A stretch of 64,000 nucleotides of DNA. Origin: Desulfosarcina sp. BuS5. Lineage in GTDB: Bacteria; Desulfobacterota; Desulfobacteria; Desulfobacterales; BuS5. The translations under genes were made by a program, and so were the position numbers. Location: assembly GCF_028752835.1 (NCBI RefSeq), contig NZ_CP087952.1, positions 601,041-665,040 on the forward strand. The letters are read 5' to 3'. Positions 1-64,000 of this stretch are shown here, piece after piece (positions within the stretch are counted from its first letter, which is position 1; each line of letters opens with the position of its first letter). The notes beneath the pieces are model-generated. The model worked only from the letters and a program-made list of their open reading frames with translations, was not told the DNA's origin and ran no database searches.

Positions 1-269
1 GGGACGGCGAGGTTTATCCGGATCAGTTCTGGCGTCATTACAGCTTCGGTAATGTCGGAAACAGGCCTTTTTCCAAAATATGGACCGATCTTTCAGAGCC
101 CCTTATGAAGAGACTGAAAGATAAAAAAAAATATGTCACCGGAAGATGTGCAACCTGCAAATGGCTTGATATCTGTGCCGGTAATTTCAGAGTCCGGGCA
201 GAGGCTGTTACGGGAGATTTATGGGCGCCTGATCCGGCATGTTATCTGACAGATGATGAAATAAAATAA
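1..269 (+). CDS. ahbC: AhbC-like radical SAM protein, C-terminal end only
   Basis: Only the last 88 codons are in the window (frame beginning at base 3, stop TAA 267-269). They carry a SPASM-type iron-sulfur module: CATC at the centre, then CAG and a final PACYLTDDEIK tail. This is the pattern of 12,18-didecarboxysiroheme deacetylase (AhbC), which removes two acetate side chains in the siroheme-dependent heme pathway. The next two genes, hemB and an AhbD-like radical SAM gene, support the assignment. The radical SAM cysteines lie upstream of the window, so the exact family remains an inference from the tail and context. Confidence 0.72.
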   Translation, partial: DGEVYPDQFWRHYSFGNVGNRPFSKIWTDLSEPLMKRLKDKKKYVTGRCATCKWLDICAGNFRVRAEAVTGDLWAPDPACYLTDDEIK

Positions 270-395
270 TTAGCCACCCGCTCGCTATGCTCGCTCGACC
301 CACACAAACAGACACGGACAAAACACTATATTTGCAGGTGGACTAATCCGCATGTCTGTGTGCGTCTGTGGCTAATAAATGTATTTTTAATGTGA
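270..395. repeat. TTAGCCAC inverted-repeat element, copy 1
   Basis: The spacer between ahbC and hemB begins with TTAGCCAC, continues with cacacaaacagacacgga, and ends with the inverse (tccgcatgtctgtgtgcgtc, then GTGGCTAA). The same element, including the flanking TAATAAATG and a TTTTTAATG tail, recurs at 38328-38503. It looks like a non-coding miniature inverted-repeat element. The right end overlaps the region where a GTG start for hemB could be read (368), which is one reason to reject that start. Confidence 0.6.
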
Positions 396-403
396 GGATA
401 AAT

Positions 404-1384
404 ATGCTTTTCCCTGAATACAGACCCCGACGCTTGAGGCAAAATAACGGATTCCGCAGGATGATACGTGAAACACTCCTTTCGGTTAATGATCTGATTA
501 TGCCCCTTTTTGCTATTTCCGGCAAAAATGTCAAAAATTCCATACCGTCCATGCCAGGGCAGTACCAGCTATCCATAGAAAACCTTGTCAAAACGGCAGA
601 ATATGCATATAGCCTTGGAATACCGGCTGTGATGATATTCGGCATACCTGATCAAAAAGATTCCCTTGGAACGGAAGCTTATGCAGATGATGGTATTGTT
701 CAAAAAGCAGTCAAAACACTCAAAAACAGCATTCCCGGGCTTGTCGTGATAACAGATGTATGCTTGTGCCAGTATACGGATCACGGGCATTGCGGCATAG
801 TAAAAGGCGATATTGTTGATAATGATTCCACAATTGACTTGCTTGCCGCAACCGTTTTGTCCCATGTACAGGCCGGCGCGGATATGGTAGCGCCATCGGA
901 TATGATGGACGGTCGTATTGCTGAAATAAGAGAGCGGCTGGATGAGAACGAATTCAGCAATATACCCATAATGTCATATTCCGCCAAATATTGTTCCGCT
1001 TATTACGGGCCGTTTCGGGAGGCAGCAGATTCAGCGCCGAAATTCGGTGATAGAAGAACCTATCAAATGGACCCGTGCAATGGCCTTGAGGCACTTCGTG
1101 AGGTAGAACTGGATATTAGCGAAGGCGCAGACATCATAATGATAAAACCGGCTCTTCCTTATCTTGATATTATCCGCCGTACAAGAGACTCCATTGATCT
1201 TCCAGTGGCGGCATATAATGTAAGCGGCGAGTATGCCATGATAAAAGCGGCCGATCAAAAAGGCTGGATTGACGGCCCAAAAGTAATGATGGAAACTTTA
1301 ATTTCAATTAAACGCGCAGGAGCTGATATGATATTAACATATTTTGCCATCGAGGCTGCGGAAGCATTAAAAAATGCAGCATAA
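404..1384 (+). CDS. hemB: Delta-aminolevulinic acid dehydratase (porphobilinogen synthase)
   Basis: HemB condenses two 5-aminolevulinate molecules to porphobilinogen, the first common step to siroheme, heme and cobalamin; it is cytosolic. The 326-residue product has the family's usual length. The Schiff-base lysines are visible as K195 (in YSAKYCSAYYG) and K248 (in MIKPALPYLD). The metal site is the three-cysteine zinc type (C120, C122, C130 in DVCLCQYTDHGHCG). I place the start at ATG 404 because a GAGG lies 6 bases upstream. An in-frame GTG at 368 would add 12 residues read from a repeat element. The end overlaps the next gene by 11 bases, so the two are probably translationally coupled. 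Confidence 0.96.
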   Translation: MLFPEYRPRRLRQNNGFRRMIRETLLSVNDLIMPLFAISGKNVKNSIPSMPGQYQLSIENLVKTAEYAYSLGIPAVMIFGIPDQKDSLGTEAYADDGIVQKAVKTLKNSIPGLVVITDVCLCQYTDHGHCGIVKGDIVDNDSTIDLLAATVLSHVQAGADMVAPSDMMDGRIAEIRERLDENEFSNIPIMSYSAKYCSAYYGPFREAADSAPKFGDRRTYQMDPCNGLEALREVELDISEGADIIMIKPALPYLDIIRRTRDSIDLPVAAYNVSGEYAMIKAADQKGWIDGPKVMMETLISIKRAGADMILTYFAIEAAEALKNAA

Positions 1385-2459
1385 GCATAAAACCGGTCAT
1401 CCCGAAAATCAAAGCGGCGCAAATCTTCGTCTTGTTGCGTGGGAGATTACACGTAATTGCAACCTTTCATGCATACACTGCCGCGCATCCGCCACCCAGG
1501 GCCCTTATAGCGGCGAACTTGATACTGAAACAGCGCTTCGTCTTATAGATCAGATAGCCGATGTGGGCAGCCCGATAGTAATACTTACAGGCGGCGAACC
1601 ATTGTTAAGGTCTGACATTTTTGAAATAGCATCGTATGGTACCAAAAAAGGACTCCGTATGGTGATGGCCCCCAACGGTACCTTGATAACCGGGGCTTTT
1701 GCAAAAAAAATGATCGAATCGGGCATTAAAAGAATCAGCATCAGCCTGGATGGAGCCGATAAAAAGAGCCATGACAGTTTCAGGGGAGTCGAAGGAGCTT
1801 TTGCAGGTGCTCTTAACGGTATAAAATTTGCCAAAGAGGTTGGCCTGGAATTTCAGATAAATACAACTATAACACAGAAAAATCTTGCTCAAATTCCTGC
1901 TATCCAGGATCTGGCAGTGGAATTAGGCGCGGTGGCTCATCATATCTTTCTCCTGGTTCCAACCGGGCGCGGTAAATATATTGCCGACCAGGAGATATCA
2001 TCTGAAGAATATGAACGTACCCTGCACTGGTTTTATGATCAAAAAAAGAAAACTTCCCTGCAACTCAAAGCCACCTGCGCACCCCACTATTATCGTATTT
2101 TACGACAAAGAGCCAAAGAAGAAGGCAGGAAAATAACCTTTAAAACAGACGGGCTCGATGCAGTAACCAGGGGATGCCTGGGCGGCACAGGTTTTTGCTT
2201 TATTTCCCATACCGGCATTGTACAGCCCTGTGGATTCCTCGATCTTGATTGCGGGGATGTAACCAGAACATCATTTGCTTCTATCTGGAACAGCTCCCCG
2301 ATTTTTTTATCCTTGCGTGATTTTGACAATCTCAAAGGTAAATGCGGGAAGTGCGAATATAAAAAAGTCTGTGGCGGATGCCGGGCCAGGGCTTATGAAG
2401 CTACCGGTGATTTTCTGGCTGAAGAACCTCTCTGCAACTATATTCCGGCTGCCTGCTGA
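1374..2459 (+). CDS. ahbD: AhbD-like radical SAM heme synthase
   Basis: The product (361 residues) is a radical SAM/SPASM protein. The cluster motif is C29-x3-C33-x2-C36 (CNLSCIHC), followed by the GGEP motif, and the C-terminus has a cysteine-rich SPASM region (CGKCEYKKVCGGC). In the siroheme pathway AhbD decarboxylates two propionates of Fe-coproporphyrin III to the vinyl groups of heme. Placement directly behind ahbC and hemB, overlapping hemB by 11 bases, supports this role over other SPASM enzymes such as peptide maturases. No small precursor peptide is seen nearby. Confidence 0.85.
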   Translation: MQHKHKTGHPENQSGANLRLVAWEITRNCNLSCIHCRASATQGPYSGELDTETALRLIDQIADVGSPIVILTGGEPLLRSDIFEIASYGTKKGLRMVMAPNGTLITGAFAKKMIESGIKRISISLDGADKKSHDSFRGVEGAFAGALNGIKFAKEVGLEFQINTTITQKNLAQIPAIQDLAVELGAVAHHIFLLVPTGRGKYIADQEISSEEYERTLHWFYDQKKKTSLQLKATCAPHYYRILRQRAKEEGRKITFKTDGLDAVTRGCLGGTGFCFISHTGIVQPCGFLDLDCGDVTRTSFASIWNSSPIFLSLRDFDNLKGKCGKCEYKKVCGGCRARAYEATGDFLAEEPLCNYIPAAC

Positions 2460-2536
2460 TAAAAATCTTATTTTTACAATGTATTCGGTCAGTTCCTCTT
2501 TTTTCCCACGAGGCAATTTGAAGGGCTGCGAAAATA

Positions 2537-3904
2537 ATGAAAGCTAAAATATCAGGTAAAAGAATATCTGTTCTGATTGTCGATGATGAAGATATTGCAC
2601 TGAAAGCATTTACGCGCATATTACGTTCAGAAGGGTATGAGGTTGTAGGTACCGTCAAGGGAGAAAAAGCTATTGGACTTATTCATACAAGACGGTTTGA
2701 TATAGTCTTAACCGATCTGTTGATTGATATTATCAGTGGCTTGGACGTTCTCTCGGCAGCAAAGGAGCGCTGTCCTGAAACAGAGGTCATTATTCTTACC
2801 GGCCATGGTTCTGTGGACTCTGCGATTGAAGCGACAAAGATGGGTGCGTTCCATTATCTTCAAAAGCCTGTCAGGCCTGACGAGCTTCGTAATATTGTCA
2901 AACGTGCGGTAGAAAAAATTCAACTGACAGAAAAAATTCAAGACCTTGAGGTCGGAGATGTTAATGATTTCCCTTCTATCCTTGGAACCAGTCCAAAAAT
3001 TACTGATATCAAAAGGCTGATTTGGAGAATTAAGGATTCTGACTCAAATATCTTAATCACCGGAGAGTCCGGAACCGGCAAGGAGCTGGTGGCGCGGGCG
3101 ATTCATGAATCGAGTCCCAAAAGCCAGGGAAAATTCCTGGCCTTTAACTGTGCATCTTTTACAGATGATCTCCTGTCTAATGAACTTTTTGGCCATGAAA
3201 AAGAGGCTTTTACCGGCGCAAATAAAAGCCGGCCGGGCTTATTTGAAAGTGCAGATGAAGGGACAGTTTTTTTGGATGAAGTGGGCGACATGTCGAGCAG
3301 CATGCAGGTTAAACTTTTGAGGGTAATACAGGAAAGAGAGGTTATAAGGGTTGGCGGTATAAAACCCATACCAATTAATATCAGAATAATTGCGGCAACC
3401 AATAAGGATTTAAAAAAATTATGTTCAAAGGGGTATTTTCGCCAGGATCTATATTTTCGTTTGAATGTTATCTCCATACTTATGCCGAATCTTAGCGAAC
3501 GTAGAAAAGATATACCTCTTTTAGCCTCACATTTTTTAAGACTTTATTCCGCCAGAACCGGAAAGGATATACCCGGGTTTTCAGATGAAGCGCTCGGGTT
3601 ATTAACCAGCTATGAGTACCCGGGCAATATTCGTGAACTTGAAAATATTGTGGAACATGCCGTATCAATGGCCAATGACCGGATAATTAATATTGAGAAT
3701 TTGCCGAGGGATCTGGCGGATTACGATTTTTTTACATTTCATGGCCAGGATGAAGTGCTTAAAACTCTTGCGGAACTGGAAAAGGAATATATCCGATGGG
3801 TGCTTGATCGCGTTGATAATAAAAAGAGCGAAGCGGCAAAAATACTTGGGATAAATCGTGTTTCGCTTTACCGAAAGCTAAAACGGTTTGAGTTTGATGA
3901 TTAA
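2537..3904 (+). CDS. Sigma-54-dependent response regulator (NtrC family) with altered GAFTGA loop
   Basis: The 455-residue protein has an N-terminal receiver (phosphate acceptor D60 in VLTDL, K-P pair in YLQKP), an AAA+ sigma-54 activation domain (Walker A GESGTGKE at about 176-183, Walker B FLDEVGDM), and a C-terminal Fis-type helix-turn-helix (KKSEAAKILGINRVSLYRKL). The sigma-54 contact loop, normally GAFTGA, reads EAFTGA (223-228). The DNA codon there is GAG, preceded by the usual GHEK. The gene sits 246 bases upstream of a row of genes preceded by dyad sites and a -24/-12 promoter, so it is likely their activator. The histidine kinase at 11558 or another kinase may phosphorylate it. Confidence 0.93.
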   Translation: MKAKISGKRISVLIVDDEDIALKAFTRILRSEGYEVVGTVKGEKAIGLIHTRRFDIVLTDLLIDIISGLDVLSAAKERCPETEVIILTGHGSVDSAIEATKMGAFHYLQKPVRPDELRNIVKRAVEKIQLTEKIQDLEVGDVNDFPSILGTSPKITDIKRLIWRIKDSDSNILITGESGTGKELVARAIHESSPKSQGKFLAFNCASFTDDLLSNELFGHEKEAFTGANKSRPGLFESADEGTVFLDEVGDMSSSMQVKLLRVIQEREVIRVGGIKPIPINIRIIAATNKDLKKLCSKGYFRQDLYFRLNVISILMPNLSERRKDIPLLASHFLRLYSARTGKDIPGFSDEALGLLTSYEYPGNIRELENIVEHAVSMANDRIINIENLPRDLADYDFFTFHGQDEVLKTLAELEKEYIRWVLDRVDNKKSEAAKILGINRVSLYRKLKRFEFDD

Positions 3905-3910
3905 CGAGTA

Positions 3911-4015
3911 GTTGCAAAATGTAACGGAATGTGTTGCAAAGTGTATCCTTTCTATTTAAAAATACATATCGTATAGTTATCTATTCTACAGCAAATTTTT
4001 GTTGCGTTATGCAAC
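3911..4015 (+). promoter_or_regulatory. Three 15-bp dyads, probable activator-binding sites
   Basis: Three related 15-mers follow the form GTTGC-N5-GYAAC: GTTGCAAAATGTAAC (3911-3925), GTTGCAAAGTGTATC (3933-3947, right arm imperfect) and GTTGCGTTATGCAAC (4001-4015, perfect arms). They lie 68 to 160 bases upstream of the -24/-12 promoter at 4083, the usual range for an enhancer of a sigma-54 activator. They immediately follow the gene for such an activator, whose Fis-type HTH would bind this kind of dyad. Binding by that protein is inference. Confidence 0.62.
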
Positions 4016-4082
4016 AAGACTGTCTTGCCATTTATTTTTCTAACCCCCTTAATTTAAAGCATATTTATTAGTTTATTCTTCC

Positions 4083-4096
4083 GGCATTCAATTTGC
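4083..4096 (+). promoter_or_regulatory. Sigma-54 (-24/-12) promoter
   Basis: The bases GGCATTCAATTTGC have the -24 GG and -12 GC exactly 12 bases apart, with the consensus-like GGCA and TTTGC blocks. A start site would fall near 4107, about 50 bases before the Usp-like gene. Upstream dyads at 3911-4015 support the assignment. Confidence 0.62.
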
Positions 4097-4159
4097 ATCT
4101 TTAATTCAAAAAGAATGGTGGGTGGATAATATTTTTATCTTACAGTACTTTTGAACAAA

Positions 4160-4606
4160 ATGATATCAGATAAGTGGATTCTTCTTGTTTTAGAGGATGG
4201 CGCATTTCACTCGGAAAGCGTTTATTATGCAATTAATCTGGCGAAAAGGATTGATTGCTCAATCTCAGTATTGATGCTGGCAGCGAATGCTGAGTGTGAC
4301 CCTGAAGGCCTCAACAGAGAACAGGGAATTGTAAAAAAAATTCTCAACGCAATAAGAGCTGAAAAAGTTAATGTTCAGGCTAAAATCAGATATGGTGACA
4401 AGGCCTCTGAATTTTTGAAGCATCTTGCAGATAATCCCTCCTTTGCAGTAACAGTATGGGGCGGCGGAGAGGAATTTGCTGCCGAACGTAATATAAAAAA
4501 GGGGAAAAACTGGTTCGCAAAAATCAAGGTAAATATCCGATGCCCTGTTGTCAGACCAACGGCCAAGGATAAATCTAAAACAAAACATAAACAAAAGGAG
4601 CTCTAA
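4160..4606 (+). CDS. Universal stress protein-like small protein
   Basis: The protein (about 148 residues) begins with a beta strand and helix typical of UspA proteins (WILLVLEDGAFHSESVYYA) and ends with RCPVVRP, like the CPV-x-VV strand of that family. The usual G-x2-G-x9-G(S/T) nucleotide loop is not evident, so ATP binding is doubtful. I prefer ATG 4160; an in-frame TTG at 4151 is possible, and neither has a strong ribosome site. It is the first gene behind the sigma-54 promoter. Its stop is four bases before the next start, and the AAGGAG for the next gene lies inside its end. Confidence 0.6.
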   Translation: MISDKWILLVLEDGAFHSESVYYAINLAKRIDCSISVLMLAANAECDPEGLNREQGIVKKILNAIRAEKVNVQAKIRYGDKASEFLKHLADNPSFAVTVWGGGEEFAAERNIKKGKNWFAKIKVNIRCPVVRPTAKDKSKTKHKQKEL

Positions 4607-4610
4607 AGAA

Positions 4611-6131
4611 ATGCAAATAATTTGTATATCTAGAGGAAGCTACGGATACAGCAACGAGGTGGTTGAAAAGCTTTCCGGGAAGACAGGATATACTGCTGTT
4701 AGCCGGGAAACAATAACCGATAAAGCCACGGAATTCGGTATTCCGGTTGGCAAACTTGAAATGATGATTCTGAAAAATCGTCCGCTGACCGATGAGATGT
4801 CAAATGTTGTAGATATGTCCAAGGCATTTGCAACTGCGTATCTCTGTGAAAAAGCTTTAAACGAGAATATTATCTATCATGGCAGAACCGGGCATCTTAT
4901 TTTACCCGGACTTTTAAATGTTCTGCGTATTCGCGCTATTGCAGAGCCGGAGTACAGGATAAATCAGGTGATGCAGCGATTGCGTCTTGAGCGTGAAAAG
5001 GCTAAAAAATATATTGAACAAGTTGATGCGGACATAAGGAAATGGACTCAAACCTTGTACAACGCTGCGTGGGATGATTCCTCACGATACGATATTACGA
5101 TAAATGCCACCCATTTATCAGCGGAAAGCGCTGCCTGCGCGCTTGTTAATTTAGCGCAAATGCCTGAATTTCAGGCAACCCCGGCTTCACAACAGACGCT
5201 TCAGGATTTGCTGATTGCTTCGAAATGTAGACTCGCTATTGGATCCGATGACCGGACTCGGGATATAAATGTGGGGATTCATGCCGACAAAGGCAATGTA
5301 TCAGTAACATATATGCCCAGACAGTCCAAAGAGGCAAAGGCAATTCCTGATGTGCTTAAACCCATGAAAGGCATAAGATCCTTTGTCTGTACAGTTGCCA
5401 CTACAAATATACTCTGCTTGGGAGAAAAATTTGATCCCAATGACGCTTACTTCACAAATCTTATAGAAATTTCCAGTAAATGGAACGCTGCAATAGAACT
5501 TGTCAGAATTGCAGGCGATGATGAAGAGTCTGCGGATGAGTCCTCCGCATCGCCGCAAGTCAGTATTATCGGCACCGGCAGCGAATCCGGCGGGATTTTA
5601 GCAGATTCAGACGAACAGGATTTTCAGCGGGATGAAAGATTCGGGATTTACGAGACAGTTGACAAGCTGATTCAGTCGGGACATGCCGGTGGTTCACGGA
5701 CTATTTACGGAGGGATTGACGGTTTGTTGAAAGGGCTTCCCCAAACAGAAAATTACAGCCTTGTTGCAGTTGGAGATATATTTTCATCCAAAGGCGCTGC
5801 CAAGCAGCGTCTAAAACGTGATCTGTTGAGCAAGCTTAAAGATAAATTTCGGGTTCCGGTTATAGGGACTGAGGATCTTAAGGCCAAGTATCTGTTCGGT
5901 CCCAGGCAGTGTTTAAACATGATGGTACTGGGAGCGCTGTCTGCATTGCTTTATATAGTTATGTTCAGCTTCCAGGAACCGATGCTTACTTTTGCGTCCA
6001 AAGGGCATTTCGGAGGGGGATTTTCCGTAAAACTGGCTGCCGCCCTTGGGGTTACAGTTGCTATTCCTTTTGTGGCATATATTATTGGCGGTTTTTACAG
6101 TAATCTGCTCAAACTCTTAAAAATCGAATAG
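4611..6131 (+). CDS. Cytidylate kinase-like protein with BON-like region and C-terminal membrane segments
   Basis: About 506 residues, starting at ATG 4611 behind AAGGAG (4595-4600). The N-terminal ~190 residues match the cytidylate-kinase-like family (Pfam PF13189): MQIICISRGSYG, a conserved SRETI segment and a YHGRTGHL core. The P-loop is atypical (SRGSYGYSNEV). The middle (~220-290) resembles a BON domain (RDINVGIHADKGNVSVTY), followed by an acidic linker and a region of unknown fold. The last ~70 residues contain two hydrophobic segments, so the kinase-like domain is probably tethered to the inner membrane. It is followed by a TSUP permease. Substrate and activity are unknown. Confidence 0.68.
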   Translation: MQIICISRGSYGYSNEVVEKLSGKTGYTAVSRETITDKATEFGIPVGKLEMMILKNRPLTDEMSNVVDMSKAFATAYLCEKALNENIIYHGRTGHLILPGLLNVLRIRAIAEPEYRINQVMQRLRLEREKAKKYIEQVDADIRKWTQTLYNAAWDDSSRYDITINATHLSAESAACALVNLAQMPEFQATPASQQTLQDLLIASKCRLAIGSDDRTRDINVGIHADKGNVSVTYMPRQSKEAKAIPDVLKPMKGIRSFVCTVATTNILCLGEKFDPNDAYFTNLIEISSKWNAAIELVRIAGDDEESADESSASPQVSIIGTGSESGGILADSDEQDFQRDERFGIYETVDKLIQSGHAGGSRTIYGGIDGLLKGLPQTENYSLVAVGDIFSSKGAAKQRLKRDLLSKLKDKFRVPVIGTEDLKAKYLFGPRQCLNMMVLGALSALLYIVMFSFQEPMLTFASKGHFGGGFSVKLAAALGVTVAIPFVAYIIGGFYSNLLKLLKIE

Positions 6132-6227
6132 CAATATTTATAGATTATTTCAGATCAGTCAAAAAAATAAAATTTTCAAGAAATGTAACAGACGTCTAAA
6201 ATTAAAAATAAAAAAACGAGGTGATAA

Positions 6228-7316
6228 ATGCCAGGAATTTTAGGAGAACTTTATGTTCATATGACGTGGTCGATTGCTTTACAAATTGTTCTATTAGGCT
6301 TCATCGGCGGGATATTAAGCGGTTTTATCGGATCAGGCGGAGCGTTTTTTATGACCCCCGGTATGATGAACCTGGGTATAATGGGTCCGGTTGCGGTTGC
6401 AAGCAATATTACCCATAAGTTCGGCAAAGCCATGGTCGGTTCGAAAAAGCATGGTGAAATGGGAAATGTAGATAAAAAGCTTTCTCTGTTTATGCTTTTT
6501 ACAGCTTTTGTGGGTATCAGGCTTGCCGTTATAGTGATGAAGAGTTTATTTAATGTCGAAGGGCATGGCGCTGGAAGCAGCGCTGCCGCAGATCTTTATA
6601 TCAGTATAATTTTTGCGGTTATACTTTTGTTTGTGGCGCTATCCATGCTGGGGGATATTGTTAAATCAAAGTCAAAAGATGAGGCCGGGCCTTCGACAAA
6701 AATAACTGACTTTTTAGGAAAATTAAGACTTCATCCCCTGATTTATTTTCCTGTTGCCGATGTTACGGTTTCCTTGTGGGTTATTCTAGTCTGCGGTCTT
6801 GCCACCGGTTATCTGGCCGGGACAATTGGTGTCGGTGGTTTCATAGGCGTACCGGCTATGATTTACGTTTTTGGCGTACCGGCTGCAGTGGCAACCGGCA
6901 GCGAACTTTACCTGGCAATGTATATGGGCGCTTGGGGAGCCTTGAATTATGCTTTTGAAGGTATGGTTGATATCAGATGCACACTGCTTTTATATGGCGG
7001 ATCACTTTTGGGAATTTATATCGGCGCGTACGGTACAAAGGTGGTAAAGGAGGTGATAATCCGGCTTGTAACATCAGTTATCATTCTGTTATGCGTTATA
7101 AGCAGGATTGTTGCTATTCCGGTTTATCTTCAAAAACTTGGTTATATCGGAATGGATCCTTCCTATAACATCTATTTTAATATGATCAGCAAGGGCCTGT
7201 TGTTTGTCAGTGGATCAACGGGAGCGCTTTTAATCATTGTGTTTGTTTTTAAAGCTTATTTCCAGAGGCGCAAACTGGAGGCCAGCCTGGCCATGGAAGT
7301 TCCGGCAAGTGCTTGA
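6228..7316 (+). CDS. TSUP (TauE/SafE) family anion permease
   Basis: The 362-residue integral membrane protein has the duplicated TSUP signature: GFIGSGGAFFMTPGMM near the N-terminus and GTIGVGGFIGVPAMI in the second half. It has roughly eight hydrophobic segments. Family members move sulfite, sulfonates, sulfoacetate or similar small anions across the inner membrane; the substrate cannot be read from the sequence. The start is ATG 6228 behind GAGGTG. It lies 96 bases behind the kinase-like membrane gene and 155 bases before the next gene, the gap being filled mostly by a miniature repeat element. Confidence 0.88.
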   Translation: MPGILGELYVHMTWSIALQIVLLGFIGGILSGFIGSGGAFFMTPGMMNLGIMGPVAVASNITHKFGKAMVGSKKHGEMGNVDKKLSLFMLFTAFVGIRLAVIVMKSLFNVEGHGAGSSAAADLYISIIFAVILLFVALSMLGDIVKSKSKDEAGPSTKITDFLGKLRLHPLIYFPVADVTVSLWVILVCGLATGYLAGTIGVGGFIGVPAMIYVFGVPAAVATGSELYLAMYMGAWGALNYAFEGMVDIRCTLLLYGGSLLGIYIGAYGTKVVKEVIIRLVTSVIILLCVISRIVAIPVYLQKLGYIGMDPSYNIYFNMISKGLLFVSGSTGALLIIVFVFKAYFQRRKLEASLAMEVPASA

Positions 7317-7331
7317 ACGACTTGCAACATC

Positions 7332-7442
7332 GTAACCGTTCACGGTTGATTAAAATATAAAAACAAAAGAGATATTTGCTCTTGTTACAAAACAGGTTAC
7401 AAGGCAGAGCCTTGGAACCGGATGTAAACTGTGAACGGTTAC
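7332..7442. repeat. Miniature element with 12-bp GTAACCGTTCAC ends, copy 1
   Basis: The element opens with GTAACCGTTCAC (7332-7343) and closes with its exact reverse complement GTGAACGGTTAC (7431-7442), 111 bases in all, with no open frame. Related copies with the same ends are at 14530-14759 and 44745-44905. This copy sits between the permease and the gene at 7472, inside what otherwise looks like one transcription unit. Confidence 0.7.
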
Positions 7443-7471
7443 AGAATATCTTTGCTTAAGGGGAAATGGCA

Positions 7472-8485
7472 ATGAGTATTTTAGAAAAATTGAAAATCAT
7501 TAAGCATAAAAATTCGGGTATCATAGATTTTTGCATAGAAACGATCCGCTTCAGAAAGCTTCTTGAGAATGCGAGTGCTCTGCTGGATTTTTTTGAGGAC
7601 GGGCATGGGAAGATTCTTGGAGAATATATCCTCGATCGTCACTATGTAACATCGCTGATTGAGAATGTATTGGAAAGGTTGGGGATGATGATTTATGATG
7701 CCTGTGTGCTTGCCCCGGAAAGTGGTGAAAAATTATACACGCAATACGATAAACACAAGCTCAAGGCCTGGAAGTTGCTTCGCGTGGATGGATATTCTGA
7801 AAAAAAAGATTTTAAAAACAATGAGGATTCCGGCTCGTTAACTTCAATGGATCCTGAGTATAAGTTGCTTGCAGAAGTGCTCAAGTGGCTGAACGGCGAG
7901 TCATCTGATCCCGGTTCAACCGTAATGGATTTCATGATACAAACTTATGTTTGTGTTTTAAAATGTCCTGAAGCAAGGGATATTTTGAAAAGAGAGTCTA
8001 TTTTTGAAGGTGCTTTATCAAAAGAGCCGGGCGGTAATATTTATTTGGTTGAGCTATGGAAAGATGCGGTTGCTCCGTCAAATTTGCGTTCCCCTCGTTC
8101 ACTTGATGATATTAACTGTATTCCGCTTAAATATTTCCTTATGGATGTACATCATGGCGATTCATTACCAGATTTCGAAAATGGAAAAAAAAACGTAACC
8201 TGGATTGCCGCAGCAAGCGAATATCGGCTAAGTCTGAATACTTTAAAGTCAGATTTTCGATTTCGACTGGAAGCAACAGCAAGCGATTATGAAAAATCAA
8301 ATTTTATCTTTATTTTTGCAGATCAGTCTATAAATATAGGAAATATTCTTCCATCAGGATTTCATACGGAAAATACAAATTACGGCCAATTTGCCTGGAG
8401 CCTTGATGCCGCATCTGAAACAATTGAAGACAACCTTATTTTAATAGGCCGCAATCTATTTCATAAAAATGTAAGCCAGGTTTAA
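7472..8485 (+). CDS. Protein of unknown function in the sigma-54 cluster
   Basis: I do not recognise this soluble protein of about 337 residues. It is largely helical in its N-terminal half (FCIETIRFRKLLENASALLD), has a charged middle and no membrane segment or signal peptide. An ATG at 7466 is only two bases from AAGGGG, whereas ATG 7472 is at a normal 8-base spacing, so I choose 7472. It lies 30 bases before a stand-alone receiver gene and 444 bases before the PEP-synthase-like gene, so a regulatory or adaptor role in that group is plausible but unproven. Confidence 0.6.
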   Translation: MSILEKLKIIKHKNSGIIDFCIETIRFRKLLENASALLDFFEDGHGKILGEYILDRHYVTSLIENVLERLGMMIYDACVLAPESGEKLYTQYDKHKLKAWKLLRVDGYSEKKDFKNNEDSGSLTSMDPEYKLLAEVLKWLNGESSDPGSTVMDFMIQTYVCVLKCPEARDILKRESIFEGALSKEPGGNIYLVELWKDAVAPSNLRSPRSLDDINCIPLKYFLMDVHHGDSLPDFENGKKNVTWIAAASEYRLSLNTLKSDFRFRLEATASDYEKSNFIFIFADQSINIGNILPSGFHTENTNYGQFAWSLDAASETIEDNLILIGRNLFHKNVSQV

Positions 8486-8515
8486 TTATCATTTATCAGC
8501 AAAGGGGGGACATAT

Positions 8516-8896
8516 ATGGAAGAACAAAAGCTTAAAATAATGGTCATTGATGATGAGAGTATAGTTGGTAAACGCCTTAAGTCTGCTTTGGAAAAGTCAG
8601 GTGACATCGTTGAAACATTTGAGGATGGTGAGAGCGCCCTTGCCTGTTTTGATGAGAAACCATTTGATATTGTTGTAACCGACATTAGAATGGAAAAAAT
8701 CGACGGTATAGAAATCCTTGAACGGGTTCTTTCAAAATCAAGCTCCACCAAAGTAATAATAATCACCGGCTATGCTACTGTTGAGGTTGCCCGGGAAGCA
8801 CTTTCAAAAGGCGCTTTTGATTTTATTGCAAAACCTTTCAAGCCCGCTGATTTACGGGCAATAATAAAGCGTGCCTCAAAAGAACTGAGATCATAA
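8516..8896 (+). CDS. Single-domain response regulator
   Basis: The 126 residues form one receiver domain: acidic pair at IDDES, phosphate acceptor D56 (VVTDIRM), threonine in IITGYA and K-P pair in IAKPF. There is no output domain, so it must act by protein contact or as a phosphorelay step. The ribosome site is a strong AAAGGGGGG. It is followed after 33 bases by the PEP-synthase-like gene, and the histidine kinase at 11558 is its likely partner. Candidates for its target are the PEP-synthase-like protein or the NtrC-type activator. Confidence 0.9.
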   Translation: MEEQKLKIMVIDDESIVGKRLKSALEKSGDIVETFEDGESALACFDEKPFDIVVTDIRMEKIDGIEILERVLSKSSSTKVIIITGYATVEVAREALSKGAFDFIAKPFKPADLRAIIKRASKELRS

Positions 8897-8929
8897 TTTT
8901 TTGTCCCTGTTTAATTATGGAGCATAATA

Positions 8930-11419
8930 ATGAATTTTAATCCTGAAAGCATCGTGAATTATGAAATGGACTATAACTTCAGGTTTCGCTATGAAACCCT
9001 GCGTGCATTATTAAATAAAAACGGCGGTGCTATCCAGATTTTAAGTGATCTTGAAGCTGATTTAAGCCATATACGCCACTATGATATAAGAATAAAACGT
9101 CCTGTCAGAAGACTTCTTACCGAAACACTGCTTATGGCTCAAGAGCTTAACTTGCTTACCGGGAACCGTTATTTCGACTTGTATGAAACAATTTTTCGGC
9201 TCCGAAATGAAACAGACAAACTTTTTAAAGAAAAAGGTGTGTCTTCAGGAATTCAGCCGCTTGCGCTCAGGATCGGTAGCCGGGAAAGACATGATCCGAA
9301 TTTGGTCGGCGGCAAGGCAGACAATGTATGGTTTTTGAGGCAGTATTTAGGAGATTCGGTTCCTGGGGGATTTGTCGTTACTACACTTGCATATAATATG
9401 ATACTCGAGAAAAACAATTTGCAGGAGCGAATACGTATTCTTCTAAGCAATCTCGATGTAACTGCCGATACGGATCAATTTAAATTAAGAACTCAAACCA
9501 TCCGCCGGTGGATAATAGCAGCGCAGGTTCCTGAAGAAATTGAAAAAGCAATAAAAAAATTTGCTGATCTTATTAAGGAACCCTTTCACGATGGATTATG
9601 GGCAGTACGGTCATCAGCGGTTTGTGAAGATGGGGTACATTCATTTGCAGGTCAGTTTGACAGTAAACTCCGGGTTAAGACGGAAAAACTTGTCAAAGCT
9701 TATCTGCACGTTTTGGCCGGCAGATTTACAGATCGGGCGGTTAGATACAGGCTTCACAGCGGTTTGCACGAGATAGACACGCCTATGGCCGTTCTTTTTA
9801 TGCCGATGGTGGATCCTGTTGCCGCAGGAGTTATATACACGTCGGATATAAAAGATCCTGATTCAAACACCATGGTTATCAATGCTGTGCCGGGCCTTGC
9901 GGACAGGATGGTAAAAGGAGAAGAATCGGCTGATACATTTTTTATTTCAAAAGCGCCTCATCCGAAACTTTTAAAAACAATCCCGGCATCTGGGGACGCC
10001 GGGGCGGATACTTCTGTAAATTATATTACAACCGGGAAGTTGCTTGAGCTTGCCGGTATAGCTTTTCAGGCCGCAAAAAAATTTGACCATGATCTGGATA
10101 TAGAATGGGCGCTGACCAAAGATGGGAAACTATATCTGTTACAAGCGCGCAGGATGAATTTGTTTCATCCGGTTAAAGAAGCCGCCGCCAAACTTGCAAA
10201 CGGAAAAAATGTCCTGCCGATATTTGAGGGAGGGATTACAATATTTCCAGGCCGGGCTGAAGGGCCTGTAAAGTTTTTAGGGCCTGAATTTGACATTTCC
10301 GCTGTGCCGGAAGGAGCGATTGTTATCGTGGAGAAACCCGGAACGGAATTTGCGTCTGTGCTGCCTAAAATTGCAGCCTTGCTTGTTATGCAAGGAAATC
10401 CGGTGGGTCATCTTGCGACCCTGATCAGGGAATTTGCGGTGCCGGCTATTTTCAGGCTTGGACCAAATGCAAAAATACTGTTCAGGAAAAATATTATAAG
10501 CGTCAACGCAACCAAAAGAAAAATCTACAGCGGAGTTCGCTGGAGCGGCATAAGAGAAAGAGTCATGGCCCGGATAGCGGCTGAAAACCGTCATGAAAAG
10601 TCCGGTCCGCTTTACGATTTTGTTCTCAGGCTTAACCTTGTGGATCCGGATGCTTCATCTTTTAAGGCAAAGTCATGTAAATCGGTCCACGATACTTTAA
10701 GGTTCATGCATGAAATGTCTGTGCGATCAATGTTTGGGTTTGGGGATATGCAAAAACGGGGGCGGGAAAAAAAGAGCAGGAAGCTTAAAACAAGTTTGCC
10801 GATAAAATTTCAATTAATCGATCTTGACAAATCAGCGCCGGTAAACACAAAAACTGTAGAGCCCAAGGATGTGGCGAGTGTACCATTCAAAGCATTGTGG
10901 CGAGGTATATCAGATAAAAAAATTTTTTGGCCTGAGCACTGGAAAAAATCGCTGCCAGGTATACCGTCAGAATTCAAGGAGTCCGTGCTTGGAGGGAACA
11001 AGGGGCCAAGACGCGCTTCAGATACAAATTACGTAATTATTGCAAAAGATTATATGAATTTGAACGCAAGGTTTGCGTATCATTACGCAATGGTCGACGC
11101 AATGGTCGGGCCCGGCACGGAAAATAATTATGTCCATTTCAGGTTCCGGGGCGGTGGCGCTAGTGATGAAAACAGAGTGAAACGCGCTCATTTTTTGGAA
11201 TTAGTGCTGCGCCAGTCAGGATTTAGAGTTAATCGGCAGGGAGATCTTGTCACAGCCTGGCTGAGGAGCTATCCTCGGCAGGATTCCGAAAATGCCCTGG
11301 AAATCCTTGGCAGGCTTATGATCTGCGCCAGCCAGCTTGATGCTGTATTTAAAAAAGATTCTGATGTGAAGCTTTATGTAAATTATTTTCTTAAAGGAGA
11401 ATACGGGATATTTGCATAA
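8930..11419 (+). CDS. PEP/pyruvate-binding domain protein (PpsA-like) lacking the PEP-binding barrel
   Basis: The 829-residue protein has a helical N-terminus (~1-105), a PPDK/PEP-synthase ATP-grasp domain (~110-420; VGGKADNVWFL, WAVRSSAVCED, SFAGQFDS, LYLLQARRM) and a phosphohistidine swivel domain (~430-520) with H494 in VGHLATLIREFAVPAI. The TIM-barrel PEP/pyruvate domain of true PEP synthase is missing. Instead there is a ~300-residue C-terminal region that I do not recognise (FRFRGGGA, SYPRQD). The architecture resembles phosphotransfer enzymes such as rifampicin phosphotransferase, so it may phosphorylate a small molecule or protein. The start ATG 8930 follows a GGAG. Confidence 0.75.
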   Translation: MNFNPESIVNYEMDYNFRFRYETLRALLNKNGGAIQILSDLEADLSHIRHYDIRIKRPVRRLLTETLLMAQELNLLTGNRYFDLYETIFRLRNETDKLFKEKGVSSGIQPLALRIGSRERHDPNLVGGKADNVWFLRQYLGDSVPGGFVVTTLAYNMILEKNNLQERIRILLSNLDVTADTDQFKLRTQTIRRWIIAAQVPEEIEKAIKKFADLIKEPFHDGLWAVRSSAVCEDGVHSFAGQFDSKLRVKTEKLVKAYLHVLAGRFTDRAVRYRLHSGLHEIDTPMAVLFMPMVDPVAAGVIYTSDIKDPDSNTMVINAVPGLADRMVKGEESADTFFISKAPHPKLLKTIPASGDAGADTSVNYITTGKLLELAGIAFQAAKKFDHDLDIEWALTKDGKLYLLQARRMNLFHPVKEAAAKLANGKNVLPIFEGGITIFPGRAEGPVKFLGPEFDISAVPEGAIVIVEKPGTEFASVLPKIAALLVMQGNPVGHLATLIREFAVPAIFRLGPNAKILFRKNIISVNATKRKIYSGVRWSGIRERVMARIAAENRHEKSGPLYDFVLRLNLVDPDASSFKAKSCKSVHDTLRFMHEMSVRSMFGFGDMQKRGREKKSRKLKTSLPIKFQLIDLDKSAPVNTKTVEPKDVASVPFKALWRGISDKKIFWPEHWKKSLPGIPSEFKESVLGGNKGPRRASDTNYVIIAKDYMNLNARFAYHYAMVDAMVGPGTENNYVHFRFRGGGASDENRVKRAHFLELVLRQSGFRVNRQGDLVTAWLRSYPRQDSENALEILGRLMICASQLDAVFKKDSDVKLYVNYFLKGEYGIFA

Positions 11420-11429
11420 AAGCATTACC

Positions 11430-11534
11430 TATAGATTGTCACATAAATAATTTCACTGCGTTATCGGTCGTTGGAGTATTACAATACGCCTTCCTCCCTC
11501 TGGCCTTGTGAAATTTATTATCTGACAATCTATA
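11430..11534. repeat. TATAGATTG-type miniature inverted-repeat element, copy A
   Basis: The element runs from tatagattgtcacataaata to its inverse (tatctgacaatctata). Its core carries hairpin arms including GTATTACAATAC. The same ends and core occur inverted at 50290-50394, and ends of the same family occur at 37868, 51520, 52149 and 60664. It fills the gap between the PEP-synthase-like gene and the histidine kinase and has no coding capacity of its own. Confidence 0.7.
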
Positions 11535-11557
11535 TCATGAGAAAGAAAGGATTCCGG

Positions 11558-13075
11558 ATGGATCTACAACAGCCAGCCCTGGGTAAAGAGCCGGATAATA
11601 CTAAAGATGATAAAAATTTGCAATCAAAACAACATTTTTCACTCAGTATCAGGAACAAAATAGCTATTTCTTTTTCCCTTTTTTTTATTTTATGTGTGGC
11701 CATCACTCTTTGGTTTTTCTGGATACTTTCAACAATCGAGAATAAGATAGAATTTCTTGTAATAACTGATAATTATCTGGCTGAAATCCAACAGGCCCGA
11801 CGTTTTGAAAAAAACTATCTTCTTTACGGGACTGATCTTGATAACGCTTTCGAACATTTGGATAGAGCGAAAAAAGTTTTGAGCAAAAACAAAAAAATGA
11901 TTAAAAAAATTATGGGGGAAAAAAATTTTCAGATAAAATCCGAACAGATGTCGAGCTATTGGAACCAACTGGTCAATCTTAAAAATACCAAAGATATCAA
12001 AAGCAGGGAATTAACTGTACCGATGCTCCGGCAGTATGGCGGACAAATGGTATCATTTGCAGAGGAGTTTGTTAAAAAAGAACGTAGTGCTGTTGCTCAT
12101 ATGTTTTTGCTGGCCAAGAGAGTTCCTTTTTTATTTATATCGATTTTGCTGGTTTTGGTTGTTGTTTTTGTAATTTTATTTACTCGACAGTTGATGATAA
12201 ATCTCAAGCGCGTCGTAGATTACACTAAAAAGATAGGGGAGGGCGACTTCTCACCCATCGTGTCGAATAGTAAACATAGAGATGAGTTTTCCAGGCTTGC
12301 AGATGCCTTTAACCGAATGACAAAGGAACTTGATAACCGACATAACATTATCCTGGAATCTCATAAGCTAAGAGCCATCGGGACCCTGGTTGCCGGGGTG
12401 GCGCATGAACTCAATAATCCACTGAATAATACCATGCTGACGGCTGAAGTACTTAAGGAGGATTTTGAGATACTGCCGGATAATGAAAAAATCGAAATGA
12501 TCGAAGATATAATTAATGAAGCCGAAAGATCACGAATAATAGTCAAGGGGCTACTCGATTTTGCCAGGGAAAGTGAAACCAATATTAAACCATTGGAAAT
12601 AGAAGGAATCATAAATGATTCGGTTCGGCTTGTCGCCAACCAGGTTAAACTTGCCAAGGTTAAATTAGAACTTGATTTTGACAAAAACCTTCCCAATATA
12701 CATGGGGATGAGCAAATGCTTAAACAGGTATTTGTAAACTTGATACTTAATGCAGTAGATGCACTTTTCCCCGGTGGTATTGTTCGTATTTCGATCCATA
12801 AAAATAAAATTCCAAATTTTGTAGTAGCTGAGGTAAAAGATAACGGATCCGGAATTCCGGAACATGCTCAATCCCGGATATTTGAGCCTTTTTTTACAAC
12901 AAAGGGACAGGGCAAGGGAACCGGGCTGGGGCTATCCGTGTCAAAAGGAATAATCAGGAAACTGGGCGGGTATATTCATTTAGAAAGCAGTTCCGACGCA
13001 GGAACTACCTTTACCGTGTCGCTTCCTGTCACCGAGTCCCCTTCGGAAATAATGTCAAAACAGTTCAGCCTGTAG
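11558..13075 (+). CDS. Membrane sensor histidine kinase with HAMP domain
   Basis: About 505 residues. Two membrane segments (roughly residues 30-50 and 190-210) bracket a helical periplasmic region with ARRFEKNYLLYG, typical of helical bimodular sensor domains. A HAMP linker follows, then a dimerisation/phosphoacceptor motif with H283 (GVAHELNNPLNN) and an ATPase domain (LILNAVDALF, DNGSGIP, FEPFFTTK, GTGLGLS). It is complete. I choose ATG 11558 (AAAGGA 7 bases upstream) over ATG 11537 because the latter would begin just after the repeat element. It is probably the partner of the receiver at 8516 or of the activator at 2537. Confidence 0.9.
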   Translation: MDLQQPALGKEPDNTKDDKNLQSKQHFSLSIRNKIAISFSLFFILCVAITLWFFWILSTIENKIEFLVITDNYLAEIQQARRFEKNYLLYGTDLDNAFEHLDRAKKVLSKNKKMIKKIMGEKNFQIKSEQMSSYWNQLVNLKNTKDIKSRELTVPMLRQYGGQMVSFAEEFVKKERSAVAHMFLLAKRVPFLFISILLVLVVVFVILFTRQLMINLKRVVDYTKKIGEGDFSPIVSNSKHRDEFSRLADAFNRMTKELDNRHNIILESHKLRAIGTLVAGVAHELNNPLNNTMLTAEVLKEDFEILPDNEKIEMIEDIINEAERSRIIVKGLLDFARESETNIKPLEIEGIINDSVRLVANQVKLAKVKLELDFDKNLPNIHGDEQMLKQVFVNLILNAVDALFPGGIVRISIHKNKIPNFVVAEVKDNGSGIPEHAQSRIFEPFFTTKGQGKGTGLGLSVSKGIIRKLGGYIHLESSSDAGTTFTVSLPVTESPSEIMSKQFSL

Positions 13076-13076
13076 C

Positions 13077-13116
13077 TGTTCATCATGGATTACCACACTA
13101 ATCAGTGACTAACCAT
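13077..13116. repeat. Short repeat with GGATTA/TAATC hairpin, copy 1
   Basis: The 3' flank of the kinase gene has tgttcatcatggattacca followed by acactaatc. The same 40 bases, with two or three changes, occur at 43188-43227 just before a radical SAM gene. The copy may serve as a weak hairpin between convergent genes. Confidence 0.4.
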
Positions 13117-13123
13117 AATTCTT

Positions 13124-14440
13124 TTAAGCATCACATGTTTGGGAACCATCCCCACAAAGCCATTTCCAGATAGGAATTACTTTTATTTTATTCTCTATGA
13201 TATTTTCGTCATCCCATGTTATTAGCGTGCCTGTGGAGAATGAAAGTTCATTCATTGCGCTTTTCAATCCCTTAAGTTCTCGTTCAAAGGTTTTTTTATC
13301 CGACATATCCCAGCACACCTGAATCAACTGCGACTCGCCTGAAATTCTATGCCTTGCAAAGAAATCGGCTTCATGCCCATTCTTTGTATTGACATATTCC
13401 ACTTCATAACCCCCGCGGCGCAGATGCATATAAACCATATTTTCCAGTAGTGGGCCATAATCATATGAATGGCGAAAGGTCATGGCATTAAAAAGCCCTG
13501 TATCAATTGTGTATATTTTAGCCGGATTAATCAGCCTTGCTTTTTCAGAGCGACCATGAACAGGAACCTTGTAAAACAAAAAAGCGTCCGTCAAATGATC
13601 AAGGTATTCATACAAGCTGTTTTTGGTGCATTTGATCGACATGCTTTTCATGGTATTGTAGAATTTGTTTACACTAAACCGCCCGCCGGAAGAATTCATA
13701 ATATGACGGACAAGATGTTTAAGTACATGGACATTACTGACCTTATGGCGTTCAATGATGTCTTTTAACAGTACGGAATCAATATAACCCTGTAATACTT
13801 CAACTCGAAGATTACGATCTATTTTTTGTACTTCCGGGAACCCTCCAACTTCAAGATATTCTTTTACAGCCTTGCGCAATACAGATACAGTGTTCGCGCC
13901 AAACGTTTTTGGCCTGGTTGAAAAAAGCCCGTGGAATTTTAAAAATTCTTCGAAACTGAACGGGAATATTTCTATCGGGAGAGAACGACCCCGTAAACTG
14001 GTGGCTATTTCAGAACCAAGCAGTTTTGATGATGAGCCTGTAATAAAAATTTGAATATTTTCCGTATCAAGCAGGCGCCTTATGAAGAGTTCCCATTGGT
14101 CTATTCGCTGTATCTCATCAAAGAAAAAATTACACCGGGTATTGCGATGTTCAGGATATTTCCCGAAATAGATATCAAGAATTTCCTGAAAATTATGTAC
14201 GTTAAAATCAAGCAGTCGATCGTCTTCAAAGTTAAGATAGAGCACTTCCTCTTTTTTTGTTCCCGAGGCAATCAGTTTATTTATTTTTTGATAACAAAAC
14301 CAGGTTTTACCCGAGCGCCTCATACCTATAACGACATCCGCCTTGCCCTTTATTTCAGGAAACTCCTTATTCCTGTTGACCGGTTCAGGCAATTTCCGCT
14401 CATGGAAATCATCAATAAGCTGTGAAATTATATTTTTCAT
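13124..14440 (-). CDS. AAA ATPase with C-terminal DUF4143
   Basis: The 438-residue protein has a P-loop GMRRSGKT near residue 38, a Walker B-like stretch FFFDEIQRIDQW, a sensor GSSSKLL, and a C-terminal DUF4143 nuclease-fold-like region ending with the E-x-DF motif (NGHEADFFARH). Proteins of this type are common accessory ATPases of unknown biochemical role, often near TA modules and mobile DNA. A second, different member lies at 19652. It is convergent with the histidine kinase gene and stands alone in its own unit. Confidence 0.87.
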   Translation of the reverse strand: MKNIISQLIDDFHERKLPEPVNRNKEFPEIKGKADVVIGMRRSGKTWFCYQKINKLIASGTKKEEVLYLNFEDDRLLDFNVHNFQEILDIYFGKYPEHRNTRCNFFFDEIQRIDQWELFIRRLLDTENIQIFITGSSSKLLGSEIATSLRGRSLPIEIFPFSFEEFLKFHGLFSTRPKTFGANTVSVLRKAVKEYLEVGGFPEVQKIDRNLRVEVLQGYIDSVLLKDIIERHKVSNVHVLKHLVRHIMNSSGGRFSVNKFYNTMKSMSIKCTKNSLYEYLDHLTDAFLFYKVPVHGRSEKARLINPAKIYTIDTGLFNAMTFRHSYDYGPLLENMVYMHLRRGGYEVEYVNTKNGHEADFFARHRISGESQLIQVCWDMSDKKTFERELKGLKSAMNELSFSTGTLITWDDENIIENKIKVIPIWKWLCGDGSQTCDA

Positions 14441-14529
14441 AACAATTACATTATCTCTTTTTTAAAGATAATACAATCATTTTCTATCTCCTTTTTGAAG
14501 AATACCTCGTTGCCGCACAAATCATTTTT

Positions 14530-14759
14530 GTAACCGTTCACGGTTATAGGTTCACAGTTAACGGTTGAAAAATACAGCGGGTTTCGGTGGATTCGCTTCG
14601 CTTAATCCACCTTACAAACTTACGTTGCTCTTGAACCGTAGGGTGGATTAAGGAGCGTAAGCGACGAATCCACCAAAGTAGCTGTCCCGCCTTACGTTGA
14701 TGGCCTGAGATTCAATTTATAAACAGGAAATTATGCCGCTTGTAACCGTGAACGGTTAC
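14530..14759. repeat. Miniature element with GTAACCGTTCAC ends, copy 2, with nested inverted repeat
   Basis: The ends GTAACCGTTCAC (14530-14541) and GTGAACGGTTAC (14748-14759) match the copies at 7332 and 44745. Inside is a second inverted repeat: ggtggattcgcttcgcttaa at 14588 and its inverse near 14640-14676 (gtggattaaggagcg, then gacgaatccacc). The inner repeat is absent from copy 1, so it may be a later insertion. The whole 370-base gap between the two minus-strand genes holds nothing else I can identify. Confidence 0.6.
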
Positions 14760-14811
14760 TCATTTTTAAAGTAATTCCCGATTGGAGGCAAAATGCCCTA
14801 AAATAATTGCC

Positions 14812-15618
14812 TTAACCTGGAGCCGTAACCGGATTAACAAGCCGTCCGATCCCTGCAATGGCTACTTCAACTTCATCCCCGGGTTTCAGGTAGACCGGGG
14901 GTTTTCTTACAAAGCCCACTCCTCCCGGGGTGCCGGTTAAAATAACAGTGCCAGGCAGAAGGGTTGTGTCTTCAGAAAGATATTCTATAATCCGGTTTAC
15001 CGGAAATATCATGTCCGAAGTTATGGCCTCCTGCATGACTTGGCCGTTTAAAATACATTTTATTTCCAGATTCTGCGGGTCGGGAATCTCATCCGCCGTT
15101 ATAATTGCCGGACCCAAAGGGCAGAATGTGTCGAAACTTTTGCCCTTGGTCCACTGCCGGCTGCCGGCTTTTTTTTGCCATCTTCGGGCAGATATATCAT
15201 TGGCTATGGTATAGCCTAAAACATAATCCAGTGCCTGCCCGGCGGATACATTCCTGGCCGTTTTTCCGATTACTACGGCAAGTTCAGCCTCATAATCGAC
15301 TTCCGGAGGATCCAAACATGACTTCGGGATTACAACAGGATCATCCGGGTGGTTAATGGATGCCGGATTTTTCATAAATAATACCGGGTACCTGGGAATT
15401 TCCAACCCGGTTTCAGCCGCGTGCTGGTGAAAATTGAGTCCTATGCAGAGAATTGCGACAGGTTCCAAAGGAGCCAGGACCTTCTTGACAGCTACTTTTT
15501 TGCCTGTATCCTTAAGGCCGTCAAACAATTTTCCTTCAAGTAGAACCGCCGTACCTTTCGAATATTTATGTCCGTATTGAATTCGGTTTTGTTGATCTAT
15601 AAAACGAGTTATATGCAT
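14812..15618 (-). CDS. Fumarylacetoacetate hydrolase family protein
   Basis: The 268-residue protein has the family's metal-binding and substrate motifs: GLNFHQHAAETG, PVLFMKNPASI, the E-x-E pair in VDYEAELAVVIG, then GYTIANDISARRWQ, KSFDTFCPLGP and LTGTPGGVGF. Relatives hydrolyse or decarboxylate acylpyruvates and hydroxymuconate-type diacids; the specific substrate is not determined. An AGGAGG lies about 12 bases before ATG 15618. It is divergent from the antitoxin gene at 15681 and is not in an operon with the DUF4143 gene, from which it is separated by a repeat. Confidence 0.88.
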   Translation of the reverse strand: MHITRFIDQQNRIQYGHKYSKGTAVLLEGKLFDGLKDTGKKVAVKKVLAPLEPVAILCIGLNFHQHAAETGLEIPRYPVLFMKNPASINHPDDPVVIPKSCLDPPEVDYEAELAVVIGKTARNVSAGQALDYVLGYTIANDISARRWQKKAGSRQWTKGKSFDTFCPLGPAIITADEIPDPQNLEIKCILNGQVMQEAITSDMIFPVNRIIEYLSEDTTLLPGTVILTGTPGGVGFVRKPPVYLKPGDEVEVAIAGIGRLVNPVTAPG

Positions 15619-15680
15619 AAAAAAAGCCCGCCCCTCCTTATTCTATTGATATGATCAACATGATGACTTACAATAGAACC

Positions 15681-15935
15681 ATGATAAGCTTAAATATAAA
15701 TGAAATAAAAACCCATTTCCCAAGCTTCCTTGCAAAAGTCAGCAATGGAGAAACAGTAATAGTCTGTAAACGGAATGTGCCTATTGCTGAAATAAAACCG
15801 ATTGCGGCGCTCCCAAATAAAAAACGGCCAATTGGTCTTGCTGGCGAAGAATATCCTGACTTTAAAATAAGCGACGCTTTTTTTGACCCTCTCCCGGATG
15901 ATATTGTTGCTGTTTTTAACGGCGAAGACTCGTGA
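15681..15935 (+). CDS. Phd/YefM-type antitoxin
   Basis: The protein begins MISLNINEIKTHFPSFL, with a following NGETVIVCKRNVPIAEI segment. This is the Phd/YefM fold that binds DNA with its N-terminus and wraps the toxin with its C-terminus. I choose ATG 15681 over ATG 15651 because homologues start at this strand. Its TGA overlaps the GTG of a VapC-like toxin reading frame (GTGA, 15932-15935), the usual coupling. The partner toxin is broken, so the antitoxin is now an orphan. Confidence 0.82.
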   Translation: MISLNINEIKTHFPSFLAKVSNGETVIVCKRNVPIAEIKPIAALPNKKRPIGLAGEEYPDFKISDAFFDPLPDDIVAVFNGEDS

Positions 15936-16042
15936 AATTTTTACTCGACACCTGCTCTTTTCTCTGGTTGACTAAAGGTAGTAAGGATCTGTCTCCTAAG
16001 GCAATTGACACTTTTACCGACCCGAAAAATGAAGTCTATCTA

Positions 16043-16263
16043 GTGCTTGAACTAAAATTAAAAACAGATACTATTTCGGGTAGTTAAACATTATTCAAGA
16101 AACGAAGATTTTCGAAAAGCTGTTAGCATTTAGCCGTTAGCTATTGGCTCAAGGAACTATCTGTTTGATTTTAAAAGCTAACGGCTCAAAAACTTCAATT
16201 TAAAAAACACACTTAACCTACTGAAAATATAACAATTTTAGCTTTTCGTTCAGTCACTATCTA
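16043..16263. mobile_element. 221-bp non-coding insertion inside the vapC pseudogene
   Basis: The insert is bounded by the 7-bp duplication CTATCTA, so it probably arrived by transposition. It has no gene. It contains gttagcatttagccgttagc, similar to the TTAGC-rich hairpin at 43143-43190, and a second related stretch (aaaagctaacggctcaaaaa). No transposase is seen inside, so it must have been moved in trans. Confidence 0.6.
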
Positions 16264-16315
16264 AGTGCTGTTTCTGCGTGGGAAATCAATGTTAAATATC
16301 GTTTGGGCAAATTGT

Positions 16316-16344
16316 CTCTTCCTCTTCCTCTTCCTCTTCCTCTT
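16316..16344 (+). repeat. CTCTTC hexanucleotide tandem repeat
   Basis: Four perfect CTCTTC units plus a partial fifth lie within the broken toxin gene and encode alternating Leu-Pro. Homologous VapC proteins have a short Leu-Pro stretch at this place, so the array looks like a local slippage expansion. Confidence 0.7.
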
Positions 16345-16622
16345 TCACCTGATAAATTTATTCCCAAAGAGCGAAAAAGACACTTGATCACCCGTTTAGA
16401 TTTATCGGAAAATGATACTTTGCACCTATGTAAACTACCTACCTACTCCCCACAAAGATCCTTTTGACCGTATGCTTGTATGTCAGGCAATTGAACATTC
16501 TTTAACAATCCTTACCCCTGATACGCTTATTACACAATACCCAGTTCGTTTTCTTTGGTAGCCTTTAAATTAATAAATAAAAAAAAGCATAAAATCATAG
16601 GCGTCCTCGCCCTCGTTCCTTA

Positions 16623-16832
16623 TTATGCAAAAATTAATCGACCTTTTGCAAGTGGAATTTCACGATCCAGCTCTTTTGCAGTTTCTATCCATTCATTTAT
16701 AATAATTTCAGCATTTGAAATAGCTTCCTGGTACGTTTTGCCATCTGCCATGCATCCGGGCAATTCGGGAACATCGGCAATATAAGATTTGTCTTCGTCA
16801 CTCCAAAAAATAATTATTTCGTATTTATTCAT
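16623..16832 (-). CDS. hicB: HicB-type antitoxin
   Basis: The 69-residue protein has the HicB core YEIIIFWSDEDKSYIADVPELPGC followed by ADGKTYQEAISNAE and an NEWIETAKE helix. It lacks an added DNA-binding domain. It overlaps the 3' end of the HicA frame by eight bases, in the order hicA then hicB, the common arrangement. The antitoxin appears intact, but see the partner for its missing start codon. Confidence 0.85.
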   Translation of the reverse strand: MNKYEIIIFWSDEDKSYIADVPELPGCMADGKTYQEAISNAEIIINEWIETAKELDREIPLAKGRLIFA

Positions 16833-17007
16833 ACTCTACTCCCGGATTTAATTTGTATTTTATTATAATGTTTCGAATCTGTTTTACCTGATACGCTTTA
16901 GCTTTTGAACCAATAGGTTGCAAATTCAATATTTCTTTAACATCATTCATAAAAAATATATGGTGGTCACCCCGTATTCGTTCATTAAATCCGAGTGCTT
17001 TCAGCAA
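16825..17007 (-). CDS. hicA: HicA-type toxin with degraded 5' end
   Basis: The readable frame from TTG 17007 gives LKALGFNERIRGDHHIFF and ends PYQVKQIR-like (AYQVKQIRNIIIKYKL). The double-stranded-RNA-binding fold of HicA and its histidine (DHH) are present. The conserved N-terminal helix (STSDANISFPKLCILLKALGF) is still encoded in frame upstream to about 17060. There the frame meets TAA and TGA stops with no ATG or GTG between. Either translation starts at the weak TTG, removing the first helix, or the gene is a pseudogene. Confidence 0.6.
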   Translation of the reverse strand: MLKALGFNERIRGDHHIFFMNDVKEILNLQPIGSKAKAYQVKQIRNIIIKYKLNPGVEYE

Positions 17008-17060
17008 GATGCATAATTTGGGAAATGAAATGTTGGCATCTGATGTACTCCGAAGGAGTT

Positions 17061-17288
17061 TTTATCAAAAGTTTATCATATGTGCCCATATCATATTCTG
17101 ATTTGAAAGACTTTTATTTACTTATGTGATTTTATAACCAATAGTGTTTTAATAATAGTACAGATGAGTATAAAGGCTCCATTTTTTAAAATAGCATATC
17201 AAAAATTAATTAAAAATCAACTTTTTAAGCAATAGGGTATCAAGTCATTTTGTTTTTGAAAGACCTCCCATACTCCCCCCCCCCCCTC
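17061..17288. other. AT-rich spacer, no gene seen
   Basis: Between the HicA remnant and the intron the DNA is AT-rich, without a supported frame. It ends in a run of twelve C residues (17275-17286) two bases before the intron's 5' end. Confidence 0.5.
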
Positions 17289-19553
17289 GTGCCAAGATAA
17301 ATCCGAATCGTTGGGATAAGACACAAGGTCTTTGAAACTCGATATTGTTACCAAGTGGGTGCTCGGGAAACGGTTTGTTTCCTTCATCTCTGCAGGGCTT
17401 GCTCTGGCATTGATGTTAAGATAGTCCCACCTGACTAAAGACTAACCAGCAGGTCAGTAGCGAAGTCCACAGGTAAACCCGGTAACGGGAGTCTGGAGCT
17501 GGACGGAGCAAGATTGCAGGCTCTGTATTGAGCCCCGAAAAATGTATGGTTGTGGTCATTGTGATAATCCTGCTTGCAGGAAAAAGCCGACGCTTTGGAG
17601 ACAGCGGAAGGCAGCAGTCCTGAATATGCTAAGGCAAGTATTCAGGACACCACCGGGGTCTTAGACCAGGGCATGTACTCAAAGGGGTAGCTCGGGAACT
17701 TGGGAGACCCGGATGTTTCCTTGGGTAAAAAGAACGGTAACAGGAAATCCAGCGCAAGCGAAATCCCGGCGTTGCATAGGAATGTCCCGCCTTGCAACGA
17801 GTCTGCCATTGGCAGAAACACAAACATTAAAAGATGGGCGATACAAGGTATCAGGGGAGGATAGCGAAGAGCGAACGAACCTGAGATAAACATTCGGAAG
17901 TCTTAGCAGATCATAGTACCGATGATTAAGAATTGAACTATCTTGATCGGAAAGGTGGGGAAGTGATGCCCAAGCGACCCACTGCAGGGAAGGTGAAGCA
18001 GGGTATAACGTTTTTTTGGCAGGAATTATGGGAGATACACAGATGTCACAAACCATATCAACAAAAAGCCGAGAAATTGCAAGAACGGTCGCTTGCAATT
18101 CCAGACCGATAGAATGGGGACAACCACCGGTGTTAACAGGTGGGTCATCCCTTATCAAAATCGAGCTGCTTGCTCAAAGTAATCCTGAACTGGTATTTAC
18201 ATCAGTAGTCCATCGGATAGACTTTGATTTACTGAAACAATCCTTTCGTAAAATTCGGAAAAGCAAATCTGCAGGAGTGGACAAGGTTACGGCAAAGGAG
18301 TATGCCGAAAATCTTGATCAAAACCTCTATAATCTGTATGAACGACTGCGGAGAGGACAGTACGTTGCGTCTCCTGTAAAGCGTATCTGGATAGACAAGG
18401 AAGGAGGGAAAAAGCGTCCAATTGGCATACCTGTACTTGAGGATAAAATTGTCCAGAAAGCAGCAGCAGCCATATTGAATGTCATATTTGACAGGAATTT
18501 TTACAATTTTTCCCATGCATTCAGAAAAGGTCGGAGCCAACACATGGCAATCAAAGATTTACGTGAGCAATGCTTGAAGCAGAATATCAGCTGGATAGTA
18601 AGCGCAGATATTACAGGACTATTTGACAATATTAATCACGAGTTACTTAAAGACATGATACGTCGGAGAGTAAGTGACGGCGGAATGATTCGCCTGATAG
18701 GGAAGTGGTTGAATGCAGGCGTAATGGAGGAAGGCAACCTGACGTACTCTGAAACGGGCACTCCACAGGGAGGAGTAATTTCCCCTGTGCTCAGTAATAT
18801 CTTTCTTCATTATGTTTTAGATGACTGGTACGTGAAAGAAGTGATCCCCCGGATGAAAGGGAGATGCTCCATCATACGCTGGGCGGATGATTTCATCCTC
18901 GGGTTCGAGTATGAAAAAGACGCATTGCGTGTCATGGATGTATTACCCAGGCGGTTCGAACAGTTCGAGCTGTCACTTCACCCGGAAAAGACAAAACTGA
19001 TTCGATTTTCCAAACGCATTAGCGGAAAGGGAAACGGGACGTTTGATTTTTAGGGTTTACATTTTACTGGTCAAAATCATTAAAAGGGTACATGGTAATA
19101 AAGAAAAAGACGGCAAGAAAGCGTTCAAGCCGTTTTATGAAGAGAATATGGATATGGTGCAAGGATAACCGTCATAAGCCAATGGCCGAGCAGTATGAGA
19201 TTCTTTGCAGTAAACTGCGAGGTTTTTACCAGTACTTTGGAGTAATAAGTAACTACAAAGTGCTGGAAGTTGTGTTTGAATATACTGAGAAAGCATGGCG
19301 TCGATGGTTAAGCCGAAGAAGTCACAAGGGCGAAGTAATGTTCGAGGACTTGCGCACAACATACCCACTGCCATTACCCAGAATAGTCCATAATATTTGA
19401 TGCCGTAAGGGCTGCAAAGTTATACGCCAAACGGGGTGTCGCCTGTTTGGTTGATAATCCGGTAAAAAGGATTTGAACCGAGGAACCGTATGAGGGAAAT
19501 CTTCACGTACGGGTCTGTAGGGGGGGCGTCGGGTAACCGATGCTCCTACCTGG
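17289..19553 (+). mobile_element. Group II intron with damaged ribozyme and reverse transcriptase
   Basis: The 5' end is GTGCCAAG (17289), a group II intron start, followed by about 730 bases of structured RNA (GTAACGGGAGTC- and GGGGAGGATAGCG-like segments), the encoded reverse transcriptase, and domains V and VI at the 3' end. Domain V is at about 19481-19518 (GAACCGTATGAGGGAAA, then CACGTACGG). Domain VI is a GC-rich hairpin ending near CTCCTAC (19552). In domain V the catalytic triad region reads AAC where AGC is usual, and the IEP is frameshifted, so self-splicing and mobility are doubtful. The exact 3' boundary is uncertain by several bases. Confidence 0.78.
18043..19400 (+). pseudogene. 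ltrA: Group II intron reverse transcriptase/maturase, one-base frameshift
   Basis: The first part (start ATG 18043 with GGGAG 8 bases upstream; stop TAG 19051-19053) carries the RT fingers and palm. Visible motifs are KSAGVDKVT, KKRPIGIPVLEDKIVQKA, GTPQGGVISPVLSNIFLH and a catalytic RWADDFI, with WADD replacing the usual YADD. Just before the stop a run of five T residues stands where six would keep the frame. One extra T restores GFTFYWSKSLKGYMVIKKKT and the maturase (X) domain through TYPLPLPRIVHNI at 19400. No endonuclease domain follows. It is either a real inactivating deletion or a sequencing error in a homopolymer. Confidence 0.85.
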
Positions 19554-19651
19554 AGCTTGACCAATTAATCGTTTTATGTAATTATTTATCATAGAATAGT
19601 AACATTTTATGTAATAATGCAGGGGATAAAAAATATCATAAAGGGTCTGCC

Positions 19652-21007
19652 ATGATAATCAAGCGAAAGATCGAATCGGAATTATTACTTTGGAAAAAGC
19701 TGGAGAACAGAAAACCTGTCATAATACGGGGAGCAAGACAAGTTGGAAAAACATTTATCGTTAATCAATTTGCTTCAAATTTTGAACATTTTATTGATAT
19801 CAACCTGGAAAGACCAAAAGAACGTGAGCTTTTTACAAATTTTAATACCGGCCAGGAACTTTTTGAACGAATCCTGCTTTATAAAGGGTATAACGTAAAA
19901 ATTGAAAATACACTTTTATTTATTGATGAAATTCAACATTCCGCCGAAGCTGTAAAAGCGCTCAGATATTTTCATGAAGATCTAAAAGAATTAGGCGTTA
20001 TTGCTGCCGGTTCACTTCTTGAGGTTTTTTCGAAACGTGAGGGTTTTTCATTTCCCGTTGGCAGGGTAAGGAATCTTTTTTTATATCCTGTAAATTTTAT
20101 GGAATATATAGAAGCTAAAAATCCACCACTTGCTGAAAAATTATTGAATATGGATTTAATAGCCGAAACCCCTTTTCACGATTTACTGCTTGAACAGTTT
20201 AATGAGTATGCTTTTGTTGGAGGAATGCCGGAAGTCCTTGCTGTTTACATGAAAACAGGATCATATTCAGCGTTAAGGAATATATATGATTCAATTTTTA
20301 TGGGATACCTTGAAGATGTTGAAAAATATTCCAATATTGCTAAAGCAAAATATTTAACACACACGATTGACAGAGCTCCACTCTATGCCGGTGAACGGAT
20401 TACATATGAAAAATTCGGCGAATCTTCATATAGATCAAGAGAAATTAAAGAAGCTTTTGATGTTCTTGAGCGTGCGCTGATTGTTTATCGCTCAAGGCCA
20501 TCAACATCAAAACAGATTCCAATTATTGAAAAAATGCGAAAAGCTCCTAAATTATTTTTTCTTGATGTCGGTTTGACTAACTACAGAATTGGATTTAAGG
20601 AGTTTTTCAACAAAAAAAAATTGCTCGACAATGTATATCAGGGGAAAATATCGGAACAGGTTGCAGCACAGGAAATTATTTCACAAACCTGTCGTGCTCC
20701 ATCTCTCAATTTCTGGATACGGGAAAAGGGTAACGCTGAAATAGACTTTCTCTATCCTTTTAAAGAATTCGTTATCCCGATTGAAGTTAAAAGTGGAAAG
20801 GTCGGTAAACTGAAGTCATTAAATTTATTCATGGAAAAAAGTAATCATCCTTATGCAGTCCGGATATATTCCGGAATAAACAGGATTGATCAAATAGAGC
20901 TTCCTTCCGGGAAAATATTTTACCTTTATTCGATTCCGTATTATCTTTTATCAAGACTTGATGAAGCAATTAACCGATTTATAACATCTTTTCCCATTCA
21001 CAATTAG
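19652..21007 (+). CDS. AAA ATPase with DUF4143, second and distinct copy
   Basis: The 451-residue protein has a Walker A GARQVGKTF (residues ~31-39), Walker B TLLFIDEIQH, an AAGSLLEVF sensor, and a C-terminal DUF4143 region with the conserved E-x-DF (GNAEIDFLYPF) and EVKSGK of a restriction-like fold. It diverges from the protein at 13124, so it is not a recent duplicate. It lies just behind the group II intron and just before the TA cassette row. Confidence 0.88.
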   Translation: MIIKRKIESELLLWKKLENRKPVIIRGARQVGKTFIVNQFASNFEHFIDINLERPKERELFTNFNTGQELFERILLYKGYNVKIENTLLFIDEIQHSAEAVKALRYFHEDLKELGVIAAGSLLEVFSKREGFSFPVGRVRNLFLYPVNFMEYIEAKNPPLAEKLLNMDLIAETPFHDLLLEQFNEYAFVGGMPEVLAVYMKTGSYSALRNIYDSIFMGYLEDVEKYSNIAKAKYLTHTIDRAPLYAGERITYEKFGESSYRSREIKEAFDVLERALIVYRSRPSTSKQIPIIEKMRKAPKLFFLDVGLTNYRIGFKEFFNKKKLLDNVYQGKISEQVAAQEIISQTCRAPSLNFWIREKGNAEIDFLYPFKEFVIPIEVKSGKVGKLKSLNLFMEKSNHPYAVRIYSGINRIDQIELPSGKIFYLYSIPYYLLSRLDEAINRFITSFPIHN

Positions 21008-21184
21008 GCATCCTTCATAAATGCTTAAAAGTAGTTTGCACTTTTAACGATTCTTGCTTTCTCGTTCTCATGCTCCGGCGTGTAAATGCATACTATTATA
21101 TAGCTTCGCCGGAGCATGAAAACCAGGGAAATGATGATTTTGGCTTTATTAATACTTATTCACTATTCAAGATGTGACCCTAAT
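21008..21184. repeat. About 175-bp spacer repeat, copy 1
   Basis: The stretch from ggcatccttcataaatgc to ttcactattcaagatgtg recurs with small changes at 21989-22170 and 23079-23221, each time next to a TA module. It includes a REP-like hairpin (catgctccggcgtg and cgccggagcatg). Confidence 0.75.
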
Positions 21185-21196
21185 TTCGTTCATTTG

Positions 21197-21430
21197 TTAT
21201 GCCAAGCTATTCCATTCATTAGCAGTAATAGAACGCTCTAAGATTAATTCCACCTCATTTAATACCATCCGTAATTGTGGCAGTGAATACTCTGTATTTG
21301 ATGGTATACTCAGACGATGGTATCCAAAAACCATAAATTGATGACGGCTTCCCGATAATGGCCCATGAAATCCAAGTTTACGTAAACGTTTAATGAGAAT
21401 TCGACGTTTACATGGATGCCATTGCTTCAT
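21197..21430 (-). CDS. hicA: HicA-family toxin, second module
   Basis: The 77-residue product has the HicA core ILIKRLRKLGFHGPLSGSRHQFMVF with the active histidine (SRHQF) and a following LSIPSNTEYSLPQLRMVL. It is complete and follows its antitoxin with a 23-base overlap (antitoxin first, toxin second), opposite to the module at 16623-17007. Confidence 0.82.
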   Translation of the reverse strand: MKQWHPCKRRILIKRLRKLGFHGPLSGSRHQFMVFGYHRLSIPSNTEYSLPQLRMVLNEVELILERSITANEWNSLA

Positions 21431-21677
21431 AAGTAGGTTCCTTATTCAAATCATATTCGGATATAACAGGAATAGGATGACCTAATTTCAGTCCGACAAG
21501 CAACCAATCTTCTAATGTCGAGCGCAATTCATCTTCGCAGGCACGCAATGTTTTTCCAAAGGCTAATACTCCTTTACAAGATGGAATACGTCCCGAAAAT
21601 GTCCCATCTTCTAGTTTATCATATTCTGCGCCTGCTAACGCATTTTCAACGTATCCAGTAAGAATATACTGTGACAT
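21408..21677 (-). CDS. hicB: HicB-family antitoxin, second module
   Basis: From ATG 21677 (GGAG 10 bases upstream) the protein reads MSQYILTGYVENALAGAEYD, then DGTFSGRIPSCKGVLAFG and an acidic helix (CEDELRSTLEDWLLVGLKLG), a HicB fold. A longer frame reaches 21755 but has no ribosome site and enters a repeat. No DNA-binding tail is evident. Confidence 0.82.
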   Translation of the reverse strand: MSQYILTGYVENALAGAEYDKLEDGTFSGRIPSCKGVLAFGKTLRACEDELRSTLEDWLLVGLKLGHPIPVISEYDLNKEPTYEAMASM

Positions 21678-21718
21678 CTTTTTGCTCCTATCTATTATGG
21701 TATAAGATTCATTTTGGC

Positions 21719-22170
21719 ATAACAAGTTATTGCGCAGTTTTTTGATATCATTCATGTCATAAATAGTTGAGCAATGATAATAATATTATTATCGCTATCA
21801 TATAGCTGCCAAACCAACAAGTAAAAATATAAATCTTCCCTTTCCCCCCGTCCTCTGCGGTTATAGGAAATAGTTGAAATCTTTTCATATTATTTATATA
21901 TGTTTGGAAAGAGGATAAAACAAGTTTCTGAAGCAGGCATATAAATTTGGGTCTGGTTTGAACTTCGATTTAAAATTACAAAAACGGAGGGCATCCTTTA
22001 TTAAGCTACAAAAAATAGTTTACACTTTGAACGGTTCTCGCTTTTTAGGTCACATGCTCCAGCGTGTAAATGCATACTATTATATAGCTTCGCCGGAGCA
22101 TGAAAACCAGGGAAAGGATGATTTTGGCTTTATTAATACTTATTCACTATTCAAGATGTGACCCTGATTC
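21719..22170. repeat. About 450-bp spacer repeat block, copy 1
   Basis: This stretch (ataacaagttattgc through gatgtgaccctga) is closely repeated at 22809-23221, with matching runs such as tgaagcaggcatataaattt and accaacaagtaaaaatata. The right ~175 bases also match 21008-21184. It lies between two TA modules and holds no supported gene. Confidence 0.75.
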
Positions 22171-22178
22171 ACCCCTTT

Positions 22179-22400
22179 TTATGCAGCATACCGTATGATC
22201 TCTAATTCCGCAACGGCGTTTACCTTTTTAAGAATTTCTTCAACACGGATCATTACCGGATCATCCAGCAAATACTCACCGCAATTCTCACACTGTATTA
22301 CAGGTAGATCCTTCAGAATAGCAATGGTTGTATCGCTAGCTTTGAATGGAAGGTCTGTGACTAAATGCTTTAATTTTGAACCACATACATGGCATTTCAT
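22179..22400 (-). CDS. YgiT-type zinc-finger antitoxin
   Basis: The 73-residue protein starts MKCHVCGSKLKHLVTDLPF and has a second CENCGEYL pair, the two CxxC knuckles of YgiT/MqsA-N antitoxins, plus a VEEILKKVNAVAELEI tail. It lacks the DNA-binding C-terminal HTH of full MqsA. AGGAGG lies 9 bases before ATG 22400. The ATG overlaps the stop of a DUF4258 reading frame in the sequence ATGA. Confidence 0.85.
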   Translation of the reverse strand: MKCHVCGSKLKHLVTDLPFKASDTTIAILKDLPVIQCENCGEYLLDDPVMIRVEEILKKVNAVAELEIIRYAA

Positions 22401-22738
22401 GATAGGCGCCTCCTTATTCTGAACCCGGCCTCCCATTCCGTAGAATTTGGACGGTAGGCCGTTATTATTCTTATATTATTACTTTCCAGATCAATAGCAA
22501 ATCATATATGTATTACATTGTTTTGATATTTTGAACGGACAAGATAGCTCGGAAAATATTTATCTTTCGGATAATGCTCAATGATTTCATAGCAATCAGA
22601 AGAATCCACAATAGCCTGCCGGGCAATGAAGCGATGTTTTAAACGCATATTCACATGATACGTCCAAAGTATTTTCCCCTGGCTAACACATTTCTGTATG
22701 AATTTTAAAGGGTAATCAGGAAGTGCCTGATTTTGCAT
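22397..22738 (-). pseudogene. DUF4258 toxin with in-frame TGA
   Basis: The frame from ATG 22738 encodes a DUF4258 (RelE-like) toxin: KILWTYHVNMRLKHRFI, then CYEIIEHYPKDKYFPSYL and NNVIHI. It stops at TGA (22504-22502), but the same frame continues for 34 codons with FAIDLESNNIRIITAYRPN, the conserved C-terminal strands. It ends TGA at 22399-22397, overlapping the antitoxin ATG by ATGA. The family has an aliphatic residue at the stop, so this is a nonsense mutation. The toxin is probably inactive. Confidence 0.82.
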
Positions 22739-22808
22739 TATTAAATCTCCTCAACTACTTACACATATGCATAATGCGCTGTAAACGAATAGCGTTTTAT
22801 CAATCGTC

Positions 22809-23221
22809 CAACAATAAGTTATTGTACAGTTTTTGATATTATTCATGTTATAAATAATTGAGCAATGACAATAATATTAATCGCTATCATATAGTTGCCA
22901 AACCAACAAGCAAAGATATAAATCTTCCCTCTCCCCCCGTCCTCTGCGGTTATAGGAAATAGTTGAAATCTTTTCATATTATTTATATATGTCTGGAAAG
23001 AGGATAAAATAAGTTTCTGAAGCAGGCACATAAATTTGGGTCTGGTTTAAACTTCGATTTAAAATTACAAAAAAGGAGGGCATCCTTCATAAATGCTCAA
23101 AAGTAGTTTACACTTTTAACGGTTCTTGCTTTCTTGTTCCCATGCTCCGGCATGGGAACAAGGCAAATGATAAATTTGGCTTTATTGATAGTTATTCACT
23201 ATTCAAGATGTGCCCCAATTC
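22809..23221. repeat. About 410-bp spacer repeat block, copy 2
   Basis: It is a diverged copy of 21719-22170. The matching spans gagcaatgacaataatatt, tttgggtctggtttaaactt and the tail ttcactattcaagatgtg, with the internal hairpin replaced by the shorter palindrome cccatgctccggcatggg (23137-23154). The surrounding 22739-23522 gap holds no gene I can support. Confidence 0.75.
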
Positions 23222-23276
23222 ACCAAGGGCATCTAATCCGGCTAACCTTGGCATATTGCTAGATTCATAAAATTGC

Positions 23277-23317
23277 ATCAGCCAGGCATGTTCTGCACCA
23301 ACGTCCCCTCCGTTCCA
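23277..23317. repeat. 41-bp repeat, copy 1 of 2
   Basis: The run agccaggcatgttctgcacc and following aacgtcccctccgtt recurs at 24196-24236 as agccaggcatgctctgcacc and aacgtcctctccgtt. The second copy starts exactly at the right border of the 389-bp duplicated block. Confidence 0.6.
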
Positions 23318-23522
23318 GAATCCACAATGTTCTTGATTTTATTTAACTGGAATGTAACATTATCAATTTTATGAATAGTGAAAATTAAGATGACCCGGTT
23401 TAAAATAGAAATTACGTTTATAAACAGAAAAAAAAGAGATGGCCGAGTTGCGAAATTACCCTGGAAGGCTGGCCCAACTGATGAATGAAGCATAAATAAA
23501 TATACGAAAAGGGAGGTGTAAT

Positions 23523-23735
23523 ATGGACAATACACTTTTAGAAAAGGCATTAGAGATGCCGCCTAACGAAAGGGTGGCGCTTGCAGAGTTAATTCTTTCC
23601 AGCATTGATTACGAGGAAGATGGAATTCGTCAAACATGGATTACTGAAGTTAAAAATCGTATAAATGCCGTTAATGAAGGCAGGGCAAAATTATTCGATT
23701 TTGAAGGATTATATAATGAAGGTCAAGATCCATGA
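23523..23735 (+). CDS. Addiction-module antitoxin (PF09720-like)
   Basis: The 70-residue protein starts MDNTLLEKALEMPPNERVAL, then LAELILSSID and a W-x2-E-x2-R-I segment, the standard addiction-module antitoxin pattern. The start ATG 23523 follows a strong GGGAGGTG. Its last 20 bases overlap the ParE-like toxin gene. Confidence 0.88.
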   Translation: MDNTLLEKALEMPPNERVALAELILSSIDYEEDGIRQTWITEVKNRINAVNEGRAKLFDFEGLYNEGQDP

Positions 23736-24009
23736 ATTAGCTGCACAAGAATTTGACGAAGCAATCGAATGGTATGAACTCCAATCAAAAGGATTAGGGA
23801 AACGATTTAAGAAATCTGTGGCTAATCAACTCAAAAAGATTAAGCAAAATCCGGATTGGTTTTTAATAGAAGCAGAAAATATTTACAAAGCATATCTCCC
23901 CAAATTTCCTTATAAAATCTTGTATACATTAGACAAGGAAAAAATTATTGTTTGGGCTATCGCTCATATGCATAGAAAACCGTGGTATTGGCAGTCAAGA
24001 ATGCGCTGA
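23716..24009 (+). CDS. RelE/ParE-family toxin
   Basis: The 97-residue protein begins MKVKIHELAAQEFDEAIEWY, then FKKSVANQLKKIKQNP and ends IIVWAIAHMHRKPWYW, the conserved ParE pattern. ATG 23716 lies within the antitoxin gene, giving coupled translation. The 3' three-quarters of the gene, with 190 bases downstream, is perfectly duplicated 1094 bases away. Confidence 0.88.
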   Translation: MKVKIHELAAQEFDEAIEWYELQSKGLGKRFKKSVANQLKKIKQNPDWFLIEAENIYKAYLPKFPYKILYTLDKEKIIVWAIAHMHRKPWYWQSRMR

Positions 24010-24197
24010 CAAAATAACTGAGCAGATGCCTGAAATATAGTTGCTTTGGAAGAATTCACACGCCGCCGGCATCGCTATAACTTCCGTACTCAATATTATC
24101 AGGCTGTGTCCTACTTGTGAAAGTTATTTCGTCCCCGTTCCTTAGCCCTTTCAGGGCATGCTGAGGAAGGATTGCTATATTAATTTGTGTGACTTTA
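23809..24197. repeat. 389-bp perfect direct duplication, source copy
   Basis: These bases reappear identically at 24903-25291, a fixed offset of 1094. The source contains the C-terminal two-thirds of the toxin gene and the downstream spacer. I saw no mismatch in the lines compared. Confidence 0.9.
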
Positions 24198-24274
24198 GCC
24201 AGGCATGCTCTGCACCAACGTCCTCTCCGTTTACCCAAACTTTCCTGAAAATTGGAGCAGGGTCTAACATTTTC

Positions 24275-24376
24275 TTATTTTTTTTTATGTAAGCGCTTCT
24301 TGTCAAGTTGAATATAGATAATCCCTGCTAAACCAATAATACCTAAAATGATAAGGGCAATACCATAATATGTCAT
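24275..24376 (-). CDS. 33-residue single-span membrane protein
   Basis: The frame reads MTYYGIALIILGIIGLAGII, then YIQLDKKRLHKKK and TAA. One hydrophobic span is followed by a basic tail, so the C-terminus should be cytoplasmic. GAGGTGAG lies 5 bases upstream, and the ATG overlaps the stop of the preceding gene as ATGA (24376-24373). The clear ribosome site and coupling support a real gene despite its size. Confidence 0.62.
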   Translation of the reverse strand: MTYYGIALIILGIIGLAGIIYIQLDKKRLHKKK

Positions 24377-24579
24377 AATCTCACCTCGTTGGCGTCAAGC
24401 ATGTACCCACATACAAAAAAAATTACGGTCACCATAAACCCGCCTGTAAATAAGGCAAAATGGAAGGTTTCTGGTTTTGCTATGGGGCCGACTACTGTGA
24501 CTGCAAGTATAATCTTTGCTATATCGTAGGAGAATTTAGCAAGATTATCCTTTTGTTTTTCTGTTTTAATAAGCGGCAT
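24373..24579 (-). CDS. Small two-span membrane protein
   Basis: The 68 residues begin MPLIKTEKQKDNLAKFSYDI and contain two hydrophobic spans (IILAVTVVGPIA and FTGGFMVTVIFFVCGYML) and a short charged tail. It resembles small conserved membrane proteins that I have seen annotated as hypothetical or DUF6722-like; I do not assign a function. It is coupled by ATGA to the 33-residue gene behind it. No strong ribosome site precedes ATG 24579. Confidence 0.6.
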   Translation of the reverse strand: MPLIKTEKQKDNLAKFSYDIAKIILAVTVVGPIAKPETFHFALFTGGFMVTVIFFVCGYMLDANEVRL

Positions 24580-24902
24580 TATTTTTAAAAACTACATGTT
24601 TCACTTTTTCTCGTCAAGTTAAAAATATAATGGCACACTGGGAGAATAAATTCAGAACCGCAATCATGGTCATCAATCGCAAGGAACAAAAGCTCGTGAG
24701 AAAGAGGGCGAGCTGTAAGGAATTTTCCTGAAAATAAACTACCCTGCCAGAGGAATCCCTTACGCCTTTGCGATTTTTGGACGTTCCATCGGGTTTATTG
24801 CCACCGGGGTAGAAACGATGCATGCATCGTCTCTACAAGTCGAAATGTCAACAGATGAGTTTTATTTATAAAGGGTAGAATATTTTCAGTAAAGTTTCTA
24901 AT
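24580..24902. other. Spacer with palindrome, no gene supported
   Basis: A near-perfect 28-bp palindrome lies at 24809-24836 (GTAGAAACGATG arm), of the same class and length as the perfect one at 38608-38635. A minus-strand frame at 24614-24823 lacks a start signal and reads through this repeat, so I do not call it. Confidence 0.5.
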
Positions 24903-25291
24903 AAGAAATCTGTGGCTAATCAACTCAAAAAGATTAAGCAAAATCCGGATTGGTTTTTAATAGAAGCAGAAAATATTTACAAAGCATATCTCCCCAAATT
25001 TCCTTATAAAATCTTGTATACATTAGACAAGGAAAAAATTATTGTTTGGGCTATCGCTCATATGCATAGAAAACCGTGGTATTGGCAGTCAAGAATGCGC
25101 TGACAAAATAACTGAGCAGATGCCTGAAATATAGTTGCTTTGGAAGAATTCACACGCCGCCGGCATCGCTATAACTTCCGTACTCAATATTATCAGGCTG
25201 TGTCCTACTTGTGAAAGTTATTTCGTCCCCGTTCCTTAGCCCTTTCAGGGCATGCTGAGGAAGGATTGCTATATTAATTTGTGTGACTTTA
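24903..25291 (+). pseudogene. Duplicated fragment of the ParE-like toxin gene and its 3' flank
   Basis: The fragment repeats 23809-24197 exactly. It encodes the toxin's final two-thirds (VANQLKKIKQNPDW to the C-terminus SRMR) with only a GTG available as a start at 24912, so it lacks the N-terminal helix and the antitoxin. It is a non-functional remnant of a recent duplication. Confidence 0.88.
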
Positions 25292-25444
25292 CCGGTAATA
25301 AATTGCCGGCCTATTTTTAAATGTCCCTAACGGGACAAAGGAAGCATCCCATTCCCCCTGATTTTTTTCTCGTTCCCACGCTCCAGCGTGGGAATGCATA
25401 CCGCTATTTTTCAGCAATTCCCACAGTCATGATAATTTATTAAT

Positions 25445-28400
25445 TTAATCACACTTTTCTGCCCAAGAAACGGTCCCGCTTTTTGTTGTTCCTGGATTAT
25501 TTACTTCAATATCAATTATAGCTCCTGTACTTGATTGAATAAAAGCTTTTGAGCCCTTTTCTCTGCCGGTATGGATATTTGGTGTAATTACAAGCCCCTT
25601 GCCAAGGTCTTTCATTCTTATAATTTCATGGTTGCCATCATTGTCTACATCCGTGCCAAGGCCTAAAACAGATTCATAATAAGCGGTTCCGGTCTTGAAG
25701 TATACTCCATAAAGTTTACTGGAGCCTTCGTAGCTGCATGCATCATCATCCGGTTTGTAGGTAGTAAACAAAAGAATGTCGCCCAGCAAAGCAGCCTGAC
25801 CAAAGTTTCTCTCTCCGGTTTCCGGAAAATTTAAAAGCCAGCCATCTTTCGTTACAAATATATCATTGTCGGTGTCTTGCATTGTGGTGCTATTGTCGAA
25901 TACCCTTACTGAGCTGACATCCAAGAGGTCTGGTGGATCTTTATCTGGTGGATCTTTAATGCCGTAATAGGTTTGCTGATCATTTGCGTGCCCACCTGTA
26001 ACGTCGGAAGACCGATTAAAAAATCTTCCGGTTCCGAAAAAGACCCAGCGATTGCCAACTTCATCCTTGCCGACAGAAGGCGCTGCGGTTATAGGTTTGC
26101 CGGCATCAATCAAGATGCTGTCTCCAATCCAGTCAGCACTTGCAATTTTATTATCTATGATGATTCTTCTTAACTTACCTCCCCATCCAATAGCTGAGTC
26201 TCCTGATACCGTGCCAAAATATACCACATCTGCTTTGTAAGCAAGGTTAGGATCTACGTTAGAATCTACGTTAGAATCTACGTTATAATCTACAGATACA
26301 GGATCTGATACAAATGAGTTATCATCCAGTTCTACAAATGGATTGTCTGATGATATGGTTTTATTTTGAACAAGTTCATTCAAATCAACTATATATATTG
26401 CAGCTTTTTGCTGGCTGCTTGCTTCCTGCAAAGATGCTGTATCCGGCCCGTTTGCTCCGCTTCCGATTGGTCCTGAGCCCAAAACAAGATACCAGTCGTT
26501 CTGGTCGTTGTCGGTTTTATCCTTCATACATATTACTGTTGGATAGCATGTTGTAAAACCAAGACCATCAAAAGAAATTTCTCCCAAAAGTTCCGGTTTC
26601 TTTTCAGGATTCGTAATATCCATAATTATAAATGCCGACCTCATCACCGGTTCATCTTGTGGAGTGCCATTATCATCATATTTGTTAGTATTATCTCTAT
26701 CTGTATCGGCCTGGATCTGCCCCCCTCCGAAACGCATCCCGCAAACAAGAACTGTTCCCCAGCCATCAGGATGATCATCGTCAGCAGTAAATATTTTGGC
26801 ATCAAATATTTTTGGTTTTAAATCTACATAAGCCACATGGTAATCGGCATTGTAGTCGCTTTCGGTAAGCCAGTACAGGTGCGGTAAAAGGTTATAGGGA
26901 GCATATGCCCAAAGTTCGGCTCCCAGATCGGGGCCGGTATCATTAAATGTTCCGTCGGACTCGGAATAACCTTTCCAAAACTTATTAATGGGTAACTTAG
27001 TGGATGGATTAATGGATGAATCAAAAAAACCTCCGTTAAAGGCATGAAGCATACCGTCATTAGCGCCTACATAATTAACGTGCCGGCGGTTTTTGTATTT
27101 ACGATAAAATTCCGTATAGCTTGTATCTCCATAAAGCAGATCAAAATCCTCAGCAGGCGCCGCCACTACTGTCGGAGAGGAATAGATAATGTCCCCCAGC
27201 CGCCATGTATCTACTGTACCGTCTTCATTATAGTCTATCTGCCTGCTCCTGAAGGCTGGAATAGACATACTGGCTTCTTCTCCCTGGTCTTGTCCTCTTA
27301 TATAGTTTATGATTCTTTTAGATTGAATATTAATAAATGCTTCTTTGGCTGTAGCATCAGCAGGAAGATAGTCAGGCAAGGTTGCGCCAAAAACAGAAGG
27401 ATAAAGATGAAGATAGGGATATATAGAGCTTTCTGTATCAATAAAATCAATAACTTCACCTGAATCAGGGATTTTATCTTTATTACTGTCTACAAAGGTA
27501 AATATATATCTTTGTTTTGTATTGCTTATATATGTCGACCTTTGTTTGGTAATATCAGCATCCGATATATCGCCAAGCCAGTTGTTTGCTGACCATAAAT
27601 ATTTTATGTCCCCGATTGTTCCCACGCAAAGAGGAATTTTTTCATCATCATACATGCCATTTCCGTTTGTATCTATATATTCTTCACCTTCATCATACAT
27701 GTCATTGCCGTTGGAATCTGTGTATTTTTCTAATTGCTCCAGCCTGCCATTCCCGTCTATATCGGCATGTTTGTAAACATTCGATCCATCAAATTTAATT
27801 ACAAGATCTCCCTCTTCCAACGGATCTGAACAGGTGCCGACTTCTATGGTGCCGTCTTTGTCAGCATCTTTTGCCATGTCAAGTTGTCCGTTTTGATTTG
27901 TGTCTTCACGCATATTACCGTAGGCATCCACAAATAGTGCATGCACATCACCCACCCAGTTTACTGTATTTCCCAGCGGGCCTTTATATTCCGGATAAAA
28001 TAGTGATTGATAGATCGCTCCCTCTCCTGAACGTGTGCTGGAGATAACTGAAGCAGCGGTTCCTGATGCGGCCCGGCGCAGGATGTCGGCAAAAGATTTG
28101 TTAAGCTGTTCTTCCAGCCGCAAGGGATTTGTTACATAAAAATAGGTATCCGGCACACCATCCATATCCTTATCCCATTCTTCCTGTTTATCAGGGATAT
28201 TATTTCCGTCTTCTCCTTCTTCAAACCCGCCCCATTTGGCTGCATACCATAAGGGATTCTTAAGAAGTGTTGCGGCAGTGTCGGTTCCGGGAGTAAAGGT
28301 TCTTGATGTAGTTATTGGAAGAGCTTCATCATCATCCCAGGTTTCTCCCGGTCCCTGGCCTGGAGGTGTATCAAGAAAATAATCAGGATCATTTCCTGAG

Positions 28401-30922
28401 CCCGTATCATAATCCCTTACCTCCAGATAAGCGCCGTCTGCTGTTGTGCCGGAAATAACATAGCCCAAATGTTGAATTATTGAACCGGAGGCATAGGTTG
28501 ATGTCAATGTAATGGTGATTGTATTATCAGCATTGACTGTATATTCATATTCAACAATAGCATCCATGTCGTGGTCTGCCCCTTGCTCAACATCTTCATA
28601 ATTAATTCTGAATTTTCCGTAAGTGGGCGTAATAGTATCCACAAAAAAATCAACAATTGTATTGGTCGGCTGAAATTGCCCTTCAGTTCCATCAATTGAA
28701 TAACCACCCACCGATTTACCAAATGGAACAAGGGTTACAGTCTGCCCCCCGACCGGTATTGTTATCCTTGGCAGGGGTGAAGCCAGGCCGACCGCGTAAG
28801 TTATAACTTTTTGATCTTCCTCAATAGTGTTGATATCCGTTTTTCGCCCATAATAGGCTACGCCGGCGGAATAATAACTTCCCTCCTTTGTAGGTTCTTC
28901 CGGAGCCAGGCCGCGAATGCTGCCAAACCCTGTTACGTTTTTTACTGTGGGTGCGCCATCGTAGTTACTTCCTGATTGTCCGATATAATAATCTCCTGAT
29001 ATATTTTCTTCATTTGAAATGGTGTCTGCCAAATTGCTTACATCCATTCCGGTTAAACCATTAGTAGCAATTCCATTGCCAAAATTAGAATTAACTCCGG
29101 GAAGCTGGTCAGAATCATAGGTTGGATTTATATCGCTTATTACAAGCATAAATGGTTTTGCACAATGTTCGTTTGAAGTATAGGGATCATCCCAGTCAGG
29201 CAAAGGAAGTCCAAGATTAGAATCATCTGTTGTCCCGCTGTATGTAAAATTAGATGTAGGATTTCCTGTTCCTGCAAAATATCTTAATCCCTCATACATC
29301 ATCTCGGCTACCGGGTTTCCCCACATCCGGCATTGGCCCTCTTCAAGAGGATGCGTGGTTATCCAGCCGCAGTTGCAGTTATAGGAATCCCCACCATTAC
29401 TATTATAGGAATATCCAACAATACGAAATTTGTTAATTGTGTTGATTATTCCGTTTGTTCCTGTGAATTGACCGGTGGTGGAATTAATTTCATCTGTAAT
29501 GGTGCCGATTTTTTTTCTTAATACACCTCCGGACGTATTTTTTGCATAAGAGCCTGTCAATAAGCCAAAATACATTCTTTCTGATTCACCGTGTCTCTGG
29601 AGAAGCCCAATCGGTTTTATACAGCCGTCAGGATATATTTTACTGTTAGGTTCCGGCATTGAAGAGTCGCAAACTTTAACTCGGACTATATAATCAGTAA
29701 TAGCCGATCCGCCACTCTGAACATCGTAAACCGTCTGGGTAAGGTCATTAAAAGCACTGCCTGGAACTATTTCCCAATTATTATCTGTGCTGTCTGGACC
29801 AGCCCACCGGAGATAATAATTATCACCACCCGTTCTTTCCTGGTGCCTGAATTCTATTTCATGTGTACCTGCGCCAAGGTCAATAGTGCCATGATAGGTA
29901 TGACAGTTGCATCTGCCATGGCCGTCATACCATCCAGCCACTACTATGCCGTCAATAATAACCTCCACGGCATCATCACCATCCACGGCAAATTCATAAG
30001 CGCCACCTGTGGCTATATTAATATTACCGGAAAAAATAGTAAGATAGTAGTCATCAGACCCAAATGGATTTCCACTTCCATCAATATTGTCTACGGACTG
30101 GCTTCCTTGTAGATGGCTGGGGTTGGCATAAGCAAGTACCAGATTTTCATAGTCATTATGACTGGCAGGATAACTGTTATAATTACCACTGCTTGAAACA
30201 ATTGAATCATCACAAACAGGTCTTTCCTTGGCTACCCATTCCCATATTCTGTGTGGGTTGTTTAGTGCAACCCTGAGCAGAGGACCGCCGTTGTCTGATA
30301 GAGTTGTTGATGCGAAAAGGTGTCTTGTCCCTGGATCAGGCAACTCAAAAGGAGTATAATCCCTGATATCATAGCTGTCATGTTCAATGCTTTCATATTC
30401 CTTGCCCCAGGAATGGGCATCCTGCGGGACATATACCCGCTGCAGGACTGTTTCGGATGTAGTATCCGTAGAGCGATATCCTCCATACAGTACCTTGCGA
30501 AGGCAATCCATTCTGGACATGGTAAGGTAATTGAGAAAATCACCGCTCCAATAATTTCCTGAAGAAGGGCACTTTTTATCATCGGTTGTGCCGACAGGAT
30601 TGAAGCGGCCATTTGTTGAATTATATTCATAGTATTTAAAGCTGTCAAAATATCCATAATAATCGATATCAGGTTTGTATCCCACATCAAGCACCCCATC
30701 GCCGTTTAAATCGGATGCATCATTATAGGCTTCATAGTAAAGTTTGTGATTACGGCCCATAACAAGCATTACCAGGGGAGGAGCTCCTGCGGAAACAAAG
30801 GGGGGCAAAAGAGTGTAATCATCTTTGTTTGTTGCATAGCATGTCTTCGTTATGGCGATTGAGCCAAGAATAGCTAAACTTATTCCCGCTATTATACTTT
30901 TATTTATTATGTTTTTGATCAT
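25445..30922 (-). CDS. pilY1: PilY1-like type IV pilus tip/assembly adhesin
   Basis: The 1825-residue secreted protein has a signal peptide (IIAGISLAILGSIAITK-CYA), an N-terminal region typical of PilY1 (APPLVMLVMGRNHKLYYEAY), an inserted PA14-like carbohydrate-binding domain at about 290-395 (YEFAVDGDDAVEVIIDG, HEIEFRHQERTGG), and a C-terminal seven-bladed propeller (VNYVGANDGMLHAFNGG). Many acidic calcium-type loops are visible (DTNGNGMYDDE, DIDGNGRLEQ, DVDNDGNHE). PilY1 proteins prime pilus assembly and act in adhesion and surface sensing. It is the last gene of a minor-pilin operon. It is longer than the usual 1100-1200 residues. Confidence 0.93.
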   Translation of the reverse strand: MIKNIINKSIIAGISLAILGSIAITKTCYATNKDDYTLLPPFVSAGAPPLVMLVMGRNHKLYYEAYNDASDLNGDGVLDVGYKPDIDYYGYFDSFKYYEYNSTNGRFNPVGTTDDKKCPSSGNYWSGDFLNYLTMSRMDCLRKVLYGGYRSTDTTSETVLQRVYVPQDAHSWGKEYESIEHDSYDIRDYTPFELPDPGTRHLFASTTLSDNGGPLLRVALNNPHRIWEWVAKERPVCDDSIVSSSGNYNSYPASHNDYENLVLAYANPSHLQGSQSVDNIDGSGNPFGSDDYYLTIFSGNINIATGGAYEFAVDGDDAVEVIIDGIVVAGWYDGHGRCNCHTYHGTIDLGAGTHEIEFRHQERTGGDNYYLRWAGPDSTDNNWEIVPGSAFNDLTQTVYDVQSGGSAITDYIVRVKVCDSSMPEPNSKIYPDGCIKPIGLLQRHGESERMYFGLLTGSYAKNTSGGVLRKKIGTITDEINSTTGQFTGTNGIINTINKFRIVGYSYNSNGGDSYNCNCGWITTHPLEEGQCRMWGNPVAEMMYEGLRYFAGTGNPTSNFTYSGTTDDSNLGLPLPDWDDPYTSNEHCAKPFMLVISDINPTYDSDQLPGVNSNFGNGIATNGLTGMDVSNLADTISNEENISGDYYIGQSGSNYDGAPTVKNVTGFGSIRGLAPEEPTKEGSYYSAGVAYYGRKTDINTIEEDQKVITYAVGLASPLPRITIPVGGQTVTLVPFGKSVGGYSIDGTEGQFQPTNTIVDFFVDTITPTYGKFRINYEDVEQGADHDMDAIVEYEYTVNADNTITITLTSTYASGSIIQHLGYVISGTTADGAYLEVRDYDTGSGNDPDYFLDTPPGQGPGETWDDDEALPITTSRTFTPGTDTAATLLKNPLWYAAKWGGFEEGEDGNNIPDKQEEWDKDMDGVPDTYFYVTNPLRLEEQLNKSFADILRRAASGTAASVISSTRSGEGAIYQSLFYPEYKGPLGNTVNWVGDVHALFVDAYGNMREDTNQNGQLDMAKDADKDGTIEVGTCSDPLEEGDLVIKFDGSNVYKHADIDGNGRLEQLEKYTDSNGNDMYDEGEEYIDTNGNGMYDDEKIPLCVGTIGDIKYLWSANNWLGDISDADITKQRSTYISNTKQRYIFTFVDSNKDKIPDSGEVIDFIDTESSIYPYLHLYPSVFGATLPDYLPADATAKEAFINIQSKRIINYIRGQDQGEEASMSIPAFRSRQIDYNEDGTVDTWRLGDIIYSSPTVVAAPAEDFDLLYGDTSYTEFYRKYKNRRHVNYVGANDGMLHAFNGGFFDSSINPSTKLPINKFWKGYSESDGTFNDTGPDLGAELWAYAPYNLLPHLYWLTESDYNADYHVAYVDLKPKIFDAKIFTADDDHPDGWGTVLVCGMRFGGGQIQADTDRDNTNKYDDNGTPQDEPVMRSAFIIMDITNPEKKPELLGEISFDGLGFTTCYPTVICMKDKTDNDQNDWYLVLGSGPIGSGANGPDTASLQEASSQQKAAIYIVDLNELVQNKTISSDNPFVELDDNSFVSDPVSVDYNVDSNVDSNVDPNLAYKADVVYFGTVSGDSAIGWGGKLRRIIIDNKIASADWIGDSILIDAGKPITAAPSVGKDEVGNRWVFFGTGRFFNRSSDVTGGHANDQQTYYGIKDPPDKDPPDLLDVSSVRVFDNSTTMQDTDNDIFVTKDGWLLNFPETGERNFGQAALLGDILLFTTYKPDDDACSYEGSSKLYGVYFKTGTAYYESVLGLGTDVDNDGNHEIIRMKDLGKGLVITPNIHTGREKGSKAFIQSSTGAIIDIEVNNPGTTKSGTVSWAEKCD
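26251..26293 (-). repeat. 12-bp tandem repeat in pilY1
   Basis: Three to four units of a 12-mer (GAATCTACGTTA on the plus strand) encode Val-Asp-Ser-Asn repeats in the propeller region. Changes in unit number keep the frame, so the loop could vary in length between strains. Confidence 0.7.
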
Positions 30923-30945
30923 CCCGACCTCCTAAGGACTCGCAC

Positions 30946-31081
30946 AAAAATAACTTGGCATTTTAAGCGCCGATGCATCCCGCCTGACTGCGTTGCGAAA
31001 GCTCGGAATATCCTGATATTCTTGCGTTTTCGCGCCTTGTCAGACGGGCGCCTCAACACTTGAAATTGCCAACTTATTGTT
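30946..31081. repeat. Imperfect inverted-repeat element between pilY1 and the upstream gene
   Basis: AATAACTTGGCA at 30947 pairs with TGCCAACTTATT near 31068-31079. The inner arms CCCGCCTGAC and GTCAGACGGG also pair. It has no frame and is a probable miniature element within the pilin operon. Confidence 0.5.
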
Positions 31082-31090
31082 GAGCGAATC

Positions 31091-31414
31091 CTAATCAAAT
31101 ATTATCATTTCGTATATTCTGCGGCCCTGCACCCGGATCATGGTTTTTTGTCCCGTCAGCACATTGTTAAAAGAACATTCTTCCTCATACCAGGATTCTG
31201 CAGAATGATCATAGCAACGTTTGTGCAATACAGCTTCCGGCATAAAGGTATATTTTTTATTATCCACCATGACATATCGATATGTTGACTGCCAGACTCC
31301 TTGGGTTACTTCACCCTTTACCCATACAGTCCGCGCATGAGCAAAATTTGCAATACTTAGAAGGCAGAGAAAAAATAATACCCCGGTTAACAAATTTTGT
31401 AATTTATTTTTCAT
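31091..31414 (-). CDS. Small exported protein of the pilin operon
   Basis: From ATG 31414 (GGAG nearby) the protein has a signal peptide (MKNKLQNLLTGVLFFLCLLS, cut after AHA) and about 80 mature residues with two cysteines likely to bond (KRC and EEC). The sequence is otherwise unfamiliar (VWVKGEVTQGVWQST, YTFMPEAVLHKRC). It lies between pilX and pilY1, so an accessory role in pilus assembly is likely. A longer frame from 31477 overlaps pilX and has no ribosome site. Confidence 0.65.
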   Translation of the reverse strand: MKNKLQNLLTGVLFFLCLLSIANFAHARTVWVKGEVTQGVWQSTYRYVMVDNKKYTFMPEAVLHKRCYDHSAESWYEEECSFNNVLTGQKTMIRVQGRRIYEMIIFD

Positions 31415-31433
31415 TTTAAATCTCCAAAAAAAG

Positions 31434-32006
31434 TTACATAACATGCCGCCAGCGCCCCATGATTGTTGCTCTGGCATTGTTTATACCCTCGCGCCGGGAA
31501 CGAATATCATACACAACCTGTCCGCCTCCCCCTGCTGCTCCCTTGCCCTTACCTTCATATCCGGCGATCATTTGCAAAGCACTGCCGGTAGATAAAGAAG
31601 TATTACCGCCAATCAGGATATTTGTATGGGGAACACTCGAAGATGGCTTAGCAGGAATTGACACATTTCGGTTAGTATCTGATGGCATATTAGCATCAAT
31701 ATCTGGATTCATAAAAAAATCTACCGAATAAATTCCAACACCTCCCAAGACATATGGTAGTGGAGTAACAGATGGAAACCCCCTTAGTTCAATATTTTGC
31801 TCAATTAATTCTTTTGATGCTTCAACTCCGCCGTCAGCATTATAAAAAGCCATCTTGTGCCATTTATCATTGCCTGCGATCTGTATTTCAATGGTGGAAG
31901 TTGTAGTTGCAAAAATACCAAGTAGAGTCAGCAGCATTAATATTACAACCGAAATTAATAAAACCGATCCATTTTGATTACAAACAGATAGTTTAAGTTG
32001 TTTCAT
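31434..32006 (-). CDS. pilX: PilX-like type IV minor pilin
   Basis: The 190-residue protein starts with a short positive leader, then GSVLLISVVILMLLTLLGIF, the class of prepilin-like N-terminal helix typical of PilX, with a T-x-E-I-Q-I-A-GN motif (TSTIEIQIAGNDKW) shared by PilX proteins. It is preceded by GGAG at ATG 32006. It belongs to the tip complex (PilVWX-Y1) that starts pilus fibres. Confidence 0.8.
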   Translation of the reverse strand: MKQLKLSVCNQNGSVLLISVVILMLLTLLGIFATTTSTIEIQIAGNDKWHKMAFYNADGGVEASKELIEQNIELRGFPSVTPLPYVLGGVGIYSVDFFMNPDIDANMPSDTNRNVSIPAKPSSSVPHTNILIGGNTSLSTGSALQMIAGYEGKGKGAAGGGGQVVYDIRSRREGINNARATIMGRWRHVM

Positions 32007-32048
32007 AATCCATCTCCAGTTTTTGTATGAATATCTCTTGTAGATTTA

Positions 32049-32525
32049 TTAAATTTCATCAAATTTGATATAATCCATTGTTACTGTTCTTGTTGCCCCT
32101 TTTTCAGTCCAGGTGGTAATTATCCTAATTGTTTTGGTGTTTTGAATGGGCTGATTAACGGCAATATTGCAAGAAGTAGTATATTGAACACCGGTTACAC
32201 CTTTGGATTGATTCGTTTCATCGGGAGTTCCACCATGTTCATTTGTATGATCTAAGCCGCCTGTTCCGTTACCATCATTATAATCATCATCATCACCATC
32301 ATCATCAAATAAAACATGATCATCATAATTAAGCAAAATTAACTCTTCTATTTTATCTTGTGAAATCGTGCTTGCTTCGCTCAAATGACTGGAATACGAA
32401 TTTCCTTTAATAGCTGAAAGCTGCATGGCGGCAACACCAAGTATCCCTATTGCGAATACTGTCATGCCTATTAATACTTCTATCAGAGTAAAACCGCTTT
32501 GATTTTTTTTGATTTTTTTATTCAT
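32049..32525 (-). CDS. pilV: PilV-like type IV minor pilin
   Basis: Starting at ATG 32525, which overlaps the pilW stop as ATGA, the protein has a prepilin site and helix (KNQSGFTLIEVLIGMTVFAI), followed by LGVAAMQLSAIKGN and a cysteine-containing globular end. There is an unusual aspartate run (DDDGDDDDYNDGNG). It is processed by prepilin peptidase at G-F and assembled with PilW and PilX. Confidence 0.85.
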   Translation of the reverse strand: MNKKIKKNQSGFTLIEVLIGMTVFAIGILGVAAMQLSAIKGNSYSSHLSEASTISQDKIEELILLNYDDHVLFDDDGDDDDYNDGNGTGGLDHTNEHGGTPDETNQSKGVTGVQYTTSCNIAVNQPIQNTKTIRIITTWTEKGATRTVTMDYIKFDEI

Positions 32526-33373
32526 AGTCCCAGGTTCCTGCATTTTACGGTTGTGGTTAAAAGCCTACGCCGGAAATTATCATTTGGAGTTATCACCTTA
32601 TGTCCAACAACATAAGTACGAGTATTGAAGTATTTATTATCTCTACGATCAGCTCTGGCCAGCATCCAGATACGAACTGCCCGGATATCATTAACCGCCA
32701 CATCAGCAATGGCAGTGCCGTTAACAATTCCGTTATTACCAGCACCGGGACCATCAGCGGCATCGATATCGCCGTCGTCATCTGTATCCAGATTAATATC
32801 AAGATCATTATCGCCATCTGAATCTACCGCCCAGATAACATTACCATTAGGAGATGTATCCAAGTTACCATCACTATCAGTGTCATAAGCATAAGCAAAG
32901 CCGAGGGCTTCAATATTTTCAGCTAACATTTGTCGCCCTCCTCCACTATTTCTGGCCAGATCCGGATTACCATCGGGCGTTAAAATAGGAGAATCGCAAA
33001 TAGAAAAAGAAATAGTCTCATTACCACCCAAGACTCCATTATCATCAAAATCAGTCGAAATCTGTATAGCGCCATTACCGGTCATGGTTATATCAATATT
33101 ATTGTTTATATCCCTGGGACATACATTTAATATCCCCAGCCCCCCGATGTTTTGCGGGTTATACCCGGCCATCCTGATTTCCCGCACCATCATATCCATT
33201 CCGGCCCTCAGATTTTGCTGCATAACAGTCACATCATCCTGAATAATATAACTTTTCTGCTGAGACTGAAATGCTGTAAAAATTGCCGCTGAAACAATTC
33301 CGGTTATGGCCATGGCAATCAATAGTTCGATTAATGTAAAGCCGTTGCAACTAAACAAGTTATTTTTTTTCAT
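32522..33373 (-). CDS. pilW: PilW-like type IV minor pilin
   Basis: The 283-residue protein has the prepilin motif NGFTLIELLIAMAITGI and the conserved QSQQKSYIIQDDVTVMQQNLR and MVREIRMAGYNP segments of PilW. A run of acidic, calcium-type loops (DSDGDNDLDINLDTDDDGD) sits in the middle of the globular part. It overlaps pilV by four bases (ATGA). Confidence 0.88.
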   Translation of the reverse strand: MKKNNLFSCNGFTLIELLIAMAITGIVSAAIFTAFQSQQKSYIIQDDVTVMQQNLRAGMDMMVREIRMAGYNPQNIGGLGILNVCPRDINNNIDITMTGNGAIQISTDFDDNGVLGGNETISFSICDSPILTPDGNPDLARNSGGGRQMLAENIEALGFAYAYDTDSDGNLDTSPNGNVIWAVDSDGDNDLDINLDTDDDGDIDAADGPGAGNNGIVNGTAIADVAVNDIRAVRIWMLARADRRDNKYFNTRTYVVGHKVITPNDNFRRRLLTTTVKCRNLGL

Positions 33374-33390
33374 TTTCCGTACCTTAGATT

Positions 33391-33912
33391 TTAATTAATC
33401 TTTATGCTGCCTGCTGAACTTACGGTTACTGTATATATTCTGCCGTTTGTATTTGTTAAAGTTAAAGTTCCGGCTCCAAATCCGCCAGCATTATTAATTG
33501 GCAAACCCCTGGAATTAAAGGCAACGCTTGGTCTGCCATTATCATTGTTAGCAAAGGTGTTGCCTGTTAGATTTACACTTTTATAATCGGCAAAATTTAA
33601 TCTGAGCAGGATCTGTTCCCCAGCGTCATATTCTAAATCATTATCACTGTCGATATAGTTCACGCAGTCATAATTAGTCCCTCCTATAGGAAGGTTAAAG
33701 GTAATGGTTGCGTTGGAATTCCGTTTAACCGCTTCCAGCTTCGCCTTCTGCATATTCGAATACAAATCCCTTGCAGCAGCCTTTAACCTGTAATTAGGCA
33801 GCCAGTTTATAACAGCCGGAACGGCAATTGCAGTAAGTATGCTGATTATGCCGATAGCAATCATCAGCTCTATGAGTGTAAAACCTGAATTTTTTTGTAA
33901 AATTTTGCGCAT
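33391..33912 (-). CDS. fimT: FimT/GspH-like prepilin
   Basis: The 173-residue protein begins with the prepilin site SGFTLIELMIAIGIISIL, followed by a GspH/FimT-type globular domain (RLKAAARDLYSNMQKAKLEAVKR, then NATITFN). It is the first gene of the pilin operon, behind an AGGAGG at 33917-33926 and a sigma-54-type promoter. FimT proteins start the minor-pilin set and in some species bind DNA. Confidence 0.88.
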   Translation of the reverse strand: MRKILQKNSGFTLIELMIAIGIISILTAIAVPAVINWLPNYRLKAAARDLYSNMQKAKLEAVKRNSNATITFNLPIGGTNYDCVNYIDSDNDLEYDAGEQILLRLNFADYKSVNLTGNTFANNDNGRPSVAFNSRGLPINNAGGFGAGTLTLTNTNGRIYTVTVSSAGSIKIN

Positions 33913-33937
33913 TTTGTTATCCTCCTGGCACTATCCA

Positions 33938-33953
33938 TACAAGATATGTGCCA
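33938..33953 (-). promoter_or_regulatory. Probable sigma-54 promoter of the minor-pilin operon
   Basis: On the minus strand TGGCACATATCTTGTA has the -24 TGGCAC and a -12 TTGT with the correct 12-base G-to-G distance; the -12 is GT rather than GC. Transcription would begin about 16-20 bases before the AGGAGG and ATG of fimT. Pilin genes are often under sigma-54 control. Confidence 0.55.
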
Positions 33954-34203
33954 GGTTTGGCGGGTGATGCGCAACACAAGATTGTAGAAAAGGGGAATGA
34001 ATATATGATATGATTTAACTTGTTGAAACGACAAGATTTAAGCTATGGAGAGATGATAGAAAATATTTCAGGAAGGCAATGAAATCTGAAGGTAATATTG
34101 GAGAATATAAAAGATTTTTCAGAGTTTACTATTAAAAGATTTAATAGCGGTATAAAATAATTTAAATGTTTTCCGGCTTTTTTTTCTAAACTATACTCCC
34201 TTT
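33954..34203. other. AT-rich spacer upstream of the pilin operon
   Basis: Apart from the promoter, this stretch has no gene. It probably contains activator sites for the promoter, but I could not identify a clear dyad matching those at 3911. Confidence 0.4.
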
Positions 34204-35121
34204 TTATTTCTTCTTACCTGTTACCCAGATATAATCAGCGAATGTCAATTTTACCTTGCTGCCCGCAGGCGCCAAAAAAATAGTCCTGAAGGGCGCCTGG
34301 ATATGCTTCAATCGGGTACGCTCAAAAGCCCTGTTCGGCACTCCGAATTTCTCCTTTATATGTCCATTCCCCACTATTACAACCATTATATCATCCTCCA
34401 GGCTGCCGGCCACAGTTTCGGCCATAGCATCTTCCCATACGCACTGTGCCGCATAAAAATTCTCAAAATTTTCTATCCCCTTTATGTGGTGATGACTGAA
34501 AATTTTTTTCACATATTCCCTGTGGGCTGTGTTTGAAGTATCAATTTTTTTTGGAAGATATTTTTTTTCAAAATCAGATAGATTCTCTATTCCGCCGACA
34601 GCTATCTTTGGAGGAATATGAAAGGGGATATTAATACCAACAAGTTTTATATGTTTTTCCTTTAAAAACTGAAGAATACCGGAATAGAGTTTAAAATCGA
34701 ACCTCCAGTTTGCATACCAGTGGGTTTTTTCGATAAAAGATTGTTCGTCCATGCCACCCGCAGTCCATTGATCAAGTATCTTCCGGTACGAACGATCAAA
34801 AGCCTCCATGCCTACGGCTATATTATGATGCTTTTTATACAGAGCCTTGATCAGCTTAAGTTGAACAGTGTGATGCACAGGGTCGTTATGCCTTTCACCT
34901 ATATAGATTATCCGCACCCTGTTTAAATCCGACATAAGCTCTTCAAAAGATAGAGTTTCACCTGTTTTTGCTGAAATTATTTCACCGGCTTTAAAAGTTC
35001 CCGGTAAATCCGTGATTGTCAGTCTTTTCATTCTTGCTCCGCAGCCCGGCAGGCAGATCAACAAAAAAAGAGATAGCAGCATAGAACAGAGCGCCGCATG
35101 ATGATTTTCAATGTTTTTCAT
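34204..35121 (-). CDS. ChaN-like (DUF399) lipoprotein
   Basis: The 305-residue protein has a lipobox L-P-G-C27 after a hydrophobic signal segment. It carries the ChaN-type motifs IIYIGERHNDPVHH, VGMEAFDRSYR and MVVIVGNGHI. ChaN of Campylobacter binds heme on the outer membrane; this link is by family and not proven here. It begins one base after the stop of polA on the same strand, so it may be co-transcribed with it. The lipoprotein signal suggests attachment to a membrane facing the periplasm. Confidence 0.82.
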   Translation of the reverse strand: MKNIENHHAALCSMLLSLFLLICLPGCGARMKRLTITDLPGTFKAGEIISAKTGETLSFEELMSDLNRVRIIYIGERHNDPVHHTVQLKLIKALYKKHHNIAVGMEAFDRSYRKILDQWTAGGMDEQSFIEKTHWYANWRFDFKLYSGILQFLKEKHIKLVGINIPFHIPPKIAVGGIENLSDFEKKYLPKKIDTSNTAHREYVKKIFSHHHIKGIENFENFYAAQCVWEDAMAETVAGSLEDDIMVVIVGNGHIKEKFGVPNRAFERTRLKHIQAPFRTIFLAPAGSKVKLTFADYIWVTGKKK

Positions 35122-35122
35122 A

Positions 35123-37816
35123 TTAATGCGCCTCGGCCCAGTTTTTGCCTGCGTCCAGATTTACTTTCAAGGGCACCTTAAGGTCCATAACATGCTCCAT
35201 AATTTCCTTGACAAGTTCTTCGGACGCGTCCAATTCCTCCGGAGGGGTTTCAAAAAGGATTTCATCATGCACCGACAAAAGCATGGCCGCTTTCAGGCCT
35301 TTATCTTTAAATGCCTGATTTACATTTATCATGGCAATCTTGATCAAGTCGGCGGCGGTTCCCTGGATGGGTGTATTGATGGCGGTACGTTCAGCATACT
35401 CCCGCAGTGTCTTTTTCGGGCTGTCAATATCCGGCAGCAGGCGGACCCGGCCCAGGAGGGTGGATGTTGTTTTTGTTCTGCCCGCCGCTTCAATGGTTTC
35501 GTTTATAAAGCGTTTAACGCCTTTATACCTTGCAAAATAACTATCAATATACTGTTTTGCCATCTTGCGGCTTATATTCAGTTCTTTGGAAAGACCATAA
35601 GGGCTCATACCGTAAACAATACCAAAATTGATTGTTTTGGCCTGCCGACGCAAATCCGGCGTAATAAAAGAAGGAAAAACCTGGAATATCTCGGCAGCAG
35701 TGCGGGTGTGAATATCTTCCTCATCCAGGAAAGCCTTTATCAGGATATTATCATCAGAGTAATGCGCCAGTATTCTTAATTCTATCTGGGAATAATCGGC
35801 AGCAACAAGCATCCACCCCGGCCTGGGAATAAATGCTTTCCGTATTTCCACGCCTTCATCTCCGCGAACAGGGATATTCTGAAGATTCGGTCTGGAACTG
35901 CTAAGGCGGCCTGTGGCGGTGACGGTCTGGTTGAAAGATGTATGTACTCGGCCGGTTTCAGGGTTGATCAGGGCGAGCAGGGAATCCGTATATGTAGATT
36001 TGAGCTTTGCCAGGGTTCTGTACTTTAAAACAAGCTCAGGCAGTTCATGCATTGGCGCCAGCTTTGTCAGCACATCCACATCGGTGGAATATGCGGTTTT
36101 TTTTTTGGTCTTTTTTTGAACAGGCAGATTCAGTTTTTCAAATAATATGCTGCCGAGCTGCTGTGAGGAGTTGATATTGAATTCTTCCCCGGCCGCCGAA
36201 AAGATATCCTGCTCCAGGAATGTAAGCCGTTCCGTAAATAAGGTTGAAAGGCTTTTCAGCCTCTCTGTGTCAATACATATTCCCTGCATCTCCATATCTT
36301 TTAAAACAGAAACAAGGGGCATCTCCACTTCGTCCATAAGTTTATTAAGGCCGGCCTGCTCAATCTCTTTTTCTAGCACCTCACAGGCCATAAGAGTGAT
36401 ATCTGCGTCTTCACAGGCGTATGGAACTCCCTGTTCCAGGGGAACAGATGCAAATCCGTTTTTACCCCCATCTTTGGCATCTTTTACGTTTTTTATAACA
36501 TCCGTATAGGAGATAGTTTTGTGATCAAGAAAATCGAGAGCTATCTGATCAAGACTGTGCGCTCTTTTTGAGGGATTAAGAAGATAGGATGCCAGCATGG
36601 TATCGAAAACCACACCTGCCAGATTGACCCCATGACGGGCAAGAACAATCCAGTCATATTTTATGTTCTGACCGATTTTTTTTATTTCGGGATTCTCCAG
36701 GAGTTGTTTCAACTGCCCCAAAACATATGCCTTGTCGAGCTGTTCCGGAGCGCCCGGGTACTTATGACCGCATGGTATATAATAAGCCTCATCCGGTTTT
36801 ATCGAAAATGACAACCCCACAAGATCGGCATGCATGGCATCCTTTGAGGTTGTCTCCGTATCCAGGGCGAAAATATCCGACGCTTCCAGTTGCTCTCTCA
36901 AACGGAAGAGCTCATCTTCAGTATAGACTGCATGGTAATTCTTATTGGAAAGATCGGTTTTTTTGGGAAAGTCCTGCTGCAATCTCCTGAACTCGAGTTC
37001 CTTAAAGAGTTCAGCCAGGATTTCATTATAGGGAGATCTGTATTTATAATCTTCGGGCACAAATTTTAAAGGCACGTTTCGGTCGATAGTCACAAGATCT
37101 TTGCTTAAAAAAGCTTGATCCTTAAATTTAACAAGTTTTTCATGCTGTTTTTTTTTGGTGATTGTATCGACCTGTTCGTATAATCCCTCCATACTGTCGA
37201 AATTTTTTATAAGTGAAATAGCCGTCTTGGGTCCAATGCCCGGAACACCCGGGATATTGTCCGCCTTATCCCCGGAAAGGCCCATTACATCTATCATCTG
37301 CAACGGTTCAAGACCGGACTCTTTTCGCACCGTATCCGCATCCGTTGTTTTCTCCTTCATCGGATCCCAGATGATCGACCTGTCTGTAACAAGCTGGACA
37401 AAGTCTTTGTCCCCTGTCACCATTACTACCTTAAAGCCCTTATTCTCGGCTTTTTGGGCGGCGGTTCCGATAAGATCATCCGCCTCGAACCCTTCCAGTT
37501 CCATAACCGGAATATTAAAGCCCCTTGTGATATCTTTGATATAGGGAATCTGCAAAACCAGGTCTTCCGGCATTGGAGGCCGATTGGCCTTGTAATCCTC
37601 ATAGATTTTATGCCTGAAGGTAGGCCCCTTGACATCAAAAAAAATAACAATATATTCCGGCGTACGCTCTTTTATCAGTTTTATCAGCATCCTGGTAAAA
37701 CCAAAAGTTGCATTAGTAGGCAAACCCCTGGAATTGGAAAGCCCCCTTACCGCATGATATGCGCGATAGATATACGCACTTCCGTCTATCAGGTAAATGG
37801 TTTTGTCGCTATTCAT
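35123..37816 (-). CDS. polA: DNA polymerase I
   Basis: The 897-residue protein has all three domains: 5' nuclease at 1-290 (YLIDGSAYIYRAYHA, EADDLIGT, GLSGDKADNIPGVPGIG), 3'-5' exonuclease at ~310-500 (FALDTETTSKD, IKYDW, YACEDADIT) and family A polymerase (LVAADYSQIELRILAHY, RRQAKTINFGIVYGMS, SVHDEILFE). All exonuclease acidic residues are seen. It fills Okazaki gaps and repairs DNA. It stands alone upstream except for the lipoprotein gene that follows. Confidence 0.98.
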   Translation of the reverse strand: MNSDKTIYLIDGSAYIYRAYHAVRGLSNSRGLPTNATFGFTRMLIKLIKERTPEYIVIFFDVKGPTFRHKIYEDYKANRPPMPEDLVLQIPYIKDITRGFNIPVMELEGFEADDLIGTAAQKAENKGFKVVMVTGDKDFVQLVTDRSIIWDPMKEKTTDADTVRKESGLEPLQMIDVMGLSGDKADNIPGVPGIGPKTAISLIKNFDSMEGLYEQVDTITKKKQHEKLVKFKDQAFLSKDLVTIDRNVPLKFVPEDYKYRSPYNEILAELFKELEFRRLQQDFPKKTDLSNKNYHAVYTEDELFRLREQLEASDIFALDTETTSKDAMHADLVGLSFSIKPDEAYYIPCGHKYPGAPEQLDKAYVLGQLKQLLENPEIKKIGQNIKYDWIVLARHGVNLAGVVFDTMLASYLLNPSKRAHSLDQIALDFLDHKTISYTDVIKNVKDAKDGGKNGFASVPLEQGVPYACEDADITLMACEVLEKEIEQAGLNKLMDEVEMPLVSVLKDMEMQGICIDTERLKSLSTLFTERLTFLEQDIFSAAGEEFNINSSQQLGSILFEKLNLPVQKKTKKKTAYSTDVDVLTKLAPMHELPELVLKYRTLAKLKSTYTDSLLALINPETGRVHTSFNQTVTATGRLSSSRPNLQNIPVRGDEGVEIRKAFIPRPGWMLVAADYSQIELRILAHYSDDNILIKAFLDEEDIHTRTAAEIFQVFPSFITPDLRRQAKTINFGIVYGMSPYGLSKELNISRKMAKQYIDSYFARYKGVKRFINETIEAAGRTKTTSTLLGRVRLLPDIDSPKKTLREYAERTAINTPIQGTAADLIKIAMINVNQAFKDKGLKAAMLLSVHDEILFETPPEELDASEELVKEIMEHVMDLKVPLKVNLDAGKNWAEAH

Positions 37817-37867
37817 AAAATATATATCCGTTTAATATTCATAATGTATGTTTTTTATCGCTTATTC

Positions 37868-37982
37868 TATAGATTTTCAGATAAACAATTTCACAAGGCC
37901 AGAGGTGGTAGGGGTTCAAAATCTTGAACCCCCACCACGACGACCGATAACGCAGTGAAATTATTTATGTAAACATCTATAT
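37868..37982. repeat. TATAGATTG-type miniature element, copy B
   Basis: The ends tatagattttcagataaaca and the inverse (gaaattatttatgtaaacat, then CTATA) flank a core with a hairpin GGGGTTCAAAATCTTGAACCCC-like pairing. The family is described under copy A. Its right end supplies the stop codon of the adjacent small gene. Confidence 0.7.
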
Positions 37983-38240
37983 ATCAGGCAGAATTAAATT
38001 CCAATAAGCGGCAGAGCGCTTGTCAAGAATGCCAGGCGGTCGATTATTAAAAGCATGCCGGAACTGCAGGTCGGTAAAATATCGGCGCATAACCGGAATA
38101 TCAATATCCAGACAATATTGCATAAAGTACACAAGAAAGCGATCGACATCATGAATCTTTTTTCCCGGAGGCTCAAACCAGTTTACACGGCGGGCTATTT
38201 GTTTAAGCTCGTTATTAATTATGGTTATGACGGATTCCAT
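37977..38240 (-). CDS. Short protein of unknown function, probably truncated
   Basis: The 87 residues (NWFEPPGKKIHDVDRFLVYF, YFTDLQFRHAFNNRPPGILD, KRSAAYWNL) resemble a widespread small family that begins with a W-x-P-P motif and sits beside nucleotidyl-transferase-type antitoxins or toxins. The reading frame ends ILPDI-stop, where the last codon and TAG come from the right end of miniature element B. Related proteins usually run on, so the insertion probably trimmed the C-terminus. No partner gene is seen. Confidence 0.5.
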   Translation of the reverse strand: MESVITIINNELKQIARRVNWFEPPGKKIHDVDRFLVYFMQYCLDIDIPVMRRYFTDLQFRHAFNNRPPGILDKRSAAYWNLILPDI

Positions 38241-38327
38241 TCGCTATTTTTCATATAAAAAATTCCCATCGGCAATATTTCAACCTGTGCGGTTATAATG
38301 ATTTCAGGACCCTATGCATAAAAATAA

Positions 38328-38503
38328 TTAGCCACCCGCTCACCATGCTCGCTCGACCCGCACAAACAGACACGGACAAAACACCATATTTTTTGGTGGA
38401 CTAATCAATGAATATATTAGGAACGACCTTTTGATCGGACTATCGCATATCGACAGCTCAAAATGTTTGTGTGCGTCTGTGGCTAATAAATGCATTTTTA
38501 ATG
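38328..38503. repeat. TTAGCCAC inverted-repeat element, copy 2
   Basis: The left end (ttagccacccgctcaccatg) and right end (tgtgcgtctgtggctaataa, followed by the gene-like tail TGCATTTTTAATG) match the copy at 270-395, with a longer centre that includes gaccttttgatcggacta. The only difference of note is this insert. It carries no gene. Confidence 0.6.
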
Positions 38504-38607
38504 CTAACTGCTACCCTTACAGTTCGCAATTTTTTCATCCCTGGATATAAACTTATCATTCTATTCGTCATTTCTCAAGCCGAAAAGACCAGGCTAAACA
38601 GGAAGTG

Positions 38608-38635
38608 GTAGAGACGCAAAATTTTGCGTCTCTAC
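38608..38635. repeat. Perfect 28-bp palindrome
   Basis: The left arm GTAGAGACGCAAAA reads the same inverted (TTTTGCGTCTCTAC). A similar 28-bp palindrome with one mismatch is at 24809-24836. They are probable small repeat elements and do not resemble an intrinsic terminator because no T run follows. Confidence 0.6.
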
Positions 38636-38742
38636 TTCTCAGAATCGGCGCTTGCGTTTGTATCCCGATTTGTATTATATTTATCGATTATACTTTTTGG
38701 AACTGGAATTTAAAAATTGGATGATTTCCTGTTAATAAAAAA

Positions 38743-39939
38743 ATGGACCGACAATCACCTCTTGAAAAAAGGATAAAAAGACACGTTGCTGCAAGAGAAC
38801 ATCTTTTTTTTGCCGCAACAACTCCCGGGTTTAAAAGTGTCTGCTTTAAGGAGTTATTTAATATTCATGGCTCTATTAAAGAGATAAACATGGTGAATGG
38901 TGGGGTTGAGTTTAAAGGTCGTTTGCAGGATTGTTACAAGGCAAACCTGTTTCTCCGCACCGCCAACAGGATCATCATGCGCATAGGGAAGCTGAAAGCA
39001 ACCAATTTCAGGATACTGGAAAAAAAACTTACAAACTTTCCCTGGGAACTTTTTATCCCATACACAAACGGAAATAATAGTCAGCCTGAAATAAGTGTCA
39101 CTTCGATACACTCCAGGCTGTATCATAAAACAGCGGTTGCGGAATGCTTCAGAAAAGGCATAACAAACAGGTTTAATAATGTGCCTGGCTGTCAAGCCGG
39201 GAACATTGATTATTTACAACAGCATCTTTTTGTCAGAATTCAAGATGATAATGTTATTATATCCCTGGACAGCAGCGGAGAACTTCTCCATAAAAGGGGA
39301 GTTAAGAAATATAAAACCAGGGCGCCGATTCGTGAAACAATAGCATCCGCGGCTTTGATGCTTGCAGGATATGAGGCCGGAAAACCTTTGATTGATCCTT
39401 TGTGTGGTTCCGGAACTTTTTCGATTGAAGGGGCGATGTTGTCGTCAAATATCCCGGCCGGCTGGTTCAGGGAGTTCGCTTTTATGGGGTGGCCATGTTT
39501 TAAAACTGAACAGTGGGCTTATATAAAACGTGAAGCAGAAAAAAAAATTTTGCTTTTAAACGAATTCTGCGTTTTTGCTTCAGATATAGATGACCGCCAT
39601 TGCCGCAGGTTGGATGATACTTTAAAATTACATAAATTATCCTCCATAGTGAGAGTTGAGAATAAAGATTTTTTCAGGTTTTCACCTTCCCACATCTTTA
39701 AGCATGCCGGTACTGTCGCGATAAATCCTCCCTATGGTCTGCGTCTGGGCAATAAAAATGAAAGTATAAAATTGCTTGGAAATATTATCAATAAACTTTT
39801 AACAAGTTATGCGGGATGGAAATATGCGCTTGTTGTTCCAAGGAATTCCGTTACTGATAATGTTTTATCCAACAGTTCATCTCATCAATTTTGCCACGGT
39901 GGTCTCGATATGATTTTACTTACCGGAAAGGTGAGTTAA
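38743..39939 (+). CDS. THUMP-domain RNA methyltransferase (RlmL-like N-terminal type)
   Basis: The 398-residue protein has an N-terminal ferredoxin-like and THUMP region (FFAATTPGFKSVCFKELF, RTANRIIMRIGKLKATNF) and a Rossmann methyltransferase domain with LIDPLCGSGTFSIEGAML and the catalytic INPPYGLRL. This is the shorter form of 23S rRNA m2G2445 methyltransferases. ATG 38743 has no good ribosome site; the preceding bases are A-rich. It ends before a bidirectional terminator. Confidence 0.88.
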   Translation: MDRQSPLEKRIKRHVAAREHLFFAATTPGFKSVCFKELFNIHGSIKEINMVNGGVEFKGRLQDCYKANLFLRTANRIIMRIGKLKATNFRILEKKLTNFPWELFIPYTNGNNSQPEISVTSIHSRLYHKTAVAECFRKGITNRFNNVPGCQAGNIDYLQQHLFVRIQDDNVIISLDSSGELLHKRGVKKYKTRAPIRETIASAALMLAGYEAGKPLIDPLCGSGTFSIEGAMLSSNIPAGWFREFAFMGWPCFKTEQWAYIKREAEKKILLLNEFCVFASDIDDRHCRRLDDTLKLHKLSSIVRVENKDFFRFSPSHIFKHAGTVAINPPYGLRLGNKNESIKLLGNIINKLLTSYAGWKYALVVPRNSVTDNVLSNSSSHQFCHGGLDMILLTGKVS

Positions 39940-39975
39940 GGAATCCGGAGAAAATGATAATTGAGAGCGGCCACA

Positions 39976-40014
39976 AAAAAAGGGCTGCTTTTTCTACAAA
40001 AAGCAGCCCTTTCA
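39976..40014. terminator. Bidirectional intrinsic terminator
   Basis: AAAGGGCTGCTTTTT and AAAAAGCAGCCCTTT form a strong hairpin with A and T runs on each side, so it can end the methyltransferase transcript and the tRNA-Gln transcript, which converge on it. Confidence 0.88.
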
Positions 40015-40035
40015 TATTTTTATCGGCAATTTTAT

Positions 40036-40109
40036 TGGCTGGGAGACCAGGATTCGAACCTGGGTTGACGGAGTCAGAGTCCGTAGTCCTGCCGCTGGAC
40101 GATCTCCCA
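40036..40109 (-). tRNA. tRNA-Gln (anticodon CUG)
   Basis: Read on the minus strand, the acceptor arms are TGGGAGA (40109-40103) and TCTCCCA (40046-40040). The anticodon stem ACGGA/TCCGT encloses CTCTGAC with anticodon CTG, and the T-loop GTTCGAATC is canonical. CCA is encoded (40038-40036). Confidence 0.95.
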
Positions 40110-40197
40110 AAATTTTTTCTGTTTATTATATAAAAAAGGTTTAGAGTCAAGATAAAAAACTTCGACGTATGCAATTATAAACTAAAAATTACGCATT

Positions 40198-41754
40198 ATG
40201 AGTAATCTGTTTTTTCAAAAAGCCGATCCGGCACATTTGGATTTCCAGTATTTAGAGGATCTTTCCACAGCATACTGGTATTCTGAAGTTTTGTTTGCAT
40301 CTATAGAACTGAAGCTTTTCATGTTTCTGGATCAAGGGGCCGCAACCATAGAATCTCTTGCTGAAGCTGCCGGGTGCAGAAAAAAAAGGCTGAAGCGTCT
40401 TCTTAACGTCTTGGAAAGTCTCAACCTTGTTTATTATCGGGACGGCAAATTTTGCAACAGCCAGTCTGCGGGAATCTACCTGGTGCCGGGGAAGAGCGGA
40501 TATATGGGTGATTTTTTTTTATATCGCTCTTATATGAAGCCCAGGTGGGAGGCTATTGTTGATCAGGTTGCATTAAAAAGCAGGCAGGCGCCCCATGTTG
40601 CCGCGCAGGATGATAATTATGAAAAAAAGACCTTCAAATATGTCCGGGCAATGGATATCCTTGCAAAGCAGAAAGCCTTGGAAATCATTGAACTGCTGGA
40701 AGAAATCGGGTGGGAGACGCCTATTCTCGACATAGGCGGGGGAGCAGGCGCTGTGAGCCGGGCTGTTATAAAAACCAGGCAACGCGGAGAAGCTTTGCTC
40801 TTTGAGATCCCTGAAGTCATCCAGGCCGCAAAAAGGATATATCCTGATGAATCTTCGTGGGAGCGAATCAAAACAATTGAGGGGGACTTCCGTAATTACA
40901 GGTTTGATTCCGGACAAAAATTCGGAATGATACTTATGAATAATTTTTTACATGCTTATGACAGTGATGACGCTCATGATCTGCTGTTAAAGGCGGTTGA
41001 TCTGCTGCTGCCGGATGGCCTGCTTGTTATACACGATTATTTTCCGGACAGGGCGGGGCGTTCTCCTCATAAAGGCGTGCTGTATGACCTTAGCATGATG
41101 CTGAATACATATAACGGAGCTTGCCATGATGCTTCCATGATATCGGAATGGCTGAAAAAATCCGGGATAAGCCGTGTAGCTATTCAGGATCTTGGCACGG
41201 ATTCTTCGGTTGTTATTGCAAGCCGAAAGGATATCGGCTTTAATTTGGAGACCGGCTATGAAGAGTGGATATATAAAGCTGTAAGAGCCGGTTTTACTAA
41301 AGCTGTTCTTCTTCCTGTTGAAAAAATAGTAACAGGGGACTGGGTTAGAAAAAAATGCCGGTTCGGCTGCGCTCTTTACGGAAAAAACCTTCAGTGCCCG
41401 CCATATGGCATGAAGAGTAAAGAAACACAGGATTTACTGAAATCATACAAATGCTCGCTTCTTCTTGAAGGCTCTCCCCCTGGCAGGGAGTTTCATAAAA
41501 GGCTGCTCCTGATGGAAAAAAAAGCTTTTCTGGCCGGATACCATAAGGCGCTTGTATTCGGAGCAGGACATTGCCCGGTTTGCAGCAAATGCCCTGAAGA
41601 CGGTATCTGCAAATATCCTGAAAAAGCTCGTCCTTCCATGGAAGGATCAGGGATAGATGTTTATTCAACAGCAAAAAATGCCGGTATAAGTCTTAAGCCT
41701 GTTGCAAACAAAAACCAGTATGTAAAATATATCGGCCTCTTGCTTTTGGAGTAA
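40198..41754 (+). CDS. SAM methyltransferase fused to DUF2284
   Basis: The 518-residue fusion starts with a winged-helix dimerisation domain (ASIELKLFMFLDQG, GCRKKRLKRLLNVLE) and a Rossmann methyltransferase (ILDIGGGAGAVSRAV, ~177-190). It is related to O-methyltransferases of pigment and cofactor pathways. From about residue 350 it carries DUF2284, with cysteines in KKCRFGCALYGKNLQCPPYG (C387 onward) and CPVCSKCPEDGICKYP, a probable metal or iron-sulfur site. It is followed after three bases by a radical SAM gene. The fusion and the cassette suggest modification of a cofactor or natural product, of unknown structure. Confidence 0.75.
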   Translation: MSNLFFQKADPAHLDFQYLEDLSTAYWYSEVLFASIELKLFMFLDQGAATIESLAEAAGCRKKRLKRLLNVLESLNLVYYRDGKFCNSQSAGIYLVPGKSGYMGDFFLYRSYMKPRWEAIVDQVALKSRQAPHVAAQDDNYEKKTFKYVRAMDILAKQKALEIIELLEEIGWETPILDIGGGAGAVSRAVIKTRQRGEALLFEIPEVIQAAKRIYPDESSWERIKTIEGDFRNYRFDSGQKFGMILMNNFLHAYDSDDAHDLLLKAVDLLLPDGLLVIHDYFPDRAGRSPHKGVLYDLSMMLNTYNGACHDASMISEWLKKSGISRVAIQDLGTDSSVVIASRKDIGFNLETGYEEWIYKAVRAGFTKAVLLPVEKIVTGDWVRKKCRFGCALYGKNLQCPPYGMKSKETQDLLKSYKCSLLLEGSPPGREFHKRLLLMEKKAFLAGYHKALVFGAGHCPVCSKCPEDGICKYPEKARPSMEGSGIDVYSTAKNAGISLKPVANKNQYVKYIGLLLLE

Positions 41755-41757
41755 AAA

Positions 41758-43083
41758 ATGCGTATTTTACTTGTTCAAGTCCCGAGTTCTCATATGGGTG
41801 CCGGGGAAAAAGTATATCCCCTTGGTCTTTCCAGACTTTCGTCCTTAATTCCGAAAGAGCATGCAAAATGGGCTCTTGATATGAATATCTATCCTGATCC
41901 ATGGCCGGAATTAAAAGAGGTTCTTTTAAATGTCCAGCCGGATATTGTCTCTCTTTCATTCAGAAACATAGATCCCTTGGCCGGTCATCAGGCATCTTAT
42001 CTCTCTTCTTTAAAAACCTCTGCAAAAATGGTACATAGGCTTGTGTCTAAAGCCTGGTTGTTGGCCGGCGGGCCGGCTTTTTCATTATTCGGGAAGAGAT
42101 TAATGGATGCTATCCCTGAAATAGATCTGGGAATAGTAGGTGAAGGTGAATCTTCATTTCCGAAATTAATATCAGATCCGTCTAATTTTAAAAAAATTCC
42201 GGGAGTGATTTGGAGGGACCGGAACCTTATTGGATATAATCCTGCCGGTCCGCTTATATCCATGGATTGCCTGCCGGATATGGATACCAAAGCTTTTGAT
42301 ATTAATTATTATCTAAAAGCGAATCAATATGTGGCGGCCATAGGCATCGAGGGTAAAAGAGGTTGTGATTTACAATGCGGCTATTGTGTTTATCCATCTC
42401 TCGGGGGAAAAAAGACCCGGCTGAGATCTCCAAAAAAAATCGTAGATGAAATGGAGTATTTAAACAAAGAATATTCAGCAAATCTATTCCATTTTACCGA
42501 TCCCGTTGTAAACCGGCCTTCCGACCATTTTGAAGCGATCTGTATGGAGATAATTAACAGGAAACTGCAAGTCGGATGGACAGGCTTTTTTCGGGAAGAG
42601 AATATCACAGAAAGGATAGTTGATCTTGCAGTTGAAGCCGGACTGACGGCCATATATTTTTCGGGTGATGCTTTGACGGATCATGGCCTGAAAATATTAA
42701 ACAAGAAGATGACCAAGGATGATATTATCAGGGCTGCAAAAATAACGGCAAAAAATGGTATCCTGACCATGTGCCATTTTTTAATAAATCTTCCTGGAGA
42801 AACTGATGAGCATGCCGATGAGTCGGTCGAAATGCTTGACAGGCTCCTCGATATCCACGGGCATATGGCGAACCTGGGAGCGGTGATTTTTAATAATGTA
42901 AGATTATATCCCGGAGCCCCTTTAACCGAAAAGATTATCAGAAGCGGAATGCTTGCTGCTGATATTGACCTGCTATATCCTGTTTATTTTAATCCTCCGG
43001 AAAGGTCGTATCTGCTTCATGAACTGGAAGCATTGTGCCACTCGGCCGGTATTTTTTCCAGACTTGAAATAAAGGGATCATAG
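41758..43083 (+). CDS. B12-binding-type radical SAM protein, first of two
   Basis: The 441-residue protein has an N-terminal B12-binding-like domain (MRILLVQVPSS, PLGLSRLSSLI, DIVSLSFRN) without an obvious D-x-H-x2-G, so base-on cobalamin binding is uncertain. The radical SAM motif is C203-x3-C207-x2-C210 (CDLQCGYC). The C-terminal half has LPGETDEHADESVEML, typical of BchE/methylthiotransferase-like members. It begins three bases behind the methyltransferase-DUF2284 gene. Confidence 0.8.
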   Translation: MRILLVQVPSSHMGAGEKVYPLGLSRLSSLIPKEHAKWALDMNIYPDPWPELKEVLLNVQPDIVSLSFRNIDPLAGHQASYLSSLKTSAKMVHRLVSKAWLLAGGPAFSLFGKRLMDAIPEIDLGIVGEGESSFPKLISDPSNFKKIPGVIWRDRNLIGYNPAGPLISMDCLPDMDTKAFDINYYLKANQYVAAIGIEGKRGCDLQCGYCVYPSLGGKKTRLRSPKKIVDEMEYLNKEYSANLFHFTDPVVNRPSDHFEAICMEIINRKLQVGWTGFFREENITERIVDLAVEAGLTAIYFSGDALTDHGLKILNKKMTKDDIIRAAKITAKNGILTMCHFLINLPGETDEHADESVEMLDRLLDIHGHMANLGAVIFNNVRLYPGAPLTEKIIRSGMLAADIDLLYPVYFNPPERSYLLHELEALCHSAGIFSRLEIKGS

Positions 43084-43142
43084 CGGATTATTGTGGTGAT
43101 TCTATTTATTGAGGACATACTAATTAAACTTATGTCATCAGG

Positions 43143-43190
43143 TATTAGCGTTTAGCAGCTAACAGCTAAAGGCTAAATGCTAATAGCTGT
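43143..43190. repeat. TTAGC-rich imperfect hairpin
   Basis: The stretch ggtattagcgtttagc pairs with gctaaatgctaatagc, enclosing agctaacagctaaag. The same words occur in the 221-bp insert at 16043-16263. A short hairpin repeat (43188-43227) follows, also present at 13077. Confidence 0.5.
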
Positions 43191-43242
43191 TCATCATGGA
43201 TTACCAGACTAATCCGTGATAAACCAAATAAAGTAATAAACT

Positions 43243-44724
43243 ATGACAATACTTATTCTTGAACATCCCAGAACATTATCGGAAACCAGATTTAATGATA
43301 TCGCCAACGCCCCTCTCTGGTCATGTCTGCTGGCAGGTTATGTTGCATCAGGTTTGATAAAAGCAGGCCATGGTGTCCAAATTACTGATGCTCAGAAAAG
43401 TGGATGGTGTTTCCTGAAGACAAAAGAGGAAATTATCAGGCTTTCACCGGACCTGCTTTTTATTAATGCCGTCTATTCCTGGGAACATACGGATCAATTT
43501 TTTAATTTTCTCGCGGATCTGCGCGCTGAAGGTTATGTGGGGCATATAAATCTGTTCGGTTTTTTCCCTACATTGGCATGGAATGTAATCCTGATGCATT
43601 CACAAGCTGTTGATTCCATAGCTGCCGGAGAACCTGAAAATATCCTGATAGAGCTGGCTGACCGGCTGCGGTACGGAAAATCATGGAAGGATATTTCCGG
43701 TCTGGCATATAGAACAGGCAAGGGGATTATATTTAACGGCCCCAGGAGGCCTGAAAAAAATCCGGATTCATTTCCCTTTCCTGCAAGAAATGTTGAGCCC
43801 GGTGAGACTATCAGCATTCTGGCCAGCAGGGGATGTTATAATTATTGCAGTTTCTGCCCGGTGCCCTCATTTTATAACAACGGCCCTTTGTGGAGGGGGC
43901 GGACCCCTGAAAACATCATTAATGAAATCTATTCTTTGTATGATAAGGGGAGCAGGGATTTTTATTTTATCGATCCCAATTTTATAGGTCCGGGAACAAA
44001 GGGCAGGCAGCGGGTTTTTGAACTTGCGGAACATATCGGGAAATTGGGTATCACTTATGGAATTGAGACCCGGCCGAATGATTTTGATAGCTCGATTATG
44101 ATTTGCATGGTGTCATCAGGATTAAACAGCCTCCTAATGGGTATAGAAAGCGGTTCCGCCGATATTTTAGATGGCCTGGGCAAGCATAGTTCAAGGGAAA
44201 TTTCCGAAAATGCTATAGAACTTTGTCGTGCTTCAGGACTGGAACCTGAAGTGGGATTTCTTATGTTTGTACCGGATAGCACGATTGAAGATATTGAAAG
44301 GAATTTTGTATTTTTGAAGAGCAACATTCTTCTGGATAGACTTGACAGAACCTTAAACCTTTTATCCCATTATCAGATTGTATTAATGGGGACCCCGGGG
44401 TATCAATTTTTTGAAAATAAAGGGCGGCTTGTAAAACAAGGGGCTATCGGTTTTGAGGGTAATATAATTTACCGCAGCAAAAGGGTTGAATGGTTGAGAG
44501 ATGTTATTATAGATATATGCCGATATACCCTTAAAGGAATATCGAAAAAAACATCACCTGTTTACTGGGGCAGGCATAATGAAACGAAAAAACGTGAACT
44601 TAATGATTTTATTGTGGATCTATTTGGAGAAATGCTTAAGGATGCTAAAAATTTAAAAAGTCTGCCTCCTATTCCAAACGTGACATCCGATCTGAAAAAA
44701 GAGATTAAAGTTATGCTTGTATAG
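43243..44724 (+). CDS. B12-binding-type radical SAM protein, second
   Basis: The 493-residue protein starts with a domain resembling B12-binding domains (MTILILEHPRTLSETRF, INAVYSWEHTDQF, GFFPTLAWNVILMHSQAVDS) and has the motif C198-x3-C202-x2-C205 (CYNYCSFC) with downstream GRTPENIINEI and NPNF-like FIDPNFIGPG. The SPASM/TIM-barrel tail is ordinary. It differs from the preceding radical SAM protein and is not a duplicate. Start ATG 43243 has no strong ribosome site; a weak A/G-rich stretch lies upstream. The two enzymes probably act on one pathway with the fused methyltransferase. Confidence 0.8.
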   Translation: MTILILEHPRTLSETRFNDIANAPLWSCLLAGYVASGLIKAGHGVQITDAQKSGWCFLKTKEEIIRLSPDLLFINAVYSWEHTDQFFNFLADLRAEGYVGHINLFGFFPTLAWNVILMHSQAVDSIAAGEPENILIELADRLRYGKSWKDISGLAYRTGKGIIFNGPRRPEKNPDSFPFPARNVEPGETISILASRGCYNYCSFCPVPSFYNNGPLWRGRTPENIINEIYSLYDKGSRDFYFIDPNFIGPGTKGRQRVFELAEHIGKLGITYGIETRPNDFDSSIMICMVSSGLNSLLMGIESGSADILDGLGKHSSREISENAIELCRASGLEPEVGFLMFVPDSTIEDIERNFVFLKSNILLDRLDRTLNLLSHYQIVLMGTPGYQFFENKGRLVKQGAIGFEGNIIYRSKRVEWLRDVIIDICRYTLKGISKKTSPVYWGRHNETKKRELNDFIVDLFGEMLKDAKNLKSLPPIPNVTSDLKKEIKVMLV

Positions 44725-44744
44725 AATACCTGTATAAAATAATT

Positions 44745-44905
44745 GTAACCGTTCACGGTTTACGGTTGAAAATAGAACGGTAACGCCGGCAACACTGGTT
44801 ATGTGGGAATCAATGGTAACACCACAATTTCAACAACAACTCAACCATGGGAACGTAAACTCTGACAAAAATGTCAGCCGTGAACCGGCAATCGTGAACG
44901 GTTAC
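44745..44905. repeat. Miniature element with GTAACCGTTCAC ends, copy 3
   Basis: It runs from GTAACCGTTCAC (44745) to GTGAACGGTTAC (44894-44905), 161 bases long, with an internal copy of the TTCACGGTTTACGGTTGAA edge. It is the downstream flank of the radical SAM cassette. Confidence 0.7.
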
Positions 44906-44938
44906 GAATAAATAAATAAAGGACCGCTTCAAAAAAAA

Positions 44939-44966
44939 AGCAGCGCTTAATTGCTTAAGCGCTGCT
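44939..44966 (-). terminator. Minus-strand intrinsic terminator
   Basis: AGCAGCGCTTAA and TTAAGCGCTGCT form a perfect 12-bp stem with a TTGC loop, preceded on the plus strand by nine A residues, which give a T run on the minus strand. It would stop transcripts coming from the IS element at 45277 or from a lost gene. Confidence 0.8.
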
Positions 44967-45267
44967 CTCACCTTGAAGGGTACAAGGAATTTAAGGGAAG
45001 TGAAAATTAAAAAGCCCGATTTCAAATAATACCGTTATTGCTCTCCGATACACATCTTGTGTTAATTATACTTTTTTTTTAAAGTTTGAAGATGACCGGT
45101 GAACAAGATGCACGCGCATCATTGAAGCATTTACCGTGCTTTATTTTTTAAATAAGCAAAAAGCATGCAAAGATTTTTAAAAAAAATAAAAATATTTAAA
45201 AATATAAAATTTCAAATAGTTGTGACCGATTAACTGTTGTCCAAAAAAAATATTTTTTATAATATCC

Positions 45268-45276
45268 AAAAATATG
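45268..45276. other. Left 9-bp target duplication of the IS element
   Basis: AAAAATATG stands at 45268-45276 and again at 46585-46593 directly outside the ends of the IS4-type element. Confidence 0.9.
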
Positions 45277-46584
45277 CAGTAGTGTCCGGTTAAGTTTTTG
45301 CATATAGCATTTGCTCTTTGATAATCAGATTATTAGACCATACGTTTTTTTCGTCAGTACGTAATTCGTTCTGGATGGTATTTCTAAGCTGACGAATCCT
45401 CTTTATTGATACAGGTTCATTAAACTGTTCATGGCAGTATATGGCCATAAGCAGGTAGGTTATTAACCCCGCAAGGATTTGAACCATCAGGCCATATCTA
45501 CTGTGAGCAATCAAGTGGTACACTTTTAAATGTTTCTTCCACCATTTGAAAAAAGTTTCGATATCCCATCTAAGCTTATAAACGGTTGCAACCTGCTCGG
45601 CTGTAAGATCATAACGATCAGTTGCCACAAAATATTTGACACCGGCAATTTTATAACCAACCAGTCGAACCGGCTTTCTGGTCTGGTTTACCCCAGGAGT
45701 GCCAAGAAGAACCACAGCATCATAAAAAATATAGCTGTCGGGATCAACAGGCTGCTCTTTGATAATAGTTCTTGTTGTTTTCGCTTTGATGCGGCAAACA
45801 AAATGTTTTTTTTCATCCTGAAGAAGATCAAAATCCTTATGTGATTGATACCCCCGATCCATGATTCCTGTTTGGCCTTTTGTAAGGATAGACCTGACAA
45901 AGGGGCGTTCAGCGCCATTTCCATTTGTCAGATGAATTTTTATAGGAATCTTGCGATTGACATCAAAGCCGAAATGGCCTTTTGCTTTTTTAGCGCCTTT
46001 TCTGTAATCAGCCCAGTACATGGACAGAACTGCATCAATTAAAGATCCATCAATGGAAACGAGTTCACCGAGATCTGAATAATTTGATGGTAAAGCATTT
46101 TGTGCCTGGCTGCAAAGAGCTTGAAAAACATATTCAAGCTGTTCAAGCCCTCGAGAATTGATAATTTCGGAAAAACTGCTACGACTGATCCCTCCATCTG
46201 GAGCGACACATTCTTTGGCAAAATCGTCTTCTTTAAGGTGTTGAATAAGATCACGAGCTGATTCATGTTCTTGTAGATGGAAAAATATCAGTGCGTGAAG
46301 CTGATCTTCAAAAGTCATTTTCAATGGCCTGTGACCTCGGGATTTAAGCTGTGGCGTGTCAGGAAAAATCTTTTGCAAAGGTTTGAGAAATCGAGCATGA
46401 GATTGGGGATTAAAATTCTTTTTTGGGATATTGAATATGTCCATTTTTGTCTTAACTCCTTGTTATAATTATATTTTATAACAAAACGATAAAAAATTTT
46501 TATTTGGTTTGTCAAGTAAAAAATGAACATTTTTCTAATTTTTTTATCCCATATAACATGCAAAAACCTAACCGGACACTACTG
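45277..46584. mobile_element. Complete IS4-type insertion sequence, 1308 bp
   Basis: The ends CAGTAGTGTCCGGTTA (45277) and TAACCGGACACTACTG (ending 46584) are inverted repeats continuing to GTTTTTGCA/TGCAAAAAC with one change. A 9-bp target duplication AAAAATATG flanks it, so it arrived by simple transposition and is likely recent. Confidence 0.93.
45290..46444 (-). CDS. IS4-family transposase
   Basis: The 384-residue protein is complete. The DDE residues are seen in LVSIDGSLIDAV, GIMDRGYQSHKDF and the Y-x2-R-W-x2-E signature (YKLRWDIETFFKWW), the YREK-like block of the IS4 group. An HTH-like N-terminal region precedes. It reads on the minus strand and fills the element. No internal stop or frameshift is seen. 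Confidence 0.93.
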   Translation of the reverse strand: MDIFNIPKKNFNPQSHARFLKPLQKIFPDTPQLKSRGHRPLKMTFEDQLHALIFFHLQEHESARDLIQHLKEDDFAKECVAPDGGISRSSFSEIINSRGLEQLEYVFQALCSQAQNALPSNYSDLGELVSIDGSLIDAVLSMYWADYRKGAKKAKGHFGFDVNRKIPIKIHLTNGNGAERPFVRSILTKGQTGIMDRGYQSHKDFDLLQDEKKHFVCRIKAKTTRTIIKEQPVDPDSYIFYDAVVLLGTPGVNQTRKPVRLVGYKIAGVKYFVATDRYDLTAEQVATVYKLRWDIETFFKWWKKHLKVYHLIAHSRYGLMVQILAGLITYLLMAIYCHEQFNEPVSIKRIRQLRNTIQNELRTDEKNVWSNNLIIKEQMLYAKT

Positions 46585-46667
46585 AAAAATATGACATTTT
46601 GTGTCATTATTATGACGTTTTTTGTCACTCTGAATTTATTTTTGCGCGAACCCTAAGGAGAGATACT

Positions 46668-47051
46668 ATGGATTTGATATCAACAGACAAGGCTCCGGCG
46701 GCTATCGGACCCTATTCTCAAGCCGTGAAAACAGGCGGTTTACTTTTTTGTTCCGGCCAAATCGGAATAGACCCATCTACGGGGCGACTTTCCGGGAATG
46801 ACATAAACTCGCAAACAAAACAGGTCTTGAATAACTTGAAGGCGGTCCTGCTGGCATCAGGACTTTCGCCGGCGGATGTTGTCAAGACTACCATCTTTCT
46901 TGTTAACATGGATGATTTCTCAACCGTGAATGAAATTTACGGCATGGAATTCGGCGATCATAAACCGGCCAGAGCTACCGTGCAGGCAGCCGGTTTACCA
47001 CTGGGCGCTTTGGTAGAGATAGAATGTATGGCAGAGATAAAAAAAGCATGA
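46668..47051 (+). CDS. ridA: RidA-family enamine/imine deaminase
   Basis: The 127-residue protein begins MDLISTDKAPAAIGPYSQAV with the GPYSQ and the FCSGQIGIDP and VNMDDFSTVNEIY motifs and the ARATVQAAGLPLGALVEIE C-terminus with the catalytic arginine. RidA hydrolyses reactive 2-aminoacrylate and related imines from PLP enzymes. ATG 46668 follows AAGGAG; a frame open to 46599 has no ribosome site. Its stop overlaps the next ATG as ATGA. Confidence 0.95.
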   Translation: MDLISTDKAPAAIGPYSQAVKTGGLLFCSGQIGIDPSTGRLSGNDINSQTKQVLNNLKAVLLASGLSPADVVKTTIFLVNMDDFSTVNEIYGMEFGDHKPARATVQAAGLPLGALVEIECMAEIKKA

Positions 47052-48316
47052 AAATATTAGTAGCGGAAGACAATCCTGTAATTGCTGAACTTCTTAATAA
47101 AACCCTGACAAAGGATGGCCACAGGGTCGTACTTGCAGAAAACGGACAAAAAGCCTGGGAGCTTTTTAAGGAACAAAGATTCAAAATGGTTATCTCGGAC
47201 TGGATGATGCCTGAAATGGATGGGATAACTTTATGCAATAAAATCAGGGCTGAAAAATTATCCCATTATGTGTATATTATTCTTCAGACTACCAGGGATC
47301 AGTTGCCGGATACGCTCAAGGGGTTTAAGGCCGGCGTCGATGACTACATCTCCAAACCATATCATCCGGAAGAAATAAGAGCAAGAGTACGTTCCGGTTT
47401 GCGTATAATCAAACTGGAACAGAAAGTTCTTGAAGAAAAAAATGAAATACTGAAAAAACATAAAGAGCTTGAAGAAAGCTATATGGATATTATTCGGCTT
47501 TTATCATCTCTTATTGAGATGCTAAACCCTGTGCTGGGGGAATATATGAAGCATGCGGGCAGGCTGTCCAGGGAGACAGCCGAAGCTTTAGGCCTTGAAA
47601 AAGAGCTGGCTGATCAGATTGAAATCGCCGGCCTGTTTCATGATATCGGCCTGCTCGGTCTTCCTGAACTTATGCTGTTAAAAGATGAAATAGAGATGGA
47701 TAAGACGGAACTGGGCTTATACACACAGCACCCCCTCATAGCATCATTAAGTTTTGAGGCCGTAAAAAGGCTTTCCGGGGTAAGTGGGATAATCCTGAGC
47801 CATCATGAAAATTTTGATGGCAGCGGTTTCCCGAACGGCTTAAAAGAATTTCAAATACCGATAGGAGCACGAATTGTTGCGGCGGTTTCAGATTACTGCA
47901 AAATCATTCACACCTGGCCTGCTGGTATCGAAGAAATCAAAAAAAGGGCAGCGGATAATTTTGGCCGGGAAATCACGGAAAGTTGTGATTCCAATGATCC
48001 TGACACTTTAAATAAACAGATTGCAAAAAAAGCCCTGGAAATTGGAAGCAACAGTAAATATGACGCCGATGTTGTTGAAAAGCTGATAAAAATTACAGGA
48101 AAAACAGGAACCGGAGAAGGCCGGGAATGGGTAGCTATTAAAGATTTAAAAGAAGGGATGAAGCTTGCAAAAGAGTTATGTTTAAAAGACGGAAGGCACT
48201 TACTTTCCAATGGTGTGGTATTAAATGCAGCATCAATAGGTTCAATACAAAAGTTAAAAGATTTTAATGTTTTAGATGACCGGATTTTTGTAACATATGG
48301 AAAATTATCTGTTTGA
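47048..48316 (+). CDS. Response regulator with degenerate HD-GYP domain
   Basis: The 422-residue protein has an N-terminal receiver (acceptor D51 in VISDWMMPEMDG, K-P in YISKPY) and a C-terminal HD domain. The HD motif reads HDIGLLGLP instead of HDIGK-x-x-x-P, and the GYP signature reads HHENFDGSGFPNG. Loss of the lysine and the GYP tyrosine leaves c-di-GMP hydrolysis uncertain. It begins at ATG 47048, overlapping the ridA stop, so it is coupled with ridA. It converges with the FapA-like gene, sharing 12 bases. Confidence 0.85.
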   Translation: MKILVAEDNPVIAELLNKTLTKDGHRVVLAENGQKAWELFKEQRFKMVISDWMMPEMDGITLCNKIRAEKLSHYVYIILQTTRDQLPDTLKGFKAGVDDYISKPYHPEEIRARVRSGLRIIKLEQKVLEEKNEILKKHKELEESYMDIIRLLSSLIEMLNPVLGEYMKHAGRLSRETAEALGLEKELADQIEIAGLFHDIGLLGLPELMLLKDEIEMDKTELGLYTQHPLIASLSFEAVKRLSGVSGIILSHHENFDGSGFPNGLKEFQIPIGARIVAAVSDYCKIIHTWPAGIEEIKKRAADNFGREITESCDSNDPDTLNKQIAKKALEIGSNSKYDADVVEKLIKITGKTGTGEGREWVAIKDLKEGMKLAKELCLKDGRHLLSNGVVLNAASIGSIQKLKDFNVLDDRIFVTYGKLSV

Positions 48317-50131
48317 TATTTTCATATGCCATAGATTCCGTTCCTTTGAGTTCGTTCCTTTTCTTTCGCTGATTGTAGCGCCTTGAAGCATCTCTTCAAC
48401 CTTGATGGAAGAGTGCCTGCCATTGACTGCTGTGCCTGGATATATTTTGCCGGATGCTTTTAAAATCGCTATGCCTTTGTCCAATTCTGATTTTTTGTTT
48501 ATTTCGTGAATCTTGTCCTGAAATTCATCAATTTTATCTTTGCAGCTCTTTATTACGAGTTCTGTTTCATTAATTTTCTGCAGCTCATGTTCATCCTCAT
48601 CCATCAATCCGGCCACGATTTTATCAATTTCGCGAATTTTTTTTTCCAATACAGCTATCCTGCCGGCATCGCCTTCAGGCGAGTCGAGCAGGCCTCTACG
48701 CTCAATAATATATCTATCCTGAATCTGGGCAATATCTCCCAGTTTGGTATTTAACAGATCTGATTTTTCCTTAAATGTCAAAAGCCCTGGGGTAATCTCA
48801 TCAATCTTCTGTTTTTCATCCGTGATTTTTTTTTTTAGAGCAACTACATCCCTTTTGGCTCTAAAATCGATCCCCACGGTAAGTTGGCTCGGGGCGGCTG
48901 ATTCTGAACCAATATTACCAGCTTTAATGCCTTTTTTAGCTGAAATTTCAGATGCAAAGACACTTTCCTCGACTATACACCGGCCGCTTGTTTCAATTAT
49001 GGATTCCGCTATCTCTGTTTCCACATTCATATTTCCAAGCGCCACTATATTCGACTTACGAATATGTCCGGCCTTTATGCTCCCATCATTTCTGATCCTG
49101 GCACCAAAGATTCCTTCATAAACAACAATATCGTTTAAGACCGAGATGTCAGCATCAAAAATTCCCTCTGCGCGCAGGCTTTTTGCTTTTACCTGATAAC
49201 CTTTAAGCACCACGCCGTCTACTTCGACATGACCATCAAAATCGATATGCCCGGTTTTAATCCCGACATCCCCTGCTATCTTCAGAACAGGGGATACTTC
49301 CAGCATCCCGTCGCCGGAAATCACGGGCTGTCCCTTTTCAGTGGAATAGAACTTTCGGCCGTCTTCCGTTTTTTCGACCCCCTTTCCGCATGAAATAATT
49401 GCCTTATTATATTTCAAAGGGGGTATGGCCTTTTTATATATATTGATGCCGGGGGCACCCTCTTTCCCGGGTATAATTTCAGCCAAAAGCGCACCCGAAT
49501 CAACTTGGGCAATTTTGCCCCGATTCTTCCAATCCATGGTGCCCTCATCTGTCAGTGTGCCGACCCGCAAAGGATCCCTGTCAAAAAAATATTTTATTTG
49601 CTCAGACGTTCCGGATCCAGGCATAGTGCCGGATGCAACTTTTAATGTAAAATTTTGTTCCTGCGCGTTTTCAATATGCCTGTTTATAGAATCATCATCC
49701 AATATCCCGTAAATGACACCTTTCTTTTCCAAAAGAGTTTTTATATCATCTGCCGTAATACTTGTTTCAGCCTCTCCATTAAAGGAAACAACTGCTGCCA
49801 GCTTATCATCCGAAATTGTTAATTCCAGAACAGAATTTTTTTCCTCAGATTCAGGCATGGAAGCATTGGCCAACTTGCCCTCATCATATAGGTCAGCGCC
49901 TGTTTGTGAATCCTGGGATTGGGAGCTTGAGAGCAATAAAAAATCATCCTTCCGGCATTTTGGTATAACCCCTTGATTAACCAGTATATCAACGACAGGG
50001 GTAAAGATTTTTGTTTCGGAAAATATTCTTTTTTGTTCTTTTATGGCACGATAAAATTCTTCATTGCCGACCAGTCCCTTTTTAACCGCTATCATGCCCA
50101 ATCTGTGATCAAGAAGTTCTGCTATATCCAT
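48305..50131 (-). CDS. FapA-like DUF342 polymer-binding protein
   Basis: The 608-residue protein has a DUF342/FapA core with parallel beta-helix repeats (GDVGIKTGHIDFDGHVEVDG, FDADISVLNDIVVYEG) and a coiled-coil end (KKKITDEKQKIDEITPGL). FapA proteins are widespread, and some bind polyanions or support cell-surface structures; the role here is unknown. It lacks a signal peptide. Its last codons overlap the convergent HD-GYP gene. Confidence 0.82.
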   Translation of the reverse strand: MDIAELLDHRLGMIAVKKGLVGNEEFYRAIKEQKRIFSETKIFTPVVDILVNQGVIPKCRKDDFLLLSSSQSQDSQTGADLYDEGKLANASMPESEEKNSVLELTISDDKLAAVVSFNGEAETSITADDIKTLLEKKGVIYGILDDDSINRHIENAQEQNFTLKVASGTMPGSGTSEQIKYFFDRDPLRVGTLTDEGTMDWKNRGKIAQVDSGALLAEIIPGKEGAPGINIYKKAIPPLKYNKAIISCGKGVEKTEDGRKFYSTEKGQPVISGDGMLEVSPVLKIAGDVGIKTGHIDFDGHVEVDGVVLKGYQVKAKSLRAEGIFDADISVLNDIVVYEGIFGARIRNDGSIKAGHIRKSNIVALGNMNVETEIAESIIETSGRCIVEESVFASEISAKKGIKAGNIGSESAAPSQLTVGIDFRAKRDVVALKKKITDEKQKIDEITPGLLTFKEKSDLLNTKLGDIAQIQDRYIIERRGLLDSPEGDAGRIAVLEKKIREIDKIVAGLMDEDEHELQKINETELVIKSCKDKIDEFQDKIHEINKKSELDKGIAILKASGKIYPGTAVNGRHSSIKVEEMLQGATISERKGTNSKERNLWHMKISNR

Positions 50132-50289
50132 ACCTAATAATATTGGTAATTACATGAAAAACTTTAATTCCAAATACAAATCCGGTATTAAAATTCATAT
50201 GTCGCACCGCTTTTTACCGATTTGAATTTGGTACGGTACCGGCATTGTATTCGGTTTTGGGTCAGTTCATCTTTTTATATTATTTGGTA
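50132..50289. other. Spacer upstream of the FapA-like gene, no gene
   Basis: About 160 bases with no frame. The promoter of the FapA-like gene must lie here on the minus strand, but no clear -35/-10 pair is visible. The repeat element C follows at 50290. Confidence 0.4.
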
Positions 50290-50394
50290 TATAGATTGTT
50301 AGATAATTGATTTCATAAGGCCAGAGGGAGGAGGGCGTATTGTAATACTCCGACGACCGATAACGCAGTGAAATTATTTATGTGACAATCTATA
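50290..50394. repeat. TATAGATTG-type miniature element, copy C
   Basis: It has the same ends as copy A in reverse orientation, including the core with GTATTGTAATAC and ccgacgaccgataacgcagt. It lies downstream of tatC. Confidence 0.72.
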
Positions 50395-50425
50395 GATTTT
50401 TGCAAAAGCGATAGTCCCTTAACCG

Positions 50426-51151
50426 TTACTCTTTTTTTTTGCCGAATATTTTAGCACCGATTATACTGACTTCATATAATACCATTAACGGAAAGGCCAT
50501 CATGAGTTGAGTGATAACATCAGGAGGTGTTAAGATTGCCGCGCCTGCAAAGAATATCAGCATAGCATATTTCCTGTTTTTCTTTAAAAATTCCACAGAA
50601 ACAATACCAAGCCGGGCCAGAAAAGTAATAACAATAGGAAGCTCAAAAACGACCCCAAAGGCAAGCAGCAGTTTTGAGGCAAAGGTTAGATACTCTTTCA
50701 TTGACGGCAGGGGACGGATAGACTCGGACGCAAACCCCAAAAAAAATTTAAAACCAAAAGGGAAAACAATAAAGTATCCGAAAAAAGCGCCGCCCACAAA
50801 AAAAAGTGTCGAGAGAAAAACAATGGGAATAAGGAGCTTACGTTCCTTTTGATAAAGGCCCGGAGCAACAAATAACCAGAACTGATAGAGGAGCACAGGA
50901 GCAGCCAGAATTATACCGGCCAGCAATGCCACCTTCAAATATGTGAAAAACGCCTCGGGCAGGCCTGTAAATATTAGCTTATCACCAGACTGCATGATCC
51001 TCATTAAAGGCCGCGTCAAAATCTGAAAAATTTTTTCCTTAAAAAAATAAGCAACCGCAAACCCCGCGCCAATAGCAATGGAACAGGTTATAAGGCGCGT
51101 TCTTAGCTCCTCCAGGTGGGCGGTAAAAGGGATTTTATATTCTTCATTCAC
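50426..51151 (-). CDS. tatC: Sec-independent protein translocase TatC
   Basis: The 241-residue membrane protein has the N-terminal HLEELRTRLI signature, about six spans, and the conserved FVVFELPIVITFLARLG-like region (VFELPIVITFLARLG). It forms the receptor for twin-arginine signal peptides with TatB. It overlaps the upstream tatB by four bases, so the two are co-translated. Confidence 0.97.
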   Translation of the reverse strand: MNEEYKIPFTAHLEELRTRLITCSIAIGAGFAVAYFFKEKIFQILTRPLMRIMQSGDKLIFTGLPEAFFTYLKVALLAGIILAAPVLLYQFWLFVAPGLYQKERKLLIPIVFLSTLFFVGGAFFGYFIVFPFGFKFFLGFASESIRPLPSMKEYLTFASKLLLAFGVVFELPIVITFLARLGIVSVEFLKKNRKYAMLIFFAGAAILTPPDVITQLMMAFPLMVLYEVSIIGAKIFGKKKE

Positions 51152-51507
51152 TGCTCTGTAGATCCTTCTTTTTTGTACGGCGATTCTGCTTCATTCCCTT
51201 TTCCAGTTATCATTCCTTTGGACGGGTCATCCATTTTTTGAGTATGATCATCGCCAGAGCCTTTTGTGCCGGAAGATTTAACATCAACTATTTCCTTGAT
51301 ATCATTGCTAACATCATCAAAAGTTTTTTTTACAACGCTGACTTCATCATCCACATCAAATGAATCCTTAAAGTCAGACGCCGTCTTTTTAAACTCATTG
51401 ATTATACGTCCTATTTTTGTTGCAATTTCAGGAAGCTTTTCAGGCCCGACAACAATAAGCGCGATAGCCAGAATCAGGATCAATTCCGGCATACTTATGC
51501 CAAACAT
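51148..51507 (-). CDS. tatB: Twin-arginine translocase TatB
   Basis: The 119-residue protein starts with one membrane span (MPELILILAIALIVVGPEKL) that includes the GPEKLP hinge of TatA/B, followed by an amphipathic helix (IGRIINEFKKTASDFKDSF) and a polar tail. The long acidic tail is closer to TatB. TatA is not in the window. It is read before tatC in the same unit. Confidence 0.88.
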   Translation of the reverse strand: MFGISMPELILILAIALIVVGPEKLPEIATKIGRIINEFKKTASDFKDSFDVDDEVSVVKKTFDDVSNDIKEIVDVKSSGTKGSGDDHTQKMDDPSKGMITGKGNEAESPYKKEGSTEQ

Positions 51508-51519
51508 ATTTTTTTCTCC

Positions 51520-51618
51520 TATAGATCGTCACATAAATAATTCCACTGCGTTATCGGTCGTCGGGTAGGGGTTCAAGATTTTGAACATAGGGTTTAAGAT
51601 TTTAAACCCCTACTATAG
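51520..51618. repeat. TATAGATTG-type miniature element, copy D (right end altered)
   Basis: It begins tatagatcgtcacataaata and carries the family's ttatcggtcg and a GGGGTTCAAGATTTTGAAC hairpin, but the right end (taaacccctactatagacc) does not match the left. Its edge supplies the last codons and stop of the gene at 51613. Confidence 0.6.
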
Positions 51619-51975
51619 ACCTAACCAGTTTTGGTATATTTCAGGCCTTTTTTTCCTGATTTTACGCCGTTTTGCCGGTATGATCTGCCAGCGGATTTCA
51701 GATCCTTCCCTTACTTCTTGAATATCTTCCAGAACTCTCTTGACAATAAGCTTATGTATCCGGCCGATCGCATCGGCATTGCACTTGCCGCAATGACAAG
51801 TAGTGATACACGATAAAGCCATCTTCTCCCATTCTTCACGTGTCTCTGCTGGAAGCTCACTTAACCCCTCGCTTAAATGCAGACATCCACCTTGCAGCAT
51901 ATTCCATTTTTCAAGCCACACATCAGCCGCCTGCCTGAAACTTGCGTATAAATTATCATGTAAAAAACGATTCAT
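51613..51975 (-). CDS. Small cysteine-containing protein of unknown function
   Basis: The 120-residue protein has a C-x-C-x2-C motif (CHCGKCNADAIGR) preceded by SCITTC, and a basic C-terminus (PAKRRKIRKKRPEIYQNWLG). No family is recognised. GGAG lies 9 bases before ATG 51975. It is close to tatB but on the far side of element D, and its final residues come from the repeat, so the native 3' end may have been lost. Confidence 0.6.
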   Translation of the reverse strand: MNRFLHDNLYASFRQAADVWLEKWNMLQGGCLHLSEGLSELPAETREEWEKMALSCITTCHCGKCNADAIGRIHKLIVKRVLEDIQEVREGSEIRWQIIPAKRRKIRKKRPEIYQNWLGL

Positions 51976-52046
51976 CTGCTCTGCTCCGACATTCGTTGAT
52001 TGTAAAATTTTTCTTTTTTAAAGGATAAATTTTTCATAATTTGTTC

Positions 52047-52191
52047 AATCTATCAACAAAAAAACTTGGCATAGTAGGGGCAGAATCCATTTCTGCCCCC
52101 GTATCATTTCGGCGGATATGGAATCCGCCCCTACTCGGCCGAATGTTTTGACCGATAATAGAGTGAAATTATTTATATGAAAATCTATATT
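52047..52191. repeat. Element E: nested hairpins with a TATAGATTG-type right end
   Basis: The right half has accgataatagagtgaaatta and then tttatatgaaaatctatata, the family's right end. To the left are two hairpin pairs: GGGGCAGAATCC with inverse and GGCGGAT with inverse (CGCCCCTACT). The insert differs from copies A to D. Confidence 0.5.
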
Positions 52192-54686
52192 TATTGAGGA
52201 TCATCCTGCATTGGCCTTTTTCTGAGTTTGGTTACCGAGGCAAGCTTGATTTCCTGATCCGGTATGCTGAATATATTCTTTATAACTTCAAGTGGTCTAA
52301 CGGTTTTCCCTGCCCCGGTTTTCAGCGCCATTTTTAATCTTGATGACTCCAGTATTTCGATTGCAGAAACCGATTCTTTCAGGTCTATTTTTTTTTCTCT
52401 TCCCTTGCGGTTTTTTTTAGTAATAATTAATTCGGGTAGATTAAAAAAATAATCCGATTTTTTTTTATCAAAAGAGCCGGATTGTAGAGAGATCATATAT
52501 GTTGTATGGTTATTTTCTTCCCGGTCAGGCCTGGAAGAAGCCAGAACACAGTTATGAACAAGAAGACCTTCGGGCAGTTGGCGGTTTAAATTATTCATAA
52601 CATCCATCGGCTTGATATTACCAGGCACCATCAGATAGACTGATTCGCCCTCGCTCTCCATACCTATAGGGAGCGGATCAGCAAATGAAATTTTGGGCTT
52701 TGGATGAAAACCTTCGGAAAATTTTACAATAATACCGGCGCGCTGTATGGCCCGCATAAATATGTTGGCAAGCTCAAGATGTCCAAAATATTTTGCTGGC
52801 CCAAGTTTTGAATAAGATAACATTATCTTTTTATGAAATGTTTTGTCGCTATTTGTACCGAGCAATCCCTTATCCGCAGGATTGTCGGTGAGAGCATGCG
52901 GCTGTGAAGTATAAACTTTCGGTTTTATATTGATAAAATCGCATACCCCGCAATTGTTGCATTCTTTTAAGCGGCAGTCATCCGTACTCCTGCAGGACAT
53001 GGCTTTTTGTAGTTCATCTTTTAAAAATTCAGTTGATATCCCTGTGTTAATATGATCCCAGGGCAGGGGTTCGTCCATATCTCTTTTGCGGGATGTATAA
53101 TACTCGATATCCTTGCCTGTATCGGATAATGCTTTTTCCCATAAATTGAAATTGAATTTATCGCTCCACCCATCGAAGATACAGCCATTTTTATATGCCG
53201 CGACCAGCAGCTCCGACAGGCTCCGGTCTCCCCTTGACCATAGACCTTCAAGCAGGCTGACTTCAGGGTTTTGCCATTTAAAATTTATTCCCCCGGCTTT
53301 TAGATTATCCTTTAACCAGCTTATGTTATATCTGGATTTTTCCAGGGATATCTGGGGCTCCCATTGAAAAGGGGTATGAGATTTCGGGATAAAAGTCGAT
53401 ACGGAAACATTTATTCTGACTCTTTTTTTTCTTTTACCGGAGCTTTTGGTTAATAAGCTGATTTCATTAGCCAAAGCTACGATCGCCTTGAGGTCATCAT
53501 CGGTTTCCGTAGGGAGGCCTGTCATAAAATAAAGTTTTATACTGCTCCATCCCAACCCGAATGCGTCCAGGACTGTTTTAATAACATCATCCTGGGTAAT
53601 GTTTTTATTGATGACATCCCTTAGTCTTTGGCTCCCTGCTTCAGGTGCGATGGTAAAGCCGGTTTTTCTCACGGTTTTGACAAGCTGCATTAATTCAGGC
53701 GTAAGTGTGTCGGCGCGGAGAGACGGCAAGGATACGGCGATCTTTTGATTTTTATATCTGGTCATCAGGGATTCCATCAGGGGAATAATGCAGCCGTAGT
53801 CGCCTGTGCTTAAAGATAAAAGGGATATATCCTCATATCCGGTTGCTTTCAGGGATGCATCCGACAGAGCAATAAGGTTTTCAGGAGATCGTTCCCGCAC
53901 AGGCCTGTAAATCATGCCGGCCTGGCAGAATCTGCATCCCCTGGTGCATCCCCTGGCAACTTCAAGGCGTAAGCGGTCATGCACGGGCCGGCCATAAGGC
54001 ACAATCGGAGTATCCGGAAAAGGAGCATCATCCAGGCTGCTTATTATAGCTCTTTGAACTGCTTTATTTTTTATAGACGGAATATAAACACCATTGATTT
54101 CAGACCAGGCTTGCAGGATGGAATCCTTATCATCCAGTCCGCCTTCTTTCCATTCCATCCATGCCTGGGACATCTGCATTATGACCTCTTCTCCGTCACC
54201 CACCACTATAGCATCGAATAGGTCCGCAACCGGTTCGGGGTTGCAGGAGCATGGACCGCCGGCAATGAGCAGGGGAAAGGATAGGTCCCTTTCTTTGGCG
54301 AAAAATGGTATCCCTGCCAGATCCAGCATATAGAGAATGTTGGTATAGTTAAGTTCGTACAAAAGGCTGAAACCTATTATGTCAAAACTCTTGAGCGGCC
54401 GGCGCGATTCGAGGGTCATCAGTGGTATGTTGAACGATCTGAGATATCCGCCTAAATCTATCGCCGGAGCAAATACCCTTTCAGCAACAATAGATTCATG
54501 GCTGTTTAATATATTATACAAAATCTGCAGGCCGAAGTGTGATGTTCCGATTTCATACAGATCAGGAAAGGCCAGCGCTATCCTGAGTTTGAGACCATGA
54601 TGATTTTTTTTAATTATATTTGTTTCCGTACCCAGGTACCTGCTGGGCTGCTCCACAAGTGGGAGTATATCGTCAAGATTTTTCAT
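52191..54686 (-). CDS. TIGR03960-type B12-binding radical SAM protein with C-terminal DUF2344
   Basis: The 831-residue protein has an N-terminal B12-binding-type domain (RIALAFPDLYEIGTSHFG, GGPCSCNPEP, VVGDGEEVI), the radical SAM motif C247-x3-C251-x2-C254 (RGCTRGCRFCQAG), and a C-terminal DUF2344 unit (KISFADPLPIGMESEGESVY). It is the full-length fused form. DUF2344 appears as a separate gene in other species. The biochemical role is unknown, but these proteins are often found with ribosome and RNA-modification genes. No operon partner is clear. Confidence 0.88.
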   Translation of the reverse strand: MKNLDDILPLVEQPSRYLGTETNIIKKNHHGLKLRIALAFPDLYEIGTSHFGLQILYNILNSHESIVAERVFAPAIDLGGYLRSFNIPLMTLESRRPLKSFDIIGFSLLYELNYTNILYMLDLAGIPFFAKERDLSFPLLIAGGPCSCNPEPVADLFDAIVVGDGEEVIMQMSQAWMEWKEGGLDDKDSILQAWSEINGVYIPSIKNKAVQRAIISSLDDAPFPDTPIVPYGRPVHDRLRLEVARGCTRGCRFCQAGMIYRPVRERSPENLIALSDASLKATGYEDISLLSLSTGDYGCIIPLMESLMTRYKNQKIAVSLPSLRADTLTPELMQLVKTVRKTGFTIAPEAGSQRLRDVINKNITQDDVIKTVLDAFGLGWSSIKLYFMTGLPTETDDDLKAIVALANEISLLTKSSGKRKKRVRINVSVSTFIPKSHTPFQWEPQISLEKSRYNISWLKDNLKAGGINFKWQNPEVSLLEGLWSRGDRSLSELLVAAYKNGCIFDGWSDKFNFNLWEKALSDTGKDIEYYTSRKRDMDEPLPWDHINTGISTEFLKDELQKAMSCRSTDDCRLKECNNCGVCDFINIKPKVYTSQPHALTDNPADKGLLGTNSDKTFHKKIMLSYSKLGPAKYFGHLELANIFMRAIQRAGIIVKFSEGFHPKPKISFADPLPIGMESEGESVYLMVPGNIKPMDVMNNLNRQLPEGLLVHNCVLASSRPDREENNHTTYMISLQSGSFDKKKSDYFFNLPELIITKKNRKGREKKIDLKESVSAIEILESSRLKMALKTGAGKTVRPLEVIKNIFSIPDQEIKLASVTKLRKRPMQDDPQ

Positions 54687-54768
54687 TTTATTTTATTTTT
54701 TTATAACTAATTCAAATGGCAAGATAAAAAAAACAGAATTTATTCTGTTTGAAGTGTTATTAATTCCT

Positions 54769-54993
54769 TTATTGATTGCCGTATCCGTTTTGGGCGCCGC
54801 AATCGGGGCACTGCCAGGTTATTCCATTACAGGTCATACCCCACTCATTTTCATACATACATACCTGGCAAATGGCGAAACCGCATCGGCAGGTCCAGCA
54901 GAAGGGAGCTTGTTGCCGGCAGCAATGGCAAACCTTGTTCCTGGTGCGGCCTCGTTTTTCTCTATAATCGGTTTTAATATAAGAGTCTCTCAT
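54769..54993 (-). CDS. Small cysteine-rich zinc-ribbon protein
   Basis: The 74-residue protein has CHCC, CWTCRCGFAICQVC, CNGITWQCPDCG clusters, a repeated C-x2-C pattern that points to two zinc sites. AAAAGG lies before ATG 54993. I do not recognise the family. It stands between the radical SAM gene and an IS-end relic. Confidence 0.7.
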   Translation of the reverse strand: MRDSYIKTDYREKRGRTRNKVCHCCRQQAPFCWTCRCGFAICQVCMYENEWGMTCNGITWQCPDCGAQNGYGNQ

Positions 54994-55016
54994 GTTTTAC
55001 CTTTTTTAACAAGTTT

Positions 55017-55042
55017 TGCAAAAACCTAACCGGACACTACTG
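55017..55042. mobile_element. Solo end of the IS4-type element
   Basis: The 26 bases ttgcaaaaacctaaccgg and onwards to cactactg match the right terminus of the element at 45277-46584. No left end or transposase is nearby. It is a remnant of a deleted copy. Confidence 0.85.
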
Positions 55043-55112
55043 AAAAAAATTGTGTTTCGCAAACTGACACTTGTCATAGGTCATTCGACGCTCAATTAGG
55101 AAATTTCCTGTT

Positions 55113-56564
55113 TTAGGTTTTCCTCCAGCGCATCCCCGGATCGTCACGCCGGTCGCTGCGGGAAATCGTTTCAAACGCGCCCAGTAGCACGGACGTCATC
55201 TGGTGCCGGGCCTTTTCGGCCTTGATATCATCGTTGTTGCGCACGTCCTTGAAAAACCGCCCGCAGACCTGCCGGGTTGCCTCGCTCCATTCCGCAGTAA
55301 CCCCGGCCTTGGTTTTTCCGGATGTGCCGGAATCAACGGTATAGTCCCGCCGACCATGGGCCCAGTTGATGATGTGGGAATAGAAGATGAAGGCGCGGTC
55401 CAGCAGAATGTAGAGCAGCTGAATGTTTTCAACGGGTCCCACCTGAATCTGCCGGCCGCCGAGGTGGATGCCCACCACCTGGGTCCGGGCCAGTTTCCGG
55501 CCCCCGCCCAGAGCCGCCCAGCCTGCGCCGGCCAGCCCGCCGATGGCCGAAAAGATACCAAAGGTAAGGCCGTGGGCCGTCAGATCCAGCGCTGCACCCA
55601 TGGCAACGCCGCTCAGACCCGCGGCCGTGATTAGCTGTTTCGGGGTCAGCCCCAGAACCTGCCAGGTTCTATCGCTGAAAAGATCCGTGCGCAGGATCGA
55701 ATAGTCCGGCAGGTCGATGTTGAAGATGTTGTGCTTGAAAAGACGCCGGATTTCCTGGTGCGAAGTTTTTTCAATGCGGGCAATGGCCTGATTGTAGGTT
55801 TCCTGGAGCTGGCTTTTTATTGTTTCCTCGTCGGTCTTTTCGTTGATATTACGGCTGAGACGGTGGGTCAGGGCGTCTGCGAGCATGCGGCAGAGGATGT
55901 CGGCGCTCTGAACATTTCGCCGATACCAGTCCTGTTTGAACGCCTCGATGACGGTCTCCAGGGTCGGCTGCCAGTCCTGGTCAATGCGCTTCAGGGTCTC
56001 GAGAAGATCGATGCGCTCGGCATAGGTGGCTTTGTGGGCGTTAAAAACCCGAACGGCGTTAAAGTGTTTGCGAAATTCGTTTTTCCACTGGTCCAGGTAA
56101 CGGATTTCTTTTTCCTTGCAGTTGATGACCGCCATGCGGGGCCGGCCCGTGAGGCGAAGGACTTCCATCTCGGCCCGGTCCACATTTCTAACCGGCCGGG
56201 CGCCGTCCACCACGTAAATAATCCCGGCACCTTCGGCAATGGGGGCAAAGAGTTCGCAGTCGTCCCTGAAATTGGGATCTTCCAGATGGGTCCGGCGGAA
56301 GGCGGCCGCAATGGCCTCGTCCGGGCCCGAATAGTGTCGCATCCACTCCAGGGTCGAAAGCGGGTTCTGAAACCCCGGGGTATCCACAAAGCCGATGATT
56401 TCCTTGCCATCGATAACCACCGGAAAGCGCCGGCAGAAAAGGGTCTCGCCCGGTATGGGGCTGATGCGCACGGAGTCGTCCTCGGCCAGGGTGGAAACCA
56501 CCGAGGATTTGCCTTCGTTGGGATGCCCGGCAACAGCAAATTCCGGAGTCGATTCATTGATCAT
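55113..56564 (-). CDS. DUF3482-type GTPase with membrane segment
   Basis: From ATG 56564 the protein (483 residues) has the G1 loop GHPNEGKSS (13-21), a G3-like VDTPGFQNP, and a G4-like VINCKEKE in place of the strict NKxD. A DUF3482 C-terminal region follows, with glycine-rich hydrophobic segments (AAGLSGVAMGAALDLTAHG, AIGGLAGAGWAALGG). The longer frame to 56684 lacks a ribosome site and sits inside the next gene. It overlaps the DUF2868 gene by 11 bases. Function is unknown; the pair is conserved in several proteobacteria. Confidence 0.78.
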   Translation of the reverse strand: MINESTPEFAVAGHPNEGKSSVVSTLAEDDSVRISPIPGETLFCRRFPVVIDGKEIIGFVDTPGFQNPLSTLEWMRHYSGPDEAIAAAFRRTHLEDPNFRDDCELFAPIAEGAGIIYVVDGARPVRNVDRAEMEVLRLTGRPRMAVINCKEKEIRYLDQWKNEFRKHFNAVRVFNAHKATYAERIDLLETLKRIDQDWQPTLETVIEAFKQDWYRRNVQSADILCRMLADALTHRLSRNINEKTDEETIKSQLQETYNQAIARIEKTSHQEIRRLFKHNIFNIDLPDYSILRTDLFSDRTWQVLGLTPKQLITAAGLSGVAMGAALDLTAHGLTFGIFSAIGGLAGAGWAALGGGRKLARTQVVGIHLGGRQIQVGPVENIQLLYILLDRAFIFYSHIINWAHGRRDYTVDSGTSGKTKAGVTAEWSEATRQVCGRFFKDVRNNDDIKAEKARHQMTSVLLGAFETISRSDRRDDPGMRWRKT

Positions 56565-58164
56565 GGGGCAGCAGCCTTTCCACGCGTAGGTAGGGATCGC
56601 CAAGGGCTTTGATCTTGCGTTTCCAGATTCGCCAGTCACTATCCCGGACCGTGGTAAAAATAGTTTCGGAATCGGGCTTTCCAATAAGCCCCACCACGAC
56701 CCTGCCCGTATTCCCCAGTCGTTGTCGGAGTTGAATCAGAAACTGAAGCGTCTCCCGAATGGGCGGCTGCCAGGCCTCCTGAAGCACCAGTACGCCGCCG
56801 GGTACTGCATCTTCCCGCTTTGCTTTCAGCGAATCGAGAACCGCCTGATCCTGCTCAAAGCCCGCGCCGATTTTTTTCAGGTCCGTTACCTGCATCCCCA
56901 GTTCCCGGGCCGCAACATCTTCCAGCCCCTCGCAGACATCGAAGATGTCTTCGGGCACCAGGGCTGCGTAATTGCCGCCGGCATCGCCCGGGACCGTCGT
57001 ACAGGGAGTCGCTTCCGCTTCGTCCAAAAGCGGCCCCTTGGGGTCCGAAGCCGGTTGAGACGTTCCGGCGGTACTCACCACCGGGGTGGTCATTCTGCGC
57101 ACAAGGCCGTCGCAGTCCCCGTGGTCGAAACGTAGCTTGGCCAGAAGCCGCCTCTGGACGAAGGCGCCCGATGTCAGCAATATCAGCCGGGGAAGCAGCC
57201 CATAGCAGAACACCGAAAGGCAAAGAAATGGCCACCAGGAGACCAGATCCCGGGTAGCCAGGTGATAAATCCCTTCTTTGAGAATCATCCGGCTTCCCTC
57301 GATCTGCTCCAGACTGGGATAGGCCAATGCCGAGGGCAGAAGTTCGCGCCAGGGTAGGGCAATGGTTCGGGCTACCTGGAAAACCGCATGGGAACCTACC
57401 TGGAAGGTGGACTGCCAGCCAAAGGCCACGTCGGTACCGGTCAGTTTTATCAGGGTCGCGCTCAATAGCCCCGTGTTGAAGCAAAGGGCAAACACCTGCA
57501 CGACAATAAAAACAGGCCAGAAAAAAAGGCTTCCGTAGATCTGCTTCCACCCTCGAAGAAGTCCTGTTGCCGCAGCAAGGGCCTCGCGCTTTCGCCCGTC
57601 ATTTTTTTTAAGTGCCCGTTGCCGGGCCTTTACGAAGGCTCCGGCCAGCATCCGGCTCAGAAGCCGTGCCAGAATGGAGTTTCGGACCAGGGAGCGGCTT
57701 GCCGCCCTGAAACTGAAAACCGCCGCCAGCAGGAAGATAAGCAGGATTTGGGTAAAGACCCCAACACCCAGATACACCGATACGTTCAGGGGTTGCGTGC
57801 CCGAATAATCTAGCAGCGACATGGCCAGACCGATGCCGGATAGGATCCCCAGCAGCGCCGCAACAACCAGGCAAATGCGATTAATTTCCTTATAGATTGC
57901 TCCGGGCGTAGGTCCGCCTTCGCTCTCGCGCCGAACAGCGAGCCAGTTTTTAATCAGGAGACGCCGGGACTCCGGGCGGCCGTCGTTTAGATGCTCGAGC
58001 CGGGTTAGGTAAATGTCGCGCGCCGTCGGGGCAGAGGAGGAGCCGTCGTCATCCGCTTCAGTGTTGGAGTCGCTGAAAAAAAAATACTCCAGATCCATAA
58101 GATCCTGGATACGCCATCGGGCGCTTCCTTTTCCCCGGCCGGTATCGTCTGCTGCTTTCGTCAT
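56554..58164 (-). CDS. DUF2868 membrane protein, partner of the DUF3482 GTPase
   Basis: The 536-residue protein has about four hydrophobic segments (ICLVVAALLGILSGIGLAMS, GVFTQILLIFLLAAVFSF, FVVQVFALCFNTGLLS-like) and a soluble C-terminal half. The DUF2868-DUF3482 pair is a known gene neighbourhood of unknown role, perhaps a membrane-anchored GTPase complex. The codons here are visibly GC-rich: 38 of 60 bases are G or C in 57001-57060, against 25 of 60 in 61801-61860. Confidence 0.78.
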   Translation of the reverse strand: MTKAADDTGRGKGSARWRIQDLMDLEYFFFSDSNTEADDDGSSSAPTARDIYLTRLEHLNDGRPESRRLLIKNWLAVRRESEGGPTPGAIYKEINRICLVVAALLGILSGIGLAMSLLDYSGTQPLNVSVYLGVGVFTQILLIFLLAAVFSFRAASRSLVRNSILARLLSRMLAGAFVKARQRALKKNDGRKREALAAATGLLRGWKQIYGSLFFWPVFIVVQVFALCFNTGLLSATLIKLTGTDVAFGWQSTFQVGSHAVFQVARTIALPWRELLPSALAYPSLEQIEGSRMILKEGIYHLATRDLVSWWPFLCLSVFCYGLLPRLILLTSGAFVQRRLLAKLRFDHGDCDGLVRRMTTPVVSTAGTSQPASDPKGPLLDEAEATPCTTVPGDAGGNYAALVPEDIFDVCEGLEDVAARELGMQVTDLKKIGAGFEQDQAVLDSLKAKREDAVPGGVLVLQEAWQPPIRETLQFLIQLRQRLGNTGRVVVGLIGKPDSETIFTTVRDSDWRIWKRKIKALGDPYLRVERLLPHDQ

Positions 58165-58319
58165 CTCACCTTGCCTGTCTCAGCGGTTAAGGTCCTTCTC
58201 TCTCAGGGTTCCCAAACAGGTTTTCCTGGTAAATTTTTACCCTGGAGGTGCGAATATGTCAAAGAAATAATTGACTTTTACGAACAATGCCGTAAATTAT
58301 CGCGTCGGTTTTGGGCGTC

Positions 58320-58371
58320 GGCTGTATTTGCCTTAAGGATCGCAACCATGCAAAATACAGCAAATACAGCC
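58320..58371 (+). promoter_or_regulatory. 12-bp inverted repeat around the transposase start codon
   Basis: GGCTGTATTTGC (58320-58331) and GCAAATACAGCC (58360-58371) are exact inverse copies. The AAGGAT ribosome site and ATG 58348 lie in the loop of this hairpin. It may limit translation of transcripts that enter from outside. Confidence 0.6.
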
Positions 58372-59382
58372 CTAACATTTTTTTGTCCCAGGAAAAGCTG
58401 CAAATGTTATCAATCAACCGAGAACAAAATCACCAAGGATGGAGTTTACATAACAAAATCCGATTTTGAGCCAAGACAAATGTTTTACTGCAATGGTGGC
58501 AAACATAGATTCTCAGAAACAGGATATTCCGATCTTTTTGGAAAGCATGGCAGTTTTAAAGAATATGAGCAAACGGCAAAGCTAAACTCTTACGGCCTTG
58601 GCACTGATGCAATTGCCGATGTACTTCAAAAAGATCGAAGGACAATTGAACAACGGCAAAAAGCTATTGGACAAAAAGGCCAGCAATTTCACCTATTTCT
58701 TTGTTTTACTATCGGACTTACCATTGTATTTCTCCAAATGGATGAACTATGGTCTTACCTTAAAAATAAAAGTCAACAATTATGGGTTTTTATCGCTCTT
58801 GAATCAACAACAAAATTCTGGATCGGTTTCGAGTTGGGTTCAAGAACAACTTACACTGCAAACCGTTTAGTAAAGGGCGTTAAAAAGTTGGGCAAATGGG
58901 GAAAAGATAATATATTAAAGGTCGCTACAGATAAATTAGCGGCTTACAAAAATGCGCTCGAAAACATTATGTCTGAGATTCCTTATGCTTACCTGCAAAT
59001 TGTTAAGCGCCGCATAAAGCGTAGGCTTGTAACAGTTAAAAAATATTTTGTGAAAGGTACTGTAAAAGATTTCCCCGGAAAAAGCCAAAACACCTCATTT
59101 ATTGAGAGACTGAACCTTACCCTGAGGCAACATATCTCCTATCTTCAGAGAAAAACCCTGGGGTATTGCAAGAACAAGCTGAATTTTAGTAATGTAATGT
59201 GGATTAACTTATTCAACTATAATTACATACAATTTCATAAGAGCTTACGAATACGAATTAACAATGAAAACGAGAAATTTATAAAAAAGTATAACCATAA
59301 TACACCAGCAATGCAGATGGGACTTACGAATTCTCCACTAAACTGGAGATATCTCATTACAGTCCCAATACCTTGTAAGTAG
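58348..59382 (+). CDS. IS1-like transposase
   Basis: The 344-residue protein has an N-terminal zinc-finger-like region (CPRKSCKCYQ, CNGGKHRFS) and a DDE core with LQMDELWSYLKNKSQQLWVF, the residues ELGSRTT and the E-end segment RLNLTLRQHISYLQRKT. The family is the IS1 type with a single frame. It is intact. A longer frame to 58171 has no start signal. It separates the DUF2868 pair from a transposase pseudogene. Confidence 0.86.
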   Translation: MQNTANTALTFFCPRKSCKCYQSTENKITKDGVYITKSDFEPRQMFYCNGGKHRFSETGYSDLFGKHGSFKEYEQTAKLNSYGLGTDAIADVLQKDRRTIEQRQKAIGQKGQQFHLFLCFTIGLTIVFLQMDELWSYLKNKSQQLWVFIALESTTKFWIGFELGSRTTYTANRLVKGVKKLGKWGKDNILKVATDKLAAYKNALENIMSEIPYAYLQIVKRRIKRRLVTVKKYFVKGTVKDFPGKSQNTSFIERLNLTLRQHISYLQRKTLGYCKNKLNFSNVMWINLFNYNYIQFHKSLRIRINNENEKFIKKYNHNTPAMQMGLTNSPLNWRYLITVPIPCK

Positions 59383-59389
59383 CTGATTT

Positions 59390-59995
59390 TTCGAACCTGC
59401 ATTGTTTTGTAGGGACTACCGATTTTCGGGAAAAGTCCCTGTTTGGCCAATTGTTGAATGCAGCGATTGAAAAAATTTTCAATTTTTCTGGGGGAAATCC
59501 TGACAATGTGTTTGGCAACCGTATCGACACATAAAGCACCTCTGAATGCAGGCACATAAGTCTTGCGAAGTTTTTCGCCCCGCTTACAGCTGCCATTTTT
59601 TACCTGATATGCATTGAAGCCGCACATGCTCATAAGGAGTTCATCAGTGAGCAATAAATCGGTTATTTGATCCATTTTTTTAATGGATCCGACGACTTTC
59701 ATTAAGTAAACAAGAAGTATCTGCGCAAAAGGGACATTTTTTTTTATTGATTTTTTGGATCAAGGTGTTTCAGAAAAGGAAATACTTCAATGCCCTGCAG
59801 ATAATTGAAGAAGGAATCAAACAAGGTAGCCTCATCCATGGCATAGACCACGTCCATTTCGTGGCGATGAAAAAGGTAGTCTGCAACCTTGCCGTCATTC
59901 CGCTCTGCGGTGTGCCAAAAAAGTCGTTTACAGAGTGTGTCTTGTAATTGTTCCCTCGAAGCCATGCAAAATATTAAACACAAATCGGAGGGCAT
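59390..59995 (-). pseudogene. Fragment of another DDE transposase, frameshifted and truncated
   Basis: Two frames give one continuous homologous protein: LQDTLCKRLFWHTAERNDGK to FFNYLQGIEVFPFLKHLDPKNQ (59995-59744), then, after a run of nine A residues that shifts the frame, KNVPFAQILLVYLMKVVGSI and DQITDLLLTDELLMSMCGFN to ENFFNRCIQQLAKQGLFPK. It ends near 59420, where the IS1-like element lies. Only the N-terminal half is left. Confidence 0.72.
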
Positions 59996-60489
59996 GTCAA
60001 ATGGGGGTCGTCAAACCCTCAATAATTCCAAGTAGTTATGGACGATTTTTTATTTGACGCATACCCCTCCCTGGTTTGTATATGATTGTGCACTCACGCC
60101 CTCCTGAGCGCCTGAGAACAGCATTGTATGGCAAATTAAAAAACGCGGTGCAAAATCAATATGTTGAATTTTTTTTAAAAAAATGCAATTTTTTTCGATC
60201 CTTATATCGGAGTTTTAGTTACTTCTCAGCAATTCTAATTATGGTATATTTTTATCTATATATAGATTATGAAGCATAGCGTTGCTACAATATGATGTGC
60301 CACAACCTTCCAAAATTAGAATTGCTGCTGTCGAGTTAAACATCAATTGCCAGATGTCGCCGGACAAGAAGTTCTTCTTGAATATTCCAATCAACTGTAT
60401 TTACAAGCGAATCAGATCGACGAACCAGACGCTTGAGAGGGACTGGGCAGGGTCGCGCCGCTTTTGAAAGGCAGTCTTTAATAGATAAT
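59996..60489. other. Spacer of about 490 bases with no supported gene
   Basis: The frames at 60076-60279 and 60282-60467 have no start signals and are not recognised. A possible relic is LPDVAGQEVLLEYSNQLYLQ near 60340-60435, just before the antitoxin fragment, but I cannot identify it. Confidence 0.45.
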
Positions 60490-60654
60490 ATGCCAACGCT
60501 TCCACTTGAACAAATGACGATCAAGGAGAAGCTACAGGTCATGGAAGAGTTTTGGAGTGATCTTTGTTGTAATCAAAACTATATTCCGGTTCCTCAATGG
60601 CTTGATGCATACATTCCCAGGCAGAGCCTGGGAATGTATGCAAATGGGTAAGGA
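60490..60654 (+). pseudogene. Truncated addiction-module antitoxin
   Basis: ATG 60490 starts MPTLPLEQMTIKEKLQVMEE, then FWSDLCCNQNYIPVPQWLDA, the N-terminal two-thirds of an addiction-module antitoxin. The frame then runs into a palindrome (GCATACATTCCCAGG with inverse CCTGGGAATGTATGC, 60606-60640) and stops at about 60651. No toxin follows. Confidence 0.62.
60606..60640. repeat. REP-type palindrome
   Basis: GCATACATTCCCAGG and its exact inverse CCTGGGAATGTATGC are separated by a five-base spacer CAGAG. Related hairpins with CCCACGCTCCAGCGTGGG or CCCATGCTCCGGCATGGG cores are at 25377-25394 and 23137-23154. Confidence 0.65.
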
Positions 60655-60702
60655 TAAACAGATAACCCATTGAAATTATTTATGTTACAATCTATCCCCC
60701 CG

Positions 60703-62247
60703 TCACACCGGGTTTGCAGACATATAGGAATTATTGGATAAATTTGTCGCCATATTTTCTTTATAGCCGCCTGCATTAGCTGCTGTACTATCAGCGACCT
60801 TGAATATCCCAGCGGTTGCGGCCAGCTCTTCGGCTCGCGCGGCATTCTGTTGAACTACCTGGTCCATTTCAGACATACCCTTACTTGTTTGGGAAATACC
60901 CTCGGCCTGTTCGTTTGATGCTACTGTTATCTCATTCACTAATGCCCCAACTTTTTGGGCATGTTCCTTCACCTTGGAAAACTGCTCATTGGTACTCAAA
61001 GCCAGAGAAGCTCCATTGCTGACCTTTTTGGCGGTTTCATCAATAAGCGCACTCGTCCCTTTGGCTGCCTCAGCAGACCTCAGGGCAAGGTTTCTCACCT
61101 CCTCCGCCACCACGGCAAACCCGGCCCCTGCTTCTCCTGCCCTTGCTGCTTCGACCGCAGCGTTTAATGCCAGCAGGTTGGTCTGAAAAGCAATCTCATC
61201 AATTGTCTTGACGATATTCTGGGTCTCATCGCTTGCCCTTGAAATAGCATCCATGGATTTGGTAAGCTGGTCCATGGAGCCGGCGGCCTCTGTAACCACC
61301 AGGACAACGTTATTCGTCAATTTGTCGGCCTGGCCTGCGTTGTCGGCATTCTGCTTGCTCATAGAGGATATCTCCTCAAGCGCTGCGGATGTCTCTTCCA
61401 CAGCAGCCGCCTGTTCTGATGCGCCTTCGGCAACCTGTTGAGAGACTTCTATCACCTGGCCGATGTTCTCTCCCATTTTTTCGCATATAGCATTCATGGA
61501 GTCCATTAGTTGCCCGATTTCATCAGCCTGATCAACTTGAATTCTTCCGCTCAGATCTCCATTTGCAATATGTTCTGCAAAAGCCTTGGCTTCTGTTGCC
61601 GGGATTATTATCATCCGGGCGATATAAAACATACACAGTCCTGTAAGTGCAAGGAACACTATTGCAAGGGTAATCATCAATTTCTTGGTGAAGATTCCTG
61701 CACCGTATACAATAGGGGCAAATTTACAGCTATTAACGGTAATCTGGCGCACAGCTTCAGTAAATTCCCGTTTAAACTGCTCAAGCCCTATAGAATTGTT
61801 CCTGAAACTGTCTATTACATTTTTAACTACTCCGCAGTCCTTGATATCCTTTGCCGATGCATCGAAGGCCCCGCCAAATCCGAACCAGGTAAACAGAGCC
61901 TCCTCTAAAAAATTTGTATCATCAAAGACGGCAACCGGCTGTTTCAGCGTATTTTCCAATAATTGCCGTACTCCCATACTTTGTGGCGCATCAGCTTCCC
62001 GGTTGAGCAGATCTTCCGCCCTGACCAAGGCACCCTTTGAACCCTCTTCCATGAGGGATACATATTCCTGTGCTCTGAAATAAAGAAGCGTGGAATACTC
62101 AATGTGATCTCTTTCAATTTTTTGAAGGTGATTTGCCTTGTCGATCTCCATCATTCCCCAGATGGAAATAATTGCTGTCAACAGAAGCATTAATCCGGCG
62201 CACATAAATTTTGCCTTCAGTGTTAAATTTTTGACTATGTTGCCCAT
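60703..62247 (-). CDS. Methyl-accepting chemotaxis protein
   Basis: The 514-residue protein has an N-terminal span ([20 protein letters not shown]), a ~150-residue periplasmic sensor, a second span ([20 protein letters not shown]), a HAMP linker and a long cytoplasmic coiled coil with the signalling hairpin ([26 protein letters not shown] region). The ligand is unknown. The start is ATG 62247 preceded by GGGGAGG. It stands alone, with no chemotaxis neighbours. Confidence 0.95.
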
Positions 62248-62284
62248 TTTTCCTCCCCATTAATTGAGTGATGATTTGTTATAT

Positions 62285-62316
62285 GTATTCATTTACGGTT
62301 GACAGTAAATGAATAC
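62285..62316. promoter_or_regulatory. 12-bp perfect inverted repeat upstream of the chemoreceptor
   Basis: GTATTCATTTAC (62285-62296) and GTAAATGAATAC (62305-62316) are exact inverse copies with an 8-base loop. They lie between the possible promoter and the ATG, so they could be an operator or an mRNA hairpin. Confidence 0.5.
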
Positions 62317-62360
62317 AAATTATTTTTACTGATCCGATACAGCAGAACATTTACAGATAG

Positions 62361-62388
62361 TATCGGCGCTTCCAAACTGTAACTTTAG
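62361..62388 (-). promoter_or_regulatory. Possible sigma-28 promoter for the chemoreceptor
   Basis: On the minus strand TAAA and GCCGATAC lie 16 bases apart (consensus TAAA-N15-GCCGATAA). The spacing is one base too long, so the match is suggestive only. Chemoreceptors are often FliA-dependent. Confidence 0.4.
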
Positions 62389-62471
62389 GATTTGCCCAAA
62401 AATAAATTAACTTTTTCATACGGGGAGTTGTTGACATCCTTCATATCACTTCCTTCGCTCACAAAAATTAT

Positions 62472-63515
62472 TCAGCTACCGATACAGTCCGGGCAGAATA
62501 TCTGCAAATCATCTGAAAAGTAAGGATTGAATGTGCTCTTTTTGCATTTCCGGCATACAAGGGGATCCATGGATTTGGTGGCTGGATTATAAAACATGGA
62601 GATGTTGGTTATGCTTCTGCCGATTGAAGCCTGGTAAAGAACTTTTACGGCGGGTGTTCTTATCAACATGGCGCCGCAAAGTTCCAGGGAGACCCTGATG
62701 CTGTACTTCTTAAAAAGGTCATCTTTTTTTTTGGCAAGCTCATCCGGAATCAGGGCTATCTTCTCTTTTCGATCTGTAATTAACTGCTCTGAAAGCCCGG
62801 GCCGCTTCAGGCTCTCTTCCATTTCCTGCTGCAGGGCGGCATAATACTCATCCAGGTTTGTAACATCACGCCTGTATCTTCGGTTCATGCTGGCCTGGAA
62901 AGGTTCCAGTTCCGGGGCCAGGGCCGGGCCGGCATTTCTTTGTACGGAGTTGAGCAATGTTTTAATTTTTTCTTCTGAAAAATTAATTTTGTTCTTATTC
63001 AGCTTAAATTTTTTTTCGACATCATCCAGAACCCAAGCCATTGCCGGAACTTCTGATCCTGTTTCCAGGTTGAAGACAAATGCGAGCAGGCCCTCTTTCT
63101 GCTCATCGCTCTGGGCAAGATACTTGCATTGTAGCAAGATATATTCTGTCATTACCCGGGCAGTACAATCGACATGCCCAACGGCATTGCTGAAGGCAAA
63201 CAGTTCTTTTATCAGCCTGTTAAATCCCTGGGTTTTCAGATACTGGAAGTTCAGACGACAAACAGAGATTGGAAGTTCCCGGCAGGCTGAATTGACAATT
63301 TTGTCAAGTAAGGGAGAACCGTAACTGATCTTGTGATCTCCTTTTGAATCCGCTCCAAATTGCAGATTCAGGTATTCAGGCTCGGAAAGCTCTGCCGCAA
63401 GCTTCTCAGGCAGGAGCGCCTCCAGGCCGTCCTGATTATTTACGGCCTCCCCGCCATGGGATTTAATAAATTGTTCGACAAATAATTTTAACTGGTTGTC
63501 AGTATCAAAGCTCAT
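62472..63515 (-). CDS. Zinc-ribbon protein coupled to a SNF2-type helicase
   Basis: From ATG 63515 the protein (347 residues) has no familiar domain apart from a C-terminal zinc ribbon (CRKCKKSTFNPYFSDDLQIF then CPDC). The centre is helical with basic and acidic stretches. Its start lies 11 bases before the end of the helicase frame (63505), so the two are co-translated. It may recognise or load the helicase's substrate. A longer frame (to 63665) sits inside the helicase gene and is rejected. Confidence 0.65.
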   Translation of the reverse strand: MSFDTDNQLKLFVEQFIKSHGGEAVNNQDGLEALLPEKLAAELSEPEYLNLQFGADSKGDHKISYGSPLLDKIVNSACRELPISVCRLNFQYLKTQGFNRLIKELFAFSNAVGHVDCTARVMTEYILLQCKYLAQSDEQKEGLLAFVFNLETGSEVPAMAWVLDDVEKKFKLNKNKINFSEEKIKTLLNSVQRNAGPALAPELEPFQASMNRRYRRDVTNLDEYYAALQQEMEESLKRPGLSEQLITDRKEKIALIPDELAKKKDDLFKKYSIRVSLELCGAMLIRTPAVKVLYQASIGRSITNISMFYNPATKSMDPLVCRKCKKSTFNPYFSDDLQIFCPDCIGS

Positions 63516-64000
63516 AATTTTCACCAAAAAGCTGGTCATCAAGTTCCCTGGTTTTAGTATACTGGATTTTTGAACGTTTAATCCTGGCGCCAAAGTTGCC
63601 GAATTCTTTGTCCCGTTCCTTTTCAGAACCTGAATTGACCCATATGTCATAGACCATATCTTCAAAATCCTTTTCTCCGCGCACCCGGCCCAGGATCATA
63701 TCTATTTCACCGATGACCATCTCAAACATATTGATTTTCCGGTCCAGAATTTCCAGGATATAATCTTCAACGCTTCCAAGGGCACAAAAATTATATATCA
63801 TGACTTCCTTCTCCTGCCCTATCCTGTGAATCCTGCCGATCCTCTGTTCAATTTTCATGGGGTTCCAGGGGAGATCATAATTGACCATCTGGTGGCAGAA
63901 CTGCAGGTTTCTTCCTTCTCCGCCGATTTCTGTTGAAACCAGAATATCCTTTTCCTCTTTAAAAAGCCTGATGGCTTCATCCTTTTTTTTGTTGTCCATG
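63505..64000 (-). CDS. SNF2/DEAD-type helicase, C-terminal end only
   Basis: The visible 165 residues are the second RecA-like domain with motif V (VSTEIGGEGRNLQFCHQMVN) and motif VI (EQRIGRIHRIGQEKEVMIYN), typical of RapA/SNF2-type ATPases. The start lies beyond the right edge of the window. It continues into a coupled zinc-ribbon protein. The wider operon, and so the role (RNA polymerase recycling, defence or other), cannot be judged. Confidence 0.85.
   Translation of the reverse strand, partial: MDNKKKDEAIRLFKEEKDILVSTEIGGEGRNLQFCHQMVNYDLPWNPMKIEQRIGRIHRIGQEKEVMIYNFCALGSVEDYILEILDRKINMFEMVIGEIDMILGRVRGEKDFEDMVYDIWVNSGSEKERDKEFGNFGARIKRSKIQYTKTRELDDQLFGENYEL

Follow-up and report, generated by a model that had tools for sequence, protein, structure and literature searches.

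What does a cluster make in which a methyltransferase fused to a DUF2284 domain is followed by two cobalamin-type radical SAM enzymes? Such a cluster lies in a stretch of 64,000 nt from Desulfosarcina sp. BuS5 (GCF_028752835.1, NZ_CP087952.1, positions 601,041-665,040 of the forward strand), hereafter the window. A preliminary description had placed a nearly contiguous three-gene set at 40198-44724, with a 3-base gap followed by one of about 160 bases, and had known no pathway with this content. Three same-strand open reading frames indeed occupy this region with gaps of 3 and 159 bases, Pfam domains account for both halves of the fusion, and Radical_SAM matches are found in each of the other two proteins, the third being of the cobalamin type according to its structural model. 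A pathway with such a set is nevertheless on record, as bzaCDE, for anaerobic benzimidazole synthesis, encodes a methyltransferase plus two B12-type radical SAM enzymes. We therefore propose, with a probability of roughly 0.86, that ORF1-ORF3 carry out the later steps of anaerobic benzimidazole (bza) synthesis and make a cobamide lower ligand.

Domain content of the three genes

The features, all on the + strand, are as follows (positions in the window).

40198..41754, +: ORF1 (518 aa), fusion of a BzaC-type O-methyltransferase with DUF2284; orthologues lie beside bzaF, cobT and BzaD-like genes
40243..40476, +: ORF1 O-methyltransferase dimerisation domain (residues 16-93; Pfam PF08100)
40603..41166, +: ORF1 Methyltransf_2 catalytic domain (residues 136-323; Pfam PF00891, E 1.3e-18)
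41311..41748, +: ORF1 DUF2284 domain (residues 372-517; Pfam PF10050, E 2e-35)
41758..43083, +: ORF2, BzaD-like cobalamin-type radical SAM enzyme, 441 aa (TIGR04385 BzaD)
42358..42837, +: ORF2 radical SAM core, CxxxCxxC at residues 203, 207 and 210 (Pfam PF04055)
43243..44724, +: ORF3, predicted cobalamin-type radical SAM enzyme in the BzaE position, 493 aa
43822..44301, +: ORF3 radical SAM core, CxxxCxxC at residues 198, 202 and 205 (Pfam PF04055)

The first half of ORF1 is a methyltransferase of the Methyltransf_2 type whose relatives stand in bza operons, as expected for BzaC, and no BzaC-named model was among the NCBIfam matches, even for three operon-linked copies lacking DUF2284. The DUF2284 half scores 122.4 bits (gathering cut-off 25), and its seven cysteines (C-x3-4-C, CPP, C..C..C, C) are invariant in 47 aligned rows, some of them near-duplicates. 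It is this half that attracts the model of the ArsM-DUF2284 selenoprotein (NF041536, 87.4 bits), an arsenite methyltransferase. There is next to no chance that ORF1 is such an enzyme, as the match is confined to residues 351-518, the cut-off of 575 is far off and the methyltransferase half is Methyltransf_2; with no score above 575 over both domains, this identity was rejected.

ORF2 matches the BzaD model TIGR04385 over residues 2-431 with 407.5 bits (E 8e-122), and is therefore named BzaD-like rather than a strict member, as the NCBIfam cut-off is 450. Its Radical_SAM domain is clear (E 1.4e-19), its CxxxCxxC motif is invariant in 10 aligned rows, and a B12-binding Pfam match stays below threshold (22 bits, cut-off 32.1). 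Orthologues score 389-430 bits with the BzaD model in nine of ten scanned, and, counting ORF2 itself, 10 of 11 ORF2-type proteins stay under the cut-off. The locus L189 (genome G555) carries a BzaD of 635.7 bits, above the cut-off, in the order fusion-BzaD-ORF3, which raises our confidence in the bza assignment.

ORF3 contains a Radical_SAM domain (E 3.6e-15) and a CxxxCxxC motif invariant in 11 aligned rows, while Pfam gave no match to a B12-binding domain. Its predicted structure (mean pLDDT 80.5) has cobalamin radical SAM enzymes as best PDB matches, OxsB first (Foldseek 3.7e-17; VIA Z 28.2 over 453-455 residues), with TsrM and MgmA sharing the fold, and this model supports ORF3 as a probable cobalamin-type radical SAM enzyme. 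No named family is close: HpnJ and BchE are the best models, HpnJ leading the NCBIfam matches with 90.4 bits against a cut-off of 577.6, and the BzaD model gives only 24.4 bits, although BzaD and BzaE are described as similar to each other in the portion of PMC6461909 available, which speaks against the BzaE assignment. We assign ORF3 to the BzaE position from its place after BzaC-BzaD and not from sequence comparison with Firmicute BzaE, as the contig scan for that comparison returned only proteobacterial/Desulfobacterota-type MAGs. Among 98 records from a plasmid search with ORF3, coverage of the query stayed below 80% throughout, and the best had about 34% identity over 66%.

Linkage to benzimidazole and cobamide genes

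The identical gene order recurs in many relatives, so the set is not due to chance. ORF1's BzaC family turned up in at least 44 of the 389 genomes sampled from one order, mostly together with ORF2 and ORF3; at most three candidates were scored per genome, which makes the order and phylum counts lower bounds. Both domains share one reading frame in 44 of the 49 genomes with this family (including G491 and G696, in which the frames are broken), and fusion, ORF2 and ORF3 share the fetched stretch in 33, which contradicts the possibility that the fusion is an isolated case with the genes otherwise separate. BzaF and/or CobT are also present in 10 of these 33 stretches. The operon survey, in which L110 did not take part, its contig having been read as L044, revealed BzaF-CobT-fusion-ORF2-ORF3 at L104, L107 and L109 and BzaF-fusion-ORF2-ORF3 at L103 and L112; at L112, moreover, CbiR (246.7 bits, cut-off 105) forms one protein with the ORF3 homologue, and CobT comes next.

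In Desulfosarcina sp. BuS5 itself, bzaF-cobT is encoded about 640 kb from ORF1-ORF3 (G000, C1:1285023-1287382; L089). The cobT product scores 429.3 bits with TIGR03160 (cut-off 319.3), and the adjoining second ThiC-family gene falls into a 22-row clade (SH-aLRT 100, branch 0.73). All 16 bza-linked rows are in this clade, and rows of the true-ThiC group are absent from it; both ThiC paralogues of G422 branch outside, next to it (identical rows were entered once, and the linked copy of G518, L273, and the G422 pair, L272, were labelled 'other'). As BzaF also passes the cut-offs of ThiC models, its assignment is based on tree and linkage. Four of 30 genomes yielded no BzaF-type copy (G723, G672, G734 and G491, the last with a fragment). 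A cobalamin riboswitch precedes bzaF at all eight loci examined, Desulfosarcina sp. BuS5 included (L104 and L123 of ten loci were left out for size). Before ORF1 the search was negative, both across the 64-kb window at gathering score and, with E relaxed to 1, in 39500-45300.

The bza assignment is thus supported by domain content, operon linkage, riboswitch, CbiR fusion and co-distribution. The preliminary description had considered a tetrapyrrole, a corrinoid or an unusual lipid as product or substrate; the corrinoid survives, very probably in the form of its lower ligand base, while linkage speaks against the other two. A separate pathway that modifies lipids or tetrapyrroles (ladderane-, hopanoid- or BchE-like) would account for the next-best NCBIfam match of ORF2 (TIGR04072 'lipid biosynthesis', 243.7 bits) and for HpnJ and BchE as best models of ORF3, but all those scores are far under their cut-offs, and the linkage to BzaF, CobT, CbiR and a cobalamin riboswitch, together with the above-cut-off BzaD in the same gene order, makes such a pathway very improbable; it was rejected on linkage.

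Proposed pathway and end product

Following the reaction order given in parts of reviews on other organisms, BzaF would form 5-hydroxybenzimidazole, the BzaC part of ORF1 would O-methylate it, ORF2 would place a methyl group on the ring, and ORF3 would exchange the methoxy group for methyl, yielding 5,6-dimethylbenzimidazole (DMB), which CobT would activate on the way to cobalamin. These individual reactions of BzaF, ORF1, ORF2 and ORF3 are inferred for Desulfosarcina sp. BuS5, with DMB as the most likely end product.

Alternatively, the same pathway could have another end, with ORF3 not performing the BzaE reaction and 5-methoxy-6-methylbenzimidazole or another base as product. The distance of ORF3 from every named family would fit, as would G265 and G082, where fusion and ORF3 are present and no ORF2 passes E 1e-60, so that ORF3 may act without prior ring methylation, for instance towards 5-methylbenzimidazole, a base listed among natural lower ligands in the sections of PMC8123684 drawn on. 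We regard such an end as unlikely, since ORF3 occupies the place of bzaE in operons as far as described in the literature available in part, and shares a stretch with fusion and ORF2 in two thirds of the genomes (33/49), whereas the G265 genome is 85% complete and the ORF3 of G082 just 32% identical.

With DMB as the product, strict models may flag too few of the bacteria of this order that make true vitamin B12 anaerobically, given the spread of the BzaC family, mostly with ORF2 and ORF3, and the predominance of sub-cut-off ORF2-type proteins. The natural gene subsets furthermore offer a means of analysing the final step of DMB synthesis.

Role of the DUF2284 domain

BzaC clearly lacks DUF2284 in four genomes (G249, G422, G594 and G552). 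None of them has ORF2 or ORF3, and BzaC is accompanied there by BzaF, by BzaF together with CobT, or by CobT with a pair of ThiC paralogues; these sets match shorter pathways described for other bacteria in the consulted part of PMC8123684. The four cases occupy three or more separate positions in the tree. The 17 fused rows form one branch of the methyltransferase tree; after addition of 12 rows (including the distant L119-L121 and L189), the fusion requires two changes in the free tree, and a single fused clade is not rejected (p-AU 0.512). In a sign test of fusion against ORF3, three of three independent switches went together in most pairings, fewer than six pairs being unable to reach 0.05 (L177, where the contig ends, had no ORF3 state). 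Direction of change is not claimed, because the outgroup of the rooted tree is not on one side. Duplicates (L103, L106-L109, L111), rows with too few aligned positions (L180, L183, L184) and L187 (contig end) were omitted from the trees, L121 and L181 also from the second, and L190 was labelled fused despite broken frames.

We infer that the fused domain serves the corrinoid (cobalamin) or redox needs of ORF2/ORF3. By our own accounting, replacement of an aryl methoxy group by methyl needs two extra electrons. We tentatively, and with low confidence, suggest that DUF2284 handles corrinoids as a cysteine-rich redox domain, probably of the iron-sulphur kind, and that, fused to BzaC, it would supply electrons to, or reductively activate, the cobalamin of ORF3 and so enable this exchange, fusion and ORF3 without ORF2 then giving 5-methylbenzimidazole. 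A domain without known function would thereby gain a testable link to corrinoid chemistry.

Somewhat doubtful, yet quite conceivable, is that DUF2284 does not contribute to ORF2/ORF3 chemistry and is carried by BzaC as a passive or metal-storing appendage. Fusions also occur without ORF2 and ORF3 (G046) or with a truncated ORF2 and no ORF3 (G013), and a corrinoid neighbour was not seen at 12 of the 21 standalone DUF2284 loci, often with only one or two neighbours scanned. On the other hand, the clear unfused BzaC cases all lack both radical SAM genes, in separate places of the tree, and G013, with its truncated ORF2, looks like a case of recent loss. The remaining nine standalone loci are near corrinoid-type genes, which is not an unbiased rate, as 15 of the loci were hand-picked, two of them for corrinoid neighbours already seen.

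A possible kinship of DUF2284 with the cobalamin-binding nitroreductase fold (QueG/RdhA/MMACHC) was considered, for which the structural match is weak: the fold resembles NpRdhA (VIA Z 8.0, 114 residues, 3.4 A), MMACHC (7.9) and QueG (7.1) at a level that can be chance, the best Foldseek E was 0.13, and sequence profiles found no PDB relative. An hhalign comparison with QueG gave a probability of 0.2%, no better than controls, and is weak as well as negative, since the QueG set was small and badly mixed. Two peptide patterns taken from the fused domain were also run against viral contigs, where no relative turned up.

Comparison with known systems

The DUF2284-fused locus appears to be a widespread new variant of the known bza pathway. 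Literature comparisons here follow PMC8123684 as far as available. In Eubacterium limosum and Acetobacterium woodii, bzaABCDE (anaerobic DMB synthesis) likewise places BzaD and BzaE after an O-methyltransferase and includes CobT and ThiC-like genes, whereas one BzaF replaces BzaA and BzaB here, ORF2 is below the BzaD cut-off, ORF3 is likened to BzaE by position, and the methyltransferase is fused to DUF2284, the comparison being by described gene order and not by the domains of Firmicute BzaC. Geobacter sulfurreducens bzaF-cobT (5-hydroxybenzimidazole) resembles the BzaF-CobT pair of Desulfosarcina sp. BuS5, but no bzaCDE is named for that system in the text available. Standalone DUF2284 proteins of RACo-type corrinoid methyltransferase sets share the domain and the same seven cysteines with ORF1, but form a separate clade and are not fused to a methyltransferase. 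Finally, the order bzaA-bzaB-cobT-bzaC of Moorella thermoacetica (5-methoxybenzimidazole) is identical to that of L123 in G422, whose BzaC, 34% identical to the methyltransferase half of ORF1, differs from our locus in having no DUF2284 and neither ORF2 nor ORF3 beside it.

A bza-type gene set with a fused methyltransferase

The three genes are nearly contiguous:

40198-41754, + strand: ORF1, an O-methyltransferase with dimerisation and Methyltransf_2 domains and a C-terminal DUF2284 domain
41758-43083, + strand: ORF2, with a radical SAM core, after a 3-base gap
43243-44724, + strand: ORF3, with a radical SAM core, after a 159-base gap

The top NCBIfam family for ORF2 was BzaD, a radical SAM protein of the B12 lower-ligand pathway (407.5 bits, E 8.4e-122; runner-up family, 243.7 bits), with a score below the curated cut-off of 450 bits. 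The same comparison gave no close named family for ORF3, the AlphaFold model of which (mean pLDDT 80.5) resembles cobalamin-dependent radical SAM structures, OxsB being ranked first (VIA Z 28.2 over 453-455 residues). Given the BzaD match of ORF2 and the structural matches of ORF3, the preliminary description, which spoke of two B12-type radical SAM enzymes and named no product, is correct on the enzymes. Assignment of the gene set to the bza pathway is strongly supported, and dimethylbenzimidazole is its likely end product.

Just 3′ of ORF3 lies an apparent insertion sequence (45277-46584) with a DDE transposase ORF (45290-46444, - strand) flanked by 27-nt inverted repeats. Elsewhere in the window, Rfam group II intron matches (17421-17668 and 19481-19555) enclose a 345-aa ORF (18016-19053), and a very long ORF of 1825 aa occupies 25445-30922 (- strand).

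Distribution and genomic partners

Scanning the named genomes with ORF2 yielded 12 loci, every one from a MAG (Desulfobacterales, Desulfobacteraceae, Desulfobacula, Desulfomonilaceae, Syntrophobacteraceae, three 'Deltaproteobacteria' and one 'Proteobacteria'). Fused ORF1 preceded ORF2 in all nine loci with a complete upstream side (L103, L104, L106-L109, L111, L112, and L110 read as L044), and ORF3 followed in eight of them, the ninth, L110, reaching the contig end. Profile searches with the fusion, run on one sample of 395 genomes from across the phylum and another of 389 from across the order, recovered its family in at least 7 and 44 of them, respectively, for a total of 49 different genomes. 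Against the BzaD model, nine of ten other ORF2 orthologues stayed below the cut-off, at 389-430 bits; the orthologue at locus L189 of genome G555 reached 635.7 bits, above it. This BzaD is flanked by homologues of fused ORF1 and of ORF3 in a divergent copy of the gene order (L189:8434-12832), which may be a bridge between the window-type variant and the classical bza genes.

BzaF, a paralogue of ThiC, and CobT are encoded immediately 5′ of the fused set in L104, L107 and L109, and BzaF without CobT in L103; in L112, BzaF lies 5′ and CobT 3′. The ORF3 homologue of this last locus (L112:7336-9702) is joined to CbiR, a cobamide-remodelling phosphodiesterase (246.7 bits, cut-off 105), tying ligand synthesis and cobamide remodelling together in a single protein. 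A CbiK cobalt chelatase is encoded near the fused set in L119. In the window's genome, a second ThiC-family gene adjoins CobT (locus L089) about 640 kb from ORF1-ORF3, and our tree places it in a 22-row clade (SH-aLRT 100) that is separate from true ThiC and contains 16 of 16 rows labelled bza-linked. Among 30 genomes surveyed for BzaF-type genes, 15 have copies within this clade by tree, 11 more (including G422 and G082) were assigned by score or linkage only, and four show no such gene (G723, G672, G734, and G491 with a fragment).

A cobalamin riboswitch precedes bzaF in all eight loci tested, L089 included. Among eight additional loci, it was found 5′ of the fusion gene, or of a symporter preceding it, in three (L171, L170, L167) and was absent from L106, L108, L189, L045 and L046; none was detected in the window. 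A conserved SSF-type sodium:solute symporter adjoins the fused bza genes in L106, L111, L165-L170 and L172 (and L185), preceded by the riboswitch in L167 and L170, and is a candidate transporter of the lower ligand or a cobamide precursor.

The DUF2284 domain and its possible role

Seven cysteines are invariant across 47 aligned DUF2284 rows, near-duplicates among them. The 17 fused rows formed a single branch (94/90; in 98% of 200 bootstrap trees), and after addition of 12 rows, distant ones included, the tree neither shows nor rejects a single origin of the fusion. Standalone DUF2284 genes were sampled at 21 loci, with at least one neighbour scanned in each: corrinoid-type genes adjoin nine (L280-L283, L285-L289), and no such neighbour was found in the other 12. 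Six of the nine carry RACo-type reductive activators and five MtaA/CmuA- or URO-D-type proteins, these being the sole corrinoid sign in L283 and L288; L289 has a corrinoid protein and L281 CobA with MeaB. Directly 5′ of the fused bza genes in G733 and G756, the order MtrH, URO-D/MtaA-like protein, corrinoid protein, RACo, DUF6951, small ORF, DUF2284 was observed:

L175:10703-17214, beside bza genes: MtrH-to-DUF2284 set, Pfam-assigned except for the small ORF and DUF2284
L164:2272-8761, beside bza genes: MtrH-to-DUF2284 set, with Pfam assignments for MtrH and RACo, DUF2284 judged by alignment and the remaining members by start sequences

DUF6951 precedes DUF2284 in L280 and L285 as well.

With the domain model (pLDDT 75), Foldseek returned no significant match, and VIA ranked domains of a cobalamin-binding reductive dehalogenase, MMACHC and QueG at the top with Z 7-8, possibly chance level. 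Profile searches found no relatives among PDB sequences. The portions of the literature searched contained neither a link of DUF2284 to this pathway nor its mention together with RACo and corrinoid.

As in the described pathway, the BzaC step would convert the 5-OH to the 5-OMe compound and BzaD would methylate the ring. Exchange of methoxy for methyl would by our count take two electrons more than C-H methylation, and the cysteine-rich DUF2284, fused into the pathway usually with ORF3, could meet that need; alternatively, it might reductively activate the enzymes' cobalamin.

Fused and unfused BzaC compared with known bza operons

BzaC and DUF2284 share a single ORF in 44 of the 49 genomes, counting G491 and G696 (broken frames) and G559 (broken near the start); the other five do not show both domains in one ORF (G249, G422, G594, G552, and G597, cut short by a contig end). 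The fusion occurs with both ORF2 and ORF3 in 33 genomes and with ORF2 but without ORF3 in the same stretch in six. In four of these (G002, of the same genus as the window's genome, G003, G733, G639) ORF3 is on other contigs; in G474 the contig ends and ORF3 was not found elsewhere in the genome, and in G013 ORF2 is shortened to ~249 positions and ORF3 was not found. Two genomes (G265, G082) have the fusion with ORF3 and without ORF2, an arrangement that, as at L119 and L121, might yield a benzimidazole bearing a single methyl group. In three more the fusion is accompanied by neither gene: G046, G672 (85% complete) and G727, where the locus meets a contig end.

In the four genomes whose BzaC is clearly unfused, ORF2 (E 1e-60) and ORF3 (E 1e-50) are both missing genome-wide. 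Their BzaC is accompanied by BzaF in G594 and G552, by BzaF and CobT in G249 and by CobT and two ThiC paralogues, placed beside but outside the 22-row clade, in G422. Unfused copies occur at three or more places among the fused ones in the methyltransferase tree, and all three fused/unfused switches coincide with absence of ORF3 in most pairings, a number too small for significance; G013 and G046, with the fusion but no ORF3, are counter-examples. A published account (PMC8123684) assigns 5-OH-benzimidazole to bzaF-cobT, 5-OMe-benzimidazole to bzaAB-cobT-bzaC and dimethylbenzimidazole to bzaAB-cobT-bzaCDE, and the unfused genomes without ORF2 and ORF3 follow the same logic as these operons. The pathway is a known one, and the gene set described here is a new, broadly distributed version of it.
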